Position numbers and translations under genes: made by a program
Source: Flavobacterium piscis
GTDB lineage: Bacteria; Bacteroidota; Bacteroidia; Flavobacteriales; Flavobacteriaceae
Direction of reading: 5' to 3'
DNA: 64,000 bases
Assembly (NCBI RefSeq): GCF_001686925.1
Contig: NZ_LVEN01000012.1
Location: forward strand, 310,001-374,000
Notes under the pieces: model-generated
The model's database searches: none
What the model saw: the letters and a program-made list of their open reading frames with translations, nothing else
What the model was told of the DNA's origin: nothing
Shown: one piece after another, positions 1 through 64,000 of the stretch
Layout of the letters: each line of letters begins with the position of its first letter
Numbering within the stretch: the first letter of the stretch is position 1

Positions 1-114
1 ATTATAGCCCTGAAAAGCCAGTTCTAATTGTGGATTTTGCTTGATATAATTCGCTAACACATAATGCGCTGCGGGTTCATCATCTACAATTATACATTTT
101 TTGGATTCTCTCAT
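1..114 (-). CDS. LytTR-type response regulator, N-terminal part (cut by window edge)
   Basis: Reading right to left from the ATG at 112-114, the frame stays open to base 1 and gives MRESKKCIIVDDEPAAHYVL and onward. This is the start of a receiver domain: hydrophobic strand, then the acidic pair in VDDEP that binds Mg2+. The C-terminal DNA-binding domain lies outside the window. The start codon overlaps the stop of the kinase gene (ATGA), so the two are translationally coupled. Kinases of the adjacent type normally pair with LytTR-domain regulators, so that output domain is inferred rather than seen. The partner gene and orientation make the regulator call firm. Confidence 0.85.
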   Translation of the reverse strand, partial: MRESKKCIIVDDEPAAHYVLANYIKQNPQLELAFQGYN

Positions 115-1151
115 TCTACAAACTTTTTCAATTGTACTTTAAAATCTACAATGTAAGTGTTCTTATCGTCCTGAATGTCTAATTTATAGTTCTTTCCGTA
201 AATCAAATTCAAACGTTCTATCGTATTTTTTAAGCCAATTTTGGTAGAAACCACATCTGTTTTTTTCGTAGGAATTGAATTCACTACATGAAGATGCAAT
301 TGTCCTTCTTCAACAGTAATAAAAATTCTGACATAACATTTTTCAATCGCGCAGGTTCCGTGTTTAAAAGCATTTTCGATAAAAGCAATCAACAGCATCG
401 GCGAAATTTTATACGCATTTTCATTATCGATTTTAAAATCATATGTTATTTCGCATCGATATCCAACACGTTCTTTTTCGAGCTGTACATAACTGTTAAT
501 AAACTCCAGTTCATCCTCAAGAGAAACACATTTTTTACTATTACTTTCCAGCTGATAACGCATTAACTGCGATACTTTCATGATCAAATCAGGGGTTCTC
601 TCCGGAAACTCCAGACTAATTCCATAAAGGGTATTAAAGGTATTGAATAAAAAGTGAGGATTTAATTGTCCTTTCAGAGAGTTCAGCTGCATTTCGTTAA
701 ACAACAACGTTTCATCTGTTTTTTTCCTGTGAATCCTGTAGAATTTAAATACAATTATTGGGCTCAAAATACAAACCAAAGTTCCTAAAACACTTGCCAA
801 TTGATACGCATAACTTCTTTGATGGGAGTTTTGATAGAGATGACAATTGCTAAACATATTGAGCATTGTGATCTCGTACAAAACCACCGAAAAGACAAAT
901 ACGCCAAAAAGAGTTAAAATGATATAGGTTACAGGACGTTGGGTTTTGAATAATATAGGCAAAAGAAAGAAACGATTGAATTGGGCGTGCATGTATAAAA
1001 CTAAGTAGAAAAAAACTCCCATTAATATGGAAGTAAACGAACTAAATAACATCCAGTCATTTTTTAACGTATAAATCGTAAATGAAAAGGCAACAACGGC
1101 AACTTCCTGCCACCATTTGTTATCCAATATGTTATCCAATTTTATATTCAT
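111..1151 (-). CDS. LytS/YehU-type sensor histidine kinase
   Basis: A 346-residue membrane kinase of the His_kinase (PF06580) type. The N-terminal ~140 residues hold about four hydrophobic segments (near 13-30, 36-55, 73-95 and 117-136). A short linker follows, then QLNPHFLFNTFNTL with the predicted phosphoacceptor His at about residue 166. The ATPase N-box is near LLIAFIENAFKHG. It has no separate periplasmic sensor domain, so the membrane segments probably sense the signal. It overlaps the downstream response regulator by 4 bases and is divergent from the RND operon starting at 1317. That arrangement suggests, but does not prove, that the pair controls the pump. Confidence 0.9.
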   Translation of the reverse strand: MNIKLDNILDNKWWQEVAVVAFSFTIYTLKNDWMLFSSFTSILMGVFFYLVLYMHAQFNRFFLLPILFKTQRPVTYIILTLFGVFVFSVVLYEITMLNMFSNCHLYQNSHQRSYAYQLASVLGTLVCILSPIIVFKFYRIHRKKTDETLLFNEMQLNSLKGQLNPHFLFNTFNTLYGISLEFPERTPDLIMKVSQLMRYQLESNSKKCVSLEDELEFINSYVQLEKERVGYRCEITYDFKIDNENAYKISPMLLIAFIENAFKHGTCAIEKCYVRIFITVEEGQLHLHVVNSIPTKKTDVVSTKIGLKNTIERLNLIYGKNYKLDIQDDKNTYIVDFKVQLKKFVE

Positions 1152-1316
1152 TTTTAATACTTAAATAGTTTACAAAGTACGTACAAATATTTAATTTATA
1201 TTTCCAAAAAATGACGAATTCAATTGGTCATTTATTATCGTAGTACATCATTTAAGATGACATATATCAGCTTAAGTAAAATAATTTTGTTGTATCAATT
1301 TCACACCACTAATTTT

Positions 1317-2702
1317 ATGTACTTCAGAAAAATTACTTTATTAGTTTTCTTGATTTTTGCTTGTGGTAGTTATGCACAAACCTTGTCTTTAAAAGAAGCC
1401 ATAAAAACAGGTTTAGAAAACTACGGTTCCATAAAAGCAAAAAACAATTACACCAATGCTTCACGCGAGACGCTCAAACAATCTAAGCGCGATTATTTAC
1501 CCAATCTTAACTTATCAGCACAACAGGATTACGGAACTGTAAACGGACAAAACGGACCTCTGTATGGTTTTGGCGGTTTAGGAGTTGCTTCATCAGGATT
1601 GCCGTTACCGCAACAAAACTGGAATTCGGCTTTTGGTGCGCTTTATTTGGTCAACATGAACTGGGATTTTTTCACTTTTGGAAAAATACAGGAAAAAATC
1701 AACTTATCTAAAATTGATGTTCAGGCCAAAGAAAAGGATTTGAAACAGGAAGAATTTCAACAGGAAATTAAAATTTCTGCTGCTTACCTCAATTTATTGG
1801 CCAGCCAAAGATTATTGATTTCACAGCAAAAGAATTTAAGCCGTGCCGAAATTTTCAAGAAAACTGCCGTAGCCCGCGTTAAAAACGGATTATTAGCAGG
1901 AGTCGATTCTACATTGGCTACAGCCGAAGTTTCAAAAGCCAAGATTTCTTTGAATCTTGCTAAAAATTTCGTGAAGGAACAAAACAGTAAACTGGTTGAC
2001 TTGATGGGGGTTGCACCTCAGGATTTCGTAACAGATACTTTATTTGTAAATGATATCCCAAAAGAGGTTTTAAGAGGAACTGCAACTTCAGACAGTTTAC
2101 ATCCTTTATTACAATTATACAAAACGAAAATTGATTATAGTAATCAACAAGTTAAACTATACAAACGCTTTTATTACCCAACAATGACGGCTTTTGGAGT
2201 TTTACAAACCAGAGCTTCCGGATTTGATTCGGCTTATGCGACAGATCAGACTGCTTTTACCCGAAATTATTGGGATGGCGTAAATCCCGATCGTACGAAT
2301 TACTTAGTCGGAATTGGAATTAGCTGGAATTTAACGACTCCGTTTAGAATGAGCAAACAAGTAAGTGCCCAAAAATATGTTTCGCAAGGTTTACAGGAAG
2401 AGTACAATCAGGCAGACAGAGAACTAAAATCGCAATTGAAACTAGCCGAAGATAAAATACAAATTACACTTGACAACTTTGCCGAAGCACCAATTCAGGT
2501 CGATGCAGCTAAGAAAGCGTATTTGCAAAAATCGACTTTATACAAAAATGGTTTGACTGATCTTACTGATATTACACAAACCTTATACACGCTAAATCGT
2601 GCCGAAATCGACCGTGATATCGTGAATAATAATGTGTGGCAATCGTTTTTGCTTAAAGTAGCAGCGACAGGCAATTTTGACTTATTTATAAATGAATTTT
2701 AA
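1317..2702 (+). CDS. TolC-family outer-membrane efflux protein
   Basis: Outer-membrane factor of a tripartite pump. The reading frame extends up to 1224, but the ATG at 1317 directly precedes a clean signal peptide (MYFRKITLLVFLIFACGSYAQ), so this start is chosen and gives 461 residues. The mature protein starts with LSLKEAIKTGLENYGSIKA, typical of the first OEP repeat, followed by long helical heptads. It begins an operon: the pump gene starts 10 bases after its stop, and the adaptor follows. The order factor-pump-adaptor differs from the common adaptor-pump-factor order seen at 25974-31844. Confidence 0.9.
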   Translation: MYFRKITLLVFLIFACGSYAQTLSLKEAIKTGLENYGSIKAKNNYTNASRETLKQSKRDYLPNLNLSAQQDYGTVNGQNGPLYGFGGLGVASSGLPLPQQNWNSAFGALYLVNMNWDFFTFGKIQEKINLSKIDVQAKEKDLKQEEFQQEIKISAAYLNLLASQRLLISQQKNLSRAEIFKKTAVARVKNGLLAGVDSTLATAEVSKAKISLNLAKNFVKEQNSKLVDLMGVAPQDFVTDTLFVNDIPKEVLRGTATSDSLHPLLQLYKTKIDYSNQQVKLYKRFYYPTMTAFGVLQTRASGFDSAYATDQTAFTRNYWDGVNPDRTNYLVGIGISWNLTTPFRMSKQVSAQKYVSQGLQEEYNQADRELKSQLKLAEDKIQITLDNFAEAPIQVDAAKKAYLQKSTLYKNGLTDLTDITQTLYTLNRAEIDRDIVNNNVWQSFLLKVAATGNFDLFINEF

Positions 2703-2712
2703 TTAGATCCTA

Positions 2713-5700
2713 ATGAATTTAATACGTTTTGCACTCCGCAAACCCATCTCCATATTAGTATTGGTTGCGGGTCTATTTTTCTTCGGAATTGGTGCCATCA
2801 AGGACATTAAGGTAGATATCCTGCCAAAAATGAACCTGCCGGTTATCTATATTGCGCATCCTTTTGGAGGTTACACGCCAGACCAGATGGAAGCTTATTT
2901 TGCTAAGACTTATGTCAACATTTTACCTTTTGCCAATGGTGTAAAATCGGTAGAAACCAAAAACATTCAGGGGTTAATGATCATGAAATTAACCTATTAT
3001 GAAAACACGAATATGGCTCAGGCTGCAGCCGAATTGAGTTCACTTTCGAACAGGATTCAGGCGGCGTTCCCCCCGGGAACCCAGCCTCCGTTTATCATTC
3101 GTTTTGACGCTTCTTCATTGCCAATTGGACAATTGGTTTTGAGCAGTAAAATACGATCAAACAATGAATTGCAGGATTTAGCCAACGTTTATGTTCGTGC
3201 TTCGTTTACTTCGATTCCGGGTTTATTATCGCCGGCACCCTTTGGCGGAAGCCCAAGAACTATCGAGGTTAACGTAGATCCGGATTTATTGCGTTCGCAC
3301 AATATGACACCGGATCAGGTGGTTGAAGCTATTCGTATCAACAACCAGACGGCTCCGTCAGGAAACGTAAGAATGGGCGATGTCAACTACATTACACCAA
3401 CCAATAATACGATCAAAGAAGTTAAGGATTTCGAAAACATTCCGTTGTTTAAAGGAAGCGTTCAAAACTTAAAATTAGGCGATGTTGCCACTGTAAAAGA
3501 TGGTGCCGATATTACACAAGGTTATGCTTTGGTAAACGGAAAACGTTCGGTTTATATTAGTATTGCAAAAGCCGGAGATGCTTCGACCTGGGATGTGGTT
3601 CAGAAATTAAAAGCCGAATTACCTAAAATTCAAAGCACATTACCCGAAGACGTAAAATTATCGTATGAATTTGACCAGTCGGTTTATGTAATTAACTCGG
3701 TAAAAAGTTTGATTACGGAAGGTATTATTGGAGCGGTTTTAACCGGATTGATGGTATTGCTTTTCCTTGGTGATAAACGTGCGGCTTTGATTGTAATCTT
3801 AACGATTCCAATTTCGATTATCTCAGGAGTTTTATTCCTTAAATTATTCGGGCAAACGATCAACTTAATGTCTTTAAGCGGATTGGCATTGGCGATTGGA
3901 ATTTTGGTGGATGAAAGTACGGTAACCATCGAAAATATTCACCAGCATCTCGACATGGGCAAACCCAAGGCACTCGCCATTTGGGATGCGTGTCAGGAAA
4001 TTGCATTGCCAAAATTATTGATCTTACTTTGTATTCTGGCGGTATTTGCACCGGCGTTTACCATGGTGGGTATTCCCGGAGCGTTGTTCTTGCCTTTGGC
4101 TTTAGCTATTGGATTCTCGATGGTGATTTCGTTTTTACTTTCTCAGACTTTTGTTCCCGTAATGGCGAACTGGCTAATGAAAGCACATCCAAAACACGAA
4201 CATGGACCTAATATTACCGATGATGAAGCAGAGTTTAACGATTGCGGATTAACTCCGGAATCTGAAAAAGATCTGATCACGCAGAAAAAAGCCATGGTCG
4301 CAAAAGAGGATATCGACAATAATGGAAAGATTGGTGCTTTCGAGCGTTTCAGAATCCGTTTTATGCGAACGCTGGACCGATTGTTTCCTTATAAAAAAGC
4401 AACAGCTATAATATATCTGGTTGGAATTACGCTTTTGGCGGTTGTCTTTATTAATTTCATTGGAAAAGATGTTTTCCCGAAAGTAAATTCAAGTCAGTTT
4501 CAGTTAAGAATGCGTGCTCCCGACGGAACCCGTTTAGAGCGTACCGAAGAAAAAGCAATCATTGTTTTGAAAGAATTGCAAAAAATGGTGGGTAAAGAAC
4601 ATATCGGAATCTCGTCTGTATATGTAGGACAACACCCTTCGTTATTCTCGATTAACCCTATTTATTTGTTCATGGCAGGTTCGCATGAAGCAGTATTTCA
4701 GGTGAGTTTAAAAGAATATCACACCGATATGGACAACTTTAAGGACGACTTTAGAGCCCGAATTAAAAAAGTGCTTCCGGATGTAAAACTTTCTTTTGAA
4801 CCAATCGAATTAACGGATAAAGTTTTGAGTCAGGGTTCCCCTACTCCTATCGAAGTTCGTATTGCCGGAAAAGACAAAAAACGAAATGAATTATATGCTA
4901 CTCAAATTGTAGAAAAACTGAAAAAGATTGCTTATTTCAGAGACGTACAAATTGGTCAGCCTATTCATTATCCTGCAATGAATATTGATATTGACAGAAC
5001 CCGCGCTGCCGAATTGGGCGTAGATATGAATGATATTTCGAGATCGCTTGTAGCTTCGACCTCATCATCAAGATATACAGAGAAAAATACCTGGGTAGAC
5101 GAAAGAGCCGGATTATCATATAATGTTCAGGTTCAGGTTCCGTTGAATCAGATGAAGAGTAAAACTGATATTGGAGAAATTCCGGTATTAAAAAACTCGC
5201 TTCGTCCTGTTTTAAGTGACGTTGCCAAAATTACACCCGGATTTGTAAGTGGTGAAAATGACAATTTAGGGGCTATGCCATACATTACCGTTACAGCCAA
5301 CATTAGCCAGACCGATTTAGGTACGGCAGTAAAAGATGTGGATGCAACCATCAGTTCGTTGGGAGAATTACCTAGGGGGTTATTCATTACTCCAATCGGA
5401 ATGAGTAAAGTATTGGTAGAAACATTAAGCAGTTTACAGGTAGGATTATTGGTTGCCATATTTGTAATCTTCTTAATGTTAGCCGCTAATTTCCAATCGT
5501 TCAAAGTTTCGTTAGTAATTCTAACCACAGTTCCTGCTGTAGTTTTAGGAGCCTTATTAATGCTTACCATTACTGGTTCTACGCTAAACTTACAATCGTA
5601 TATGGGAATCATTATGTCGGTTGGGGTTTCGATCGCGAATGCCGTTTTATTGGTTACGAATGCAGAACAGTTGCGTAAAAAGAACGGAAACGCGTTAGAA

Positions 5701-5997
5701 TCGGCTCGTGAAGCCGCGGCTTTAAGGCTTCGTCCTATTATCATGACATCAGTTGCGATGATTGCGGGAATGTTACCAATGGCCATTGGTCATGGCGAAG
5801 GTGGCGATCAGGTATCTCCGTTAGGTAGAGCTGTAATTGGCGGATTATTATTTTCGACTTTTGCAGTATTGCTTATCTTGCCATTGATTTTTGCCTGGGC
5901 ACAAGAAAAAACAACAACACAATCTGTTTCTTTAGATCCTGAAGACGAAGAAAGCATCCATTATATCTCATCATTAAATCCGAAAAATGAAAAATAA
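2713..5997 (+). CDS. RND-family efflux pump, inner-membrane subunit
   Basis: A 1094-residue, 12-TM proton-driven transporter of the AcrB/MdtB superfamily. Visible are the N-terminal TM1 (PISILVLVAGLFFFGIGAI), the first periplasmic loop, TM4 with GILVDESTVTIEN (Asp400, Glu401 where AcrB has Asp407/Asp408), and TM10 with GVSIANAVLLV, where Ala975 sits at the AcrB Lys940 position. The relay therefore differs from classical HAE1 pumps; related subfamilies also lack the Lys. The central cytoplasmic linker carries a perfect EF-hand-like loop (residues 533-544). The gene is coupled to the preceding outer-membrane factor and overlaps the following adaptor by 11 bases. Substrate cannot be read from sequence. 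Confidence 0.92.
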   Translation: MNLIRFALRKPISILVLVAGLFFFGIGAIKDIKVDILPKMNLPVIYIAHPFGGYTPDQMEAYFAKTYVNILPFANGVKSVETKNIQGLMIMKLTYYENTNMAQAAAELSSLSNRIQAAFPPGTQPPFIIRFDASSLPIGQLVLSSKIRSNNELQDLANVYVRASFTSIPGLLSPAPFGGSPRTIEVNVDPDLLRSHNMTPDQVVEAIRINNQTAPSGNVRMGDVNYITPTNNTIKEVKDFENIPLFKGSVQNLKLGDVATVKDGADITQGYALVNGKRSVYISIAKAGDASTWDVVQKLKAELPKIQSTLPEDVKLSYEFDQSVYVINSVKSLITEGIIGAVLTGLMVLLFLGDKRAALIVILTIPISIISGVLFLKLFGQTINLMSLSGLALAIGILVDESTVTIENIHQHLDMGKPKALAIWDACQEIALPKLLILLCILAVFAPAFTMVGIPGALFLPLALAIGFSMVISFLLSQTFVPVMANWLMKAHPKHEHGPNITDDEAEFNDCGLTPESEKDLITQKKAMVAKEDIDNNGKIGAFERFRIRFMRTLDRLFPYKKATAIIYLVGITLLAVVFINFIGKDVFPKVNSSQFQLRMRAPDGTRLERTEEKAIIVLKELQKMVGKEHIGISSVYVGQHPSLFSINPIYLFMAGSHEAVFQVSLKEYHTDMDNFKDDFRARIKKVLPDVKLSFEPIELTDKVLSQGSPTPIEVRIAGKDKKRNELYATQIVEKLKKIAYFRDVQIGQPIHYPAMNIDIDRTRAAELGVDMNDISRSLVASTSSSRYTEKNTWVDERAGLSYNVQVQVPLNQMKSKTDIGEIPVLKNSLRPVLSDVAKITPGFVSGENDNLGAMPYITVTANISQTDLGTAVKDVDATISSLGELPRGLFITPIGMSKVLVETLSSLQVGLLVAIFVIFLMLAANFQSFKVSLVILTTVPAVVLGALLMLTITGSTLNLQSYMGIIMSVGVSIANAVLLVTNAEQLRKKNGNALESAREAAALRLRPIIMTSVAMIAGMLPMAIGHGEGGDQVSPLGRAVIGGLLFSTFAVLLILPLIFAWAQEKTTTQSVSLDPEDEESIHYISSLNPKNEK
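4309..4344 (+). other. EF-hand-like loop coding segment inside the RND pump
   Basis: Codons 533-544 read DIDNNGKIGAFE, matching the canonical 12-residue EF-hand loop at every key position: Asp1, Asp3, Asn5, Gly6, Ile8, Glu12. It is preceded by a helical stretch (SEKDLITQKKAMVAKE) and followed by an amphipathic one (RFRIRFMRTLDRLF), so a helix-loop-helix is possible. In RND pumps the loop between TM6 and TM7 is cytoplasmic. Calcium binding is inferred, not shown. Confidence 0.6.
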
Positions 5998-7075
5998 CAT
6001 TATACAATCGACCGCATTATTTTTTGTAGCCGTATTTTTTCTAACTAGTTGTAATTCTAAGAAAGAAGAAACCGTTACTGCCGAAATTGAACCTAAAACA
6101 GAAACATTTTCTTTAGAAAAAGAAAAGCTAACAACAGAATTGCGTTTGCCAGCCGAATTAACCGGTTTTCAACAAGTAGATTTGTACGCAAAAGTAAGCA
6201 GTTTTGTAAAATTGCTAAAAGTAGATATTGGTACCAAAGTAAAAAAAGGACAGCTTTTGATCGTTCTTGAAGCTCCGGAAATCAGTTCTCAACTGGCTGC
6301 TGCCGAATCAAGACTAAAATCGATGGAAGCTATTTATGCTACGACCAAAAGTACTTACAACCGTTTGTACGAAACGAGCAAAGTCGAAGGAACGATTTCT
6401 AAAAACGATTTAGAAATGGCCAACGGAAAGAAAAACTCTGATTACGCACAATATCAGGCCGCAGTTGCCGCCCATAAAGAAGTGTCGATTATGAGAGGTT
6501 ATCTTGAAATCCGCGCTCCTTTTGACGGAGTTGTAGCAGCAAGAAATGTCAATTTAGGAACGTTTGTTGGTCCGGCAGGAAAAGGATCTGATTTACCTTT
6601 ATTGACGATTCAGCAACAAGATAAATTGCGTTTGGCAGTTTCTGTTCCGGAACTTTATACAGGATATTTACACAATGGCGACGAAATGAGTTTTAATGTA
6701 AAATCATTACCGGAAACTTTTAAAGCTACAATTACCAGAATGTCAGGAGCTTTAGATCTAAAACTAAGATCTGAAAGAGTTGAAATGGACGTACACAATA
6801 CTAAGAAAAACTTATTGCCAGGAATGGTTGCCGAAGTGCTGCTGCCGCTTAACGCAAAAGACAGCACATTTGTAGTTCCAAAATCAGCATTAGTGAGTTC
6901 TGCCGAAGGTTTGTATGTGATCAAAGTAATCAACCACAAAGCCACGAGAGTTGATGTGAAAAAAGGAAGAGAAATCGACGATAAAATCGAAATATTCGGG
7001 GATTTGAACCCGAAAGATAAACTGGTAAAAATTGCCAGCGAAGAAACTAAAGAAGGCGATATCATAAACGAATAA
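5987..7075 (+). CDS. RND efflux periplasmic adaptor (membrane fusion lipoprotein)
   Basis: A 362-residue HlyD/AcrA-type adaptor. The first ~22 residues (MKNNIIQSTALFFVAVFFL then TSC) form a lipoprotein signal with Cys22 lipidated. A split biotinyl-lipoyl-like domain follows (VDLYAKVSSFVKLLKVDIGTKVKKGQLL and later IRAPFDGVVAARNVNLGTFV) around an alpha-helical hairpin, then beta-barrel and membrane-proximal domains. It overlaps the pump gene by 11 bases and is the last gene of the operon; a strong terminator follows at 7175. It should link the inner pump to the TolC-like channel encoded first in the operon. Confidence 0.92.
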   Translation: MKNNIIQSTALFFVAVFFLTSCNSKKEETVTAEIEPKTETFSLEKEKLTTELRLPAELTGFQQVDLYAKVSSFVKLLKVDIGTKVKKGQLLIVLEAPEISSQLAAAESRLKSMEAIYATTKSTYNRLYETSKVEGTISKNDLEMANGKKNSDYAQYQAAVAAHKEVSIMRGYLEIRAPFDGVVAARNVNLGTFVGPAGKGSDLPLLTIQQQDKLRLAVSVPELYTGYLHNGDEMSFNVKSLPETFKATITRMSGALDLKLRSERVEMDVHNTKKNLLPGMVAEVLLPLNAKDSTFVVPKSALVSSAEGLYVIKVINHKATRVDVKKGREIDDKIEIFGDLNPKDKLVKIASEETKEGDIINE

Positions 7076-7174
7076 CCTGCGTTTAGCTTTCTTATAGTAG
7101 TTTACCAAAAACTGTACGCTTAATGCGGCATTCTAAAATCTAATTTTAGAATGTAGATTACAATTTACCTCTTG

Positions 7175-7209
7175 GGCAGCACTCTGATAAAGTGCTGCCT
7201 TTTTTTTTT
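7175..7209 (+). terminator. Rho-independent terminator of the first RND operon
   Basis: An 8-bp stem GGCAGCAC (7175-7182) pairs with GTGCTGCC (7192-7199) around a 9-base loop and is followed by ten T residues. It lies 100 bases after the adaptor stop codon. Confidence 0.9.
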
Positions 7210-7543
7210 ATATTTAATTGTTTCGCAGAGATTCGCAAAGATGGCGCAGAGATTCGCTGAGTTTTTTTAATCTCGCAATCCCGATAGCTATCGGGAGCTA
7301 AGGCGCAAAGTTTTGCAATTAACTATTACGCGTATTGTTGTCATTTCGACGCAGGAGAAATCCTCGCGAGAAGCTCGACAAAGATTGACGATTTTGCATG
7401 CGTAGAATGGATTGAAATCCATCCATACAATATAATCCGTTCCCCCGGAACTCTTTATAAAATTACGTAGGAATGATTTATTTTTTAGCAAGGTCCCGAG
7501 CCTTCAAGATTAATCCCTTGAAACGCAAAGTAACCCCAATTTT

Positions 7544-7643
7544 GTCATTTCGACGCAGGAGAAATCTCCACGAGTAACTAGACAAAGATTGACGATTTTG
7601 TATGCGGAGTTAGTTACGAGGATTTCTCGTGCGTTGAAATGGC
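7544..7643. repeat. 100-bp hairpin element with conserved core (family 2, full copy)
   Basis: Left arm GTCATTTCGACGCAGGAGAA (first 20 of 23 bases, 7544-7566) pairs with the right arm at 7621-7643, whose key part is GATTTCTCGTGCGTTGAAAT. Between them is a core containing AACTAGACAAAGATTGACGA then TTTTG. A half copy at about 7340-7440 has the same left arm and core but a changed right arm. A second full copy with different arms lies at 33760-33861. Confidence 0.75.
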
Positions 7644-7698
7644 AGGCTTTGTGGTTATGTTTTTTTTAAACTTTTTAATTAAATGAAAGTTCTTATTT

Positions 7699-7785
7699 TT
7701 TTAGGAGCTATTCCCTGCTATCATTCCAATCTTTTATGCCGAACCCCGGCACAAAAGGATTTCCACTTCTATCGGGGCTAAAAAA
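7699..7785 (-). repeat. Structured dispersed element, copy A
   Basis: Read on the minus strand: TAGCCCCGATAGAAGTGGAA, then ATCCTTTT, a hairpin GTGCCG-GGGTT-CGGCAT, AAAAGA, then GATAGCAGGGAATAGCTCC followed by TAAAAA. The same skeleton occurs at 12260, 21184, 24794 and 46750. The stem sequence differs in each copy but remains complementary. This copy has the short form of the 3' end. Confidence 0.8.
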
Positions 7786-7979
7786 CTAGTCTTTATCAAA
7801 AAATAAATGCTCTGTAAAAAGATAAAGTTTGACTTAAACCCAATGTTGCATATTTCAAAAATTTAGTAATAAATATCTACTAAATAAAAAAATCCTGTGA
7901 TAATTTGTAAGAAAAAAATAAATACATTTGGTTAAAAACTTTTACAAAAAATTAAGGTCTTCATAAAACATAAAAATAA

Positions 7980-10973
7980 ATGAAATTTAACTATACTCTT
8001 CTTTTTATAATCGCCTTTTTTACTTTTTCAACTGCTCAAACAATAGACGCAACTTTAATCGAATTAAATTTTCATGAAGATAGTACTCCACAGGATCTCA
8101 CTTCATCATCATCAGGATTTTATTTTACTGCAACAGATGGATACTTTAAAAAATATGGTAGAGAATTATGGTATTCTAATGGTAAAGTAAACGGAACGGT
8201 TATGATTAAGGATATTAAACCCGGACAGAATTCTTCTAACCCAAGTAATTTAGTTTTAGTAAACGATATACTCTATTTCACAGCAAATGATGGCGTTCAT
8301 GGAACGGAACTGTGGAAAAGTGATGGAACTGAATCCGGAACACTAATGATTAAAGATATAAGACCTAACAATAATGATGATTATAATGGTCCTTCGAATT
8401 TATTATCTTTTAATGGAAAATTATTTTTTACTGCAACCAACGATATTAATGGAATTGAGTTGTGGGAAAGTGACGGAACTGAACCTGGGACCAATATGAT
8501 AAAAGATATAAATCCTAATGGAGATAGTAATCCAAATGGATTATTTGTTTTTAATAATGGCTTATATTTTATTGCAAACGATGGTATAAATGGAATGGAA
8601 TTATGGAAAAGCGATGGAACAGAAGCCGGAACTTCAATGCTTAAGAATATCAATCCAATTTTTGCAGCGTTAAATTACGGAAATCAATTTCTGATTATGA
8701 ATAATAACTTTTATTTTTTCGCAAATGATGGAATAAAAGGTTTCGAGTTATGGAAGAGTGATGGGACCGGATCGGGAACCATATTAGTAAAAGATATTCG
8801 TACAGGCAATAATTCAAGTTCACAAGTATTAAATGGAGCCGTACTTAATAATATAATAATTTTTGAAGCTAATGATGGAATCAATGGTACCGAATTATGG
8901 AAAAGTGACGGAACAGAAGCCGGAACTTCAATGATACTAAATATTAATAATACAAATAATAGCAGCTTAAACTATGGTAATAAATTCATAGAATTTAATA
9001 ATGAGGTTTATTTTATTGCAAACGATAATATACATGGGGATGAAATATGGAAAACTAATGGAACATCAAATGGTACCATTTTATTAAAAGATATAAATGA
9101 TGGAATTTCATCCATATCAATAGAAAAATTTCATGTTGATAAAGTAAATAACAAACTTCTATTTTATACTAACAGTACTAATTCCTCTGATAAAAAACTT
9201 TGGGTCAGTGATGGGACATTAAATGGCACAATAGAATTAGCAAATGTTAAAGCCAGTAATATTTCAGGATTAAAAGAAACCTTTATCAGTATTCATAATC
9301 TTACTTTTTTAACTGGTCAAAATGAATTAAACGGAATTGAGCTATGGAGTACAGATGGAACAGCTGCCGGAACATCCCTATTTGAAGATCTAAATTATTC
9401 AAATAGCAGCAATTCTTCAAAATTTACTACTGTCAATAGTAATGTCTTTTTTAAAGCACGAGGAAAAGAATATGGAAGCCAGTTATTTAAAAGCGACGGA
9501 ACTATTACTGGTACGAAATTAGTTAAAGATATTAATCCTGGTTACGAAGCTATTGATGATCTCTCCGAAATGAAAGCAATAAATGGTACTTTGTTTTTTA
9601 GCGCAATTGATAATATTCATGGTTATGAATTATGGAAAAGTGATGGAACAGAAAGTGGTACTGTGATGATAAAAGATATAAATCCAGGTATCAATAGCAG
9701 TATGATAAATTACAATCAAAAACAAGAATTTACTGTAATAGATAATATTTTATATTTTTATGCAAATGATGGCGTGCATGGCTTTGAATTATGGAGAAGT
9801 GATGGAACTGAGTCTGGGACTTATATGATAAAAGATATAAAAGCTGATACTGGTGTTTTTAATGATGGTAGCTATCCCAGATACTTTACTAAATTAAATA
9901 ATATAATTTATTTTGTTGCTAATGATATTACCGGTACGGGTTTGTGGAGCACAAATGGTACTGCATCCGGAACAGTTAAGATATTAAATTTAAATGACAT
10001 AAGAACCTTAAAGACGGTAAATAACAAATTAATGATTTTTGCTGCGACAACTGTAACTAATGCTGGTCCAAATGATTTATGGATCTCAGATGGAACAGCA
10101 GCTGGGACAAATCATATCAAATCTTTTGCAGTTAATGTAGATAGTGATATTCGATATAGTACAATTTTAAATAATGAATTATATTTTGTTGCTACAAGCC
10201 CCGAAAGTTTTAATAAAGCAATTTATAGAACAGATGGAACTACAGCAGGTACGGTTTTATTATTTGATGGAGCAACACATCCAACACTCGCCAATCTTGA
10301 TATCGATCATATTTTAACGTGCGGTAATTATGTTTACTTCTCTGTTCAGGACTTTTATAAAACCGATAAAGAATTATGGAGATGTAATAATAAGATCACT
10401 GAAAAAGTTGCAGGATCTGATACAAAGGATTTTATATCTATTAGGAATCTTACTTGCTACAATGATAATCTACTATATTTAGCTGAATTGTTTCCTCATA
10501 AAATTTGGTTAATCAATAATAATTTGAACAAGCCTTTAGATATAAACATAAATATAATAAATGGCAAAAAATTTGACGGATATGATGCAATAGAAGAATT
10601 AGGAACAAGTAATGAGAAATTATATTTTAGAGCGCGCAATGATATTAGCGGAAATGAGCTATACGTTACAAAAATAAATATTCCTTCCTTAGGGACTTCT
10701 GATTATTATAATTCTCAGAATGGAAGTCTAAAACAAGTAAATGCTTATCCCAATCCTGCAAATCAATATGTAAATATTAAAGCTACTAATGATTCTGAAA
10801 TTGTTAAATTTCAATTATGGGATTCAACAGGGAAAAAAATTGACGAACAATTTAATAAAGATGAGAAAAAAGAAATTAAATATGACGTAAGTAGATTACC
10901 GAATGGAATCTATTTTATTAAGGTAACACTTTCTACTGGTAGAATTAATGATTTAAAGTTAATTGTTAATTAG
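7980..10973 (+). CDS. Secreted ELW/DGT-repeat protein with type IX secretion C-terminal domain
   Basis: A 997-residue protein with a signal peptide (MKFNYTLLFIIAFFTFSTAQ). The body is about 15-17 tandem repeats of roughly 45-55 residues, each centred on a motif such as ELWKSDGTESGT followed by MIKDI and a strand like LYFTANDGVHG. This is a known bacterial ELWxxDGT repeat, predicted to form a beta-propeller-like or solenoid surface. The last ~80 residues (from NAYPNPANQYVNI to the C-terminal KLIVN) form a type A T9SS sorting domain, so the protein should cross the outer membrane by the Por/Gld system and be cleaved or anchored. Function is unknown; adhesion or surface binding is possible. It stands alone, with a terminator after it. 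Confidence 0.88.
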   Translation: MKFNYTLLFIIAFFTFSTAQTIDATLIELNFHEDSTPQDLTSSSSGFYFTATDGYFKKYGRELWYSNGKVNGTVMIKDIKPGQNSSNPSNLVLVNDILYFTANDGVHGTELWKSDGTESGTLMIKDIRPNNNDDYNGPSNLLSFNGKLFFTATNDINGIELWESDGTEPGTNMIKDINPNGDSNPNGLFVFNNGLYFIANDGINGMELWKSDGTEAGTSMLKNINPIFAALNYGNQFLIMNNNFYFFANDGIKGFELWKSDGTGSGTILVKDIRTGNNSSSQVLNGAVLNNIIIFEANDGINGTELWKSDGTEAGTSMILNINNTNNSSLNYGNKFIEFNNEVYFIANDNIHGDEIWKTNGTSNGTILLKDINDGISSISIEKFHVDKVNNKLLFYTNSTNSSDKKLWVSDGTLNGTIELANVKASNISGLKETFISIHNLTFLTGQNELNGIELWSTDGTAAGTSLFEDLNYSNSSNSSKFTTVNSNVFFKARGKEYGSQLFKSDGTITGTKLVKDINPGYEAIDDLSEMKAINGTLFFSAIDNIHGYELWKSDGTESGTVMIKDINPGINSSMINYNQKQEFTVIDNILYFYANDGVHGFELWRSDGTESGTYMIKDIKADTGVFNDGSYPRYFTKLNNIIYFVANDITGTGLWSTNGTASGTVKILNLNDIRTLKTVNNKLMIFAATTVTNAGPNDLWISDGTAAGTNHIKSFAVNVDSDIRYSTILNNELYFVATSPESFNKAIYRTDGTTAGTVLLFDGATHPTLANLDIDHILTCGNYVYFSVQDFYKTDKELWRCNNKITEKVAGSDTKDFISIRNLTCYNDNLLYLAELFPHKIWLINNNLNKPLDININIINGKKFDGYDAIEELGTSNEKLYFRARNDISGNELYVTKINIPSLGTSDYYNSQNGSLKQVNAYPNPANQYVNIKATNDSEIVKFQLWDSTGKKIDEQFNKDEKKEIKYDVSRLPNGIYFIKVTLSTGRINDLKLIVN

Positions 10974-11060
10974 CAAATTGAATCGTTATACTTTCAAACT
11001 GTCTTAATTTATTTCAACCTCTTTCATGATAAATTAGGATAAATAATCTAAACTAAAAAA

Positions 11061-11090
11061 AACCTCGACTTTCTAAAATCGAGGTTTTTC
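11061..11090. terminator. Rho-independent terminator after the ELW-repeat gene
   Basis: AACCTCGA (11061-11068) pairs with TCGAGGTT (11079-11086), followed by a T run on the plus strand and preceded by an A run, so it could work in both directions. Confidence 0.85.
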
Positions 11091-11116
11091 TTTGATAAAA
11101 TACATATTTTAAAATT

Positions 11117-11221
11117 CTACTCCACATCCAAATAAGGATTTAAAACCTCAGCTAATTCATTCAGCCAATAAAAGCTGTTTTGTAAATTGTCGATTTCGTT
11201 TTGAAGAGTTTCATGTTGCCC
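11117..11221 (-). pseudogene. Possible 3' gene remnant
   Basis: Read on the minus strand, about 33 codons before a TAG at 11117-11119 give QHETLQNEIDNLQNSFYWLN then ELAEVLNPYLDVE. This looks like a real amphipathic C-terminal helix rather than random AT-rich translation. A TAA lies immediately upstream in the same frame and no start codon is present, so only a remnant remains. I do not recognise the family. Confidence 0.35.
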
Positions 11222-11245
11222 TTAAAGCTCGCTCTACCTCGATCT

Positions 11246-11340
11246 GTACGAAGTCTCCCGACTTCGTACACATCACTATATTCCATTTCTATCTAGATTT
11301 ATAATGTCTCATTGGAACAGGTACGAAGTCAGGAGACTTC
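11246..11340. repeat. Palindromic GTACGAAGTC repeats
   Basis: GTACGAAGTC (11246-11255) and GACTTCGTAC (11260-11269) form a perfect 10-bp stem around TCCC. A degenerate second copy (GTACGAAGTCAGGAGACTTC) starts near 11321. Neither is followed by a T run. They look like decaying dispersed palindromes in gene-free DNA. Confidence 0.6.
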
Positions 11341-11372
11341 ACACAGCATAAATAATTACACTGGCAATTAAA

Positions 11373-11408
11373 AAAAAATGCAAGACCAAAATTGATCTTG
11401 CATTTTTT
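11373..11408. terminator. Bidirectional terminator next to the PfpI-like gene
   Basis: ATGCAAGA (11378-11385) pairs with TCTTGCAT (11396-11403), flanked by an A run and a T run. It lies 26 bases beyond the stop of the minus-strand gene at 11434 and can serve it. Confidence 0.85.
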
Positions 11409-11433
11409 GTAACATGATAAATGTAAAAAGAAA

Positions 11434-11982
11434 CTACACAGTCTGACGTTCATGTTTTCCTTCTTTAATTTCTTCCACCATTTTTTTATTAAAAGCGGGC
11501 AAATCATTTGGGTTTCGGCTGGTTACTAATCCGTTGTCTACGACTACTTCTGAGTCTTCCCATTGTGCTCCGGCATTTATTAAATCGTTTTTAACAGAGA
11601 AGAACGAAGTTACTTTTCGACCTTTTAAAACATCAGCATCTACCAGAATTTGAGGACCATGACAAATAGCCGCTACTGGTTTTTTACTTTCAAAAAAGGA
11701 ACGTACAAAATTTACTGCGGCCTCTTCTCTTCTCAATAAATCAGGGTTTATAACTCCTCCCGGAAGTACCAAAGCATCGTAATCAGCTTCATTTGCCTGA
11801 TCTAATACTACATCAACATTATATTCCTTGCTCCAATTTCCGTCTTTCCAGGATTTGATAGTTCCAGATTTTAAACTGATGATATCTGCATTCCAGCCTT
11901 GCTCTTCAAGATAGGCTTTAGGCGATGATAATTCTGATTCTTCAAAACCGTTTGTTGCTAATATGGCTATATTCTTTTTCAT
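11434..11982 (-). CDS. PfpI/DJ-1 family protein (YhbO-like)
   Basis: A 182-residue cytoplasmic protein of the class I glutamine-amidotransferase-like fold. The nucleophile elbow reads AAICHGP with Cys107 followed by His108, and the conserved Glu lies in NGFEESEL near residue 14. Family members are described as general-stress proteins with protease, glyoxalase or deglycase activities; which applies here cannot be told. Length is normal. It is a single gene with its own terminator at 11373. Confidence 0.9.
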   Translation of the reverse strand: MKKNIAILATNGFEESELSSPKAYLEEQGWNADIISLKSGTIKSWKDGNWSKEYNVDVVLDQANEADYDALVLPGGVINPDLLRREEAAVNFVRSFFESKKPVAAICHGPQILVDADVLKGRKVTSFFSVKNDLINAGAQWEDSEVVVDNGLVTSRNPNDLPAFNKKMVEEIKEGKHERQTV

Positions 11983-12666
11983 AATTCTAATTTTTAAAAC
12001 GTTATTAATTTTGATTTAGTTAAAATTAGTAATTCCATACAGCCAGCGAAAACAGACGATGTTAAACATTTCTTTAAAAAAAGTTAATTAACTGAAAATC
12101 AAATTATTATTAAAAATTAAATTGAAATTATATAAGATTCAAGTCAATTTGGATTATTATTTTATAGGATGAGCGTTCAGAAAATAATTAAATTACTTAG
12201 TATAAAAATGAAAGCAGTTTTTTCTTTTAAAAAATAAAATTTTCTTATGGAACAACTGACTAGCCCTGATGGGAGGGAAAATCCTTTTTCTTGCTCCTTT
12301 AGCAAGGAAAAGATTTGGAAGGACAGCAGGAATAGCTCCTAAAAAAACTTAAATTCCAAATTTTAAAATTCCAAATTCCAAAAGGATTTATTTGAGTTTT
12401 GTTTTCATAATCCTTCAACTACGCTCAGGATGACTATTGGGGTATAAAAAACTAAATAATAGAAGACTTACACTTTTTGAAGTTTTGGGACTATCAGGAT
12501 TATTATGGGTGATAATTAAGTTGTTCTTTTCCTACGAGATTCAATTTTAACAGCGATTGCGATAATTAATTGCTATTTTTGATTTTCTCTTAAAAATACA
12601 ATTCATCAGGAATATTCAACTTTAGATCCTGATTCATACAAAAACCAATTATAACAATATTAGATT
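11983..12666. other. Intergenic region with one structured repeat (684 bp)
   Basis: Very AT-rich with no supported ORF. It contains structured element B (12260-12347) and a single-sided copy of the CTTCAACTACGCTCAGGATG repeat (about 12415-12435). It must also hold the divergent promoters of the PfpI-like gene and the two-component operon, but I cannot point to a good -7/-33 pair. Confidence 0.6.
12260..12347 (+). repeat. Structured dispersed element, copy B
   Basis: CTAGCCCTGATGGGAGGGAA, then ATCCTTTTTC, hairpin TTGCT-CCTTT-AGCAA, GGAAAAGAT, and a 3' part GGACAGCAGGAATAGCTCCT followed by seven A. Same skeleton as copies at 7699, 21184, 24794 and 46750, with an independent but paired stem. 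Confidence 0.8.
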
Positions 12667-13338
12667 ATGAATGTTCTACTCATTGAGGATGATAAACGCA
12701 TTAGCGAATTTATTATAAAAGGTTTAGAAGAAAATAATTTTACGGTGCATCTGGCAGAAACGGGCGAGATTGCACGAGATCTTCTTCAGCACGATACCTG
12801 GGATATTATCCTGATGGATATTATGTTGCCGGGAATCGACGGAATTCAGCTCACGAAAATGATGCGTTTCAAGAAAATTCATACTCCAATATTAATGCTC
12901 AGCGCACTCAGCGATACTGATGATAAAGTCAATGCACTGGATTCCGGTGCCGATGATTATTTGGTTAAACCGTTTCATTTTAAGGAATTGATTTCGAGAG
13001 TAAATGCTTTGACGCGCAGAACTAAATTTAATTATGATAAAGTAGAAACTTTATACACCTTAGGAAGTTTAGCCATAAACCCTGAAGAACACAAGGTTAC
13101 AGAAAATGATGTATTGATCGATTTGTCTCCGCGTGAATACAAACTGCTTTTATTTTTACTGGAAAACAGAAACAAGGTAATGTCAAGAACTCAGATTTTA
13201 AACGCAGTCTGGGGCATTAATTATGATAATAATACAAATGTTGTCGATGTTTATATTTCTTATTTAAGAAACAAAATCGAGCAAAACCATAAATTCATCC
13301 ATACCATAAAAGGAACCGGATATATGCTTAAAGAATAG
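12667..13338 (+). CDS. OmpR-family response regulator (CusR/CzcR-like)
   Basis: A 223-residue regulator. The receiver domain (1-~115) has the acidic pocket IEDD at 7-9, phosphoacceptor Asp51 in IILMDIMLPG, and the Lys in VKPF. A winged-helix DNA-binding domain follows (LSPREYKLLLFLL, then VDVYISYLRNKIE and KGTGYML). The kinase gene follows 2 bases after its stop, and a heavy-metal RND operon starts just downstream on the same strand, so control of that pump in response to metal is the natural inference. Confidence 0.93.
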   Translation: MNVLLIEDDKRISEFIIKGLEENNFTVHLAETGEIARDLLQHDTWDIILMDIMLPGIDGIQLTKMMRFKKIHTPILMLSALSDTDDKVNALDSGADDYLVKPFHFKELISRVNALTRRTKFNYDKVETLYTLGSLAINPEEHKVTENDVLIDLSPREYKLLLFLLENRNKVMSRTQILNAVWGINYDNNTNVVDVYISYLRNKIEQNHKFIHTIKGTGYMLKE

Positions 13339-13340
13339 TC

Positions 13341-14699
13341 ATGAAAATTCGCAACAAGTTTACTTTAATATCTTCTTTTACGTTTAGCGTTGTCTTTGTC
13401 ATTGCTTCTATTATTACGTATTTGTCTTTTTATGGCTATTCTGAAAAGATCATTTTTAACGAACTTCAGAAAACGTGTTTGTTAACCGGAATTTTTTATC
13501 TGGAAAAAGATGAATTACCGGAGAATCAGCATTTGATTATTGGACAGCAATTCAGGGAAAATTCACTTGAGATTATTTCGCGTGTTTATAATAATAAAAA
13601 TGAAATTGTATACGGTGATAAAACAATCGATGAAAATATAAATACAGACAGACTGGATTACATTCGTAAGAATCGAAAATTGAATTTTAAATCGAATCAT
13701 CATTTCTATTTCGGAAGTTTTTATCATGATAATCAGGGGGATTTTGTGGTTTTTGTCAAGAAAAACGATCAGGAGTTTAAAACCATTACCAACAGATTAT
13801 TGATCATTATGATTTTGGTTTTAATAAGCGGATTAATCACGATATATATCGTGAGCCGTTTGCTTTCGAATCTGGCGTACAGTCCGATAAAAAATATTAT
13901 CAATCAGGTAAATGAAATCGAAGCTTCGTCGCTCGATCGCCATATTGTTTCGCCAAATACCAAAGATGATATTCAGGAACTGATCGAAACGTATAATAAT
14001 TTGTTCAAGCGACTTTCGGATACTTTTATCATTCAGAAAAACTTTATCAATTATGTTTCGCATGAATTCAAAACGCCTTTAACTGCCATCTCCGGAAATC
14101 TGGAAGTATTTGCACAAAAGGACAGAACTAGTGCCGAATACAAAGAAATGTCTGAAAAAGTATTAGAAAACGTGTATCAGATCGAAGATACGATGAACAC
14201 GCTGATGATGCTTTCGGGATTGAGAAACAATACAGAACTCAATGAAATTTTCAGGGTTGATGAACTAGTTTGGGACATCAACGATCAATTGCCAGATGTG
14301 TATCAGTTAAAAAGTTCTCAGATACAAATTGCGATTGAAATTGTCAATGACAAACTGCTTTCGATAAAAGGAAACAGCAACGAAATTAAGATTGCTTTGT
14401 ACAATATTATAGAAAATGCCGTAAAATACTCTAACGGAAATCCGATCAAAATAAGTTTGTTACAACAGAATGATCAGCTTAAAATTGTAATTGAAGATCA
14501 CGGAGGTGGCATTAGCGAAGAGGATTTAAAATTCATCAAACAAACCTTTTACAGGGGTAAAAATGTCAATGATATAAAAGGCAGCGGTGTTGGGCTTTCG
14601 TTGGCCAATATTATCTTCAAACAAAATAATATTCACTTTACGATTACATCCAAAAAAGACGTTGGAACGACGGTAACCTTACTATTTCCGCCACTCTAA
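13341..14699 (+). CDS. HisKA sensor histidine kinase (CusS/CzcS-like)
   Basis: A 452-residue kinase with TM1 near residues 10-30, a ~120-residue periplasmic sensor region, TM2 near 153-172, and a HAMP-like linker. The dimerisation box is FINYVSHEFKTPLTAISGN with His241. The ATPase domain shows N (IALYNIIENAVKYSN), G1 (IEDHGGGIS) and G2 (GSGVGLSLAN) boxes. The periplasmic part has no obvious His/Cys/Met metal cluster, so the ligand remains open. It is in an operon with the response regulator and upstream of the CzcCBA-like set. Confidence 0.93.
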   Translation: MKIRNKFTLISSFTFSVVFVIASIITYLSFYGYSEKIIFNELQKTCLLTGIFYLEKDELPENQHLIIGQQFRENSLEIISRVYNNKNEIVYGDKTIDENINTDRLDYIRKNRKLNFKSNHHFYFGSFYHDNQGDFVVFVKKNDQEFKTITNRLLIIMILVLISGLITIYIVSRLLSNLAYSPIKNIINQVNEIEASSLDRHIVSPNTKDDIQELIETYNNLFKRLSDTFIIQKNFINYVSHEFKTPLTAISGNLEVFAQKDRTSAEYKEMSEKVLENVYQIEDTMNTLMMLSGLRNNTELNEIFRVDELVWDINDQLPDVYQLKSSQIQIAIEIVNDKLLSIKGNSNEIKIALYNIIENAVKYSNGNPIKISLLQQNDQLKIVIEDHGGGISEEDLKFIKQTFYRGKNVNDIKGSGVGLSLANIIFKQNNIHFTITSKKDVGTTVTLLFPPL

Positions 14700-14765
14700 T
14701 CGTTTTCTAATGTAACTCTAACTCCTTTCTAACACACATCAAATTAGGGTTTAATATGCTGTAGA

Positions 14766-14773
14766 TAGCTTTG
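14766..14773 (+). promoter_or_regulatory. Candidate -7 element of the metal-efflux operon
   Basis: TAGCTTTG matches the Bacteroidetes -7 consensus TAnnTTTG and ends 24 bases before the TTG at 14798. I see no good -33 TTG at the usual 19-21 bp distance, so support is partial. If used, transcription would start near 14780, which rules out the upstream TTG at 14771 as start codon. Confidence 0.45.
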
Positions 14774-14797
14774 CATCATATTAAAAACAAACTTAAT

Positions 14798-16084
14798 TTG
14801 AAACGTATACTCTTAACCCTACTCGTTATTGTATCGCACAAAAGTGTGGCACAAATTACTGCAATAAACGATACAATTGTTCTTTCCCGAACACAGGCCG
14901 AGGCTTTGTTTCTGGATAAGAATATTGCTCTTCTTTCGGAAAAACTAAACATTGACATTGCCGATGCGCAGGTGATTCAGGCTAAATTATGGCCGAATCC
15001 TACCCTGACGATTGGTGAGCTTAACCTCTGGCACAATGCTACAGCGCAGGAAGTTCCTCCTTTGTGGGGCAATTTTGGTAAAACTACTCAGGTTACGGCA
15101 GAACTTGAACAACTCGTACAAACAGCCGGAAAACGTAAAAAGCTTATCGCGATGGAAAAAGTGAGCGCTGATATCGCTAAAGAATACTTTAAAACCTTTT
15201 TACGCAATCTAAAAATCGAGTTTAGAGGTAATCTTACTGAACTTCAATATACTCAGGCTCAGGAAGCGGTTTACAAAAAACAGCTTTCGTCGATGCAAAC
15301 CATGCTAAAAGGATATGGTAATCAGGTCGCTCAGGGAAATATAGGCCGTGGCGAATACATTCGACTAAAAGCATCTGAACTGCAGTTCTTAAAAGAAATC
15401 AGCGATTTAAAAAAAGAAAACAATTCATTACAAAAAGAACTGAAGGTTTTAATGAATCTGCCTGCTACAAGCTACATCCAACTTACAGATGAAGGTTTTA
15501 TTCCTGACAATAAAAATATCGAAAATATCAACTTAGGCAATCTTATGGCTTCGGCAATAGAAAATCGCCCTGATATGAAAGTTATTAAGTTAGGAAATGA
15601 TTACAACGATAATAAGTACAAATACGAAAAAGCAATGAGAACGCCAGACGTTACATTGGGCATTAGCTACGATCGTGGTGCCAGTACGATGAATGATTTC
15701 GTAGGACTTGGTTTTGCATTGGATCTTCCGTTTTTTAATAGAAACCAAGGAAATATAAAAGCGGCTAAAATAGCAATTGAACAAGGTAAATTATTGACCG
15801 AAGAGAAAACAATAAGCGTACAATCTGAGGTTTTACAAGCTTATGAAGATCTTATTGTAACCAAAAAACTGTACGAAAGCGTTGAGGCTAATTATGAATC
15901 AGATTTAGATAAACTTCTGGAAAGCTACCGCAAAAACTTCATGCAGCGCAACACCAGTATGTTAGAATATCTTGATTTTGTTGATGCTTACTTAGACAAC
16001 AAATCGATCCTGCTGAATTCTAAAAAAGACCTGAATAAAAACCTTGAAGAATTGCGCTACATCGCGGGTCAGGAAATCAATTAA
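14798..16084 (+). CDS. CzcC/CusC-type outer-membrane efflux protein
   Basis: TolC-superfamily channel of a metal-efflux system, 428 residues from the TTG chosen here. The frame extends to another TTG at 14771, but the TTG at 14798 opens directly on a signal peptide (MKRILLTLLVIVSHKSVAQ) and lies at the right distance from a -7 element at 14766. There is no ATG in this part, so a TTG start seems real. The mature part has two OEP repeats with long helices (for example LKIEFRGNLTELQYTQAQEA). The adaptor follows 32 bases downstream. Confidence 0.88.
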   Translation: MKRILLTLLVIVSHKSVAQITAINDTIVLSRTQAEALFLDKNIALLSEKLNIDIADAQVIQAKLWPNPTLTIGELNLWHNATAQEVPPLWGNFGKTTQVTAELEQLVQTAGKRKKLIAMEKVSADIAKEYFKTFLRNLKIEFRGNLTELQYTQAQEAVYKKQLSSMQTMLKGYGNQVAQGNIGRGEYIRLKASELQFLKEISDLKKENNSLQKELKVLMNLPATSYIQLTDEGFIPDNKNIENINLGNLMASAIENRPDMKVIKLGNDYNDNKYKYEKAMRTPDVTLGISYDRGASTMNDFVGLGFALDLPFFNRNQGNIKAAKIAIEQGKLLTEEKTISVQSEVLQAYEDLIVTKKLYESVEANYESDLDKLLESYRKNFMQRNTSMLEYLDFVDAYLDNKSILLNSKKDLNKNLEELRYIAGQEIN

Positions 16085-16116
16085 AATCTAATTATCTAAA
16101 AATAATAACAAACATA

Positions 16117-17205
16117 ATGAAGAAACTTATTTTACTCCCGATACTTGGGTTAATGCTCGTTTACGGATGTGGCAAAAAAGAAGAAATCAAAGATACAAAA
16201 GAGGAAAAATTTTGTATCGACAAAGACTTAAAAGAAAAAATCACAATCGAACCTGTTCAAAAACGTTCGGTTAGTGAATCGATAAACCTTACCGGAAATA
16301 TAACGTATAACGCAGATCATGTAGTGCAGTTTAACAGCCTTGTTGAAGGGATTATTACCAAAACTACTTTTTCATTGGGTGATTATGTCAAAAAAGGACA
16401 AGTTCTGGCCGAGATAAAAAGTACAGAACTCAACAGTATGCAAGCTGAAAGTAAATCGTTTCAATCGCAAATAGCGGTGGCTCAACGTAATTTACAATCG
16501 ACCAAATCGATGTTTGAAGACGGAATCGCTTCTCAAAAAGATTTAATGCAGGCACAAAGCGAACTGGATGTTTTAAAATCTTCGTTAGAAAATGTGAAAG
16601 CCAATCTTGCCATGTTTAGCGCCAGCAGCGAAAGATCTGTTTTCCTGATAAAAGCACCTACTGAAGGTTATATCGTAGCTAAAAACATAAGTCCCGGAAT
16701 GCAGATTACAGATGGCAGCGAACCCCTTTTTACTATTTCTGATCTCAAAGAAATCTGGGTTTTGGTCAATGTATACACCAGTAATTTAAAAAATGTAAGC
16801 GAAAATATGTTGGTCGATGTAACCACACCAGCATATCCGGATGAAATTTTTAAAGGAAAAATAAAAATGATGGCTAAAGTTTTTGATGCCGATGAACATG
16901 TTCTGAAAGCCAGAATTGTAATGGAAAACAAAAACTTAAAACTAAAACCGGGAATGACTGCCGATATCATTATCGATAAAAGTAAAGGCGGCGAAATGCT
17001 TGCTGCCGTTCCTGCAAAAGCAGTCATTTTTGATAACAATCGCGATCATATCCTGATTTATAAAAACGATTGCACGATCGAAACCAGAGAAGTGAATCCG
17101 ATTATAAAAAACAACAACTGGATTTATTTTGATAAAGGAGTTAATGAAGGTGAAATGGTGATTACTAAAAATCAACTGTTAATTCACGAACGATTAAAAA
17201 ACTAA
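16117..17205 (+). CDS. CzcB/CusB-type periplasmic adaptor lipoprotein
   Basis: A 362-residue membrane fusion protein. MKKLILLPILGLMLVYGCGK is a lipoprotein signal with Cys18. The split lipoyl-like domain is seen in GDYVKKGQVLAEIKSTEL and IKAPTEGYIVAKNISPGMQI, with a helical hairpin between, then a beta-barrel region (IWVLVNVYTSNLKNV) and a C-terminal domain (VPAKAVIF). It lacks a long Met- or His-rich metal-binding extension. It lies between the outer-membrane channel and the pump in one operon. Confidence 0.92.
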   Translation: MKKLILLPILGLMLVYGCGKKEEIKDTKEEKFCIDKDLKEKITIEPVQKRSVSESINLTGNITYNADHVVQFNSLVEGIITKTTFSLGDYVKKGQVLAEIKSTELNSMQAESKSFQSQIAVAQRNLQSTKSMFEDGIASQKDLMQAQSELDVLKSSLENVKANLAMFSASSERSVFLIKAPTEGYIVAKNISPGMQITDGSEPLFTISDLKEIWVLVNVYTSNLKNVSENMLVDVTTPAYPDEIFKGKIKMMAKVFDADEHVLKARIVMENKNLKLKPGMTADIIIDKSKGGEMLAAVPAKAVIFDNNRDHILIYKNDCTIETREVNPIIKNNNWIYFDKGVNEGEMVITKNQLLIHERLKN

Positions 17206-17239
17206 TTATCCCTAAAAACGGATAAACACCATACAAAAT

Positions 17240-20200
17240 ATGAAAAAATTTGTACAAGGACTGGTCGCTTTCTCGCTAAAAAACTCCCTCATCGTTTTTT
17301 TCCTGACAGCAGTATTACTAGTCGCCGGAATAGTCAGCTATATCCATACCCCCATCGAAGCTTTCCCTGATGTAACCAATACAAGGGCAAGAATCATTAC
17401 GCAATGGCCCGGACGAAGTGCCGAAGAAGTAGAGAAATTCATCACACTTCCGATTTCAAGACAAATGAACACGATTCCTAAAAAAGCCGAAGTACGTTCT
17501 ATTTCGCTTTTCGGATTATCGGTTGTAACGGTTTTGTTTGATGATGATGTTGAGGATTTTTACGCACAGCAATATGCCTCAAATCGCCTTAACGGATTAG
17601 ATCTTCCGGAAGGTGCCGATGTTGATATTGAACCGCCATCCGGAGCAACGGGTGAAATATTCAGGTATATCATCAAAAGTGATTTACCTATTAAAGAAAT
17701 CAAAGCCATTCAGGATTGGGTAATCGAAAGAGAACTCATTGCTGTTCCCGGAGTTGCCGATGTGGTGAGTTTTGGTGGGGAAGAAAAAATCTTCGAAATC
17801 AAAATCAATCCAACCGAATTAGAAAACTACAACTTATCTGCACTTGATGTTTACGAAGCCGTTTCTAAAAGTAACGTAAATGTGGGTGGAGACGTAATTC
17901 AGCGTGGTGATCAGGCTTATGTAGTTCGCGGAGTTGGTCTGATTGATAAAGTCGAAGATATTGGGAATATCTTAATCGAAACCAAAGGATCATCGCCCAT
18001 ATTAGTAAAACACGTCGCCGAAGTTTCAATTTCAGCCAAACCAAGATTAGGTCAGGTAGGTTTAGATGGCGATGATGATGTGGTAGAAGGAATCGTGATT
18101 ATGCTGCGTGGAGAAAATCCGGGTGAAGTCATCAAGAGATTGAAAGATCGTTTGGCGGAACTGAACGAAAGAGTGCTGCCGGATAATGTAAAAATAGTTC
18201 CGTTTATCGATCGTACCAAATTGGTCGACACGACGGTACATACCGTTACCAAGAATCTTATCGAAGGAATTTTATTGGTATCGCTAATCGTGTTTATTTT
18301 CCTCTACAACTGGAGAACCTCATTGATTGTGGCGTCTGTTATTCCGCTTTCGTTTTTGTTTGCTATTATCATGTTGAGAATACAGGGATTACCTGCGAAT
18401 TTGATTTCTATGGGAGCGCTTGATTTCGGATTACTGCTCGAAGGAACTTTGGTTATTGTCGAACAGGTTTTTGTGTCGCTCGAAAAGAAAGCGCATAAAG
18501 TAGGAATGGAACGCTTTAACAATATGAGTAAAATGGGACTTATTAAGAAAAGCGTGGGCAGCGTAGCCACGTATATTTTCTTTGCCCTCATCATTTTAAT
18601 TGTGGCACTGCTCCCTATTTTCTCTTTCACGAAAGTGGAAGGAAAAATGTTCTCTCCCCTAGCCTTCACGCTAAGTTATGCGTTATTAGGATCGTTGATT
18701 TTATCCCTTACTTATGTTCCGGCAATGTGTAAAGTCATGCTAACGAAAAACATTGTAGAGAAAGAAAATATGATCTCGCGTTTCTTTAGGGAAAATCTTT
18801 TTAAACTTTTTAAATGGAGTACCAAACATCGCAAAGCAACCTTATATGCATTCTTAGGTTTACTAGCAATATGTTGTGCTAAGTTCGCTTTTTATGGTTC
18901 AGAATTTATTCCGAAATTGAATGAAGGAGCAATTTATGTAAGAGCCACTTTGCCTAACAGTATCAATCTGGACGAAGCAGTACGACTTACCAAAGAAATG
19001 AAGGCCAAGATAAGGAAGTTCGAAGAAGTAAAATTTGTCCTCACACAAACCGGGCGACCAAATGACGGAACAGATCCAACTGGATTTTTTAATATCGAAT
19101 TGCATATCGAACTAAAACATCAGGACGAATGGAAACGCGATATAAGCAAAGAACAATTAATCGCCGAGATCAAAAAAGAACTCGATGTGTATCCCGGAAT
19201 TGGTTTTGGATTTAGCCAGCCCATTCAGGATAATGTCGAAGAATATGTTGCCGGAGTAAAAAGTCCGTTGGTGATTAAGATATTCGGAAATGACCTTTTT
19301 CAACTCGAAGCCATGGCTGCAAAAGTCGCCAAATCAATCAAAGATGTAAAAGGAATCGAAGATATTAATGTCTATAAGAATATTGGTTTACCCGAATTAA
19401 GGATTCAGCTTCACGACGAAAAAATGGCGCGTTATGCCATAACAACCGCTGATGCGCAAGCCGTGATCCGAATGACCATTGGAGGTCAGGCCGCAACGAA
19501 GTTTTATGATGACGAAAAAATATTTGATATCACTTTACGTTTCGAAAAAGAATATCGTGACTCAAAAGAAAAAATCGAAGACATTCTTATTCCAACTATG
19601 AATGGCAAAAAAGTCCCGCTGAAAGAAATCGCGACCGTAGAATATAAAACAGGTCCAACATTTATCTATCGAGAAGGAAACAGCCGATATATTGCCGTAG
19701 GTTTTAGTATCGAAGGACGAGACTTGGGAAGTACCATTGATGAAGCTCAGAAAAAAGTTGCCGCAGAAGTAAAACTACCTAAAGAAAATGTAATGAAATG
19801 GGCAGGAGAATTCGAAAGCAAAGAAAGAGCTTCGCGACAATTGGCTATGATCGTTCCTGTTGTATTGATCTTGATTTTATGTTTGCTGTATTTCAACTTT
19901 GGCAATTTCAAAGATACTCTGGTCGCTGTAAGCGCAATGCCTTACGCCTTTATTGGTGGTTTCTTATCGCTTTGGGCTACAGGAACCGTGTTCGGGATAT
20001 CGGCCGGAATCGGTTTTATTATTCTCTTTGGAGTAAGTGCCATCGACAGTATTGTCCTCATCGGAATCATCAAAGAAAACATGAGGGCTGGAATGCATTT
20101 AAAAGATGCCATCTCAAACGGAATTTACGCCAGAATTCGTCCTATTGTGATGATTGCCCTAATGGGATCGCTAGGATTATTACCTGCAGCATTGTCTACC

Positions 20201-20344
20201 GGAATGGGTTCCGAAGTTCAGAAACCATTGGCTATCATGATTGTGGGCGGATTAATAACCTGTATGATTTTATCCTTAACGGTTTTACCACAAGTATTTT
20301 ATCTGGTCTATCGTAAAAAAGATCTGAGCAACACCGAGTCATAA
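17240..20344 (+). CDS. CzcA/CusA-type heavy-metal RND pump (HME family)
   Basis: A 1034-residue, 12-TM transporter. TM4 reads DFGLLLEGTLVIVEQ: Asp395, Glu401 and Glu408 correspond by spacing to the three acidic residues required in CzcA (Asp402, Asp408, Glu415), with one Asp-to-Glu change. The periplasmic part contains the HME-type sequence GRPNDGTDPTGFFNIEL. TM10 has GVSAIDSIVLIGI, without the HAE1 Lys. Metal specificity (Cu/Ag or Zn/Co/Cd) cannot be read safely. It is the last gene of the operon, followed by a terminator at 20374. Confidence 0.93.
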   Translation: MKKFVQGLVAFSLKNSLIVFFLTAVLLVAGIVSYIHTPIEAFPDVTNTRARIITQWPGRSAEEVEKFITLPISRQMNTIPKKAEVRSISLFGLSVVTVLFDDDVEDFYAQQYASNRLNGLDLPEGADVDIEPPSGATGEIFRYIIKSDLPIKEIKAIQDWVIERELIAVPGVADVVSFGGEEKIFEIKINPTELENYNLSALDVYEAVSKSNVNVGGDVIQRGDQAYVVRGVGLIDKVEDIGNILIETKGSSPILVKHVAEVSISAKPRLGQVGLDGDDDVVEGIVIMLRGENPGEVIKRLKDRLAELNERVLPDNVKIVPFIDRTKLVDTTVHTVTKNLIEGILLVSLIVFIFLYNWRTSLIVASVIPLSFLFAIIMLRIQGLPANLISMGALDFGLLLEGTLVIVEQVFVSLEKKAHKVGMERFNNMSKMGLIKKSVGSVATYIFFALIILIVALLPIFSFTKVEGKMFSPLAFTLSYALLGSLILSLTYVPAMCKVMLTKNIVEKENMISRFFRENLFKLFKWSTKHRKATLYAFLGLLAICCAKFAFYGSEFIPKLNEGAIYVRATLPNSINLDEAVRLTKEMKAKIRKFEEVKFVLTQTGRPNDGTDPTGFFNIELHIELKHQDEWKRDISKEQLIAEIKKELDVYPGIGFGFSQPIQDNVEEYVAGVKSPLVIKIFGNDLFQLEAMAAKVAKSIKDVKGIEDINVYKNIGLPELRIQLHDEKMARYAITTADAQAVIRMTIGGQAATKFYDDEKIFDITLRFEKEYRDSKEKIEDILIPTMNGKKVPLKEIATVEYKTGPTFIYREGNSRYIAVGFSIEGRDLGSTIDEAQKKVAAEVKLPKENVMKWAGEFESKERASRQLAMIVPVVLILILCLLYFNFGNFKDTLVAVSAMPYAFIGGFLSLWATGTVFGISAGIGFIILFGVSAIDSIVLIGIIKENMRAGMHLKDAISNGIYARIRPIVMIALMGSLGLLPAALSTGMGSEVQKPLAIMIVGGLITCMILSLTVLPQVFYLVYRKKDLSNTES

Positions 20345-20373
20345 TTTATCTTACTATATTTATTTTTAAAAAT

Positions 20374-20407
20374 ACCTTTAGACGTAATGTTTAAAGGTGT
20401 TTTTTTA
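20374..20407 (+). terminator. Terminator of the metal-efflux operon
   Basis: ACCTTTA (20374-20380) pairs with TAAAGGT (20392-20398), followed by a T run. The sequence is closely similar to the terminator at 21145-21180, loop included. Confidence 0.85.
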
Positions 20408-20693
20408 TTATAGCATACAATTGGATGTATCTCGTAGAGAATAAATATTGCTAAAAAAGCTTTTTCTAACGCAATCTTGACAAAGAAAATTTTACCGCAA
20501 AGTGCACAAAGAATTACGCAAAGTTCGCAAAGTATTGTGAATTACGCTTTGCTCTAAGTTCGCAAAGGAATTGTGTTTAAAGAATGACTTAATGAAAGCA
20601 AAACACTCTTTATAGGCTTTTATTTGATTATCAGTAAATTATAAAAACAAAAAATAGCTAAGAATAAAACATCTACCTTTGAAAAAAATATAA
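20408..20693. repeat. GCAAAG-type short repeats before the response-regulator gene
   Basis: Between about 20494 and 20570 the sequence repeats CGCAAAG/TTCGCAAAG-like units (for example ACGCAAAGTTCGCAAAGTAT), partly in inverted orientation (TTACGCTTTGC). Similar units occur at 7223-7315. No ORF is supported here. A TACCTTTG -7-like box lies at 20674-20681, just before the next gene. Confidence 0.6.
20674..20681 (+). promoter_or_regulatory. Candidate -7 element of the single-receiver regulator
   Basis: TACCTTTG matches TAnnTTTG, 12 bases before the ATG at 20694. No -33 TTG stands at 19-21 bp. The implied leader is very short. Confidence 0.4.
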
Positions 20694-21119
20694 ATGAACA
20701 AAGGCGGCCCAATTATTATAATTGAAGATGATTTAGACGATCAGGAAATTCTAACTGATATCTTTAAAGAACTTGATTATAAAAATGAAATTATCTTTTT
20801 TGCCGAAGGTGAAAAAGCATTAGAATACTTAACCTCTACACAAATTGAGCCTTTTATTATTTTTTCTGATATTAATATGCCAAAATTAAATGGCATGGAA
20901 TTGCGGGAAAAAATTCATCAAAATGAAGATTTACGACTCAAATCAATTCCTTATTTATTCTTTTCTACAAGCGCAGAACAAAAACATGTTATAGATGCTT
21001 ATTCCAAATCTATTCAGGGATTTTTTGTCAAGCCATCCGGCTACAAAGAAATCAAAGAAATGATTAAAACAATTGTAAGTTACTGGGAAACTTGTGTTTC
21101 TCCCAACTATGTAAAGTAA
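20694..21119 (+). CDS. Single-domain response regulator (CheY/Rcp1-like)
   Basis: A 141-residue stand-alone receiver. IIIEDDLDDQEI supplies the acidic pocket (residues 11-13), FIIFSDINMPKLNGMEL carries phosphoacceptor Asp59, FFSTS the conserved Ser/Thr, and FFVKPSGY the Lys (113). No output domain follows, so it acts by protein contact or phosphorelay. The IIEDDxDDxE pattern is typical of the Rcp1-like group that pairs with phytochrome or PAS hybrid kinases; no kinase is adjacent. It is flanked on both sides by near-identical terminators. Confidence 0.92.
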   Translation: MNKGGPIIIIEDDLDDQEILTDIFKELDYKNEIIFFAEGEKALEYLTSTQIEPFIIFSDINMPKLNGMELREKIHQNEDLRLKSIPYLFFSTSAEQKHVIDAYSKSIQGFFVKPSGYKEIKEMIKTIVSYWETCVSPNYVK

Positions 21120-21144
21120 ATAATTGAAATCTTTCAACTTTAAA

Positions 21145-21180
21145 AACACCTATGGACATAATCTTTAGAGGTGTTTTTTT
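21145..21180 (+). terminator. Terminator after the single-receiver regulator
   Basis: AACACCT (21145-21151) pairs with AGGTGTT (21169-21175), followed by T residues. It shares most of its sequence, including the loop GACATAATCTTTA-like part, with the terminator at 20374-20407. Confidence 0.85.
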
Positions 21181-21183
21181 GTT

Positions 21184-21298
21184 TTTAGGAGCAAATAAAT
21201 TTCATTCCACCAGACCTTTAGTCCCGCTGTCCTCTATATCTTTTCCTGTCCGCCGCGGCGGACAGAAAAAGGATACCGTTCCCATCGGGGCTATTCTA
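21184..21298 (-). repeat. Structured dispersed element, copy C (long 3' form)
   Basis: Read on the minus strand: ATAGCCCCGATGGGAACGGT, ATCCTTTTTC, the strong hairpin TGTCCGCC-GC-GGCGGACA, GGAAAAGATATAGAGGACAG, then CGGGACTAAAGGTCTGG and, after an extra ~20 bases, TTGCTCCTAAAAA. The longer 3' part with GGACTAAAGGTCT is shared with copy D at 24794 but not with A, B or E. Confidence 0.78.
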
Positions 21299-21382
21299 GA
21301 AATTTAGTACTTCAATCACTTTTCAGCATTCCCCTAAAGTACCATCTTTGCTATAAAAAAAGATTAAATTCTTCATTTTATT

Positions 21383-21413
21383 TTGAATATATGTAGTTGA
21401 CTACGTATATTTG
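21383..21413 (+). promoter_or_regulatory. Promoter of the GNAT gene with palindromic spacer
   Basis: TTG at 21383-21385 and TATATTTG at 21406-21413 are separated by 20 bp, a very good match to the Bacteroidetes -33/-7 arrangement. The spacer contains GTAGTTGACTAC, an imperfect palindrome that could be an operator. Transcription would start near 21420, about 30 bases before the ATG. Confidence 0.75.
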
Positions 21414-21451
21414 CACGCAGATTATTTTTATAAATACATAAGTAAATTAAA

Positions 21452-21904
21452 ATGAGTAATAACATCAGTCAAACCCATACACAAAATACAATTGTAGTCG
21501 AGAAAGTCAACGATCAAGAACAAATAGAAACCGCATTTTCAATAAGAAGACAAGTATTTGTAGAAGAACAAAATGTATCACAGGAACGCGAATCGATGGA
21601 TGATGAAGAAGCGGTGCACTATCTGGCAACCGTAAATGGATTACCAGCCGGAGCAGCGCGATACAGAAAAATGGAAAAAGGAGCAAAAATCGAAAGAATT
21701 GCTGTCCTGAATACCTTTAGAGGGCAACGAATTGGCGAAGCGATTCTATTGAAAATTTTAGACGATTTAAAAAACGAAGCCAAAATTTATCTTTACGCTC
21801 AGGTAATCGCCACTCCATTCTACATCAAAAACGGATTCAGACAAACGGATAATTATTTCCTCGATGCCGGAATTGAGCACGTAGAAATGGACTTTATAAA
21901 ATAA
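21452..21904 (+). CDS. GNAT-family N-acetyltransferase
   Basis: A 150-residue single-domain acetyltransferase (ElaA/PhnO-like). The FSIRRQVFVEEQNV start, the ARYRKMEKGAKIERIAVLNTFRGQRIGEAIL acetyl-CoA-binding core (R-x-x-G-x-G/A loop as RGQRIG), and the C-terminal YIKNGFRQTDNYFLDAGIEHVEM are typical. The acceptor substrate is unknown. It has a well-formed promoter and stands alone. Confidence 0.9.
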   Translation: MSNNISQTHTQNTIVVEKVNDQEQIETAFSIRRQVFVEEQNVSQERESMDDEEAVHYLATVNGLPAGAARYRKMEKGAKIERIAVLNTFRGQRIGEAILLKILDDLKNEAKIYLYAQVIATPFYIKNGFRQTDNYFLDAGIEHVEMDFIK

Positions 21905-21911
21905 TTTTCAT

Positions 21912-22079
21912 CGTAAGCTCCAGCGGAGCGAAATATTTATAGCAAACAATTAGCACCTCATCAACAAAGCTCCAGAGGAGCGATATATATACCGCATAAT
22001 TTATATCACCCCGAAGGGGTTCCTGTAGAACAAAACATATATTTTCTATAAATATTTTCGTCCCGTTGGGACTTTTTTC
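21912..22079. repeat. REP-like short palindromes (GCTCC..GGAGC, CCCCGAAGGGG, GTCCCGTTGGGAC)
   Basis: In 170 bp there are four different small palindromes: AGCTCCAGCGGAGCG followed by AAATATTTATAG, AGCTCCAGAGGAGCG followed by ATATATATA, ACCCCGAAGGGGTT, and GTCCCGTTGGGAC before a T run. The first two are diverged copies of one unit. They fill the gap between two convergent genes; the last one (with TTTTTT) could terminate the GNAT transcript. They resemble REP sequences, but no RAYT transposase is in the window. Confidence 0.7.
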
Positions 22080-22097
22080 TATTCAGAACAATCGAAT

Positions 22098-22940
22098 TTA
22101 TGTTCCTCTAATACTCAATGATTTTTTAAATTCCGATGGCGATATTCCTGTACTTCGCATGATGAATTTATTAAAATGGCTGCTATCAATAAAACCCAAA
22201 TCATTACTGATTTCAGAAAACGTCAAATTGCTTTTGCTTAATTTCTCTGTAACGACTTTCAGTTTTGTCTGCTCTATGTAATCACGTAAAGTTATATTGA
22301 GATGCGTTTTAAAATACTCACCAATATAATGGATCGAAACATTAAAATGATTCGCCATTTCTTTTTTCTTCAGCAAATGCGGATTCGCAATATTTGAACG
22401 TATATAACTTAAAATAGTATCAATTTTTAAAACTTCAGTCGTTTGAAAATTCAAACTATTCTCATTTATACTTGCATTTCTTCTAATAATCTGAATCAGT
22501 GACATCATTAAACTCTTGATTATGATTTCGTTTTGTCCTTTTGGTCTGGCAACTTCTTCAAGTATTTTCAGAATAATCATTTCACAAAAAGCTTTATCGT
22601 CTTCAAGGAAAATCAAATTTCCGTTGGTTTGATTGTGGTAATAAAACAACTTCTCTATTTCCTCGATCTCTTTTTTATTCGAAAAGAAATTAGGCAGAAA
22701 ACGCAAACAATGAAACTTGGTAGCCGTTACTGTTTTGAAAGAGTGATAATCCTTTGGCGTAAGCAAATAAATATCATGTTGTTTAAAATTATGAGGAATC
22801 GAATTGAGGATATGATTTCCGGTTCCGTACTCTATGTATAACAATTCGAAGAAATTATGCCTATGAACTTCCTTTTTCCAGGTAAGTTCTTCGACCGAAT
22901 AAATTTCGAAATCTTTGTATATAAAAAAGGTGTCTTTCAT
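22098..22940 (-). CDS. AraC-family transcriptional regulator
   Basis: A 280-residue regulator with an N-terminal cupin-like sensing domain (VHRHNFFELLYIEYGTGNH, then PHNFKQHDIYLLTPKDYHSF) and a C-terminal double HTH. The second HTH ends with FSEISNDLGFIDSSHFNKFI then RSTGISPSEFKKS, the classical AraC signature. It is divergent from the ketopantoate-reductase-like gene with 100 bp between starts, so that gene is its likely target. The ligand is unknown. Confidence 0.92.
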   Translation of the reverse strand: MKDTFFIYKDFEIYSVEELTWKKEVHRHNFFELLYIEYGTGNHILNSIPHNFKQHDIYLLTPKDYHSFKTVTATKFHCLRFLPNFFSNKKEIEEIEKLFYYHNQTNGNLIFLEDDKAFCEMIILKILEEVARPKGQNEIIIKSLMMSLIQIIRRNASINENSLNFQTTEVLKIDTILSYIRSNIANPHLLKKKEMANHFNVSIHYIGEYFKTHLNITLRDYIEQTKLKVVTEKLSKSNLTFSEISNDLGFIDSSHFNKFIMRSTGISPSEFKKSLSIRGT

Positions 22941-23040
22941 AATCCTTAATTTTTACAAATATAACCGATATTTTTACATCAATTAATGATCTTGAACCTA
23001 TTTACTTTGCAACAAGATTTAAAACCCAAAATACTACACT

Positions 23041-23970
23041 ATGAACTCAGATATAACAAAAATAGGAATTCTTGGCATTGGCGGCATCGGCGGATTTGTT
23101 GGCGCTCCTCTGGCTAAAAAATATAAAGACAGCGAAACAAAAATCATATTCATTTGCAGAGGCGAAACCAAAAAAGCGATTCAAAATGAAGGTTTGCTAT
23201 TTGAATCAAAAGGTGAAACCACCACTATATTTCCGGATTTAGTTTCAGACAATCCAACAGAAATTGGAATTCTGGATGTTTTGATTCTGACCTCTAAATC
23301 CTATTCTTTAAAAGATGTATTATCTACTTATAAAGATTGTATCAACGACAAAACGATCATAATCACTTTGCAAAATGTGGTAAATGCCAAAGAAATAATC
23401 AGAGAAACTTTGCCAGAAGCCGGACAAATTATGGAAGGTTGTATTTATGTGGCATCAAACGTAAAGAAACCCGGACATGTTCAGCATATTGGCGGACCAG
23501 GAAAAATTTTCGTTGGCGGAAAAGAGAATATACCATTAATAGAATTATTGACTGCCGGAGGTTTAGACATTACGTATGTCGAAAACATCAATCAGATCTT
23601 ATGGAAGAAGTATCTTTTCGTCGCGCCCGTTGCCGGAATCACTTCTGCCTATAAAGTTACTTTTGGCCAGCTTCTGGAAGATGAAAATCTAATGCATATT
23701 CTGGAAAATATGATGATCGAGATTCAATCGCTTGCTAAGAAAAACAATATCAATTTGACTAATGAGGATATTGAAACTTCGAAAGATTTATTAACTAAAT
23801 TTCCGTTTGAATCCAAATCATCTTTGCAATTGGATTTTGAGAATGATAAGCAAACCGAGAAACAATTTCTGGTGGATTATGTTATTGAAAACGCTAAAAA
23901 ATACGGAATTGAAACTCCGTTTTATAATGGTGTGAATGAAAAAATAAAAATGTTATATAACGTTTCTTAA
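23041..23970 (+). CDS. Ketopantoate reductase family (ApbA/PanE-like) oxidoreductase
   Basis: A 309-residue NAD(P)H-dependent enzyme. The Rossmann motif is IGILGIGGIGGFVGAPLAKK at residues 7-26; the C-terminal helical domain shows ILWKKYLFVAPVAGITS and the substrate-binding Ser/Lys region. Family members reduce 2-dehydropantoate to pantoate, but many paralogues act on other 2-keto acids. Its separation from coenzyme A genes and its pairing with a divergent AraC regulator favour a catabolic or detoxifying paralogue. Confidence 0.85.
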   Translation: MNSDITKIGILGIGGIGGFVGAPLAKKYKDSETKIIFICRGETKKAIQNEGLLFESKGETTTIFPDLVSDNPTEIGILDVLILTSKSYSLKDVLSTYKDCINDKTIIITLQNVVNAKEIIRETLPEAGQIMEGCIYVASNVKKPGHVQHIGGPGKIFVGGKENIPLIELLTAGGLDITYVENINQILWKKYLFVAPVAGITSAYKVTFGQLLEDENLMHILENMMIEIQSLAKKNNINLTNEDIETSKDLLTKFPFESKSSLQLDFENDKQTEKQFLVDYVIENAKKYGIETPFYNGVNEKIKMLYNVS

Positions 23971-23989
23971 TGTGACATGATTCATTTTC

Positions 23990-24125
23990 AACCGGATTAA
24001 AATCCGGCCCTACAATATCAATCATTCCTCCGGAATTTTAAAATCTATGTGATATAATCATTAAAATGATTTAAAAAAGAGCCGTGGGTTCGACCTATAT
24101 TGTAGGGCCGGATTTTAATCCGGTT
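23990..24125. repeat. 136-bp element bounded by 29-bp perfect inverted repeats
   Basis: Left arm 23990-24018 begins AACCGGATTAAAATCCGGCC and ends CTACAATAT. The right arm at 24097-24125 is its exact reverse complement. Each arm is itself palindromic (CCGGAT-TAAA-ATCCGG), so the element can form nested hairpins. The 78-bp centre has no ORF. It looks like a paired REP (BIME-like) unit or a tiny non-autonomous mobile element; no flanking target duplication is obvious. Confidence 0.8.
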
Positions 24126-24234
24126 AAAAAATATTAGTTTATCATTAAATCCCGAATTTACATTTGATAAAAGTAGAGAAAGAAATAAATTATTCGGATT
24201 AACATGAAAATAAGAGTTTTATCTTAACTTTGTT

Positions 24235-24242
24235 CATCAACT
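24235..24242 (+). promoter_or_regulatory. Candidate -7 element of the toxin-antitoxin pair
   Basis: TAACTTTG matches TAnnTTTG and ends 16 bases before the ATG at 24259. A -33 TTG is not evident. Confidence 0.45.
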
Positions 24243-24258
24243 TTAGTAAATTAATATC

Positions 24259-24486
24259 ATGCAAGCAATTAACATCACAGCATATACCGAAGATGCTTCT
24301 CAAATAGAAGCTGTAAAAGCTTTTATGAAAGCACTAAAGATAAAATTCGAAATAGCAAATGTAAAGTCGTATGAATTATCTACTGAACAGCAAGAAATTT
24401 TAGATAGTCAGATTAATTTAGACAAAAGTTTATACACAGATGCTGAATCAATATATACCGATTTAAAAAAGAAGTATGAACTATAA
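24259..24486 (+). CDS. Small antitoxin of a ParE/RelE-type pair
   Basis: A 75-residue acidic protein, MQAINITAYTEDASQIEAVK and so on, ending KKYEL. Small proteins like this with an N-terminal strand and a helical C-terminus sit directly before RelE/ParE toxins in many Bacteroidetes. The gene overlaps the toxin gene by 11 bases, the coupling usual for antitoxin-first modules. I assign the role mainly from context; no classical RHH or HTH motif is obvious. Confidence 0.7.
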   Translation: MQAINITAYTEDASQIEAVKAFMKALKIKFEIANVKSYELSTEQQEILDSQINLDKSLYTDAESIYTDLKKKYEL

Positions 24487-24775
24487 GGTTATCGTTTCTC
24501 CAATTGCATTAAAAAATATTGAAGAAGCAGTTGAATATTACATTTTAAAAGCAACTAAAAAAGTAGCTTTAGACTTTCTTAATGATTATAAAAGTACATA
24601 TAAAGCTTTAAAGGTAAATCCATTCTATCAATTTCATGATAATAATTATCGCTTTTTACCTTTTAAAAAATTTCCGTATATCGCTTTTTTCATTGTTGAC
24701 GAATTATCAAAAACTGTTTTTCTAAATGCAATTTTTCACACTTCTCAACATCCTGAAAAATATCCCACAAAATAA
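24476..24775 (+). CDS. RelE/ParE-family toxin
   Basis: A 99-residue basic protein. MNYKVIVSPIALKNIEEAVE then YYILKATKKVALDFLNDYKS and NNYRFLPFKKFPYIAFFIVD match the ParE/RelE fold: N-terminal strand, helical hairpin, then the beta-sheet with R..PF..FPY. Toxins of this fold cut ribosome-bound mRNA or inhibit gyrase; which one cannot be told. The start overlaps the antitoxin gene. A structured repeat follows 19 bases after the stop. Confidence 0.82.
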   Translation: MNYKVIVSPIALKNIEEAVEYYILKATKKVALDFLNDYKSTYKALKVNPFYQFHDNNYRFLPFKKFPYIAFFIVDELSKTVFLNAIFHTSQHPEKYPTK

Positions 24776-24793
24776 AAAAACACCATTTCTCGC

Positions 24794-24904
24794 CTAGCCC
24801 TGATCGAAACGGCATCCTTTTATGGTGGGGTTCACCATAAAAGATATAGTGTAGAGCAGGACAAATGGTCTTGAAAACACAAAAATCACCTGCTCCTTAA
24901 AAAA
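24794..24904 (+). repeat. Structured dispersed element, copy D (long 3' form)
   Basis: TAGCCCTGATCGAAACGGC then ATCCTTTT, hairpin ATGGTG-GGGTT-CACCAT, AAAAGATATAGTG, then GAGCAGGACAAATGGTCTTG and finally CTGCTCCTTAAAAAA. The extended 3' end (GGACAAATGGTCT) is shared with copy C at 21184. The GGGTT loop is shared with copy A at 7699. Confidence 0.78.
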
Positions 24905-25018
24905 GTCATTATCGAAAAATCCCTTATAATTGAAGGCTTTCAGCGATATTTAATACTTGTCTATACAACAATAAGAAAATATTATGACAAATTTATTTCA
25001 TAATCAGAAAAACCGCCA

Positions 25019-25026
25019 TACATTTG
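25019..25026 (+). promoter_or_regulatory. Candidate -7 element of the TetR gene
   Basis: TACATTTG matches TAnnTTTG. The first operator copy starts on its last base, so repressor binding there would cover the transcription start. No clear -33 TTG is present. Confidence 0.5.
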
Positions 25027-25051
25027 CCTAACGGTGTTAAACAATTTAATA
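25026..25051. promoter_or_regulatory. Candidate TetR operator, copy 0 (autoregulatory)
   Basis: The 26-bp sequence begins GCCTAACGGTGTTAAACAAT and ends TTAATA. It contains the dyad TAAC-GGT-GTTA typical of TetR-type operators and shares the AATTTAATA tail with four further copies downstream of tetR. It lies between the -7 element and the tetR start codon. Confidence 0.65.
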
Positions 25052-25061
25052 CTTAATTAAA

Positions 25062-25655
25062 ATGGCAAGTAAAGATCGAATTTTAAGACAAAAAGAAGAG
25101 ACAAGAAGTAACATTCTTGAGGCTGCTTATGCTATCGTCAAAGAAGAAGGATGGCAAGGTCTGAGTATGCGAAAAATTGCTGACAAGATTGAATATACGG
25201 CTCCAATTATTTATGAGTATTTCTCGAATAAAGAAGCTATCCTTAACGAATTAACCGGGAAAGGGTTTATTAAGTTAACGAAAGAACTTCAGGAAGCCAA
25301 GGATAAATTTGAAAAACCGGAAGAACAACTAGAAGCCATGTGGATGGCTTATTGGGACTTCGCTTTTACAGATACTGAAATGTATCAGGTGATGTTTGGA
25401 GTACAAATGAATTGTTGTCAGCAACAATGTTCGGCTCAGGAAAGACCCTATAAATTATTCACTTCGGTAATTGCTGAAATTATGAAAAACAGCAACCCTA
25501 CCGATGAAGTAATCAAACAAAAATATTTTACTTTCTTCTCTGTTATTCACGGTTTAATCGCGATTAATATTATCAATAAAAGCGAAGTTATGGAAACTAT
25601 AAACAATCAAATCCTAAAGGATGCGATCGGTGGAATTATAAAATCAATTCAATAA
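25062..25655 (+). CDS. TetR/AcrR-family transcriptional repressor
   Basis: A 197-residue regulator. The N-terminal HTH reads EETRSNILEAAYAIVKEEGW then QGLSMRKIADKIEYTAPIIY and EYFSNKEAIL. The C-terminal ligand-binding domain contains an unusual Cys cluster, NCCQQQC (near residues 125-131), that could sense redox state or metal; that is speculation. It is codirectional with the RND genes starting 318 bp downstream. A candidate operator lies in its own promoter and four copies lie before the pump genes, so it very probably represses both. Confidence 0.92.
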   Translation: MASKDRILRQKEETRSNILEAAYAIVKEEGWQGLSMRKIADKIEYTAPIIYEYFSNKEAILNELTGKGFIKLTKELQEAKDKFEKPEEQLEAMWMAYWDFAFTDTEMYQVMFGVQMNCCQQQCSAQERPYKLFTSVIAEIMKNSNPTDEVIKQKYFTFFSVIHGLIAINIINKSEVMETINNQILKDAIGGIIKSIQ

Positions 25656-25671
25656 AAAAAATTTCATTTTA

Positions 25672-25889
25672 ACTTAACAGTGATAAATGATTTAATAGGT
25701 AATTTAGCAACTATTTTTTTACTACTTTACTTAACAGTGTTAGAAAATTTAATTAGCGTAATATAGAGGCTTTTTTTCAATTTTACTTAACAGTGATAAA
25801 TAATTTAATACCGATTACAAAGTAGAATCGGAAAGTACTTTATTTGAATTTTTGCACTTATTTACTTAACGATGTTAGATAATTTAATA
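25672..25889. promoter_or_regulatory. Array of four candidate TetR operators before the RND operon
   Basis: Copies of a 26-bp unit start at 25672, 25729, 25785 and 25864. Each begins ACTTAAC, followed by AGTG or GATG, then WTARA, and ends ATTTAATA/ATTTAATT. Two of them show TTAAC-N3-GTTA dyads. The first three are spaced 56-57 bp, and the DNA between ends in a T-rich stretch each time, so a ~56-bp tandem unit has been amplified. A weak promoter-like AATTTTTG (25847-25854) stands just before the last copy, as TACATTTG does before copy 0. Confidence 0.7.
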
Positions 25890-25973
25890 TAATTAAATAT
25901 GAATCCCGGGAATGCCACAGTACCAACAATTTTACAAAAACAGAATGTCCAACAAATTAAAACCAATACGAAA

Positions 25974-27122
25974 ATGAAAAATGTAATTATAACCAGTTTT
26001 ATTCTGGCGCTAGTGCTAAGCAGTTGTGCAGATAAATCGCAAGCTCCTGCAGCTCCTGCTCCACCATTATTACCCGTTTTAGCCATTACAAGCGAAAACA
26101 CTACTACAGATGCTGAATATCCTGCTTCGATACAAGGAACGGTTGACGTTGAAATTCGCCCACAAGTAAGCGGAAACCTTGAAAGAGTTTATGTAGACGA
26201 AGGTGCTTATGTAACTAAAGGCCAGACTTTATTTAAAATAAACGAACGTCCGTTCCGTGAGCAACTAAACAATGCTTTGGCAAGTCTTCATGCTTACGAA
26301 GCTGCTTTAATCAACGCTCAGTTAGAAGTTGATAAACTGACTCCTTTAGTACAAAACAAAGTGGTTTCTGATTATCAGTTAAAAACGGCTAAAGCTTCTC
26401 AAAAAATTGCTGCTGCAAACATCGAACAAGCCAGAGCAATGGTAGGATCTGCCAAAATTAATTTGGGATATACCAATGTTACAGCCCCAGTAAGTGGTTA
26501 CATTGGAAGATTACCTAAAAAACAAGGAAGTTTAGTTTCGGCATCAGATGTTGAGCCTTTAACAAACTTATCTGATGTTCACGAAGTTTTTGCTTATTTC
26601 TCTTTAGGTGAAACTGATTTCATCAACTTTAAAGCGCAATACGCAGGAAACAGTTTAGGTGATAAACTAAAAAAATTACCTCCTGTTACTTTGGTTTTAG
26701 CAGATAACAACGCTTATCCTCAAACCGGAAAAATTGATATGGTAGACGGTCAGTTTGATAAAACTACCGGAGCGATTACCCTAAGAGCGACTTTCCCAAA
26801 TGCTGGCGGAACTTTACGTTCAGGAAATACAGGAAAAATTCGTTTAGGTCTTCAACACGATGATGCTGTTTTGGTTCCGCAATCGGCTACTGTAGAAATG
26901 CAGGATAAAGTTTTTGTTTTTACAGTAAACAAAGAAAACAAAGTAACCAAAATGCCTATCACGGTTTCTGGTAAAAGCGGATCAAATTACTTAATTAAAG
27001 ATGGTGTAAAATCCGGTGACCAAATTGTTTTAAGCGGTATCGATAAATTACAGGACGGACAAGTGATTCAGCCTGAGAAATCATCGCCTGCAAAAGTTGC
27101 CCAAATAATTAATAAAAAATAA
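25974..27122 (+). CDS. AcrA-type RND periplasmic adaptor lipoprotein
   Basis: A 382-residue adaptor. The frame is open from 25899, but the ATG at 25974 gives a clean lipoprotein signal (MKNVIITSFILALVLSSC, Cys18), so it is preferred. The lipoyl halves appear in VDVEIRPQVSGNLERVYVDE and VTAPVSGYIGRLPKKQGSLV, with a helical hairpin between, then the beta-barrel (FAYFSLGETDF) and the membrane-proximal domain (VPQSATVEMQDKVFVF). The pump follows 11 bases after the stop. The operon is probably under TetR control. Confidence 0.93.
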   Translation: MKNVIITSFILALVLSSCADKSQAPAAPAPPLLPVLAITSENTTTDAEYPASIQGTVDVEIRPQVSGNLERVYVDEGAYVTKGQTLFKINERPFREQLNNALASLHAYEAALINAQLEVDKLTPLVQNKVVSDYQLKTAKASQKIAAANIEQARAMVGSAKINLGYTNVTAPVSGYIGRLPKKQGSLVSASDVEPLTNLSDVHEVFAYFSLGETDFINFKAQYAGNSLGDKLKKLPPVTLVLADNNAYPQTGKIDMVDGQFDKTTGAITLRATFPNAGGTLRSGNTGKIRLGLQHDDAVLVPQSATVEMQDKVFVFTVNKENKVTKMPITVSGKSGSNYLIKDGVKSGDQIVLSGIDKLQDGQVIQPEKSSPAKVAQIINKK

Positions 27123-27133
27123 TTTTTACGAAA

Positions 27134-30100
27134 ATGTTCAAAATATTTATACAAAGACCTGTACTGGCAACCGTTATTTCCATTTTATTGGTCATACTAG
27201 GTATACTTGGTCTTACGAAGTTGCCCTTACAACAGTTTCCTGATATTGCGCCACCATCGGTTTTGGTAACGGCGGTTTATCCGGGAGCGAATGCAGAAAC
27301 GGTTTTACGTTCTGTAGCACCATCTCTGGAAGAATCTATAAATGGTGTTGAGAACATGACGTACATGAGTTCTACAGCCAGTAACGACGGATCTCTTGCT
27401 ATTACGGTTTTCTTTAAATTAGGAACAAATGCAGATCAGGCTGCTGTAAACGTGCAAAACAGAGTTGCTCAGGCAACGAGTCAATTACCTGCAGAGGTTG
27501 TTCAGCAAGGTGTAACTACTGCCAAACAACAAAACAGTTTTATCATGGCCATTGGTATGTTTACCGAAGATGAGTCAAAATACGATCAGACTTTTGTTGC
27601 CAATTATGCACAGATTAATATTATTCCGGAGATCAAACGTATTCCGGGAGTTGGTTCTGCCAGTATTTTTGGAGGTGTAAAAGATTACTCGATGCGTGTT
27701 TGGTTAAACCCAACACAAATGTCAACTTACAAAGTGACACCAAACGAAATCATGAGCGCAATTCAGGATAAAAGTTTGGAAGCTGCTCCGGGTAAATTTG
27801 GAGAAAGAAGTAAAGAAGTTTTTGAATATGTAATTAAGTACAAAGGAAAATTAACCAAACCCGAAGAGTATGAAAATATTGCTATACGTTCTAATGCAGA
27901 TGGTTCAATACTTCGTCTTAAAGATGTAGCCAGAGTTGAACTTGGTGCTTATTCTTATAACAGTTTAACCCGTTTAAATGGTAAAAAAGGAGTTGTAATT
28001 GGTATTATCCAATTGGCAGGTTCTAACTCGAATGATATTCAGGTTGCGATCAACAAATTGATGGTGAAAGCCTCAAAAGATTTCCCAACAGGAATCAAAC
28101 ATAACATTTTCTATAGTACAAAAGTTGCCTTAGACCAGTCTATTGAGCAAGTTCAACATACTCTACTTGAAGCATTTATACTGGTATTCATCGTAGTATT
28201 TATATTCCTTCAGGATTTTAGATCAACATTAATCCCGGCTATTGCTGTACCTGTAGCAATTTTAGGAACGTTCTTCTTCATGCAGTTATTCGGATTCTCG
28301 ATCAATCTTCTAACACTTTTCGCTTTAATTCTGGCGATTGGTATTGTGGTAGATGATGCGATTGTCGTCGTCGAAGCCGTGCATGCTAAAATGGAGCACA
28401 AACATTTGTCTCCAAAAGTAGCAACTCATGAAGCAATGCACGAAATAACGGGTGCTATTATCTCGATTACGCTGGTAATGGCTGCTGTATTCCTGCCGGT
28501 TGGTTTTATGGAAGGCTCAACAGGAGTTTTCTATCGTCAGTTTGCCTTTACGATGGCAATTGCAATTGTAATCTCGGCGGTAAACGCTTTAACTTTAAGT
28601 CCTGCACTTGCTGCATTATTCTTAAAAGACAATCATGCGGCTCATGGAGATGGTCCTTATGAAAAACAAGGATTTAAACAAAAATTCTTTAACGGATTTA
28701 ACAAAAGTTTTGATTCACTAACCAACCGTTATGTTGGAGGTTTAAAATTCTTAATCCGTAGAAAATGGTTAAGTTTAGGAGGTTTGGCTTTAATTACTGT
28801 AGCAACTATAGTAATGGTAAAAACAACTCCTGCAGGATTTATCCCGACAGAAGATCAAGGATTTATTGCGATTGCAGTAAACACACCTTCAGGAACATCT
28901 CTTGACGGAACTCAAAAAGTAATGACCGAAGCAGAAAATATTCTGAGCAAACTGGATGCCTCAAGAGACGTTACCGCTATTTCAGGTTTCAACTTATTGA
29001 CGAATTCTACAAGTCCGTCTTCAGCAGTTGTTTTCGTATTACTTAAACCTAATGAAGATCGTGGAGATGTCAAAAATATTGATGAAATTATGAATCAGGT
29101 TCGAGGTAAACTTGGCGCTATTTCAGGCGGAAGTTTCTTCGTGTTCAGTTTCCCAACTGTTCCCGGATTTAGTAATGTTGAAGCTTTAGATTTGGTACTT
29201 CAGGATAAAACCGGAGGAAAACTGGATAAGTTTAGCGGAATTTCTCAAAACTTCATCGGAGAATTGATGAAACGTCCGGAAATTGCCGTAGCCTTTACCT
29301 CTTTTAAAGCCGATTATCCTCAATTGCAATTGGATATCAACGACGAGAAAGCCAACCAATTGGGTGTGAATGTAAAAGACATTTTACAAACCATGCAAAC
29401 CTATTTTGGTAGCGCACAAGCTTCTGACTTTAACAGATTTGGTAAATATTACCGAGTTGTAGTTCAGGCTGATATTGCTGACAGAGCTGATCCGTCATCA
29501 ATTGACCGAGTTTTCGTGAAAAACAAAACTGGCGAAATGGTGCCCATAAATACTTTAGTAAAACTAACTCGTATTTATGGTTCAGAAACGGCTTCGAGAT
29601 ACAACTTGTTTAATTCGATTTCGATAAATGCAATCCCAAAACCAGGATTTAGTTCCGGAGATGCCATTAAAGCAATTCAGGAAGTTGCAGCACAACAATT
29701 ACCTGCGGGTTATGGTTTTGAATTTTCAGGACAAACTCGTGAAGAGATTTCGTCAGGAGGTCAGTCGGCAACAATTTTCTTACTGTGTTTGATATTCATC
29801 TATTTCTTACTTGCTGCACAGTACGAAAGTTACATCTTGCCATTGGCCGTAATCTTATCTATCCCTGCAGGTATATTTGGAGTATTCGTAGCTATTGGAT
29901 TAACAGGAATTGAAAACAACATTTACGTACAAGTTGCACTGGTAATGCTTATTGGTCTGCTCGCCAAAAATGCGATTTTGATTATCGAATTCGCCGTCCA
30001 GAAACGAAAATCAGGTCAGGCATTGGTAAAAGCAGCAATCGATGCAGCCAAACTACGTTTGCGTCCAATTATCATGACGTCACTAGCCTTTATTGTTGGA

Positions 30101-30295
30101 TTAATCCCGATGATGAGCGCCACAGGACCGTCAGCACAAGGTAACCACTCTATTAGTATTGGTGCCGCCGGAGGTATGATTTCAGGAGTAATATTAGGGT
30201 TGTTTATCATCCCGGTTTTATTCATCATCTTCCAATATTTACAAGAAAAGGTTTCTGGAAAACCAGTAGCCGTAATTCATAACGAAGAAAAATAA
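27134..30295 (+). CDS. AcrB-type RND multidrug efflux pump (HAE1 family)
   Basis: A 1053-residue, 12-TM drug/proton antiporter. The relay residues of AcrB are all present: Asp407 and Asp408 in GIVVDDAIVVVEAVH and Lys945 in GLLAKNAILIIEFAV (AcrB Lys940). The N-terminus MFKIFIQRPVLATVISILLV, the FQDFRSTLIPAIAVPVAILG segment and the C-terminal LRPIIMTSLAFIVGLIPM are typical. Of the three pumps in this window it is the closest to classical multidrug exporters. A 37-codon membrane ORF follows after 2 bases. Confidence 0.95.
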   Translation: MFKIFIQRPVLATVISILLVILGILGLTKLPLQQFPDIAPPSVLVTAVYPGANAETVLRSVAPSLEESINGVENMTYMSSTASNDGSLAITVFFKLGTNADQAAVNVQNRVAQATSQLPAEVVQQGVTTAKQQNSFIMAIGMFTEDESKYDQTFVANYAQINIIPEIKRIPGVGSASIFGGVKDYSMRVWLNPTQMSTYKVTPNEIMSAIQDKSLEAAPGKFGERSKEVFEYVIKYKGKLTKPEEYENIAIRSNADGSILRLKDVARVELGAYSYNSLTRLNGKKGVVIGIIQLAGSNSNDIQVAINKLMVKASKDFPTGIKHNIFYSTKVALDQSIEQVQHTLLEAFILVFIVVFIFLQDFRSTLIPAIAVPVAILGTFFFMQLFGFSINLLTLFALILAIGIVVDDAIVVVEAVHAKMEHKHLSPKVATHEAMHEITGAIISITLVMAAVFLPVGFMEGSTGVFYRQFAFTMAIAIVISAVNALTLSPALAALFLKDNHAAHGDGPYEKQGFKQKFFNGFNKSFDSLTNRYVGGLKFLIRRKWLSLGGLALITVATIVMVKTTPAGFIPTEDQGFIAIAVNTPSGTSLDGTQKVMTEAENILSKLDASRDVTAISGFNLLTNSTSPSSAVVFVLLKPNEDRGDVKNIDEIMNQVRGKLGAISGGSFFVFSFPTVPGFSNVEALDLVLQDKTGGKLDKFSGISQNFIGELMKRPEIAVAFTSFKADYPQLQLDINDEKANQLGVNVKDILQTMQTYFGSAQASDFNRFGKYYRVVVQADIADRADPSSIDRVFVKNKTGEMVPINTLVKLTRIYGSETASRYNLFNSISINAIPKPGFSSGDAIKAIQEVAAQQLPAGYGFEFSGQTREEISSGGQSATIFLLCLIFIYFLLAAQYESYILPLAVILSIPAGIFGVFVAIGLTGIENNIYVQVALVMLIGLLAKNAILIIEFAVQKRKSGQALVKAAIDAAKLRLRPIIMTSLAFIVGLIPMMSATGPSAQGNHSISIGAAGGMISGVILGLFIIPVLFIIFQYLQEKVSGKPVAVIHNEEK

Positions 30296-30297
30296 AA

Positions 30298-30411
30298 ATG
30301 GAAAACTATATAACGACAATCCTCGTAGCCATCATCATTGGCATTGGATACATATCCTATAAAATCTCAAGAGATCTTGATAGTAGAAAAGATACTTGTA
30401 CAGAAATTTAA
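30298..30411 (+). CDS. Small single-pass membrane protein between RND pump and outer-membrane factor
   Basis: A 37-codon ORF starts 2 bases after the pump stop. Its N-terminal half is a hydrophobic helix (MENYITTILVAIIIGIGYIS), followed by a charged tail (YKISRDLDSRKDTCTEI). Its TAA overlaps the ATG at 30411. The tight packing on both sides suggests it is translated. AcrZ in E. coli is a comparably small pump-associated helix, but no homology is claimed. Its start also resembles the signal peptide of the next gene (MKNYITKIVMIAILI), so a local duplication is an alternative origin. Confidence 0.55.
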   Translation: MENYITTILVAIIIGIGYISYKISRDLDSRKDTCTEI

Positions 30412-30425
30412 TGACAACATATAAA

Positions 30426-31844
30426 ATGAAAAATTATATAACCAAAATCGTGATGATCGCCATTTTGATCACGACTATAATATCCTGTAAAGTTTCGAAG
30501 GATATTGAAACTCCAAAAGATGCATTTCCTGAAAATTTCAGGAATGCATCGGTTTCAAAAGATACTACAAGTATTGCTGACGTGGAGTGGAAAAATTTCT
30601 TTACAGAAAAAGATATTATTGAACTTATAGATAGCGCTGTAGCCAGAAACAATGATCTACAGATTGCTACTAAAAATATCGAAATTGCACAATACAGATT
30701 CACACAATCGAAATGGGGAAATGTTCCTCAGGTTAATTTGAATGTAAGTGCAAGTACAAGCAATCCATCTGATAATAGTTTTACAGGAAAGAATTTAGGT
30801 CAGGCTTTAGGCCAAAACCATATTGATGATTATTCTGCCGGAGCAACACTTTCCTGGGAAGCTGATATTTGGGGTAAAATCCGTAATCAGAAAAAAGGGG
30901 CGTTTGCAGGTTATCTTCAGTCAGAAGAAGTAAAAAAAGCATTGCAAACGACTATTGTAGCCAATGTTTCTAAAGGATATTACAATCTTTTGATGTTAGA
31001 TGCGCAGTTAGAAATCGCCAAACAGAATTATAAATTGAATGATAGTACAACCAATATCATTAAATTAAAATACGATGCCGGACAGGTTACTACATTAGCG
31101 ATTCAACAATCTGAAGCACAAAAATTGGTTTCGGCGCAATTGATTCCGCAATTAGAACAAAACATTGCCATTCAGGAAAATGCGTTAAGCGTTCTAACAG
31201 GATCATTCCCGAATTCTAAAACCAGAACTACTCGTTTAAGCGTTCTTGAAGTCAAAAACAATAATGCAATCGGAATTCCGTCTTCATTAGTAAGCCGCAG
31301 ACCGGATGTAAAAAGTGCCGAATTAGCACTTAAAGTTGCCAATGCAAACGTAGGAATCACAAAAGCCGACTTGTATCCTTCACTTAAAATTACTGCTCAG
31401 GGTGGCGTAAATTCATTCGAAACCAGCAATTGGTTCAACATTCCGGCTTCATTGTTCGGAACCGTTGCCGGAGGATTAACACAACCTTTGTTAAACAATA
31501 AAAAAGTAAGAACGCAATATAATATTGCCGTTGCCGAAAGAGAAAAAGCAGTTTTAAGCTTTAGACAATCGGTTCTTGTAGCGGTTAGCGAAGTATCTGA
31601 TGCTTTGGTAAAAGTAGAGAAATTGCAACAGCAAGAATCTTTCCTAAAAGAAAGAGTAAAAACATTACAACAAGCCATTAAAAATGCCAATTTGTTATTC
31701 AAAAATGGTATGGCTGAATATCTTGAGGTGCTTTCAGCGCAATCAAATTTACTACAAAGTGAGTTAGAATTAGCTGATATTAAAAGACAACAGCTTTCTG
31801 CCAACACCGAGTTATATCGTGCATTAGGCGGCGGCTGGAGATAA
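30426..31844 (+). CDS. RND outer-membrane lipoprotein channel (NodT/OprM-type)
   Basis: A TolC-superfamily factor of about 472 residues. The frame is open further upstream with an ATG at 30411 that overlaps the preceding stop; the ATG at 30426 gives the tidier lipoprotein signal (MKNYITKIVMIAILITTIIS then Cys21) and is chosen. The conserved WKNFFTEKDIIELIDSAVAR, SWEADIWGKIRNQKKGAFAG and LVSRRPDVKSAELALKVANA motifs are diagnostic of the NodT family. It is the last gene of the tetR-controlled operon; a terminator follows. Confidence 0.92.
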   Translation: MKNYITKIVMIAILITTIISCKVSKDIETPKDAFPENFRNASVSKDTTSIADVEWKNFFTEKDIIELIDSAVARNNDLQIATKNIEIAQYRFTQSKWGNVPQVNLNVSASTSNPSDNSFTGKNLGQALGQNHIDDYSAGATLSWEADIWGKIRNQKKGAFAGYLQSEEVKKALQTTIVANVSKGYYNLLMLDAQLEIAKQNYKLNDSTTNIIKLKYDAGQVTTLAIQQSEAQKLVSAQLIPQLEQNIAIQENALSVLTGSFPNSKTRTTRLSVLEVKNNNAIGIPSSLVSRRPDVKSAELALKVANANVGITKADLYPSLKITAQGGVNSFETSNWFNIPASLFGTVAGGLTQPLLNNKKVRTQYNIAVAEREKAVLSFRQSVLVAVSEVSDALVKVEKLQQQESFLKERVKTLQQAIKNANLLFKNGMAEYLEVLSAQSNLLQSELELADIKRQQLSANTELYRALGGGWR

Positions 31845-31880
31845 TACCCATTACCCGTTAATTATTTATTTTTTGAGATG

Positions 31881-31919
31881 AAAACGCTGTGAGACTTTTA
31901 GTTTCATGGCGTTTTTTTA
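31881..31919 (+). terminator. Terminator of the third RND operon
   Basis: AAAACGC (31881-31887) pairs with GCGTTTT (31909-31915), extended inward by GTGAGAC against GTTTCAT with G-T pairs, then a T run. Confidence 0.8.
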
Positions 31920-31927
31920 TTGTTGTC

Positions 31928-32197
31928 ATGGCACACGGATGACACGGATTTGCTTTGCAAAAACGCGGATTTACACGGATTTTTTATTAGCAATCTTGTT
32001 ATAGTGACGCAGGAAGGATCACACAAGAAACTCTGCAATCATAATCGAAGTCTGTCATCCTGAGCGTAGTCGAAGGAACGCTACGTTTTTCGAACCAATT
32101 TGTCAGTCCCTGTAAAAATGAGGGCAAAAAACAGCAAAAAAAAATCCGTGTAAATCCGCGTTTTCGCTTTAGCGAATCCGTATCATCCGTGTGCCAT
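31928..32197. repeat. Long inverted repeat of a ~58-bp ACACGGATTT-type unit
   Basis: The left arm (31928-31985) begins ATGGCACACGGATGACACGG and ends ATTTACACGGATTTTTT. The right arm (about 32137-32197) is a near-exact reverse complement with a few substitutions in the middle (TTTGCTTTGCAAA against TTCGCTAAAGCGAAA). The ~150-bp centre contains a decayed copy of the CGACGCAGGA and CATCCTGAGCGTAGTCGAAG repeats. A third, single copy lies at 33667-33722. No ORF is supported in the gap. Confidence 0.8.
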
Positions 32198-32259
32198 TTA
32201 ACGTAATGTTATTACATTTTATTTCTTTACTTTTGATAAGCTTAAAACACTTCAACAAA

Positions 32260-32865
32260 ATGTCAATCAATCAAGCAAAATACATCAACGATCTAAAAGT
32301 AAAATTCAATTACTACTCTCCTATTTCTGAGAAATCGTGGCTATTAATCGAAAATAACATTGAGATAAATTCAATAAAAAAAGGAGAATTACTTTTAAGA
32401 AATGGTCAAATTGCGAAAGAAATTTACTTTGTTGCTAAAGGTGCTTTACGCGCTTTTATAACCGATAAAGAAGGAAATATCTACAATAAAAACATCTTTC
32501 TCGAAGGAGATCTTGCAGGATCTACAGCTTCATTAATACAGCAAACTCCTTCTGATTTTTCTATTGAAGCGCTGGAAGATGCTGTTTTAATCAACATTAA
32601 TTATAAAAAATACAGGGAACTCATTTTTCAAAATGATGATTTAAAAAACTTCTATATTGCTTATCTCGAAAGAAATTGGGTAATCGAAAAAGAACAAAGG
32701 GAAATTTCTATAGTGATGGAAAATGCCACCGAACGATATCTGGATCTCTTAGCCAAACATCCTGATCTTGAAGAGCGAATTGCATTGCTTCATATTGCAT
32801 CACATTTAGGAATCACTCCAACCCAATTAAGCCGAATCAGGAAAACACTGGAGAAAGATTTGTAA
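32260..32865 (+). CDS. Crp/Fnr-family transcriptional regulator
   Basis: A 201-residue protein. The frame is open to 32191, but that part lies in a repeat arm; the ATG at 32260 (MSINQAKYINDLKVKF) is the natural start. A cyclic-nucleotide-binding-like domain (KKGELLLRNGQIAKEIYFVA, KGALRAFITDKEG, EGDLAGSTASL) is followed by a long helix and a short HTH (HIASHLGITPTQLSRIRKTL). The arginine that contacts cAMP in Crp is not evident, so the ligand is uncertain, as in most Bacteroidetes members. Confidence 0.88.
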   Translation: MSINQAKYINDLKVKFNYYSPISEKSWLLIENNIEINSIKKGELLLRNGQIAKEIYFVAKGALRAFITDKEGNIYNKNIFLEGDLAGSTASLIQQTPSDFSIEALEDAVLININYKKYRELIFQNDDLKNFYIAYLERNWVIEKEQREISIVMENATERYLDLLAKHPDLEERIALLHIASHLGITPTQLSRIRKTLEKDL

Positions 32866-32902
32866 ATCAACATATGTAAAGGTTTCTTATAAAACCTAAA
32901 GT

Positions 32903-32910
32903 TATCTTTG
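32903..32910 (+). promoter_or_regulatory. Candidate -7 element of a GNAT gene
   Basis: TATCTTTG matches TAnnTTTG, 18 bases before the ATG at 32929. It also excludes the TTG at 32908 as a start codon. Confidence 0.45.
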
Positions 32911-32928
32911 TCTCTCAATTGCATTAAA

Positions 32929-33666
32929 ATGAAAAATATAAACCTCATCCAGGACAATATTAATAACCTTACTGATTTCTGGAAAACCGTTGGAACCCCT
33001 TTCCTCTCCTATCATAAAAATGATACTTTCGAATACTGCAAAATCGAAAATTCGGGTTGGCCCAATAAATTATGGTTACGCAAAGACATTGCTAAAAAAG
33101 ACTTACCGGATATTATCAAAACTATGAAATCCAATTCGGGTTTGGTTGTACCGTATTGGGATATTTTCGGAACGAAATCTTATGAAATTTTGGAAGCTTA
33201 TGGTTTTGAATTAAAAACCGGACAAGTCGCAATGGCATTAAAATTAAACGAAAAATTCAAACTTGAACATGATCTTAGCTTCAAGAAAATTGATAATGAA
33301 CAAGACGCCAAAATCTGGTCAGAATTATATCCTAATGCTTTTGGTTATGTAATCAGCAAAGAAATCCTGATTCAGCATTATACAAATGTTCATTTTTATT
33401 TGGTATCTAATGAAGATCAACCTGTCGGCACTTTTATGCTTTTTCAAACCGGAAACACTATAGGAATTCATGGCGTTGGCGTAATCCCTGAAATGCGAAG
33501 AAAAGGATTTGCCGAAGAAATCATGAAATTTGCACTTAATCTTTCGATAGATTTAAAAGCTGAATATGCTTTATTGCAAGCTTCTGCAATGGGAAAAGAC
33601 ATTTATACCAGATTAGGTTTTGAGGATTTGTTTGTGATTAAAAATTATATTTTGAAGGCGGAGTAA
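32929..33666 (+). CDS. GNAT-family acetyltransferase-like protein
   Basis: A 245-residue protein from the ATG at 32929 (MKNINLIQDNINNLTDFWKT). The C-terminal half is a GNAT domain: GTFMLFQTGNTIGIHGVGVI then PEMRRKGFAEEIMKFAL, with RRKGFA as the acetyl-CoA loop, and YTRLGFEDLF near the end. The N-terminal ~120 residues are less conserved and may form a second, degenerate GNAT half. Substrate unknown. Confidence 0.85.
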   Translation: MKNINLIQDNINNLTDFWKTVGTPFLSYHKNDTFEYCKIENSGWPNKLWLRKDIAKKDLPDIIKTMKSNSGLVVPYWDIFGTKSYEILEAYGFELKTGQVAMALKLNEKFKLEHDLSFKKIDNEQDAKIWSELYPNAFGYVISKEILIQHYTNVHFYLVSNEDQPVGTFMLFQTGNTIGIHGVGVIPEMRRKGFAEEIMKFALNLSIDLKAEYALLQASAMGKDIYTRLGFEDLFVIKNYILKAE

Positions 33667-33722
33667 TGGCACACGGATGAGACGGATTTGCTTCGCAAAA
33701 GCGCGGATTTACACGGGTTTCT
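33667..33722. repeat. Single copy of the ACACGGATTT-type repeat
   Basis: ATGGCACACGGATGAGACGG onward to TTTACACGGGTTTCTC is a third copy of the unit that forms the inverted repeat at 31928-32197. It starts immediately after the GNAT stop codon. Confidence 0.7.
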
Positions 33723-33759
33723 CTATACTTTTTATTCTTCTTTTTTTACTCTCATTTTA

Positions 33760-33861
33760 TGTCTTCCTGAGCGAAGTCGAAGGACATAAGTAACTCGATA
33801 AAGATTAGCGATTTTGATTATAGAGTTTCTTTGCGATCCTTCGACTTCGCTCAGGATGACA
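33760..33861. repeat. 102-bp hairpin element with conserved core (family 2, different arms)
   Basis: The left arm from 33760 (TGTCTTCCTGAGCGAAGTCG then AAGGA) pairs with the right arm ending at 33861 (TCCTTCGACTTCGCTCAGGA then TGACA). The core has TAACTCGATAAAGATTAGCG then ATTTTG, closely matching the core of the element at 7544-7643, whose arms are unrelated in sequence. The total length is almost the same. Confidence 0.78.
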
Positions 33862-33892
33862 AACTGTATGGAAAAACTCTGTCAAAAAAAAT

Positions 33893-34017
33893 CGATATTC
33901 TATTCTCTTTACTCTATTCTCTTTATTCTATCCTCTTTATTCTATTCTCTTTATTATATATTCTACATTCTTCACTCTCAAAAAAAATCTAAAATCTAAA
34001 ATCTAAAATCTAAAATC
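33893..34017. repeat. Pyrimidine-rich tandem repeat and AAAATCT heptamers
   Basis: From about 33898 to 33957 the unit CTATTCTCTTTATT recurs about four times with small changes. Near 33983-34017 the heptamer AAAATCT/TCTAAAA repeats five times in perfect phase. No ORF in this stretch looks real. Confidence 0.75.
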
Positions 34018-34082
34018 CCCACTTTGTCCTAAATGACCTTAAAATAGTCGTAAATAACTATTCGATAAAAAAATAACATTTG

Positions 34083-34090
34083 TAAGTTTG
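34083..34090 (+). promoter_or_regulatory. Candidate -7 element of the DoxX-like gene
   Basis: TAAGTTTG matches TAnnTTTG, with a near-match TTCG about 18 bp upstream. It ends 37 bases before the ATG at 34128. Confidence 0.45.
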
Positions 34091-34127
34091 TAATACATTA
34101 ACTGATAACCACTTAAAAAACAAACCT

Positions 34128-34508
34128 ATGAAAAAAGCAAAAATTATTTTTTGGATTACTACTATTATTATTTTTTTATTTGAAGGTGTTATGCCGGCAT
34201 TAACTTCTCAGTCTGAGATGGCAAAAGAAGGACTCAAACATTTGGGATATCCGGAATATTTTGGGGTTGCTTTAGTTATCTTTAAAATATTAGGTGTTTT
34301 GGCATTGGTGATTCCGCAAGTTCCCAAAAATGTAAAAGAGTGGGCTTATGCCGGATTTGGTTTCGATTTTATATTTGCTTCTATAAGTCATTTTGCAGTT
34401 GACGGAGTTGGTTTTCAATCCTTTTTCCCGTTGATATTTTTAGTAATCCTTGCAATTTCATATCATTATTACCACAAAATCGAACGATATAAAAATATCG
34501 CTTTATAA
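34128..34508 (+). CDS. DoxX-like small membrane protein
   Basis: A 126-residue protein with four hydrophobic segments (near 5-25, 46-64, 72-92, 96-114). FEGVMPALTSQSEMAKEGLK then HLGYPEYFGVALVIFKILGV matches the DoxX-like family, whose members are quinone- or redox-linked membrane proteins of poorly known role. A small ORF starts 9 bases after the stop, suggesting an operon with the next genes. Confidence 0.85.
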   Translation: MKKAKIIFWITTIIIFLFEGVMPALTSQSEMAKEGLKHLGYPEYFGVALVIFKILGVLALVIPQVPKNVKEWAYAGFGFDFIFASISHFAVDGVGFQSFFPLIFLVILAISYHYYHKIERYKNIAL

Positions 34509-34517
34509 TCAGAAATA

Positions 34518-34727
34518 ATGATCGAAGTTTTTAAAACAAATGTTCAGAAAGTGGAACAATCAGAAATGATTGTCGAAAAACTTTTGAAACACTTTCCAAA
34601 CAGCGCTATTAATTTTGATTTGGAAGATTGTGATAAAATTTTAAGAATTCATAGTTTATCGATTTCAAGCAGAAAAATTATTGCAATTCTTAAAGCGAAC
34701 GGTTTCTATTGCGAAGTTCTTACCTAA
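34518..34727 (+). CDS. Small conserved-looking protein with HMA-like pattern
   Basis: A 69-residue protein with alternating strand and helix (MIEVFKTNVQKVEQSEMIVE, then FDLEDCDKILRIHS and IIAILKANGFYCEVL). The beta-alpha-beta-beta-alpha-beta arrangement resembles the ferredoxin-like fold of heavy-metal-associated domains, but there is no CxxC motif. It is closely packed behind the DoxX-like gene. Function not known. Confidence 0.7.
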   Translation: MIEVFKTNVQKVEQSEMIVEKLLKHFPNSAINFDLEDCDKILRIHSLSISSRKIIAILKANGFYCEVLT

Positions 34728-34800
34728 GAAACAAACACAATAATCTGATTTTTAAATAACTAAATTTAAATTTATAGTATTAATTATAAAATCAAAAAAC

Positions 34801-35178
34801 ATGAATTTACCATCAGGACATCAGACTATAATGCCTTATTTAATTTTAAAAGGCGCCTCTCGATTTATTGATTTCTGCAAAAAAGTTTTTGACGCAAAAG
34901 ATTCTAATCAGCAAGTTTTACGAGATGACGGGACTGTTATGCATGCTGAAATTATAGTCAACGGAAGCACCATTATGGTGACAGATGAAACTAAAGACTG
35001 GTCGCAACAAAACGCAAATTTATTTGTTTATGTTCCTGATGCTGACGAAACGTATCAAAAAGCACTGGATAATGGCGCGACAAGTCTAATGGGGCTAAGC
35101 GATCAGGATTATGGCAGAACTTGCGGGGTCACGGATCCTTTTGGTAATATCTGGTGGATTACCTCTGTTAAACAGTAA
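34801..35178 (+). CDS. VOC-family (PhnB/glyoxalase-like) protein
   Basis: A 125-residue protein: MPYLILKGASRFIDFCKKVF, DDGTVMHAEIIVNGSTIMVT and TDPFGNIWWITS are typical of the PhnB-like vicinal-oxygen-chelate group. Potential metal ligands include His (VMHAEI) and acidic residues. The substrate is unknown; members include resistance proteins and epimerase-like enzymes. The DinB-like gene follows 11 bases downstream. Confidence 0.88.
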   Translation: MNLPSGHQTIMPYLILKGASRFIDFCKKVFDAKDSNQQVLRDDGTVMHAEIIVNGSTIMVTDETKDWSQQNANLFVYVPDADETYQKALDNGATSLMGLSDQDYGRTCGVTDPFGNIWWITSVKQ

Positions 35179-35189
35179 ATAACAACACG

Positions 35190-35699
35190 ATGAAAACAGC
35201 ACTTCAAAAAAATATTGTTGACACCTTTAAAAAATTTAACGAAACGCTTTCCTCCTTTTCCGAAGAAGAAATTAATACCGTTCCGTATAAAGGTAGCTGG
35301 ACACCTGGTCAGGTAGTGCAGCATATCATCCTGGGCAATTCCGGTTATCCTGAATTATTTGCAGGAAAAACAAAAGCTACTATTCGTAAATACGACGAAC
35401 ATGTAAAAGAACTCGAAGCCATTTTTTTGAATTTCAGTATCAAAATGGATTCACCGGATTTTTTACAACCCGAAGTAAAAAACTACAATAAAAACTCGTT
35501 GACTTTATCTTTGCTTAAAATAGAATCTGATTTATTAAACGCTTCCGAAAATTATGACTTAACATTAACTTGTCTGGATTTTCAGATTCCGGGGTTTGAA
35601 AATTTCACGATCTATGAATGGATTAATTTTGCACTTGTACATTCTCAAAGACACATTCATCAACTGCAAAAAATTTCAAATTATATAACGACATTATAA
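35190..35699 (+). CDS. DinB-family (YfiT-like) putative metal-dependent protein
   Basis: A 169-residue four-helix-bundle protein. Three histidines typical of the DinB/YfiT metal site are visible: VVQHIILG near residue 46 and the HSQRHIHQL pair near the C-terminus. Several members use bacillithiol or mycothiol as cofactor in thiol transfer. It is in a likely operon with the VOC gene before it and a membrane-protein gene 27 bases after. Confidence 0.87.
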   Translation: MKTALQKNIVDTFKKFNETLSSFSEEEINTVPYKGSWTPGQVVQHIILGNSGYPELFAGKTKATIRKYDEHVKELEAIFLNFSIKMDSPDFLQPEVKNYNKNSLTLSLLKIESDLLNASENYDLTLTCLDFQIPGFENFTIYEWINFALVHSQRHIHQLQKISNYITTL

Positions 35700-35726
35700 T
35701 TATAAAAACGCAATATTTTTATTGAT

Positions 35727-36191
35727 ATGAAATCAAAATCAGGAACTATTTTTTTATCCGGATTAATCGCAGGAACACTAGATATTCTTGCAGCAGTTAT
35801 AATTTATGCTGTAGTACTGGAAAAAACAACTGCCATCAAAATTCTTCAGTCTATTGCAAGTGGCGTGTTTAAGAAAGAAGCCTATACCGGAGGACCGCAA
35901 ATGGCCTGGTACGGACTTGGACTTCATTATCTGATTGCTTTTATTTTTGCCTGGTTTTATTTTATAATATATCCGTATTTGCCATTTCTTAAAAAAAACG
36001 TGATCCTTTCGGGAATTTTGTACGGCATATTTGTGTGGATTATAATGAATCTTATTGTGCTTCCAATCGTATTTCCTCTGTTACCTGAAAAGCACTTCGA
36101 TTTTCCGTTGCTCTTATCGATATTAATTTTGATAGTATGTATTGGGCTTCCGATTGCCTCGATTACAAGAAAGTATTATTCTTTTCGTTAA
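35727..36191 (+). CDS. Small integral membrane protein (YagU/DUF1440-like)
   Basis: A 154-residue protein with four predicted TM segments (near 8-27, 60-82, 92-114, 124-145) and few charged residues. The start MKSKSGTIFLSGLIAGTLDI and the paired Gly-rich helix resemble the YagU-like group. Function is not known. It is the last gene of the small operon. Confidence 0.75.
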   Translation: MKSKSGTIFLSGLIAGTLDILAAVIIYAVVLEKTTAIKILQSIASGVFKKEAYTGGPQMAWYGLGLHYLIAFIFAWFYFIIYPYLPFLKKNVILSGILYGIFVWIIMNLIVLPIVFPLLPEKHFDFPLLLSILILIVCIGLPIASITRKYYSFR

Positions 36192-36365
36192 AGTCGCGAT
36201 TTTTAGTCGCAGTCGCAGTCTCACTTTTCAGTGGCAGTTTTCAGTCGCAGTCGCAGTATACGGAGTAAATTTAATATTTAAAAAAATCTCATTTTCAGCT
36301 GCAGTAAGAACTGAAAACCGGGACTGTATCCTTAGTAGCAGTCTTGCCCACAGTTCAAACAAAAA
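36192..36365. repeat. AGTCGCAGTCGCAGT repeats and duplicated ACTGAAAACCGGGA unit
   Basis: AGTCGCAGTCGCAGT occurs at about 36205 and 36243 within a stretch of imperfect CAGTYGCAG units. AACTGAAAACCGGGACTGTA at 36309 is repeated, slightly changed, at 36399 as part of the terminator stem. No ORF is supported. Confidence 0.65.
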
Positions 36366-36414
36366 AATCCCGGTTTCCAGTTTACATTAAACCTGTAAAC
36401 TGAAAACCGGGATT
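36360..36414 (-). terminator. Terminator of the minus-strand DUF1328 gene
   Basis: A 21-bp imperfect stem joins 36366-36386 (AATCCCGGTTTCCAGTTTAC..) and 36394-36414 (..GAAAACCGGGATT) around a 7-base loop. Read on the minus strand it is followed by TTTTTTT, so it serves the gene ending at 36431. Confidence 0.8.
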
Positions 36415-36430
36415 GTATACTTCCTTATTA

Positions 36431-36592
36431 CTAAACGTTTCGTCTTCCTGTAATTAATGAAATTACGAATAATACCAAAAATATAAAGAATAAAACTTTT
36501 GCAATGCTAGCTGCTCCGGCGGCAATTCCGCCAAAACCAAAAATTCCTGCTATAATAGCTAGAATAATAAATGTAACTGTCCAACGTAACAT
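36431..36592 (-). CDS. DUF1328-type small membrane protein (YtjA-like)
   Basis: A 53-residue protein, [20 protein letters not shown] then [20 protein letters not shown] and [13 protein letters not shown]. Two hydrophobic helices with the [10 protein letters not shown] turn are characteristic of DUF1328. Members are widespread and often stress-induced; their role is unclear. The minus-strand terminator at 36360 follows it directly, which supports real expression. Confidence 0.88.
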
Positions 36593-36938
36593 AATCTTAG
36601 TTATTTAATTAATAAATGACATTTTACTATATAAAATGTTTGTTTATTCAAAGATCAATAATTCGTACAAAATGCTTTAACTCTAAACGTTAATTTTGTA
36701 TCGCAATCAACTATAAATCAGATTTTTGACTTACTTTTATAATTCTCTAATTCTGTTACAAAATTCCCACATAAATGCTTTTGAGTTAATTTTTTGCTCG
36801 ATTGGATTAATCGGGCCTTGGGGCTTAAAGTAATTTTAGATAAATATTTAAAAGATATGAAAGTAGCTCAGCAACGGCCAAATTCATATTCTTATATCTA
36901 CCAAAGTGACTTATTAACTGAACTAAAACAGAATCCCA
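36593..36938. other. Divergent intergenic region with a possible leader ORF
   Basis: No repeats of note. It must contain the promoter of the DUF1328 gene on the left and of the glycosyltransferase on the right, but I see no convincing pair. A short ORF from 36857 runs into the next gene. Confidence 0.5.
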
Positions 36939-36958
36939 ATGAAAACGATATCAAATAA
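36857..36958 (+). CDS. Possible leader ORF overlapping the glycosyltransferase start
   Basis: A 33-codon ORF, MKVAQQRPNSYSYIYQSDLL then TELKQNPNENDIK, ends 20 bases inside the following gene in another frame. Its composition is more protein-like than the surrounding AT-rich DNA. It could couple translation of the glycosyltransferase, or be chance. No homologue recognised. Confidence 0.3.
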   Translation: MKVAQQRPNSYSYIYQSDLLTELKQNPNENDIK

Positions 36959-39215
36959 ATCTAAAATAGTTTTTCTATCTACATTTCCACCAACACAATG
37001 CGGAATCGCTACTTATACACAAGACACTATAAAAGGAATAACGGACGTTTTTGGTAAATCAATTACTTGCGAAATTTGCGAATTAGTAAAAGAACCAAAA
37101 GAGAACCCTACTCAGGCTTATACATTAAATACAAAAAACAAAGAGGAATATACGAAAGTTGCTCTTGAAATTAATAAGGATAAGGCGGTAAAATTGGTTC
37201 ATATTCAGCATGAATTTGGTTTGTTTGATGGAAATTACGGAGACTATTTATTAGATTTTTTGAATGAGGTAAAAAAACCTTTAACTTACACATTTCACAG
37301 TGTGATCCAAAATCCTAATAAAGAATTAAAAACATTTGTAAAACTGCTGCTTTCTTATAGCAATTCGGTTTTTGTGATGACCAATAAGTCAAAAGAAATT
37401 TTGATGAGAGACTATGACATCGCCGAAGACATTATTACTTGTGTGCCACACGGAACTCATATTGTAATTTACGAAGCGCCACAACAAGCCAAAGAAAAAT
37501 TCAATATTCAGGACCGAAAAGTACTGGCTACGTTTGGTCTTTTAGGAGAAGGAAAAAATATTGAAACAGGCTTAAAAGCCCTTCCTAAAATTATTGAAAA
37601 CACACCAAATGCATTATATCTAATCATTGGCAAAACACACCCAAATTTAATAATTGATGGTGTTGACGCGTACCGTGATAAACTCGAAGGCATTGTTGCC
37701 GATTTAAATTTACAGAATCACGTACGTTTTGTAAATGAATATTTAGATACTAATGAACTTTTAGATTATTTAAAAGCTGCAGATATTTACATGTTCACTT
37801 CAAAGGATCCAAATCAGGCAGTGAGCGGCACTTTTGCGTATGCAATGAGTTGCGCTTGTCCTATCGTAGCATCAAAAATTCCGCATACTTTAGAAGTTTT
37901 AACTCCTGATTCCGGAATATTGGTAGATATTGGAGAAGTAGATCAATTTGCTGATGCAGCGATTAAATTACTTTCTAATGATGATTTAAGAGAAGAAATG
38001 GGAATTAATGCATTTAGAAAAACCAGAGCGTCATCCTGGGAAAATGTGGCCATTACTCATATGAACACTTACAAACAATTAATTGACAATCCGGCAGAAA
38101 TAAAATTCAGCTATCCATCAATTCAGTTAGGACACATCAAAAAAATGACTACTGACCTGGGTATTATCCAGTTTAGCAAAATTTCGATCCCGGATTTAGA
38201 GTCAGGATATACATTAGATGATAATGCACGTGCATTAATTGCCATTTGCATGCATTACAAACTTACTCAGGACAAAGAAGATTTAGCCTATATCTTAATT
38301 TATTTAGACTTTATTATTCGCTGCCAGCAGCCAAAAGGAAACTTTATCAATTATGTCGATCAGGAAAATCGCGAGCATATTGAACAAAATGCCGAAGTAA
38401 ACCTGGAAGATTCTAATGCAAGAGCAATCTGGGCTTTAGGAACTGTAGTGGCCAACAAAGAAATCTTACCTGAAACTATTATTAAAAAAGCTTCGCAATG
38501 TTTATTAAACTCATTAAAATGGGCCGAAAGTATTCAATCGCCTCGTTCTATTGGTTTTGCAACAAAAGGATTATACTTATACCATACTGCTGTTCCTAAC
38601 TTATATGTAGCGGCAATTATCAATAAACTGAATGCTAAATTGCTTTCTAATTATGAAATTCACGCCTCACACGATTGGAAATGGTTTGAAAATTACATGA
38701 CTTACGGAAATGGAATTTTACCGGAATCTATGCTTTTTGCTTTTTTAACAACCAATAAACCTATTTATAAAAAAGTAGCTTTAGATTCTCTTGACTTTTT
38801 AATGTCGAAAATGTTTAAAGATAAAAACTTTAAAGTTATTTCTAATAATGGATGGCTGCACAGAGATTCGCAAGAACAAGTACACGAGTACGGAGAACAA
38901 CCTATAGATGTTGCTTACACGATTCATACCCTGAATTCATTTTACAGTGCTTTTGGTACTCCTGAGTACAAGCAAAAAATGAAACTGGCTTTTAACTGGT
39001 TTTTAGGAAAAAATCATTTGGGGGAAATTATGTACAATCCAATTAGCGGCGGTGGTTACGACGGACTCGAAAAAGAAAATGTCAACTTAAATCAAGGAGC
39101 TGAATCAACGGTTTGCTTTTTAACTGCCAGATTATTAATGGAAAACCTTAAACAATCCGAAATAAAAGTGATTCCGCTAATGAAAGCTAAAGCCGGAATT
39201 GCAATCAATTCATAA
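36939..39215 (+). CDS. Two-domain glycosyltransferase (GT4 plus helical C-terminal domain)
   Basis: A 758-residue cytoplasmic protein. Residues 1-~390 are a GT-B glycosyltransferase: FLSTFPPTQCGIATYTQDTI at the N-terminus, LVHIQHEFGLFDGNYGDYL, and the donor-binding region SKDPNQAVSGTFAYAMSCAC then PIVASKIPHTLEVL. Residues ~400-750 look like an (alpha/alpha) barrel (DLESGYTLDDNARALIAICM, RPLN-like repeats, NLNQGAESTVCFLTA), as in glycoside phosphorylases and GH-type domains. The pairing suggests synthesis or turnover of a mannose-type glycan, but the substrate is not readable. It stands alone, with a terminator after it. Confidence 0.82.
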   Translation: MKTISNKSKIVFLSTFPPTQCGIATYTQDTIKGITDVFGKSITCEICELVKEPKENPTQAYTLNTKNKEEYTKVALEINKDKAVKLVHIQHEFGLFDGNYGDYLLDFLNEVKKPLTYTFHSVIQNPNKELKTFVKLLLSYSNSVFVMTNKSKEILMRDYDIAEDIITCVPHGTHIVIYEAPQQAKEKFNIQDRKVLATFGLLGEGKNIETGLKALPKIIENTPNALYLIIGKTHPNLIIDGVDAYRDKLEGIVADLNLQNHVRFVNEYLDTNELLDYLKAADIYMFTSKDPNQAVSGTFAYAMSCACPIVASKIPHTLEVLTPDSGILVDIGEVDQFADAAIKLLSNDDLREEMGINAFRKTRASSWENVAITHMNTYKQLIDNPAEIKFSYPSIQLGHIKKMTTDLGIIQFSKISIPDLESGYTLDDNARALIAICMHYKLTQDKEDLAYILIYLDFIIRCQQPKGNFINYVDQENREHIEQNAEVNLEDSNARAIWALGTVVANKEILPETIIKKASQCLLNSLKWAESIQSPRSIGFATKGLYLYHTAVPNLYVAAIINKLNAKLLSNYEIHASHDWKWFENYMTYGNGILPESMLFAFLTTNKPIYKKVALDSLDFLMSKMFKDKNFKVISNNGWLHRDSQEQVHEYGEQPIDVAYTIHTLNSFYSAFGTPEYKQKMKLAFNWFLGKNHLGEIMYNPISGGGYDGLEKENVNLNQGAESTVCFLTARLLMENLKQSEIKVIPLMKAKAGIAINS

Positions 39216-39258
39216 TTGAATTACAATATATTCTAACTAAATATACTATTGAACCCAA

Positions 39259-39284
39259 AATCCCTTTTTATAAAGGGATTTTTT
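39259..39284 (+). terminator. Terminator after the glycosyltransferase gene
   Basis: AATCCCTTT (39259-39267) pairs with AAAGGGATT (39272-39280), with a short loop and following T residues. Confidence 0.85.
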
Positions 39285-39419
39285 GTTTTTTAACATTTTT
39301 ACCGCAACGTAACTTTATATTAATTATTGTGTTGCATTATGTTAATTATATAAACTTCTAAAAAAGTTGTGTAAGATTTTTTCTGTACTTCTAAAGTAAT
39401 TTTAAGTTATCATAATCAA

Positions 39420-39434
39420 GGGGTACACTACCCC
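39420..39434. promoter_or_regulatory. GC-rich palindrome before mlaE
   Basis: GGGGTA-CAC-TACCCC is a perfect 6-bp dyad 50 bases before the mlaE start, standing out in very AT-rich DNA. It has no T run, so an operator or 5'-UTR hairpin is more likely than a terminator. Confidence 0.35.
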
Positions 39435-39483
39435 ATAAACAGTTGATTTTCATGCATTAGCATTAACTTAAAAATATAGTATT

Positions 39484-40242
39484 TTGATACTTACTCTAAA
39501 AAATACATTTACAGAAATAGGAAATGCAACAGTGTTTGCGAAGCAGTTTTTTAAGGAGGTTTTTGTTCCGCCTTATGAAACAAAGGAGTTTTTGAAACAA
39601 TGTTATGTTATTGGCTATAAATCATTACCGCTGGTGGCTATAACCGGATTTATTATGGGTTTGGTGCTTACACTGCAATCCAGGCCAACCTTAGTAAAAT
39701 TTGGAGCCGAATCCTGGTTGCCGGGTATGGTAGCTCTTTCTTTAATAAGGGAAATTGCTCCCGTAATTACAGCCTTAATTTGCGCAGGTAAAATTTCATC
39801 AGGAATTGGTGCCGAATTAGGTTCTATGAAGGTGACAGAACAAATTGATGCTATGGAAGTTTCAGCCATCAATCCTTATAATTATTTGGTAGTAACAAGA
39901 ATTTTGGCCTGTACGCTAATGGTGCCTATATTAGTGTTTTTTGCTGATGCGATAGGTATTATAGGTGGATATGTAGGTATTAATATTCATGGTGATGTCA
40001 ACTTTTATCGCTATCTGACCCAAATTCTGCAATCACTTGAATTTTTAGATATAATCCCGGCAACGGTCAAAACATTCTTCTTTGGATTTTTTATCGGAAT
40101 GATTGGATGTTATAAAGGTTTTAATGCTTCAAACGGAACCGAAAGTGTAGGAAAAGCAGCGAACTCTGCAGTAGTCACCGCTTCGTTAACCATTTTTATT
40201 ATTGATATGGTTGCTGTACAAATAACCGATTTATTTTTTTAA
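39484..40242 (+). CDS. mlaE: MlaE-type ABC transporter permease
   Basis: A 252-residue inner-membrane permease of the MCE/Mla lipid-transport system. The start is a TTG (MILTLKNTFTEIGNATVFAK); no ATG gives a full-length protein. Conserved family features are FIMGLVLTLQSRPTLVKFGA, LIREIAPVITALICAGKISS and GAELGSMKVTEQIDAMEVSA. It forms the membrane channel for lipid movement between the inner membrane and the MlaD ring. The ATPase gene starts 1 base after its stop. Confidence 0.93.
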   Translation: MILTLKNTFTEIGNATVFAKQFFKEVFVPPYETKEFLKQCYVIGYKSLPLVAITGFIMGLVLTLQSRPTLVKFGAESWLPGMVALSLIREIAPVITALICAGKISSGIGAELGSMKVTEQIDAMEVSAINPYNYLVVTRILACTLMVPILVFFADAIGIIGGYVGINIHGDVNFYRYLTQILQSLEFLDIIPATVKTFFFGFFIGMIGCYKGFNASNGTESVGKAANSAVVTASLTIFIIDMVAVQITDLFF

Positions 40243-40243
40243 G

Positions 40244-41029
40244 ATGATTAAGGAAAAAGAAAATATAGAAAAAGATAAAGTCTCTAAAACCAAAAAGCAA
40301 GATCCTATCATTGTCATTAAAGACTTGCATAAAACTTTTGGTAAAGACAACAAAGTTCTGCAAGGTGTAAATCTTACGGTAAACAAAGGCGAGGATTTGG
40401 TAATCTTAGGACGTTCAGGATCAGGAAAATCGGTAACGATAAAATGTATTGTGGGATTAATTGAACCTGATAAAGGCGAAATAAAAGTTTTTGACGAAAA
40501 TGTACTGAACCTGACAAAACCGGAACTGAATGAAATTAGAGTACGAATTGGATTTTTGTTCCAAAGCGGCGCTTTATACGATTCGATGTCGGTTCGGGAA
40601 AATCTGGCTTTTACATTAAAAAAGCATAAAAGAGAACTAACTCCTGAGGAAGTCGAAAGTGAAGTAATGGAAGCGCTGGATAATGTAGGTTTAAGTGATG
40701 CAATCGACAAAATGCCATCTGAGTTATCCGGAGGAATGCAAAAGAGGATTGGCCTTGCCAGAACTCTAATCCTTAAACCGGAAATCATATTATACGATGA
40801 GCCCACAACAGGATTAGATACCATAACATCGCGTGAAATAAGCGAATTGATTCTGGACATCAAACACAAACGCAAAACCACATCTATCATTATTACGCAT
40901 GATATGGCTTGTGCAAAACTCACAGCCGACAGAATTATGGTGTTGAAAGATGGCGTTATACATGCCGAAGGAACATACGAAGAACTAGAAAAAGACGAAG
41001 ACGAATGGGTTCGTTCTTTTTTTCAATAA
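40244..41029 (+). CDS. mlaF: MlaF-type ABC transporter ATP-binding protein
   Basis: A 261-residue ATPase. Walker A is GRSGSGKSV, the signature LSGGMQKRIGLART, and Walker B EIILYDEPTTGLD, with the switch His in IIITHDMA. A charged N-terminal ~20-residue extension precedes the domain. It powers the MlaE permease and is translationally coupled to it. Confidence 0.94.
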   Translation: MIKEKENIEKDKVSKTKKQDPIIVIKDLHKTFGKDNKVLQGVNLTVNKGEDLVILGRSGSGKSVTIKCIVGLIEPDKGEIKVFDENVLNLTKPELNEIRVRIGFLFQSGALYDSMSVRENLAFTLKKHKRELTPEEVESEVMEALDNVGLSDAIDKMPSELSGGMQKRIGLARTLILKPEIILYDEPTTGLDTITSREISELILDIKHKRKTTSIIITHDMACAKLTADRIMVLKDGVIHAEGTYEELEKDEDEWVRSFFQ

Positions 41030-41054
41030 TACTAAAAATAAATAATTAGAAATC

Positions 41055-41936
41055 ATGGATAAGCAATCTGGATATACTTGGAAATTAGGAATGTTTGTAA
41101 CAATAGGTTTATTGCTTTTTATAATGGCGATTTACTTTATAGGGAAACAAAAAAATCTTTTTGGTTCGACATTCAACATCACATCACAGTTTAAAACCGT
41201 AAGCGGTTTGGAAGTGGGTAATAATGTTCGTTTTTCAGGAATTAATATCGGAACGGTAGAAGAAATTCAATTAATAAACGATTCTTCGGTTGTAGTAAGA
41301 ATGGTGATTAAGGATGAAGTTCGTGAATTTATTAAAACAGATGCCCGCGCCAGTATTGGTTCTGACGGATTAATGGGAGACAAAGTTCTGACTATTTCTC
41401 CAGGTGTTAAATCTACCAAAATAATCGAAAACGGCGGAGCAATTGCTTCTGTTAACGGAATTGAAATGCAGGATTTAATGAAAAGCGTTAAAAAAAGTGT
41501 TGATAATGCCGCTGTAATAACAGATGAATTGGCCATTTTTAGTCATAGTATGAATACAGGAAATGGTGCTCTGGCGAGGTTAGTTCGTGATGATAAAATG
41601 GCGAACAGTGTTTCGAATACACTTTCGAACTTAGAATCCGGTACCAAAGGTTTTAGCGAAAATATGGAAGCCGCAAAAAGCAATTTTCTTCTTAAAGGAT
41701 ACTTCAAGAAAAAAGAGAAAGAAAAAGAAAAGAAAAAAGAGGAAATAAAAGAGCAACAAGAAGAACAGCAGAAAAAGGCAGAAAAAGCTAAAGAAGAAAA
41801 GGCGAAGGAAGACAAAGAGAAAGCTGAAAAAGCCGAAAAAGAAAAGGAAAAAGCAGCAGAGAAAGCCAAAGAAGAAAAAGAAAAACTGGAAAAACAAAAA
41901 GCTGAAGAGGCAAAAAAAGCTGAAAAAGGAAAATAA
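41055..41936 (+). CDS. mlaD: MlaD-type MCE substrate-binding protein with long Lys/Glu-rich tail
   Basis: A 293-residue protein. One N-terminal TM (LGMFVTIGLLLFIMAIYFIG, ~10-28) anchors a single MCE domain (~37-115: ITSQFKTVSGLEVGNNVRFS, GSDGLMGDKVLTISPG). A helical stretch follows. The last ~75 residues are almost only Lys, Glu and Ala (for example EKEKEKKKEEIKEQQEEQQK), predicted to be a single charged alpha helix or coiled coil. The tail is much longer than in E. coli MlaD and could span part of the periplasm or dock to an AsmA-like partner encoded next. Confidence 0.9.
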   Translation: MDKQSGYTWKLGMFVTIGLLLFIMAIYFIGKQKNLFGSTFNITSQFKTVSGLEVGNNVRFSGINIGTVEEIQLINDSSVVVRMVIKDEVREFIKTDARASIGSDGLMGDKVLTISPGVKSTKIIENGGAIASVNGIEMQDLMKSVKKSVDNAAVITDELAIFSHSMNTGNGALARLVRDDKMANSVSNTLSNLESGTKGFSENMEAAKSNFLLKGYFKKKEKEKEKKKEEIKEQQEEQQKKAEKAKEEKAKEDKEKAEKAEKEKEKAAEKAKEEKEKLEKQKAEEAKKAEKGK

Positions 41937-42073
41937 AAAACATGCCGGATAAAATTACTTTCACTCAAAGCGATATCTTTTTTACGTAAAAAAATACACG
42001 CCTCTCGCCATTATTCTATGAGCCATATTTTAAAATCTATCCATATCTTTTTTATGGAATAAATTGAAATACT

Positions 42074-44893
42074 ATGAAAACTTCATATAAAAATATAAGC
42101 CTGAAAATATTAAAAGTAACAGGAATAGTAATAGCAAGTATCTTGCTATTATTGTTTTTGATACCATTGCTATTTCCCGGAACCGTTGCTACAGAAGTAA
42201 AAAAAATCGCCAACGAGCGATTAGACACTAAACTGGATTTTTCGAAATCCAGACTTTCGTTTTTTACACACTTTCCTTCCCTGACTGTTTCTCTTGATGA
42301 TTTATCAATGACAGGATCGGCGCCTTTTAGCAATGATACTTTGTTAAAAGCAGAACAGGTAGCTTTTGGTATCAACCTGAAAAGACTGATTTTTGATAAT
42401 GAAGTAAAAATTAATAAACTATATGTTTCTAAAGCCTTAATTAATATAATGGTCAACCAAAAAGGACAGGCCAATTATAACATTTATGTAGCTCCCGAAG
42501 ATCGCGATAAAAAACCGGATGATCCTAATGCTCCGGAAGAAGGAACTGCGATTCGTTTAGAACGCATTGATCTTGAAGATTGTCATGTAAAATACAACGA
42601 TCGTTCAGCCAAAATACTTGTCGATGCAAAAGGTTTTAATTATGTTGGAAAAGGAAACTTAAGTGAAGATATTTTTGACTTAAATACCGATGCCAGAATC
42701 GATAATGTCGATTTTTATTACGACCGTACCGCTTATCTTAGAAAAAAAGAAGTTCGTGCTGATTTAATTACCCGAATTAATACACATGCACTTTCGTTTA
42801 TACTTCAAAAAAATGAATTGCGAATCAATAAATTACCACTAAAATTTACTGGTTTGTTTACTATTTTAAGAGAAGGATATAAAATTAATATCAAAGCAGC
42901 ATCTGAAAATACTACACTAAAAGATTTATTTTCTGTAATGCCTCCGGAATATTTAACCTGGATGAATGAAACCGAAATCTCAGGTAATAGTGATTTGCTT
43001 TTTACTTTTAAAGGAGATTATAATGTTGCCAAAAAGCAAAAACCGGATTTAGCTTTTAATCTAAAGATCGATAAAGGCGCAATCAATTATCAGAATGCTC
43101 CTGCCCCATTAACTGATTTTCAGATGAATCTAAATGCAATTTTGCCTTCTCTTGACATCGAAAAACTTTTAATCAATCTTAAAACTTTTAAATTTAAAGT
43201 AGGCGAGAAAGATTATTTTACCGCGTATTTACGCAGCAAAGGATTTAACGAAATGACCGTAGATGCAAGCGTAAAAGGTGCATTAGATCTGGCTACAGTT
43301 GATGCTGCTATAGGTTTAAGCAGTATTGATCTAAAAGGAACTTTAAAAACAAATATTCAGGCTAAAGGTATTTTTAGTACTTCAAAAAAATTATTCCCAA
43401 AAACCATTGGCGGCATTTCATTGCGCAACGGCTGGCTAAAAACTGACTCGTATCCTAATCCTATCAAAGACATCACTTTTGTGGCCAATGTACTCAACAA
43501 AGCCGGAACTTTTCAGGATTTGATTGTGGCTGTTGCTCCGGCATCATTTGTTTTTGAAGGAAGTCCGATGTATGTAAATGCTACTTTATCAGATTTTAGT
43601 GATTTGGCTTATAATGCCAAAATAAAAGGAGAGCTAAACGTGGGACGAATTTATCAGGTTTTCTCGCAAAAAGGACTTGATGTAACGGGTTATGCAAAAG
43701 CAGATCTTTCGCTTAAAGGAAAACAAAGTTATGCCACAAAAGGACAATATGATAAGCTGGACAATAAGGGAACTATTATATTGAAAAACATCAAAGCTAC
43801 ATCAGAACTTTTCCCAAAAGCATTTTTTATCAAACAAGGAAATTTCCGTTTTCAGAATGAGAAAATGTGGTTCGAAAAATTCGATGCCACTTACGGAAAA
43901 TCAGATTTTGCCATAAACGGATATTTACTCAATACGATTAATTATTTTCTTGAATCCCACGGAACGTTGAGCGGAGATTTTAAAATGAAATCAAAACTGA
44001 TTAATGTTGATGAATTTATGGCGCTTAAAAAAGGGGAAAATACAGATCGTAATCTTGAGGTAGAATATGCAAAAGAAGATCATCCTAAAATGAGCGGAGT
44101 GGTTATTGTACCTAAAAACTTAAATGTTGCCCTGACTGCAGATGCGGATAAAGTAGAATACAACGGACTGGTTTTAAATAAACTGAATGGTAAAGTTGGA
44201 ATGACAAAAGCGGGTTTTTATTTAGAAAACGCCAATTTTAATATTATAGATTGTTTGGTAGGAATCAATGCTACTTATAAAGACGAATCGCCAACATCTG
44301 CCCATTTTGATGCTCATTTTACTGCCAAAGATTTTAGCGTTCAAAGAGCGTACAAAGAAATTCCGATGTTTCGTGAAATGGTGTCTGCTGCTGAAAAAGC
44401 GCAGGGAATAATTTCTGTAGATTATAAAATAAAAGGTGATTTAGACGGAAACATGAGCCCTATTTATCCTTCTCTTGAAGGAGGCGGAAAATTGAATTTG
44501 CGTGACGTACAAGTCAAAGGATTAAAATTATTTGATGGGATTAGTTCACAAACCGGACAAAAAGGTTTGGACGATCCTAATTTAAAAGGAATCGAAATCA
44601 ATTCTACAATCGATAATAATTTAATTCATATTGAAGATTTTACTTTTAGTGTCGCCAGTTTCAGGCCCACAATAAAGGGAACGACAAGTTTCGACGGACT
44701 TTTGGATTTAAGAATGCGATTAGGCTTACCTCCTTTTGGAATCATAGGATTTCCTATTGTAATTACAGGAACGCATCAGGATCCTAAAATTAAAATATTT
44801 AGCAAAACGGGTCAAAAAATCAATGCTGCTGTTTATGACGAAAAACACAACAAACTTATTCGTAAAGAAAAAGTGAGTAAACGTAAAAGGTAA
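42074..44893 (+). CDS. AsmA-family protein
   Basis: A 939-residue protein with one N-terminal TM (ILKVTGIVIASILLLLFLIP, ~12-34) and a large periplasmic part rich in beta strands. The start ATEVKKIANERLDTKLDFSK then LSFFTHFPSLTVSLDDLSMT is the AsmA N-terminal motif, and the C-terminal GTTSFDGLLDLRMRLGLPPF then GIIGFPIVITGTHQDPKIKI is the conserved AsmA end. AsmA-like proteins form lipid-conducting grooves between membranes. It lies just after mlaEFD on the same strand, which supports a lipid-transport role here. Confidence 0.88.
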   Translation: MKTSYKNISLKILKVTGIVIASILLLLFLIPLLFPGTVATEVKKIANERLDTKLDFSKSRLSFFTHFPSLTVSLDDLSMTGSAPFSNDTLLKAEQVAFGINLKRLIFDNEVKINKLYVSKALINIMVNQKGQANYNIYVAPEDRDKKPDDPNAPEEGTAIRLERIDLEDCHVKYNDRSAKILVDAKGFNYVGKGNLSEDIFDLNTDARIDNVDFYYDRTAYLRKKEVRADLITRINTHALSFILQKNELRINKLPLKFTGLFTILREGYKINIKAASENTTLKDLFSVMPPEYLTWMNETEISGNSDLLFTFKGDYNVAKKQKPDLAFNLKIDKGAINYQNAPAPLTDFQMNLNAILPSLDIEKLLINLKTFKFKVGEKDYFTAYLRSKGFNEMTVDASVKGALDLATVDAAIGLSSIDLKGTLKTNIQAKGIFSTSKKLFPKTIGGISLRNGWLKTDSYPNPIKDITFVANVLNKAGTFQDLIVAVAPASFVFEGSPMYVNATLSDFSDLAYNAKIKGELNVGRIYQVFSQKGLDVTGYAKADLSLKGKQSYATKGQYDKLDNKGTIILKNIKATSELFPKAFFIKQGNFRFQNEKMWFEKFDATYGKSDFAINGYLLNTINYFLESHGTLSGDFKMKSKLINVDEFMALKKGENTDRNLEVEYAKEDHPKMSGVVIVPKNLNVALTADADKVEYNGLVLNKLNGKVGMTKAGFYLENANFNIIDCLVGINATYKDESPTSAHFDAHFTAKDFSVQRAYKEIPMFREMVSAAEKAQGIISVDYKIKGDLDGNMSPIYPSLEGGGKLNLRDVQVKGLKLFDGISSQTGQKGLDDPNLKGIEINSTIDNNLIHIEDFTFSVASFRPTIKGTTSFDGLLDLRMRLGLPPFGIIGFPIVITGTHQDPKIKIFSKTGQKINAAVYDEKHNKLIRKEKVSKRKR

Positions 44894-44894
44894 A

Positions 44895-45389
44895 ATGAAA
44901 ATGAAAACGAAAAAATCTAAAGGAAGCGGCGCTTTCGAAAAATTTGCCACAAATGTTTCTAAAGCTGCCGGAAGTACTACAGCGTTTATAGGTGCTTTTT
45001 TGATCGTGGTGGCGTGGGCAGTTTCAGGTCCTATTTTTGGCTACTCAGAAACCTGGCAGCTGGTAATCAATACCGGAACGACAATTATAACTTTTTTGAT
45101 GGTTTTTTTAATTCAGAAAGCACAAAATAAAGATTCGCTTGCAATTCAGTTAAAGCTAAACGAGTTGGTTGCTTCAAATGAATACTCCAGCAATAGCTTA
45201 GTTGATATTGAAAGCATGACCGAAGAAGAAATGATGATTGTTCAGAAATATTACCACAAACTTAGTGAACTCGCCAAAAATGAGGAAAGCATCAGAAGTT
45301 CACATTCTATTGCCGAAGCCTCTGAACAGCACGAACGCAAAGACAAAAACAGAACTAAATTACGTACCCGAAATATAACAAAAAAATGA
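44895..45389 (+). CDS. Low-affinity iron permease family membrane protein
   Basis: A 164-residue protein with two TM helices (TTAFIGAFLIVVAWAVSGPI and LVINTGTTIITFLMVFLIQK) followed by QNKDSLAIQLKLNELVA, the signature of the Fet4-like low-affinity iron permease family (PF04120). The bacterial proteins are short versions whose transport role is not well proven. It starts 1 base after the AsmA stop and its end overlaps the next gene by 4 bases, so it belongs to the same operon. Confidence 0.85.
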   Translation: MKMKTKKSKGSGAFEKFATNVSKAAGSTTAFIGAFLIVVAWAVSGPIFGYSETWQLVINTGTTIITFLMVFLIQKAQNKDSLAIQLKLNELVASNEYSSNSLVDIESMTEEEMMIVQKYYHKLSELAKNEESIRSSHSIAEASEQHERKDKNRTKLRTRNITKK

Positions 45390-46585
45390 AACTACGTTCC
45401 TCTGAAACTTTCTGGCCATTAAAAAGTGCCATGAAATACAGCTACCCGTCTATAGATTCAGATCTTAATACAGAAATTTTAATTATTGGCGGAGGAATTA
45501 CAGGAGCTTTAATTGCTTATCAATTAATCTCAGCAGGAAAAAAAGTTGTACTAGTTGATCGCCGCGACGTTGCTAACGGAAGCACTGCCGCAAGTACTGC
45601 TTTGCTGCAATATGAAATCGATGTTCCGTTGCATGAACTCATCAAAATCAGAGGTGTAGAATGTGCCGTTGACAGTTACACAAATGGAAAAAAAGCAATT
45701 TTTGATTTGAGGACTATCATAGATACCATAAAAAGTGAATGCCAGTTCGAATTTAAAAAAAGTATTTATTACTGTTCCTTAAAAAAAGATATCCCCTTTT
45801 TGAGAAATGAATTTAAGTGCAGAAAAGAACATGGATTTGATGTAAACTGGCTCGAAAGATGGGATCTTGAAAAAATGGGCTTAAATGCCATTGCAGCGAT
45901 AGAATCTAAAACTGCAGCCGTTATGGATCCTTACAGACTGGCGAATGATTTACTGCATTACTGCAAAAAAAAGGGAATGCAAATTTATGATCGTACCAAT
46001 ATTACCTCAATACAGCATCAAAAAGCAAAATCTATTGCCCATACCGAAAATAAATTTACAATCACCGCAGAACATATTATTCATTGCAGCGGTTATGAAA
46101 GTACCGAAACGCTAACTGAGAAGGTAGTTGACTTAAAAAGTACGTATGTAATTGCATCAGAAAACATAGAAATGTTACCTGCAGCATTTAAGAATGCTAT
46201 TTTCTGGGATACTTCTTCACCATATTTGTATTTCAGGGTAACCTCAGACAACAGGATTATTATGGGTGGCGGCGATGAAGATTTTAAAGATGCCAAAAAG
46301 CGTGATAAATTATTAGATAAAAAAGAACAATATCTTTTAAGACATTTTAAGAAAAAATTCCCCAAAATCAATTTTAAAATTGACTATTCATGGGCAGGAA
46401 CTTTTGGTGAAACCAAAGATGGCTTGCCTTACTTTGGAAAACCGGATCCCAACAAAAACGAACATTACGTTTTGGGCTTTGGAGGCAACGGAATCACTTT
46501 TAGCGTTATCGGCATGAACTCTATTCTGGATTCTATTAATAATAAAAAAAATCAGGATCTAGAGTATTATAGGTTTGGACGTTAA
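45386..46585 (+). CDS. FAD-dependent oxidoreductase (DAO family)
   Basis: A 399-residue flavoprotein. The dinucleotide-binding motif is ILIIGGGITGALIAYQLISA at ~30-49, followed by the ribose-binding Asp in VVLVDRRDV. The C-terminal part has SWAGTFGETKDGLPYFGKPD and YVLGFGGNGITFSVIG, as in the glycine/D-amino-acid oxidase superfamily. The substrate is unknown. Its ATG overlaps the preceding gene's stop. Why an oxidoreductase ends a lipid-transport operon is unclear. Confidence 0.87.
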   Translation: MKLRSSETFWPLKSAMKYSYPSIDSDLNTEILIIGGGITGALIAYQLISAGKKVVLVDRRDVANGSTAASTALLQYEIDVPLHELIKIRGVECAVDSYTNGKKAIFDLRTIIDTIKSECQFEFKKSIYYCSLKKDIPFLRNEFKCRKEHGFDVNWLERWDLEKMGLNAIAAIESKTAAVMDPYRLANDLLHYCKKKGMQIYDRTNITSIQHQKAKSIAHTENKFTITAEHIIHCSGYESTETLTEKVVDLKSTYVIASENIEMLPAAFKNAIFWDTSSPYLYFRVTSDNRIIMGGGDEDFKDAKKRDKLLDKKEQYLLRHFKKKFPKINFKIDYSWAGTFGETKDGLPYFGKPDPNKNEHYVLGFGGNGITFSVIGMNSILDSINNKKNQDLEYYRFGR

Positions 46586-46586
46586 T

Positions 46587-46630
46587 TTTTAAGATACTAA
46601 GGTTCTAAGAAACTAAGATTCTAAGTTTTT
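46587..46630. repeat. CTAAG-type short tandem repeats (left copy)
   Basis: The stretch AAGATACTAAGGTTCTAAGA then AACTAAGATTCTAAG is built of 8-10 bp units ending CTAAG. The reverse-complement version is at 46902-46945 and another direct copy at 52263-52304. Confidence 0.7.
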
Positions 46631-46635
46631 CTTCG

Positions 46636-46662
46636 AGACGCACAATGGTGCGTCTTTTTTTT
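46636..46662 (+). terminator. Terminator of the mla-AsmA-FAD operon
   Basis: AGACGCAC (46636-46643) pairs with GTGCGTCT (46648-46655) around a 4-base loop, then a T run. Confidence 0.88.
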
Positions 46663-46749
46663 GTAGATAAAAAGCTGTAATTGCAATTGAAAACATTTAA
46701 TGATTTATTATCTACTCCTAAACAAAATATCTGATGAAAACGAGTGCCA

Positions 46750-46835
46750 TAACCCTGATAGAAGCGGTATCCTTTTTCTGGCTGCTTTAGCCAGGAAAAG
46801 ATACAAGTGGATAGCAGGAAACAGCTCTTGAAAAA
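46750..46835 (+). repeat. Structured dispersed element, copy E
   Basis: TAACCCTGATAGAAGCGGTA then TCCTTTTTC, hairpin TGGCT-GCTTT-AGCCA, GGAAAAGATACAAGTGG, then ATAGCAGGAAACAGCTCTTG and AAAAA. Short 3' form, as in A and B. Confidence 0.78.
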
Positions 46836-46846
46836 TAGTATGAACA

Positions 46847-46876
46847 TAAAAAAAGACGCACTTGATGTACGTCTTA
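46847..46876 (-). terminator. Terminator of the minus-strand AraC gene
   Basis: On the minus strand AAGACGTAC pairs with GTGCGTCTT (one mismatch) and is followed by TTTTTTT. The 3' half is identical to that of the plus-strand terminator at 46636. Confidence 0.8.
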
Positions 46877-46901
46877 GTATATAGTATAATTTTTTGCAAA
46901 T

Positions 46902-46945
46902 AAAAAAACTTAGAATCTTAGTCTCTTAGAACCTTAGCAACTTTT
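46902..46945. repeat. CTTAG-type short tandem repeats (right, inverted copy)
   Basis: CTTAGAATCTTAGTCTCTTA then GAACCTTAGCAAC mirrors the array at 46587-46630 in opposite orientation, so the whole 360-bp gap can fold back on itself. It also contains element E and two terminators, and no ORF. Confidence 0.7.
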
Positions 46946-46947
46946 TA

Positions 46948-47973
46948 TTAAGCTGTAATAGCCAATGGATTTAAGTTGAATTTATATTCTTTTGGACTGC
47001 AATTGAATTTTTGTTTGAATATTTTTGAGAAATAGCTTCTGCTGGTAAAACCAATGCAATAAACGATTTCGGATATATTAAGATCAGAAGTTCTGATTAA
47101 GATTTCGGCTTTTAAAACGCGCATGTGCGTTATATAATCGTTTACGGTTCTGTTATGTATGAGTTTAAAACCTTCCTGCAATTTATTTGGCGATAAACCT
47201 GACTTTTTGCTTAGGGATTTAATGGTAAAAGCTTCTTCTGGATTGGCTCTAATGGCTTCAGAAAGTTCTTTTATTTCTTCCATTTCGCGTAAAGTAAGAC
47301 AATTTGTATCTTTAGCATTGATGCTTAAATCATCTGTATGCTGCTGAATTTCCATTGCGAGAATAATTCGAAGAATTCCTTCTTTCAAAAGATTTCTAAC
47401 TATTCCGGTTTGCGTAATGGCATTTAATTGTTCGATTTTTTCGGCAATTTTCAGGTTGTAAGAACCTACGTAAAAGAAATCCTGAACATTATTATTTTCA
47501 AAGAAAGTTTCTTTTACTTTTTGATTCAGAGAATTTGTAGGATCCTGATGCAAAAGCTGAGTTCCTACTATTATAAGGGTAAATTTTGTTTTTTTATCTT
47601 TTTCGAAAAACAATACATTGTCCTGATTTTTCTTTGATGTAACTATCGCGGTCTGAAATGTTTTAAATTTTCGCTCTTCGCCGGTACTGCCAAAACTATG
47701 AGACAAACTTCCTTTAGAACAATACGCAAAATAAACTGGCGATTCTATTGGGTTTACAACATCCATTCGAACATCTTCAGCGAAAGTCATATCGAACTCT
47801 ACGTACGAAATATTATCATTAAAAGAGGCACCAATAATAGCACCTTTTGCAAAACTATTGTTCGTTTCAAGTCTATATTCGTCTAAATCAAAAGTTACTT
47901 TACCGCCGAAGTTTGTTTGTAATTCTTCAAAAATATTTTGAATTTTTTCTGTGTTTATAGTAACTATTTTCAT
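46948..47973 (-). CDS. AraC-family transcriptional regulator
   Basis: A 341-residue regulator. The N-terminal ~230 residues form a sensing domain without a clear cupin motif (YCSKGSLSHSFGSTGEERKF may be its core). The C-terminal double HTH is clear: FTIKSLSKKSGLSPNKLQEG and NISEIVYCIGFTSRSYFSKI then FKQKFNCSPKEYK. A 160-bp gap separates its start from the codirectionally opposite DNA glycosylase gene. Ligand and targets are unknown. Confidence 0.9.
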   Translation of the reverse strand: MKIVTINTEKIQNIFEELQTNFGGKVTFDLDEYRLETNNSFAKGAIIGASFNDNISYVEFDMTFAEDVRMDVVNPIESPVYFAYCSKGSLSHSFGSTGEERKFKTFQTAIVTSKKNQDNVLFFEKDKKTKFTLIIVGTQLLHQDPTNSLNQKVKETFFENNNVQDFFYVGSYNLKIAEKIEQLNAITQTGIVRNLLKEGILRIILAMEIQQHTDDLSINAKDTNCLTLREMEEIKELSEAIRANPEEAFTIKSLSKKSGLSPNKLQEGFKLIHNRTVNDYITHMRVLKAEILIRTSDLNISEIVYCIGFTSRSYFSKIFKQKFNCSPKEYKFNLNPLAITA

Positions 47974-48192
47974 TTTGCAAGGGATTTAAAATTCAACATC
48001 ATTTTATAGAGATTTATAAAAAAAGAAACTCCACTTTGTGGTTCCGGATTTCTAAAAATCAACAAATCAAAGTTCGCTCACAAGTGAACGAAAAGTGTTA
48101 TATAATTTTTCGAAATTGTTTTATAATTACTTATGAATGATGTTTTTAACAGTAATATTTTTTACCTTTCTGCTATAAATAGTACAACATAT

Positions 48193-48678
48193 ATGAAGAG
48201 TTTTTCTTTTTCGCCTATCGCTAATAATGATGCTATTGTTTTGATTTTAGGCACAATGCCCGGAACAAAATCATTAGAACTAAATCAATATTATGGTCAT
48301 AACCAAAATAATTTCTGGAAATTCATGTTTGAGATTTTTAAGGAAGATTTTTCGAATGATTATGAAAAGAGAAAAGCGCTTTTGCAAAAAAACAAAGTTG
48401 CATTATGGGATGTGCTGCAGTTTTGCGACAGGATTGGAAGTTTGGATAGTGCTATAAAAAATGAAATAGCAAATGATTTTGAAACTTTTTTAGAGCGACA
48501 TCCAAACATTAAAACCATACTATTCAACGGGCAAAAGGCAGCTGCTTTCTTTAAGAAATATGTTCAATTAAAGAAAAATTATGAATTTATTATTTTACCT
48601 TCTACAAGCCCTGCTAATGCAAGTCAAACCTATCAGTCTAAATTACAGCAATGGAAAATTATAAGTTCGCTACAATAA
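48193..48678 (+). CDS. DNA-deoxyinosine glycosylase / Mug-like uracil-DNA glycosylase
   Basis: A 161-residue protein from the ATG at 48193; the frame is open from 48133, but the upstream part is not conserved-looking and contains TACCTTTC, a -7-like box. The active-site region is VLILGTMPGTKSLELNQYYG then HNQNNFWKFM, the family hallmark, and the C-terminal motif is IILPSTSPANAS. It should remove hypoxanthine or uracil from DNA as a first step of base excision repair. Confidence 0.9.
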   Translation: MKSFSFSPIANNDAIVLILGTMPGTKSLELNQYYGHNQNNFWKFMFEIFKEDFSNDYEKRKALLQKNKVALWDVLQFCDRIGSLDSAIKNEIANDFETFLERHPNIKTILFNGQKAAAFFKKYVQLKKNYEFIILPSTSPANASQTYQSKLQQWKIISSLQ

Positions 48679-49024
48679 CATATTAATCACAATATCAACA
48701 ACTTAAACCTGTATCATTATGAATTTATAGAGCAAAAAAATAACTATTCAGCTTAGAAAGTTGAAATAATGTAACATTTACACTTTAAAATATAAAAGCT
48801 TTTTTTATCAGATCAACTAATTTTACCAAACAAAATAAAGCCATTGAAAAAAGAGGATGCAGATTGAGGCTTTTTTTTAAATATAGATACTACTAAGAGA
48901 ACTTTTAAATAAGTTTAATTATAAAGAGAACATTGGTTATGTTAGTTTATTTTTGGAAAAAAAGCTATTCTATTTTTTAGGGTAGCTTTTGTTTTTTAAT
49001 ATCACACCATAAACAAAATAAATT
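48679..49024. other. Intergenic region with two terminator-like hairpins
   Basis: AAGCC (48839) pairs with GGCTT before eight T (about 48838-48877). AAAAGCTA (48962) pairs with TAGCTTTT (about 48960-48990). The second stands just before the next gene and may be attenuator-like or mark the end of an unseen short transcript. The DNA between shows no supported ORF. Confidence 0.55.
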
Positions 49025-49459
49025 ATGAAAATTCAGACTTACTACAATCATATCAGGTTCTACACCCCTCATCATTTTGTTTACTACCCTATTCTGACTA
49101 TCTTTTTGGCTGCAAGTATTTACTTTGCTTTTACCACAAACGATACGCTAATATGGTCTTTTATAAGCGTTGTTTTTGTGTTTTTATTTTGTCTTGCTTT
49201 TATGTTACGACAGCATTATGCCCTGATTCTTCAAAACCGAATTGTACGTCTCGAACTTCGCTACCGTTATTTTACCCTGACCGGAAAAAGGTTTGAGGAA
49301 ATCGAATACAAACTAACCGATGATCAAATTTTTGGCCTTCGTTTTGCTCCCGATGACGAACTGCTGCCCCTTATAGAAGACGCGCTAAAAAATAACCTTA
49401 GCGGAGATGCCATAAAAAAAGCGATCGTGCACTGGAAAGCCGATTATAACAGGGTTTAG
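49025..49459 (+). CDS. DUF6526-like small membrane protein
   Basis: A 144-residue protein. MKIQTYYNHIRFYTPHHFVY then YPILTIFLAASIYFAF begins with an aromatic-rich stretch and two TM helices (~20-39, 44-63). The C-terminal half is soluble and helical (FAPDDELLPLIEDALKNNLS). The N-terminal YxNHxRFYxPHHF pattern matches a Bacteroidetes family I recall as DUF6526; function is unknown. Confidence 0.75.
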   Translation: MKIQTYYNHIRFYTPHHFVYYPILTIFLAASIYFAFTTNDTLIWSFISVVFVFLFCLAFMLRQHYALILQNRIVRLELRYRYFTLTGKRFEEIEYKLTDDQIFGLRFAPDDELLPLIEDALKNNLSGDAIKKAIVHWKADYNRV

Positions 49460-49600
49460 CAATGGCAAAAAGCAATGGCAATGACAAAAATCAATTGCAA
49501 TGACAAAAATCAATTGCAATGGCAATATCAATTGCAATGGCAAAAATTAATGTCAATTTTAAATTTCAATTCAAAAATTAATATGAATGTCTAAATTAAA
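49460..49600. repeat. Hexanucleotide array (CAATGG/CAATTG/CAATGA type), left
   Basis: Immediately after the preceding stop, units of CAATNN and CAAAAAT follow one another for about 130 bp: CAATGG, CAATGA, CAATTG, CAATAT in changing order, for example CAATTGCAATGGCAATATCA. The phase is kept at six bases over long stretches. The array ends about 10 bases before the stop of the next, minus-strand gene. Confidence 0.85.
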
Positions 49601-49612
49601 AATCAATTTGAC

Positions 49613-50782
49613 TTAAACTGTTTTTCTTTTATAATTGAATAAAATGTAGATTAAGAACCCTATTAACCAAGCTCCTACAACAACAGCAAAGAAGATTTCG
49701 ATAATAGAGGGATGAAGATAATTGGGTTGGTAAAACAAACGTTCCAATGTATCAAATTTATCTGTTAGCGCCTTTCTGTCATAATTATTTCTAATCGCAT
49801 TCAGAGGTTCATTATCATGATTTTGATAAAACCTAACGTCTTTGGCCAGATCTTTTGGTACTATACTTGTTTCGATCTTATATTTTCTTAAAAGGGTATC
49901 CAGCTTTTGAAAATTATAGAGTAATGAATCTTCTTTAATGGTATAAAGCAGCTTATATCGTTTTACCGCAGCATCATATTGTTGTTTCTCTATCGCAATA
50001 CCTTTTACAGGCTTGTACAAAGCTTTATTTTTTATAAATATGCAAATATCCTCGTCGTAGTCAGGATTTACATTCCTGCCTTTGTAGATGATTTCGGTGC
50101 TGTCTTTTATAGTATTTTTTTTGATGATACGCTCCAGAAGTTCTTTTTTACCAAAACCAATGCTGTCTAAAATCGTACTCGTTGCTGTAGAGAGTTTATC
50201 TAAATCTGCTGTTAACATTTTTAGCGTGTCAATACTGTAATAATTATATTCTACACTATAATAGCTACCAATCAAAGTACTGTCGGCAACTTCAATAACC
50301 GGATAAGGTTTTGGGTATAATATATTTACAGGATTAAATAATTTCTCTGAACTGTACGAAGTATAATTATACAAAAACGGACGTAAGACATTCAGCAGCA
50401 CTTTGTCCTTATTCAGCTTTTTCTCAGACAATTCAGTTCTTAATTTGGCATTTAGTCCAAAACTATAACTAATGAAAAATGAAAAACTAAAAAAAGAAAT
50501 AAGGAGCAATAAGCCTCCTATTTTAAGCAGTTTTACAAAAGAATAATTTTGTTTCGAGTGGTTCTTTAATAAAAAAATCAGGAAAAAAAGCAAAAACAAA
50601 CCTGTTATAAAAAATTGCGAAATAGATACATCGTCATAGAACTTAAATCTGTAAAATTCGGTATAGATGTCGATATTCCCAATTCCTTCAAACTTAAAAT
50701 AGCCATATAAAAAATAGCCTAAATGAATCAATAATAGTACTACGAAAGACTTTACAAGGTATTGTTTTAATTTTTTATCCAT
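49613..50782 (-). CDS. Membrane protein of unknown function flanked by hexamer arrays
   Basis: A 389-residue protein from the ATG at 50782 (MDKKLKQYLVKSFVVLLLIH); a TTG 24 bases upstream is less likely. Three TM segments lie in the first ~120 residues and one at the C-terminus (SIIEIFFAVVVGAWLIGFLI). The ~220-residue loop between TM3 and TM4 is rich in Tyr, Lys and Asp and probably extracytoplasmic. I recognise no family. Both sides of the gene carry long CAATNN arrays, so the gene sits as an island in repeat DNA. Confidence 0.72.
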   Translation of the reverse strand: MDKKLKQYLVKSFVVLLLIHLGYFLYGYFKFEGIGNIDIYTEFYRFKFYDDVSISQFFITGLFLLFFLIFLLKNHSKQNYSFVKLLKIGGLLLLISFFSFSFFISYSFGLNAKLRTELSEKKLNKDKVLLNVLRPFLYNYTSYSSEKLFNPVNILYPKPYPVIEVADSTLIGSYYSVEYNYYSIDTLKMLTADLDKLSTATSTILDSIGFGKKELLERIIKKNTIKDSTEIIYKGRNVNPDYDEDICIFIKNKALYKPVKGIAIEKQQYDAAVKRYKLLYTIKEDSLLYNFQKLDTLLRKYKIETSIVPKDLAKDVRFYQNHDNEPLNAIRNNYDRKALTDKFDTLERLFYQPNYLHPSIIEIFFAVVVGAWLIGFLIYILFNYKRKTV

Positions 50783-50814
50783 AATTGTTTTCAGATTTAC
50801 TCTCAAATATAGCC

Positions 50815-51083
50815 TAAATCAATTACAATGGCAATGGCAAAAATCAATATCAATGAAAATTACAATGGCAATGGCAATTACAATGGCAATGGCAAAAATC
50901 AATTACAATCAAAAATAAGATAGAATACAAAATTTTAAAAAAAATATTTCATTGATACTCTTTTTGATATTGAAATTGAGTTTTGAAATTGATATTGATA
51001 ATGAATTTTAAATTGAGTTTTGATATTGAATTTTGATATTGATATTGAATTTTGATATTGATATTGATATTGATATTGAATTA
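50815..51083. repeat. Hexanucleotide arrays (CAATGG then inverted TTGATA type), right
   Basis: From about 50815 to 50917 CAATGG/CAATTA units run in the same orientation as the left array (for example TTACAATGGCAATGGCAATT). From about 50950 to 51083 the array is inverted and dominated by TTGATA (for example ATTGATATTGATATTGATAT). The inverted halves can pair. The regular phase explains a translated Tyr-Gln/Ser-Ile alternation on the minus strand, which is not a real protein. Confidence 0.85.
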
Positions 51084-51133
51084 GGGCGTACCACCATCGC
51101 GGCGGACTACTCCTATCCCTCACGCGGCTCACT
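51084..51133. repeat. GC-rich patch, possible structured repeat remnant
   Basis: GGGCGTACCACCATCGCGGC then GGACTACTCC and TATCCCTCACGCGGCTCAC is a 50-bp GC-rich island directly after the AT-rich hexamer array. It has no ORF. GGGCGT...CTATCCCTCACGCGG looks like the framework of another dispersed hairpin family, but only one copy is in the window. Confidence 0.4.
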
Positions 51134-51338
51134 TTTTTATAAGACATTTTCCCGAAAATTACCATTCTAATAATAAAGGTTTCTAAATTAAATGTATACT
51201 AACAAAGCCTACAAAACCTATAATTTACTGATATTCAGATGTAATTTATAAATTACAAGATCTAAAAACAAAAATGAATGATTTTTTTTGTTAACTTTAA
51301 GTGTTAAAATTTTATCAATAAATTTAAAAATAAATCCA

Positions 51339-52256
51339 ATGAAAAAATTATTTTATTTTTTGATAGTTTCTCTTTCCTTTCTTTCAATTCAGGCACAAAC
51401 CACTGCAGAAATTCCTGCAGAAAATCCTTTACCTTCTCTACAAGGAAATAGTTCAGAAGACTTTCAGGACTATGATGCTAACGAGTTACCCTGGCATGCA
51501 AGACGTTTTAAAATAACTGCGGGAGTTTTTTTTCCTGTCAATAATACACAAATCCAAGTGGGCAGCAACAATGGAAATCGTGGTACAGAAATAGACCTGG
51601 AAGATGATTTAGGATTTTCAAAATCAAGTACTTCCTTTGTGGGAACATTTGACTGGCGTATTTCAAGAAGATCAAGATTGGGTTTTGAATTTTTTGCTCT
51701 TGACAGAAGTTCATCGAAAACTTTACAAAAAGAAATTAATTTTGGAGAACACACCTATAATATAAACACAAGGGTTACTGCCTTTTTTGATGTTCAAATT
51801 GCCCGAATTGCCTATGGTTATGCCTTTTTATCTCAACCAAAATATGAGGCCGGTTTGCTAATTGGTGCTCACATTTTATTTGCTGATTTAGGAATACGCG
51901 TTGAAGCCAATCAGGCAATTGCAGAGTATAGAGATAATTTTAATTTTACTGCACCATTACCGGATGTGGGAATCTGGGGAGAATTTGTTTTAGCAAAACG
52001 ATTTGGCTTATATGTTAATGCCAATTATCTTGCCCTAAAAATTGATAATATTGATGGCCGTATCATAAGTTATAATTTAGCTCTTTCTTATAATGTGCAT
52101 CAAAATTTCAGTCTTACTGCAGGATATACAGGATTAAATTTTAAAGTAGATACTGAAAGAGACAGGCTAAACGGATATTTAAAATGGGGCTATAATGGTC
52201 CCACTATTAGTGCTGCTTATACTTTTGGGAATCATGTTAAGCTATATAAGCATTAG
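51339..52256 (+). CDS. Outer-membrane beta-barrel protein
   Basis: A 305-residue protein from the ATG at 51339, chosen because it gives a clean signal peptide (MKKLFYFLIVSLSFLSIQAQ); the frame continues upstream without one. The mature part has a ~35-residue acidic linker, then alternating amphipathic strands ending in aromatic or hydrophobic residues (KITAGVFFPV, TFDWRISRRSRLGFEFFALD, YAFLSQPKYEAGLLIGAHIL, WGYNGPTISAAYTFGNHVKL). It resembles small porin-like barrels. Substrate unknown; it is a single gene. Confidence 0.78.
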   Translation: MKKLFYFLIVSLSFLSIQAQTTAEIPAENPLPSLQGNSSEDFQDYDANELPWHARRFKITAGVFFPVNNTQIQVGSNNGNRGTEIDLEDDLGFSKSSTSFVGTFDWRISRRSRLGFEFFALDRSSSKTLQKEINFGEHTYNINTRVTAFFDVQIARIAYGYAFLSQPKYEAGLLIGAHILFADLGIRVEANQAIAEYRDNFNFTAPLPDVGIWGEFVLAKRFGLYVNANYLALKIDNIDGRIISYNLALSYNVHQNFSLTAGYTGLNFKVDTERDRLNGYLKWGYNGPTISAAYTFGNHVKLYKH

Positions 52257-52262
52257 TTTTTT

Positions 52263-52370
52263 TAGAGGACCTAAGTTCCTAAGGTACTAAGATTCTAAGT
52301 TTTAGATACAAATGGTCAAAGGTTTTTTTCTGAAACTTGAAACTTGAAACCTGAAACCTGAAACCTGAAA
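52263..52370. repeat. CTAAG units and TGAAACC heptamer array
   Basis: 52263-52304 repeats CTAAG-ending units (CCTAAGTTCCTAAGGTACTA), as at 46587. 52331-52369 holds about five copies of TGAAACY/TTGAAACC in perfect 7-bp phase. The gap has no ORF. Confidence 0.7.
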
Positions 52371-52378
52371 AAATAACA

Positions 52379-52410
52379 AACCCGATAACTATTACGGCTA
52401 TCGGGTTTAT
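52379..52410. terminator. Bidirectional terminator between the outer-membrane protein and GH97 genes
   Basis: AACCCGATA (52379-52387) pairs with TATCGGGTT (52399-52407), flanked by A- and T-rich ends. It can end both convergent transcripts. Confidence 0.8.
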
Positions 52411-52450
52411 TGCTCAAACTTAAACTTAACTCAAAATAAAACTTACTAAC

Positions 52451-54469
52451 TTATTTTTCTATTGGAGTAAATTTTATAGCTGTTCCTCCTCCAGCTGCCA
52501 ACTTAAGATCTAACATTGTTTTATTGTTTACTTTTTGTTTTGAAATGGTCACAGGATACGGATTTGTTTTGTAATTTGCTCCTGCTCCATCTGCATACAC
52601 TTCGGCTTCGTATTCTTTTCCGGCATCTAAAAACGATAATGCAACTTTAAGATTTCTTGCATAACTATTTGTGATAGCGCCCAAATACCAGTTTTTCTCG
52701 TCCCAGTCTTTTCTCGCAATGGTAGTATATTCTCCTATTTTAGAATCTAAAACTTTGGTATCAGACCACGTGCAGGGAACATCTTTTATGAACTGAAATT
52801 CCGGTTTTCCTTCGTAATTCTCCGGTAAATCTGATGCCATTTGCAACGGACTGAAAATAATGACATACAAGGCCAACTGGTTTGCCAAAGTCGTTTGTAC
52901 TCTTGCTCCTGATGGTGTTTTATAATCAAAATTGAAATTCCCCGGCGTATAATCAAACGGACCAGAAAGCATTCTGGTAAAAGGTAAAGTGGTTAAATGT
53001 TCCGGAGTATTTCCTCCATCTACAGACCAGGCGTTGTATTCCTGTCCTCTTCCGCCTTCTTGCGTCATAAAGTTTGGGTACGTACGCTGTAATCCGGTTC
53101 CTTTTATAGGTTCGTGATTGTCGATCATGATATGATATTTAGCCGCAGTTTCCATTACTTTTCTGTAATGACGTGCTCCGTACTGGCTGTCGTGCCATTC
53201 TTTTTTATCCAGATATTTATTTACATAACCCGTTTTTACGGTATTTACGCCCATTTTCTGATACAGTTTAAAAGCATCTTCTAATTGGCTTTCATAATGT
53301 TTTGTGGCTCCGGCCGTTTCGTGATGTCCTATTAAACGAACATTTTTGATGGCGGCATATTTTGTAATTTCTTCCAGATTAAAATCAGGATAGGCTTTTA
53401 CAAAACTAAAAGAAGAGCCATCAGCCGTCCAGTCGCCATCCCAGCCTTCGTTCCATCCTTCTACCAGAACTCCGTCAAGATTGTTTTTCGCCGCAAAATC
53501 AATGTATTCTTTTGTGTTTTTAGTCGTCGCGCCATGTTTTGGTCCTTGTCCCCAGGTGAATTTTTCTAAGTGCATTCCCCACCAGATTCCGATATATTTT
53601 GAAGGTGTAATCCAGGAAAGGTCTTCAATTTTTGAAGGATCATTTAAATTTAGCATGATGGTCGAAGTGGCTAATTCTCCCGGAGTTTTTCCTACCACAA
53701 TGGTTCTCCACGGAGTTCTAAATGGCGTTTGAGCATATACTTTTACACCATTTGCCCACGGCACTAATTCGCTTTTGTATTGTTTATCATTTGTTTTAAG
53801 TAACGTCATTGAGGCAAAATCGGTTAGGTTGGCTTCGTGAATCGCCACAAATAATTTTTCTTTGGTTTCTAAAGTCGCCGGTGTATTGATGGTATCGGTT
53901 TTACTAACAGCAGTTTTACGGTAGGTACTTTCGTAATAGCTGTTTTCGCGATGCACCGGAATCCACCACACCTCATTATCTGATTTAAAAGTGAATTGCG
54001 TGATTTCGTTTGAAATTTCTACTTTCCCTAAATTAGGCTGTTTTGGAAATTCATATCTAAAACCAACACCGTCATCAAAAACCCTGAAAACAATATCAAC
54101 CAGACGTTCTTCACCTTTTGATTCTTTCAAATGCACAATCAGTTCATTGTGGTGATCTCTTACTTTTTTGAATTCGCCCCAAGGCTGTTCCCAGGTTTCA
54201 TCAGCTGCTTTTTCTTCGGTGGAAACTACTTCAAAACCTTCTGTCATTTTTTGGATTCCTTTAAATTCAAATCCTAATAACGAAGGTTCTATAACAGATT
54301 TTCCGTTTGATGTAAAACTATATTGCGGCTGACCCGAAGGCGTTAATTCAAAAACCAATTCGGTATTTTTTCCCGGAGAACTTATTTTGTATGTTTTTTT
54401 AGTACTGCAGGCAACGATCAACATTGATGCTAAAGCGATTAGACAGTATCTATATTTTATGTTTTTCAT
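52451..54469 (-). CDS. GH97 alpha-glucosidase (SusB-like), inverting type
   Basis: A 672-residue lipoprotein (signal MKNIKYRYCLIALASMLIVA then Cys21). An N-terminal beta-sandwich is followed by a (beta/alpha)8 barrel from ~290 and a C-terminal beta domain. The glutamates used by inverting SusB are present: Glu384 in GHHETAG, Glu453 in NHEPIKGTG and Glu477 in GGRGQEYN. The position of the retaining-type Asp nucleophile is VKTGYVN (Gly414), which argues for the inverting subgroup. It lacks an acidic export signal after Cys21, so it probably acts in the periplasm. It ends the PUL operon. Confidence 0.92.
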   Translation of the reverse strand: MKNIKYRYCLIALASMLIVACSTKKTYKISSPGKNTELVFELTPSGQPQYSFTSNGKSVIEPSLLGFEFKGIQKMTEGFEVVSTEEKAADETWEQPWGEFKKVRDHHNELIVHLKESKGEERLVDIVFRVFDDGVGFRYEFPKQPNLGKVEISNEITQFTFKSDNEVWWIPVHRENSYYESTYRKTAVSKTDTINTPATLETKEKLFVAIHEANLTDFASMTLLKTNDKQYKSELVPWANGVKVYAQTPFRTPWRTIVVGKTPGELATSTIMLNLNDPSKIEDLSWITPSKYIGIWWGMHLEKFTWGQGPKHGATTKNTKEYIDFAAKNNLDGVLVEGWNEGWDGDWTADGSSFSFVKAYPDFNLEEITKYAAIKNVRLIGHHETAGATKHYESQLEDAFKLYQKMGVNTVKTGYVNKYLDKKEWHDSQYGARHYRKVMETAAKYHIMIDNHEPIKGTGLQRTYPNFMTQEGGRGQEYNAWSVDGGNTPEHLTTLPFTRMLSGPFDYTPGNFNFDYKTPSGARVQTTLANQLALYVIIFSPLQMASDLPENYEGKPEFQFIKDVPCTWSDTKVLDSKIGEYTTIARKDWDEKNWYLGAITNSYARNLKVALSFLDAGKEYEAEVYADGAGANYKTNPYPVTISKQKVNNKTMLDLKLAAGGGTAIKFTPIEK

Positions 54470-54495
54470 TATTTAATTGTATTAATTACAACTCT

Positions 54496-55740
54496 TTATT
54501 TAATTTCGTTTAGTAACTGTTTTGCTTTTGCTGGCTGCATCGAGACAAAATAATTAAAAGCCTGATCTAATTTTTTCTGGGCATCGGCATTGCCTTTCTT
54601 TTCTAATCTCAGATTATACATTTTACTGATTTCAGGAAAAACAGTTTCGGTGCTTTTTACGCCCGCAAATGCTTTTACTTTTTCGATATACGTATAACCA
54701 AATTCTACTGTTGGTTCGAACATTGTTCCTTCTCCAAAGTCATTCCAGGTAATTAATTGCAGGTAATTTAAATTTGCATTTTTAGCCAGAGCAAGTGTTT
54801 CATCAAGAGTTGCTCCGTTGTTGTGTTCTATTGTCCATCCAATTGCAGCTCCGCCACCACCTTCGGCATAAAAATCTTTAAAACCGGGATAAGCGCCTCC
54901 CATTGCAACAGCTAATTTTGGTTTGTTATTGGTATAAAAATTACTGAGATAAGTGTTATTTTTATATACCCAGGCATATTCTCCCGAAGCATTATCGCCG
55001 GCATCTACAGATTCGTTCCAGAGTGTTAAAAAAGTAGGTTTTGTGGTCAGAACATTAAAAACGTTGGTCCATTCGGCTTGTGTTTGTAATACGATTGGCC
55101 CGAAGTTAAGCAGTAATGGTTTTCCGTTTATTTTGATGTAATTTTTATCATCAAAATAGTTTTTCTCCATATAAGATAAATCGGTTTTGGCTGCACTGGT
55201 AACCGAAATTGCTTTTCCGGCGTTGACAACATTTGGCAAAAATCGGTCTTCATAAACAATGGCATATTCTAGTCCAACTTTGTCCAGCATCGCGATAAGC
55301 TGTTCTGTATTTTCTTTTATCATTCGATAATCGTTTACATCAAAAGTGCCGTACCAATCGATAAGAACACCATCGATTCCTGAATATTTCATCAATAATA
55401 AATGATTTTCGATTACATTTTTATCGCCTGAATGATAAGGACCAATGAGTGGATAATAATACGACGCAATGTCCCTGCGATTGTTTGCACCAATGTTGTT
55501 TGGATTTTTGTTGGACATTGTCCAGTGATATCCCCATTTTTTATCGGCACTACTTTCATTGGTTTCAAACCAAGGCATATAATGAACATAAATTTTGGTG
55601 CTATTTGTTTTTTCAATCGCAACAGGTTCAATTGTTTCCGGTTCTGTGGGAGTATCAGAATTTTTATCATCGCTGCTACAACCGGCGGCGACTAAAACAT
55701 TCATGATCCCAAAAAACAATAATGTGATAGCTCTTTTCAT
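54496..55740 (-). CDS. GH71/GH99-like glycoside hydrolase, surface lipoprotein
   Basis: A 414-residue lipoprotein (Cys21 in VAAGCSSDDKNSD). The SDD-rich start after the Cys is the kind of signal that sends Flavobacteria lipoproteins to the cell surface. The fold is a (beta/alpha)8 barrel: KIYVHYMPWFETNESSADKK, GIDGVLIDWYGTFDVNDYRM, and LQLITWNDFGEGTMFEP, where the WNDxGEG acidic residues suit the GH71/GH99 group (endo-alpha-1,3-glucanase or endo-alpha-mannanase). Substrate choice between these cannot be made. The last ~40 residues form a helical TPR-like tail (KLDQAFNYFVSMQPAKAKQL). Confidence 0.8.
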   Translation of the reverse strand: MKRAITLLFFGIMNVLVAAGCSSDDKNSDTPTEPETIEPVAIEKTNSTKIYVHYMPWFETNESSADKKWGYHWTMSNKNPNNIGANNRRDIASYYYPLIGPYHSGDKNVIENHLLLMKYSGIDGVLIDWYGTFDVNDYRMIKENTEQLIAMLDKVGLEYAIVYEDRFLPNVVNAGKAISVTSAAKTDLSYMEKNYFDDKNYIKINGKPLLLNFGPIVLQTQAEWTNVFNVLTTKPTFLTLWNESVDAGDNASGEYAWVYKNNTYLSNFYTNNKPKLAVAMGGAYPGFKDFYAEGGGGAAIGWTIEHNNGATLDETLALAKNANLNYLQLITWNDFGEGTMFEPTVEFGYTYIEKVKAFAGVKSTETVFPEISKMYNLRLEKKGNADAQKKLDQAFNYFVSMQPAKAKQLLNEIK

Positions 55741-55783
55741 ATTGATGTATTATTTACTTTATAATTTGCCAGAGATAAAAAAG

Positions 55784-55897
55784 AATTAAAAATTGAGAAT
55801 TAAAAATTAAAAATCTGCTGTATTTGCGTAAAAAAAAATTACTCGAAATAGTATGATCCTTAAAACATTTTTAATTTTTAATTCTCAATTTTTAATT
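55784..55897. repeat. 31-bp perfect AT-rich inverted repeat between susD and the GH71/99 gene
   Basis: 55784-55814 (AATTAAAAATTGAGAATTAA then AAATTAAAAAT) is exactly complementary to 55867-55897 around a 52-bp centre. It splits the PUL operon and could act as an internal processing or attenuation hairpin. Confidence 0.7.
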
Positions 55898-55927
55898 TAA
55901 ATAAGCTTCTCTACGTTTTAAAATATG

Positions 55928-55964
55928 TCAGCCTTCCACGACTAACCAACATGGAAGACTGACA
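55928..55964 (-). terminator. Hairpin just after susD
   Basis: GTCAGCCTTCCA pairs with TGGAAGACTGAC (one mismatch) 9 bases beyond the susD stop. There is no strong T run, so it may be a partial terminator or an mRNA-stabilising stem that raises susCD levels over the enzymes. Confidence 0.55.
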
Positions 55965-55973
55965 TTCAATAAC

Positions 55974-57488
55974 CTAGTTTACAGGATACCCAGGATTTTG
56001 TACCAGATTTTTATTTGTTGTGAGCACTGTACTTGGAATTGGGAAAATCGCTCTGTATTTCTCCGTTGGTCCTTTTTCCCACCATGAGTCGAAGAATGTT
56101 CCAAAACGGATGTTGTCTGTTCTTCTTCTTCCTTCAAAAGTAAATTCCTTAAGTAATTCTTTGTCTATAAAAGCAAGATCTATTACGGTAGGCATTTCTT
56201 CTCCGGCACGTGCTGTAATTTGCTGTACAAAAGGTTTTGCCAAATCTGCAGCTCCTAAACGTACATAACATTCCGCTTGCATCATTAAAATTTCGGCATA
56301 ACGAATTAAAACTAAATCATGATCACGTTCCCATTGTTCACCGGCTTTCATTTCGTATTTTCCTAAACGAACGCCCTGGTTTTCTTTGGCATCAGCCACA
56401 CTTGTAATTTCTTCTGTATAAGTTAAAGGTTCTCCGTTATCCATAGTAATTACAGAACCTGTAGCTACACTAATCTGATCTCCTGCCACCATACATTTTC
56501 TTCTTTTGTCTGTAGCAGCAAAAGCAGAATAAACGCCCGGTTGTGCACACATTCCGTTGGCACTCCACGGATAATCATTTCCTGAGGCAGAAATGGTTAG
56601 TTTATGTAAATAGTGAAGCGACATTGAGTTCATATAATTTCCTACTGTTCCGGCTTTTTGATCGTAAGGAATAGCGAAAATAATCTCTGGTGATTTTTCA
56701 TTTTCTGTGGCAAAATTGGCAAAGAAATCAGGCGCTAAAGTATATCCTGTTACTTTTTGGCACATATCAATACAATCCTGCCAACGCGGTGTACCAATAA
56801 AAGCTTCTGAATTTAGGTACAATCTTGCTAATAATGAATACGCTACATTTTTTGTTAATTTAGAATACACCACATTTGAAGTTAAATGCGGAATAGCGTC
56901 CAGCAATTCTTTTTCTACGAAATCATATACTTGTTTTCTGGTAGAATTTGACGGCAAAGAGGTATCTTCAAAATTTACTACAATTGGTACATTCCCAAAT
57001 AAATCTAAAAGATTATAGTAATAATAAGCTCTTAAGGATTTTAATTCGGCATAAATTGGCGCTTTTGCCGCAGCTGTCAAGCTTGATTTATCTACCTGAT
57101 AAATAATCGAATTGATTTTTGCGATTCCGGTGTAATTGTAACGCCATGCCGATAAAATCATACGGTTATCTGTTTTCCAGGTATGTCTTTGTGCATCCTG
57201 ATATTGTCCGCCATCATACCAATTGGTTCCTCTGGTAGGAATGGTAGCCTCATCGGAAACTGTTTCATTCAAAAAGAATACGTATTCACAAGTTGGATAA
57301 TTGGTAGAGATACCATCAGAGAATCCTCGTAAAGAAGAATAGGCTCCTCCTACTAATGCATCAACTTCTTTTGGAGTTTGTCCAAAATTCCCGTCTTCTA
57401 CTCGATCATATAAATCTTCATTTAAATCTGTACATGATATCGTAAAAAGCATGCTTACTACTAATAATGCTGTTATTTTGACTTTCAT
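55974..57488 (-). CDS. SusD/RagB-family nutrient-binding lipoprotein
   Basis: A 504-residue surface lipoprotein (signal MKVKITALLVVSMLFTIS then Cys19, followed by TDLNEDLYD). It has the SusD layout: N-terminal TPR helices (ELKSLRAYYYYNLLDLFGNV, the SusD_RagB signature), ligand-binding loops, and the C-terminal FEGRRRTDNIRFGTFFDSWW then PIPSTVLTTNKNLVQNPGY. It caps the SusC barrel and captures oligosaccharides. It is 24 bases downstream of susC in the same operon. Confidence 0.95.
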   Translation of the reverse strand: MKVKITALLVVSMLFTISCTDLNEDLYDRVEDGNFGQTPKEVDALVGGAYSSLRGFSDGISTNYPTCEYVFFLNETVSDEATIPTRGTNWYDGGQYQDAQRHTWKTDNRMILSAWRYNYTGIAKINSIIYQVDKSSLTAAAKAPIYAELKSLRAYYYYNLLDLFGNVPIVVNFEDTSLPSNSTRKQVYDFVEKELLDAIPHLTSNVVYSKLTKNVAYSLLARLYLNSEAFIGTPRWQDCIDMCQKVTGYTLAPDFFANFATENEKSPEIIFAIPYDQKAGTVGNYMNSMSLHYLHKLTISASGNDYPWSANGMCAQPGVYSAFAATDKRRKCMVAGDQISVATGSVITMDNGEPLTYTEEITSVADAKENQGVRLGKYEMKAGEQWERDHDLVLIRYAEILMMQAECYVRLGAADLAKPFVQQITARAGEEMPTVIDLAFIDKELLKEFTFEGRRRTDNIRFGTFFDSWWEKGPTEKYRAIFPIPSTVLTTNKNLVQNPGYPVN

Positions 57489-57512
57489 TTTTTATATTTT
57501 TGAGTTATTCGC

Positions 57513-60500
57513 TTAATTATTCAGCGTAAAATTTAATCCAACAGAAATCGTAGTTGGTCTAGGATAATTATTGTATCTGTCAATTCCGGGAGCCGCTAAT
57601 CCGGTTAAATCCATTACTCCGGTTTGATTGATACCGTCTTGCGCATTTAAACCAATTTCAGGATCTACACCTTTGTATTTTGTAAATACGGCAAGGTTTT
57701 CTCCCATAAGATAAATTCTAAGTTTTGAACTTTTGTATTTTAATGGCAAAGTATATCCTACTGAAACTGTTTGAAGTCTGAAAAAAGAAGCGTCTTCGAT
57801 CCAGTAATCTGAATATTTTGGAGCTGATGTTATGCCGCTATTCAGGAAATCATCCGGAACATTAAAAGTGGGTAATCTGTTAGGATCGTTCAACATCATG
57901 TTGGTTGCGTTTAATGCTTTTTGACCAAACATTCCGTATCCTGTAACACCTAAATCAAAATTTCCGTAAGTAAAATTCATTCCGATACCCATTGTCAAAT
58001 CAGGCTGAATATTTCCTAAATCTCTTTTATCAGCATCTACCAGAGCACTTTCTGCCACTACACTTCCCGCTGCATTATAGTATTGAATTTTACCATCTGC
58101 ATCAAGACCGGCATTTTTGAATCCCCAAAAAGTTCCAACGGGATAACCCTCGGCAATAATTTGAGAATATTGTCCTGACATACCCGCTAATCCGTGAAGA
58201 GATCCGCTGTAAATGACGTCTGTTTTATAAGTAGGATTCGATAACTTTTCTATTTTTTGAACGTTATGTCCTAAAGTTAAATTGGCATTCCATGAAAATT
58301 TATCTCCTTTTATGATATCTGCATTCAATGTAAGCTCCACTCCTTTATTAGACATTTCACCAACGTTAGCCAGCATTGTTCCTACTAAATAAGGAGGCTG
58401 AGGCACTTCGTAAGTATAAAGCAAATCGTCTGTGTTTTTTGAATAATATTCGAATGAACCTGTAATTCTGTTGAATAAACTAAAATCGACACCAATGTTC
58501 AATTGTTTTGTTGATTCCCATTTTAAATCAGGATTTGGGTTTTGTTTTGGCGAATAAGCCAAACTCCATCTTCCTGTAGTGGGATCGTAATAACTGTCGT
58601 TACCCACACCTAAAATCGAAAGCGATTTGTACTCTCCAATTCCGTCCTGATTACCGGTAACTCCATAACCTACTCTAAATTTAAGAGTGTCTAACCAACC
58701 TTTTGTTGAACTCATAAATTCCTCGCTCGAAACTTTCCAGGCTACAGATGCAGATGGAAAAGTTCCCCATTTATTGTTTTCTCCAAAACGGCTTGAACCA
58801 TCTCTTCTTACTGTACCGGTTAGCAAATATTTTCCGTCATAAGAATAGTTGGCGCGGGCATAAAACGAAACCAAATTTGATTTCCCTTTATATGAATACA
58901 CATCGCCCAAACGATAATTGTAACCTGCACCAAGATTGTTATAACTAAAAGCATCAGTAACAAAACCACTACGCTGTGCGCCAAAACCTTCGTAAATATT
59001 CTCTAAGTAAGAATATCCGGCAAGAGCTCCAATAGTGTGTTTATCAATAACTTTATTATAATTTACATACAGTTCTCCTTGCGCATTGGCATATTCAGCA
59101 TATGTTTTTTGAGCATATCCTTTTTCATCTATTCCCTCCATAATGGCGTAAGATGGCTTGTATGTGCTACCTTTTACTGCATTATGTTCGTATGAAATAT
59201 TCGCTACAGCAAGAAAATCTTTTAAAAATTTCACTTCGGTTTTAAAATAACCTAATAATCTGTGTCTTTCGTTATCAACGGTTCTGTTGGTTAAAATTTC
59301 AACCGGATTTTGGTAAATATTTCCACTTACAGCAGAGAATTCTCCGTTAGCATCATAAACCGGAATGGTTGGATTTAAATTGTAAGCACGCTCAAAAATT
59401 CTGTAATCCATTGGGTGCCATTTATCAACATTGGCAAATAAACCCATGTCGAATTTTACGTCTTTATTATCTCCAAGATATTGGTAAGCGTTAATATTTC
59501 CGCTTAATCTTTCAAGACCTGTTTTTTTGATAACTCCTTCGTTGTTTAAGTACGAAAGTGAAGTTCTAAAACCGCTATCAGCTTTACCAGAATTAATACT
59601 TAAAGTATGCGATTGCGAAATAGCGGTTTGCTGGATTGCTTTTTGCCAGTTTGTATTTCCACCATAATCAACAGCATCATTGTTTCCTGTATTACGGACA
59701 TAACCTCTCCATTGATTGGCTGATAAAAGATCTAAATTATCTGTTACATAACCCACACTTGATAATCCGCTGTAGGTTACAGAAACTCCTTTTGTACCAG
59801 ATTTTGTTGTAATGATAATAACACCGTTTGCTCCTCTTGATCCGTAAATGGCTGTCGCCGAAGCATCTTTAAGAACGTCTACTGATTTAATATCTGATGG
59901 CTGAACGATATTGATATCAACCCCGGCAATACCATCAACCACAATAAGCGGACTGTTGCTTGCCGTAAGTGAAGTTCCTCCACGTAAACGTATGGTAGAA
60001 CCTGCAGCAGGATCTCCAGAAGGACGAATGATATTTAATCCCGCTACTTTTCCTTGCAAAACCTGTTCTGTAGAAGAGATTGTTCCTTTTACCAGATCAT
60101 CGGCTTTTACACTTGAAATTGCACCTGTTAAATCTGATTTCTTTTGCGTTCCGTACCCAACAGAAACTACCTGAACTTCGGCAAGCTGATAACCATCATT
60201 TTGCAAACGAACGTCGATGTTTTGTTTTGTTGCCGCTGTAATCTGAACCTTTTGGTTGGTAGATCCAATAAACGAAACTTCGATAGCACCTCCTACGGCT
60301 ACATTCAAGACAAATTTTCCGTCAAAATCTGTAGTGGTTGCATTTCTGGTTCCAACCTCAATTACCGTTGCTCCCGGCAATACACTTCCTGTATTATCAT
60401 AAACAGTACCTGATACCTGCTTTTTTTCCTGCGCAAACATTCCTGCGGAAAGAAAAAGCATGAAAATCATGAATACCACATTTTTAGTAGTCCACATTTG

Positions 60501-60533
60501 ATGCAGGACTATTTTTTTATTTTTACTATTCAT
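57513..60533 (-). CDS. SusC/RagA-family TonB-linked outer-membrane transporter
   Basis: A 1006-residue protein: signal peptide (~20-34, FMIFMLFLSAGMFAQ), a carboxypeptidase-regulatory-like domain (KQVSGTVYDNTGSVLPGATV), a plug domain with the SusC signature (VVSVGYGTQKKSDLTGAISS and GSRGANGVIIITTKSG), then a 22-strand barrel ending SVGLNFTLNN. The barrel works with the SusD lipoprotein encoded next to import oligosaccharides using TonB-ExbBD energy. The first ATG (MNSKNKKIVLHQMWTTKNVV) gives a long n-region; MWTTKNVV is an alternative start. Confidence 0.95.
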   Translation of the reverse strand: MNSKNKKIVLHQMWTTKNVVFMIFMLFLSAGMFAQEKKQVSGTVYDNTGSVLPGATVIEVGTRNATTTDFDGKFVLNVAVGGAIEVSFIGSTNQKVQITAATKQNIDVRLQNDGYQLAEVQVVSVGYGTQKKSDLTGAISSVKADDLVKGTISSTEQVLQGKVAGLNIIRPSGDPAAGSTIRLRGGTSLTASNSPLIVVDGIAGVDINIVQPSDIKSVDVLKDASATAIYGSRGANGVIIITTKSGTKGVSVTYSGLSSVGYVTDNLDLLSANQWRGYVRNTGNNDAVDYGGNTNWQKAIQQTAISQSHTLSINSGKADSGFRTSLSYLNNEGVIKKTGLERLSGNINAYQYLGDNKDVKFDMGLFANVDKWHPMDYRIFERAYNLNPTIPVYDANGEFSAVSGNIYQNPVEILTNRTVDNERHRLLGYFKTEVKFLKDFLAVANISYEHNAVKGSTYKPSYAIMEGIDEKGYAQKTYAEYANAQGELYVNYNKVIDKHTIGALAGYSYLENIYEGFGAQRSGFVTDAFSYNNLGAGYNYRLGDVYSYKGKSNLVSFYARANYSYDGKYLLTGTVRRDGSSRFGENNKWGTFPSASVAWKVSSEEFMSSTKGWLDTLKFRVGYGVTGNQDGIGEYKSLSILGVGNDSYYDPTTGRWSLAYSPKQNPNPDLKWESTKQLNIGVDFSLFNRITGSFEYYSKNTDDLLYTYEVPQPPYLVGTMLANVGEMSNKGVELTLNADIIKGDKFSWNANLTLGHNVQKIEKLSNPTYKTDVIYSGSLHGLAGMSGQYSQIIAEGYPVGTFWGFKNAGLDADGKIQYYNAAGSVVAESALVDADKRDLGNIQPDLTMGIGMNFTYGNFDLGVTGYGMFGQKALNATNMMLNDPNRLPTFNVPDDFLNSGITSAPKYSDYWIEDASFFRLQTVSVGYTLPLKYKSSKLRIYLMGENLAVFTKYKGVDPEIGLNAQDGINQTGVMDLTGLAAPGIDRYNNYPRPTTISVGLNFTLNN

Positions 60534-60579
60534 ATCTAGTTATTTATTTTTTTATATCGGTCATATGTAATTTGCATAT

Positions 60580-60608
60580 CAATTTTTGGCATTACGACCA
60601 ATTTTTGG
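60580..60608 (-). promoter_or_regulatory. Direct repeats before susC
   Basis: CAATTTTTGG occurs at 60580-60589 and 60599-60608, 19 bp apart start to start (about two helical turns). An adjacent inverted pair ATAT..ATAT lies at about 60563-60579. The spacing suits a dimeric activator between the upstream exported-protein genes and susC. Purely a pattern observation. Confidence 0.35.
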
Positions 60609-60653
60609 GTTATGCTCATTTCATTAGAATTGATGTTTTAATTTGATAGTGAA

Positions 60654-61736
60654 TTACTTGTCTAAAGTTTTAAGTGGAATCGTTGTATTCGAAATTGTTT
60701 TGTCTTTATTGTCTTTTACCACAACATGAATTTCACTTAAATTTGGAACATCCTTAAGTTCTGAAACCAAATTCACAAATCCTTTTATTTCAGCCGTTCC
60801 TCCGGTAAACTCGCCCGAAATAACTTTGCTTCCGGCTGTAATGGTGTAGATTAATTTGTTTACACCCGATTCGTTATTTTTTCTTGACATTCCAAGAAAA
60901 TCTTTCTGACTTATCTGTAAAGGGAAAAATCCAAAAACCGGTGCTGGTGGTGGTACAAAAGCTCCAGCGTACAAAACCTGATCCGGAGTTGTTCCTGCCC
61001 AGTTGTCTTTTACCATAAGGAAAACCAGATTTTCCATCACGAAACCGTCCGGAGCATTGTAATAATCTTTTGGAACTAAATCCATTTTATAAAAACCGTT
61101 TCCTAAGTCTTTCAATTTTGTTTTTTCGGCAATTTCCGGTTTCGATGCTTCGTACATTTGCTGAATAGTCCAGTCGTTAAGTCCGCTATGCATGTGTACG
61201 CTTGTTGCACCTGCAAATCCCGAAGCCAGATTGGCATTAAACAAAATACTAACTCCTTTATCGATTGTTGGTTTTGTTGGGTAAGCTCTGATCAGCTCAT
61301 TCGCCGTATAAAATGAAGAAAAATCCGTGTATGGCATATTCGCCACTTCACTTTGTTTCGATCCGTTTTTGTTTTTTATACGAAGCCAAAATCCTGCACT
61401 TGCTGCAATTTCAGTTGGGGTTCTGGAGAAATATTCTGTTGGAGTTAAAGTAATACTCCAGATTTTGTCTTTTACATGAGTAAGTTTCGCAAAGTCTGAT
61501 GAGTTTTCCCAATTTCCTGCATCCGGTTCTGATGGCGACCAAATCCATAAATATAAAACTTCATTTTCAGCAAATGTTGTCGCTGAAAGATCAAAAAACC
61601 ACGTCACTTTTTCATCATATTTGTATACTACAGGAAATGATGTCATACTGCCTACAGCTCCGGTTGTTTCTTGTGCCTGCACAAAATTAGGAGCGATTAA
61701 TAAGGCAAGTAAAATTGTATATATAAATTTTTTCAT
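60654..61736 (-). CDS. Exported PUL protein (SusE-like; possibly DUF4961)
   Basis: A 360-residue protein with a signal peptide (MKKFIYTILLALLIAPNFVQ then AQ) and no lipobox. Predicted beta-sandwich modules (VVYKYDEKVTWFFDLSATTF, PTIDKGVSILFNANLASGFA, SVHMHSGLNDWTIQ) resemble starch-binding-type domains in SusE/F-like proteins. It lies between the small lipoprotein gene and susC on the same strand, so a glycan-binding role at the surface is inferred. I recall the family as DUF4961 but am not certain. Confidence 0.7.
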   Translation of the reverse strand: MKKFIYTILLALLIAPNFVQAQETTGAVGSMTSFPVVYKYDEKVTWFFDLSATTFAENEVLYLWIWSPSEPDAGNWENSSDFAKLTHVKDKIWSITLTPTEYFSRTPTEIAASAGFWLRIKNKNGSKQSEVANMPYTDFSSFYTANELIRAYPTKPTIDKGVSILFNANLASGFAGATSVHMHSGLNDWTIQQMYEASKPEIAEKTKLKDLGNGFYKMDLVPKDYYNAPDGFVMENLVFLMVKDNWAGTTPDQVLYAGAFVPPPAPVFGFFPLQISQKDFLGMSRKNNESGVNKLIYTITAGSKVISGEFTGGTAEIKGFVNLVSELKDVPNLSEIHVVVKDNKDKTISNTTIPLKTLDK

Positions 61737-61744
61737 ATTACTTT

Positions 61745-62269
61745 TTAATTAATAGCAGTTAATTTAAACACATAGGAAATAAACACACTTCCGCCGGAAA
61801 CACGTGCTAACTGAATTTCCATCTCTCCGTTTTTGCCCGGAACCGATGATAATCGAAGTTCATCTGTTTTTTGAGTTTTTTGAGCATCACTGTACAAATA
61901 AATTTTGACAGGGTTACCCGGATTTGTTGGCTGAAAATCTGAACTTAACTGCCAGTATCCTTTTGGAGCAAATAAAGGAGGAACATCTCCTGTAACTTCG
62001 TAACTTGTTGGATTGTTCTTTTCATCTACATTAAACTTGATTTTAAAATCTTCGTAGTTGAAATAGGTACTCAAGTTTTCTTCGCTTGGCTCGATCTTAT
62101 TTGCCTTTGCAAATTCATCGACCATTTTCAAATTTGTCAATCCCCAGTTTCCATTTACTTTCTCATAAATGGTAATCGGATCAACGTAGCTTCCGTCTTC
62201 TGTGTTATCACAGCCAATGGCAAATAAACACATAAAAACAGCTAACCAGTAAATACTTTTACATCTCAT
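61745..62269 (-). CDS. Small surface lipoprotein of the PUL (DUF5004-like)
   Basis: A 174-residue lipoprotein (signal MRCKSIYWLAVFMCLFAIG then Cys20, followed by DNTEDGSY, an acidic surface-export signal). The rest is a lipocalin-like beta barrel pattern (VNGNWGLTNLKMVDEFAKAN, FKIKFNVDEKNNPTSYEVTG, EMEIQLARVSGGSVFISYVF). It is the first gene of the operon, 8 bases before the next. The family resembles DUF5004 proteins found with SusCD; a glycan-binding accessory role is likely but unproven. Confidence 0.75.
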   Translation of the reverse strand: MRCKSIYWLAVFMCLFAIGCDNTEDGSYVDPITIYEKVNGNWGLTNLKMVDEFAKANKIEPSEENLSTYFNYEDFKIKFNVDEKNNPTSYEVTGDVPPLFAPKGYWQLSSDFQPTNPGNPVKIYLYSDAQKTQKTDELRLSSVPGKNGEMEIQLARVSGGSVFISYVFKLTAIN

Positions 62270-62754
62270 AAATTTTGGTTTTTGTTAGTTTTTTTTATCC
62301 CTTAAAAAGGACAGTACGAAACTAGAGGTTAAATAAATCTAAAAAAAAACATCTGTGAAAAATCAAGATATAATTCAGTAATTTAAAACTCTAATTAATT
62401 AAAAATCAACAAACTATAACATTTTCGTAAATTAAAAAATCAAGGTTCTGTTGAGATGAAAAACGCAAATAAACTATGGTAAAAATGACAATAACTAAAT
62501 TAAAACAGATTTTTTTTTCACTATACATATATTTAATTCCTTTTTATTGTATAATTGCAAGTTATTAGAGTACTTTTAACATTCTAAACCCGGTTTCACA
62601 CGATAATTACTTCACTTTTCTTATATATATTACAAAAGAAGCTACACAATTTTAAAAGTTGCTAATCATCAGCTCTTAAACTATTTTTGAATTAAAAACG
62701 AATTAACTCAAGCCGAACTAAATTTTTTCTTACCTCCTAAACCAAACCAAAAAC
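62270..62754. other. Divergent PUL regulatory region (485 bp)
   Basis: Very AT-rich region between the operon's first gene and the divergent regulator. It should contain both promoters. The best minus-strand candidate is the complement of CAAATAAA near 62465, giving TTTATTTG, one base off the -7 consensus, with a ~190-base leader. There is no clear operator and no ORF. Confidence 0.5.
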
Positions 62755-64000
62755 ATGCGAAGAATAGTAATTCTGTATTTTTTACTTGCAGGTTTTTCTC
62801 TCTCTGCGAAAGAGACAAATCCTGTTCTGGAAGAATTAGATAAAGTACTCCTTAAAAAGGAAATCTACTTAAAACAGAAGTATCGTAAAATAGAAACGCT
62901 AAAGAAAAACGTTTCCAAGTTTACTCTGAGCCAGAACAACGAACAGCTTTATGATACTTATATGCTGCTGTTTGAAGAATATAAATCTTTCAAATACGAC
63001 TCGGCTTATTACTATTTAGAACAAGCCAAGATCAAAGCTATCGTACTTAAAGAACCTATTTATTTGGCCAAAAGCCGAATTAAAGAAGGTTTTGTATTGC
63101 TTTCCTCAGGTCTTTTTAAAGAAGCTATTGATACCCTGAATGTTATCGACGATAAAAAACTCGATCAAAGAAATAAATTCGAATTTTATTCGATCAAAGC
63201 CCGCGCTTATTATGATCTGGCAGATTATAATAAAGATCAGCGTTTCAATATCCATTACATACAGCAAGGAAATCATTTCCTCAAAAAGGCGTTAGAATTA
63301 ATAGGAACCAATACGAACGAATATTGGGCCGCAGAGAGCTTAAAACGCCTAAAACAGCAAGACTGGCGTGGCGCCGAATTTGCGTTCAGCTACTGGATCA
63401 ACAATTATCAATTACCATCTGATTATTACGGAATTGCAACTTCAAGTCTGGGCTATATTTATTCTGAAAGAGGCTATACTAAAAAGGCGATTCAATATCT
63501 TGCTCTTGCAGCTATCGCCGATGTCAAAAATGCTACAAAAGAAACCGTTGCCCTTAGAAATTTGGCCAATGAACTCTTTAAAATGGGGTATCTGGACAAA
63601 GCCAATGAGTACATTAATATTGCCATGGATGATGCGACTTTTTATAATGCGAGACATCGTAAAATTGAAATTTCGTCGATATTGCCTATTATCGAAAAAG
63701 CGCAATTAAACAATGTAAAAGAAAAAAATGATAAACTCGAAAAGATTATTATTCTGCTAACGATTCTTACGGTAATTATTATTTTGTTTTCGATTATCAT
63801 TTTTAAACAATTGAAAGAAAGAAATAAAGCCAGAAAAATAATGGCTTCGTCATACGCGCAGCTTCAGGAAATGAATATTAGTCTGAGTGAAGCTAATGCT
63901 ATTAAAGAGGAATACATTACTTATTTTATAAAGGCAACTTCAGCTTTCATTAATAAAATAGATCACATTCAGAAAAGCACGCTTCATAAAATCATTACCA
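62755..64000 (+). CDS. TPR-containing membrane regulator (DUF6377/SusR-like), cut by window end
   Basis: Reading from the ATG at 62755 the frame is open to the last base, about 415 codons. A signal peptide ([20 protein letters not shown]) precedes a TPR-like periplasmic domain ([57 protein letters not shown]). A TM helix ([20 protein letters not shown], near 325-345) and a coiled-coil region ([20 protein letters not shown]) follow. This layout, divergent from a susCD operon, is that of PUL regulators such as SusR and DUF6377 proteins; the HTH output, if any, lies outside. It probably senses the glycan in the periplasm. Confidence 0.85.

Follow-up and report, generated by a model that had tools for sequence, protein, structure and literature searches.

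Among the TetR-type repressors of RND efflux pumps, AcrR, MtrR, TtgR, SmeT and CmeR act through one or two operators, which often lie between divergent genes. The locus of Flavobacterium piscis described here is like these systems in that a presumably autoregulating TetR gene stands beside an RND operon, with predicted palindromic operators over promoters. Unlike them, it holds five copies of the predicted operator, tetR and the pump genes run in the same direction, four of the copies lie in the gap between them and runs of T precede the middle ones.

Other known repressors act on elongation. In the available parts of the reports, a repressor bound downstream of the start site stops the elongating polymerase, as described for LacI in E. 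coli and for CodY and GbsR in Bacillus subtilis (PMC4132739, PMC10310618, PMC7396694); GbsR, of the MarR type, is a natural roadblock repressor of B. subtilis, with its site just past the start site (PMC7396694). When LacI halts the polymerase of E. coli, the end of the RNA is reported to lie 3–4 nt before the 22-bp operator, that is, 14–15 bp before its centre (PMC4499122); in E. coli the roadblocked polymerase is described as removed mainly by Mfd (PMC4132739), and Rho as able to release it in vitro (PMC1950744). As far as the available parts of these sources go, the LacI, CodY and GbsR roadblocks differ from the present locus in that no row of operators, each preceded by its own T-run, separates the repressor gene from its target. 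Probably the nearest design known to us is the Pol I terminator (Reb1, Nsi1, TTF1), where, in the accessible part of the report, the polymerase stops in a T-rich stretch of the coding strand about 15 bp upstream of the roadblock site, and T-rich sequence plus roadblock do not suffice for release without an upstream RNA hairpin (PMC12366685). Among the titles and abstract openings listed in a search of the literature, mainly in open journals, none dealt with this tetR–pump locus or with bacterial termination by a T-run plus an operator.

Organisation of the Locus

In the window, i.e., the whole stretch of 64,000 nucleotides that was analysed, tetR and, downstream of it, the genes for an RND adaptor, an AcrB-type permease and an outer-membrane channel share one strand (Table 1). 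The gap between tetR and the pump genes, of about 320 bp, holds four copies of the motif, named I1–I4, and the fifth copy, UP, lies on the tetR promoter. The tetR product matched TetR_N (PF00440, 46.9 bits, cut-off 24) and TetR_C_33 (31.2 bits, cut-off 26.8), and it did not reach the equivalog models of the named RND-pump repressors AcrR (27.2 bits, cut-off 271) and MtrR (26.8 bits, cut-off 280). Among solved chains, its closest sequence matches are regulators of the TetR family (best E 2e-11), and the nearest named TetR, among the best 80 of 307 named loci, is that of F. pectinovorum strain 42, which is 98% identical. For the adaptor, the lipoprotein-type start was chosen over an upstream ATG at 25899, which is unlikely because the length of the gap differs out of frame among relatives.

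Table 1. Features of the tetR–pump locus, with positions in the window.
Feature	Position	Strand	Remarks
tetR −7 box TACATTTG	25019..25026	+	TAnnTTTG type; abuts UP; 6/6 consensus letters in 74/74 four-copy relatives, at one offset
UP, predicted operator on tetR promoter	25027..25051	+	In 85/86 relatives whose TetR is at least 79% identical; absent from L066
tetR	25062..25655	+	197 aa; TetR_N and TetR_C_33 domains (profile search)
I1, predicted first gap operator	25673..25697	+	17 bp past tetR stop; preceded by A-run, not T-run
T7 run, 9 bp before I2	25714..25720	+	At least six T before I2 in 69/74 relatives, 9 or 10 bp away
I2, predicted second gap operator	25730..25754	+	Repeat and motif search
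T7 run, 8 bp before I3	25771..25777	+	At least six T before I3 in 68/74 relatives, 7–9 bp away
I3, predicted third gap operator	25786..25810	+	Repeat and motif search
Candidate RND operon −7 box AATTTTTG	25847..25854	+	5/6 letters; inferred
I4, predicted promoter-proximal gap operator	25865..25889	+	Without T-run in 70/74 relatives
RND adaptor	25974..27122	+	Lipoprotein-type start
AcrB-type RND permease	27134..30295	+	
Outer-membrane channel	30396..31844	+	Start uncertain
Intrinsic terminator candidate after pump operon	31881..31918	+	Test position 31911; −11.7 kcal/mol

The region upstream of tetR shows further features of its own. A ParE-like toxin gene lies just upstream (24476–24775; PF05016, 23.2 bits, cut-off 23), and the short ORF before it may be its partner. 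At about 23990–24125, the palindromic element CCGGATTAAAATCCGGCCCTACAAT and its reverse complement form two inverted copies separated by about 80 bp, which may be a small repeat element. Further upstream, a second RND permease gene (17240–20344) has the look of heavy-metal efflux by its sequence.

The Five Copies and Their Predicted Repressor

A repeat search of the window found five 25-bp copies of one motif, all on the same strand and in register, with start-to-start spacings of 646, 57, 56 and 79 bp. The original prediction, made from the letters of this DNA, had placed one copy on the tetR promoter and four before the RND operon; all of them were recovered with no mismatch and their positions were confirmed, except that each had been started one base earlier, as a unit of 26 bp. 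The TAAC-N3-GTTA dyad and the ATTTAATA tail that it described are real, as seen in the symmetry of a matrix of 424 copies from relatives, with a peak at the eighth base (score 0.70) and a second one nine bases further (0.67).

In the organism's own genome (5.9 Mb, 51 contigs) a search with up to three mismatches gave eight matches, namely the five copies with none, one match with two and two with three, and the backward control pattern gave five. The match with two mismatches was rejected as a further member of the regulon, since it sits inside a coding sequence. Among 398 Flavobacterium genomes, 101 hold the TetR at E up to 1e-30. Counted per genome from two tables, among the matches listed, the motif with at most one mismatch occurs in 99/101 genomes with the TetR and in 14/297 without it, the latter with a single match each; the backward control gave 28 matches in 26 of the 398 genomes. 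Two TetR holders (G264 and G395) had no motif match in this survey. Equal frequency of the repeats away from tetR-type genes had been named beforehand as an observation that would refute the prediction; counted per genome, it was not seen.

From this co-occurrence we infer, with near certainty, that the TetR encoded at 25062 has these repeats as its operators, one at the promoter of its own gene and four before the RND operon. That another protein binds the copies is extremely unlikely: the identity of the operators is deduced, which leaves this reading some room, but against it stand the co-occurrence itself, the copy on the TetR's own promoter in 85 of 86 relatives, a related TAAC-N3-GTTA dyad that still lies upstream of all four more distant TetRs with no pump adaptor gene downstream (of 14 distant loci, these four were left out of the gap counts) and the finding of no site at any of four TetRs of 26–28% identity.

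The conserved tail may tentatively belong to a second dyad, weaker than the first and 18 bp further on, of which it would be the left half. Dyads 18 bp apart occur in four loci (L006, L108, L109 and L156), and these pairs suggest such a role for the tail in a second TetR dyad. For a match to GTTAA, the offset +27 was the top one in I2 (3.3 of 5) and I4 (3.9) and tied for the top in I1 (2.6); it was not the top one in I3 (2.0) or UP (1.0), which argues against the second dyad. Two other explanations of the tail were set aside: a promoter box, because in UP the tail lies downstream of the −7 box, and the sharing of a half-site with the first dyad, at the centre nine bases on, because two dimers could hardly share one half-site.

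Conservation and Age of the Array

Copies were counted in the 86 of 111 loci whose TetR identity is at least 79%, with a matrix threshold of 9 bits (the lowest counted copies scored 11.7 and 13.8). Four gap copies are present in 74 of these loci, three in 8, five in 2, two in 1 and six in 1, and I1 starts 14–20 bp past the tetR stop in 86/86. The spacing is standard in 66 loci, with medians of 59, 56 and 80 bp. Copies at the same position in different species are more alike (0.897) than copies at different positions within one species (0.818). In the best 80 of 307 named loci, which overlap the 398-genome survey and are not independent of it, one upstream and four gap copies were found in 68, three gap copies in nine, five in two, and two gap copies with no upstream copy in one.

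A second family of the same order, f5, in which the TetR is 40–46% identical, was sampled as 17 loci among 63 order-level TetR holders. All 17 have the copy on tetR, with three gap copies in 14 loci and two in 3, placed 71–140 bp apart. In a third family, f17, 6/6 loci have the copy on tetR and one to three gap copies. The array is thus an old architecture conserved by position and not a recent amplification, and the amplified array of the original prediction is not supported: four gap copies are the rule across the 86 loci, likeness follows position, and f5 has two or three gap copies at another spacing. Local duplication is limited to a few loci, such as L042, where three adjoining copies are identical.

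Two duplicated loci were also observed. In genome G119 the second tetR–pump locus (L095) has a tetR match with an internal stop and keeps UP and four gap copies; the first locus has an intact TetR, which may act at the two of them. The second copy in Flavobacterium sp. JAS (L066/L199) has an open tetR, no recognisable UP and two weaker gap copies, and represents an array in decay or rewiring.

The spacing bears on the earlier suggestion of cooperative or looped repression, in which TetR dimers on I1–I4, and perhaps on UP 646–838 bp away, would silence both promoters. Such an arrangement appears rather unlikely to us. It would fit five sites for one repressor within 0.9 kb and a tight I3–I4 interval around the candidate promoter (78–81 bp in the 66 standard loci), but intervals 1 and 2 vary continuously, filling the ranges 54–62 and 53–59 bp with no helical-repeat pattern, some relatives have intervals of 83–128 bp, and the T-runs at fixed distance are left unexplained; the suggestion thus found no specific support. 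The steep or graded response that would follow from looping, with no part for the T-runs in termination, is unlikely to the same degree.

T-Runs before the Middle Copies

The counts of T-runs and promoter boxes refer to the 74 four-copy loci, and the gap statistics to 85 loci, as one contig stops before the adaptor gene. In the window, the gap contains exactly two runs of at least six T, before I2 and I3. The T-rich ends that had been ascribed to the first three array copies are in fact separate T7 runs, and only the second and third copies have one upstream. Among the relatives, a coding-strand run of at least six T ends 7–10 bp upstream of I2 in 69/74 loci and of I3 in 68/74, of I4 in 4/74 and of UP in 0/74. 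A-runs before I2 or I3 were not found (0/148); I1 has an A-run in 60/74 and a T-run in 15/74. Over the 85 gaps, 163 of 179 T-runs end 4–18 bp before an operator, whereas 200 random placements gave 33.6 on average and never more than 48.

The distance is also kept where the spacing changes: an interval above 84 bp occurs in 10 loci, and 8 of them retain a run of at least six T 9–10 bp before the middle copies, the exceptions being L090, with a T-run before one copy only, and L025, with none. In f5 a T-run lies 9–10 bp before TTAAC at 43/48 gap operators, and in f17 at 2/11 gap operators only. In 21 more distant Flavobacterium-type loci it was found at 34/55 gap operators, 8–12 bp away; this list includes L095 (86.6% identical), also counted in the main set, and some copies were missed in it because the pattern used to find its sites is more stringent than the matrix. 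The geometry common to f5 and to I2 and I3 of Flavobacterium is a new observation, absent from the original prediction.

The T-run might act through the shape of the DNA, as an A-tract that bends it or narrows its groove, so that TetR would bind more tightly next door. The constant separation of run and operator centre, about 1.6 helix turns, and the A-run of I1 agree with this; however, before I2 and I3 the coding strand always has T and never A, and UP and I4 manage without such a run, and we regard such an effect as very improbable. The related view that the extra copies merely add affinity or buffer the repressor is, in our judgement, just as improbable.

Promoter Boxes

In the available part of the source, the TAnnTTTG box is placed at −12 to −5 (PMC9723704); with the tetR box at this place, the start site would fall inside UP. 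Before I4 the best offset of the box, in 56/74 relatives, is −18, and the maximum of 5/6 letters is reached in 47/74; in the window, where the box reads AATTTTTG, no TTG was found at the −33 distance. Conserved −7/−33 boxes do not precede every copy: UP has the −7 box, I4 has it in part, I2 weakly, and I1 and I3 do not.

These counts weigh on the view that the gap is a series of tandem promoters, each T-run being a degenerate −7 box and each unit a weak promoter with the operator over its start. In fact, the T-runs of I2 and I3 occupy the position of the candidate −7 box of I4, and I2 has 5 or 6 of the 6 letters in 39/74 loci. On the other hand, I3 has them in 8/74 only, TTTG is found within 22 bp of I2 in 12/74 and of I3 in 8/74, against 74/74 for UP and 50/74 for I4, and a G directly follows the T-run in only 9/69 (I2) and 5/68 (I3) cases. 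Tandem promoters are therefore a quite improbable explanation.

Terminators and RNA Structure

No intrinsic-terminator candidate was found on the plus strand at 24900–26000, and no hairpin with a T-rich tail in the tetR–pump gap of the window; such a candidate occurs in 2/85 loci. The same test was positive after the upstream gene (20398) and after the pump operon (Table 1). A stable hairpin directly before the T-runs, as in an intrinsic terminator, was not found either: the preceding 35 nt are unstructured (1/166 at or below −6 kcal/mol, mean z 0.01), in contrast with 5/19 window genes with a T-run past their end, which reach −11 or lower.

A short inverted repeat, CCGATT...AATCGG, lies after I3 (25811–25835) and recurs in many relatives. 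As a hairpin of the third interval (CCRATT...AATYGG) it was rejected: RNAalifold gave no common structure for the 85 gaps (81 distinct sequences), and the stems were just somewhat longer than in mononucleotide shuffles.

A Possible Control at Two Levels

T-runs at a fixed distance, in a gap with no terminator, point to a block of elongation, which the original prediction had not considered, and suggest that RNA polymerase coming out of tetR may also be stopped by the bound repressor. We propose, giving it close to an even chance, a model with two levels. TetR on UP and I4 would cover the start region and block initiation, and the copies that follow a T-run, which are I2 and I3 in Flavobacterium and almost every gap copy in f5, would be roadblocks to polymerase leaving tetR, a role proposed because no intrinsic terminator lies between tetR and the pump genes. 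I1–I3 lie 17–155 bp past the co-directional tetR, in a gap free of terminator candidates. The T-run ends about 17 bp short of the operator centre, and a polymerase halted by the repressor would therefore hold a weak rU:dA hybrid, which would favour release. With a stop 3–4 nt before the operator, as for LacI, the T-run would sit inside the hybrid; a similar stop distance is reportedly given in a 1986 paper on termination by the lac repressor. A ligand that frees TetR would then both open the pump promoter and let tetR transcripts run into the operon. What the analysis shows are the positions of the copies, their conservation, their occurrence together with the TetR and the lack of terminator candidates; binding, the roadblock, release and the response to a ligand are the proposed part.

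Several observations go against the two-level model. I1 mostly has an A-run (60/74), T-runs accompany 2/11 gap operators in f17 and 34/55 in the distant loci, L025 has none, I2 also carries 5–6 of 6 −7 letters in 39/74 loci, and the hairpin that release requires at the Pol I terminator (PMC12366685) was not found here. It is worth noting that several of the readings could hold together.

A further reading, which we put forward tentatively and with some doubt, is that T-run plus operator form a modular, repressor-gated terminator, used in series and comparable, in bacteria, to the roadblock terminator of Pol I. One ligand-sensing repressor would then control initiation at the pump promoter as well as read-through out of its own gene, which we hold to be possible but not probable. 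The array would work like the Pol I terminator without being a member of that class, since the proteins and the polymerase are unrelated and the block here would be ligand-controlled. Moreover, in the available part of the Pol I report release needs a hairpin, and none was found here, which counts against a simple transfer.

If true, this would be a ligand-controlled, hairpin-free termination by a repressor, with a transferable part made of a T-run, about 9 bp and an operator. Whether a roadblock plus a weak RNA–DNA hybrid terminates transcription in bacteria could be tested naturally at this locus, with a large comparative set in which the number of gap copies goes from 2 to 6. The locus also provides a well-defined predicted operator for a pump repressor that many species of Flavobacterium have conserved.
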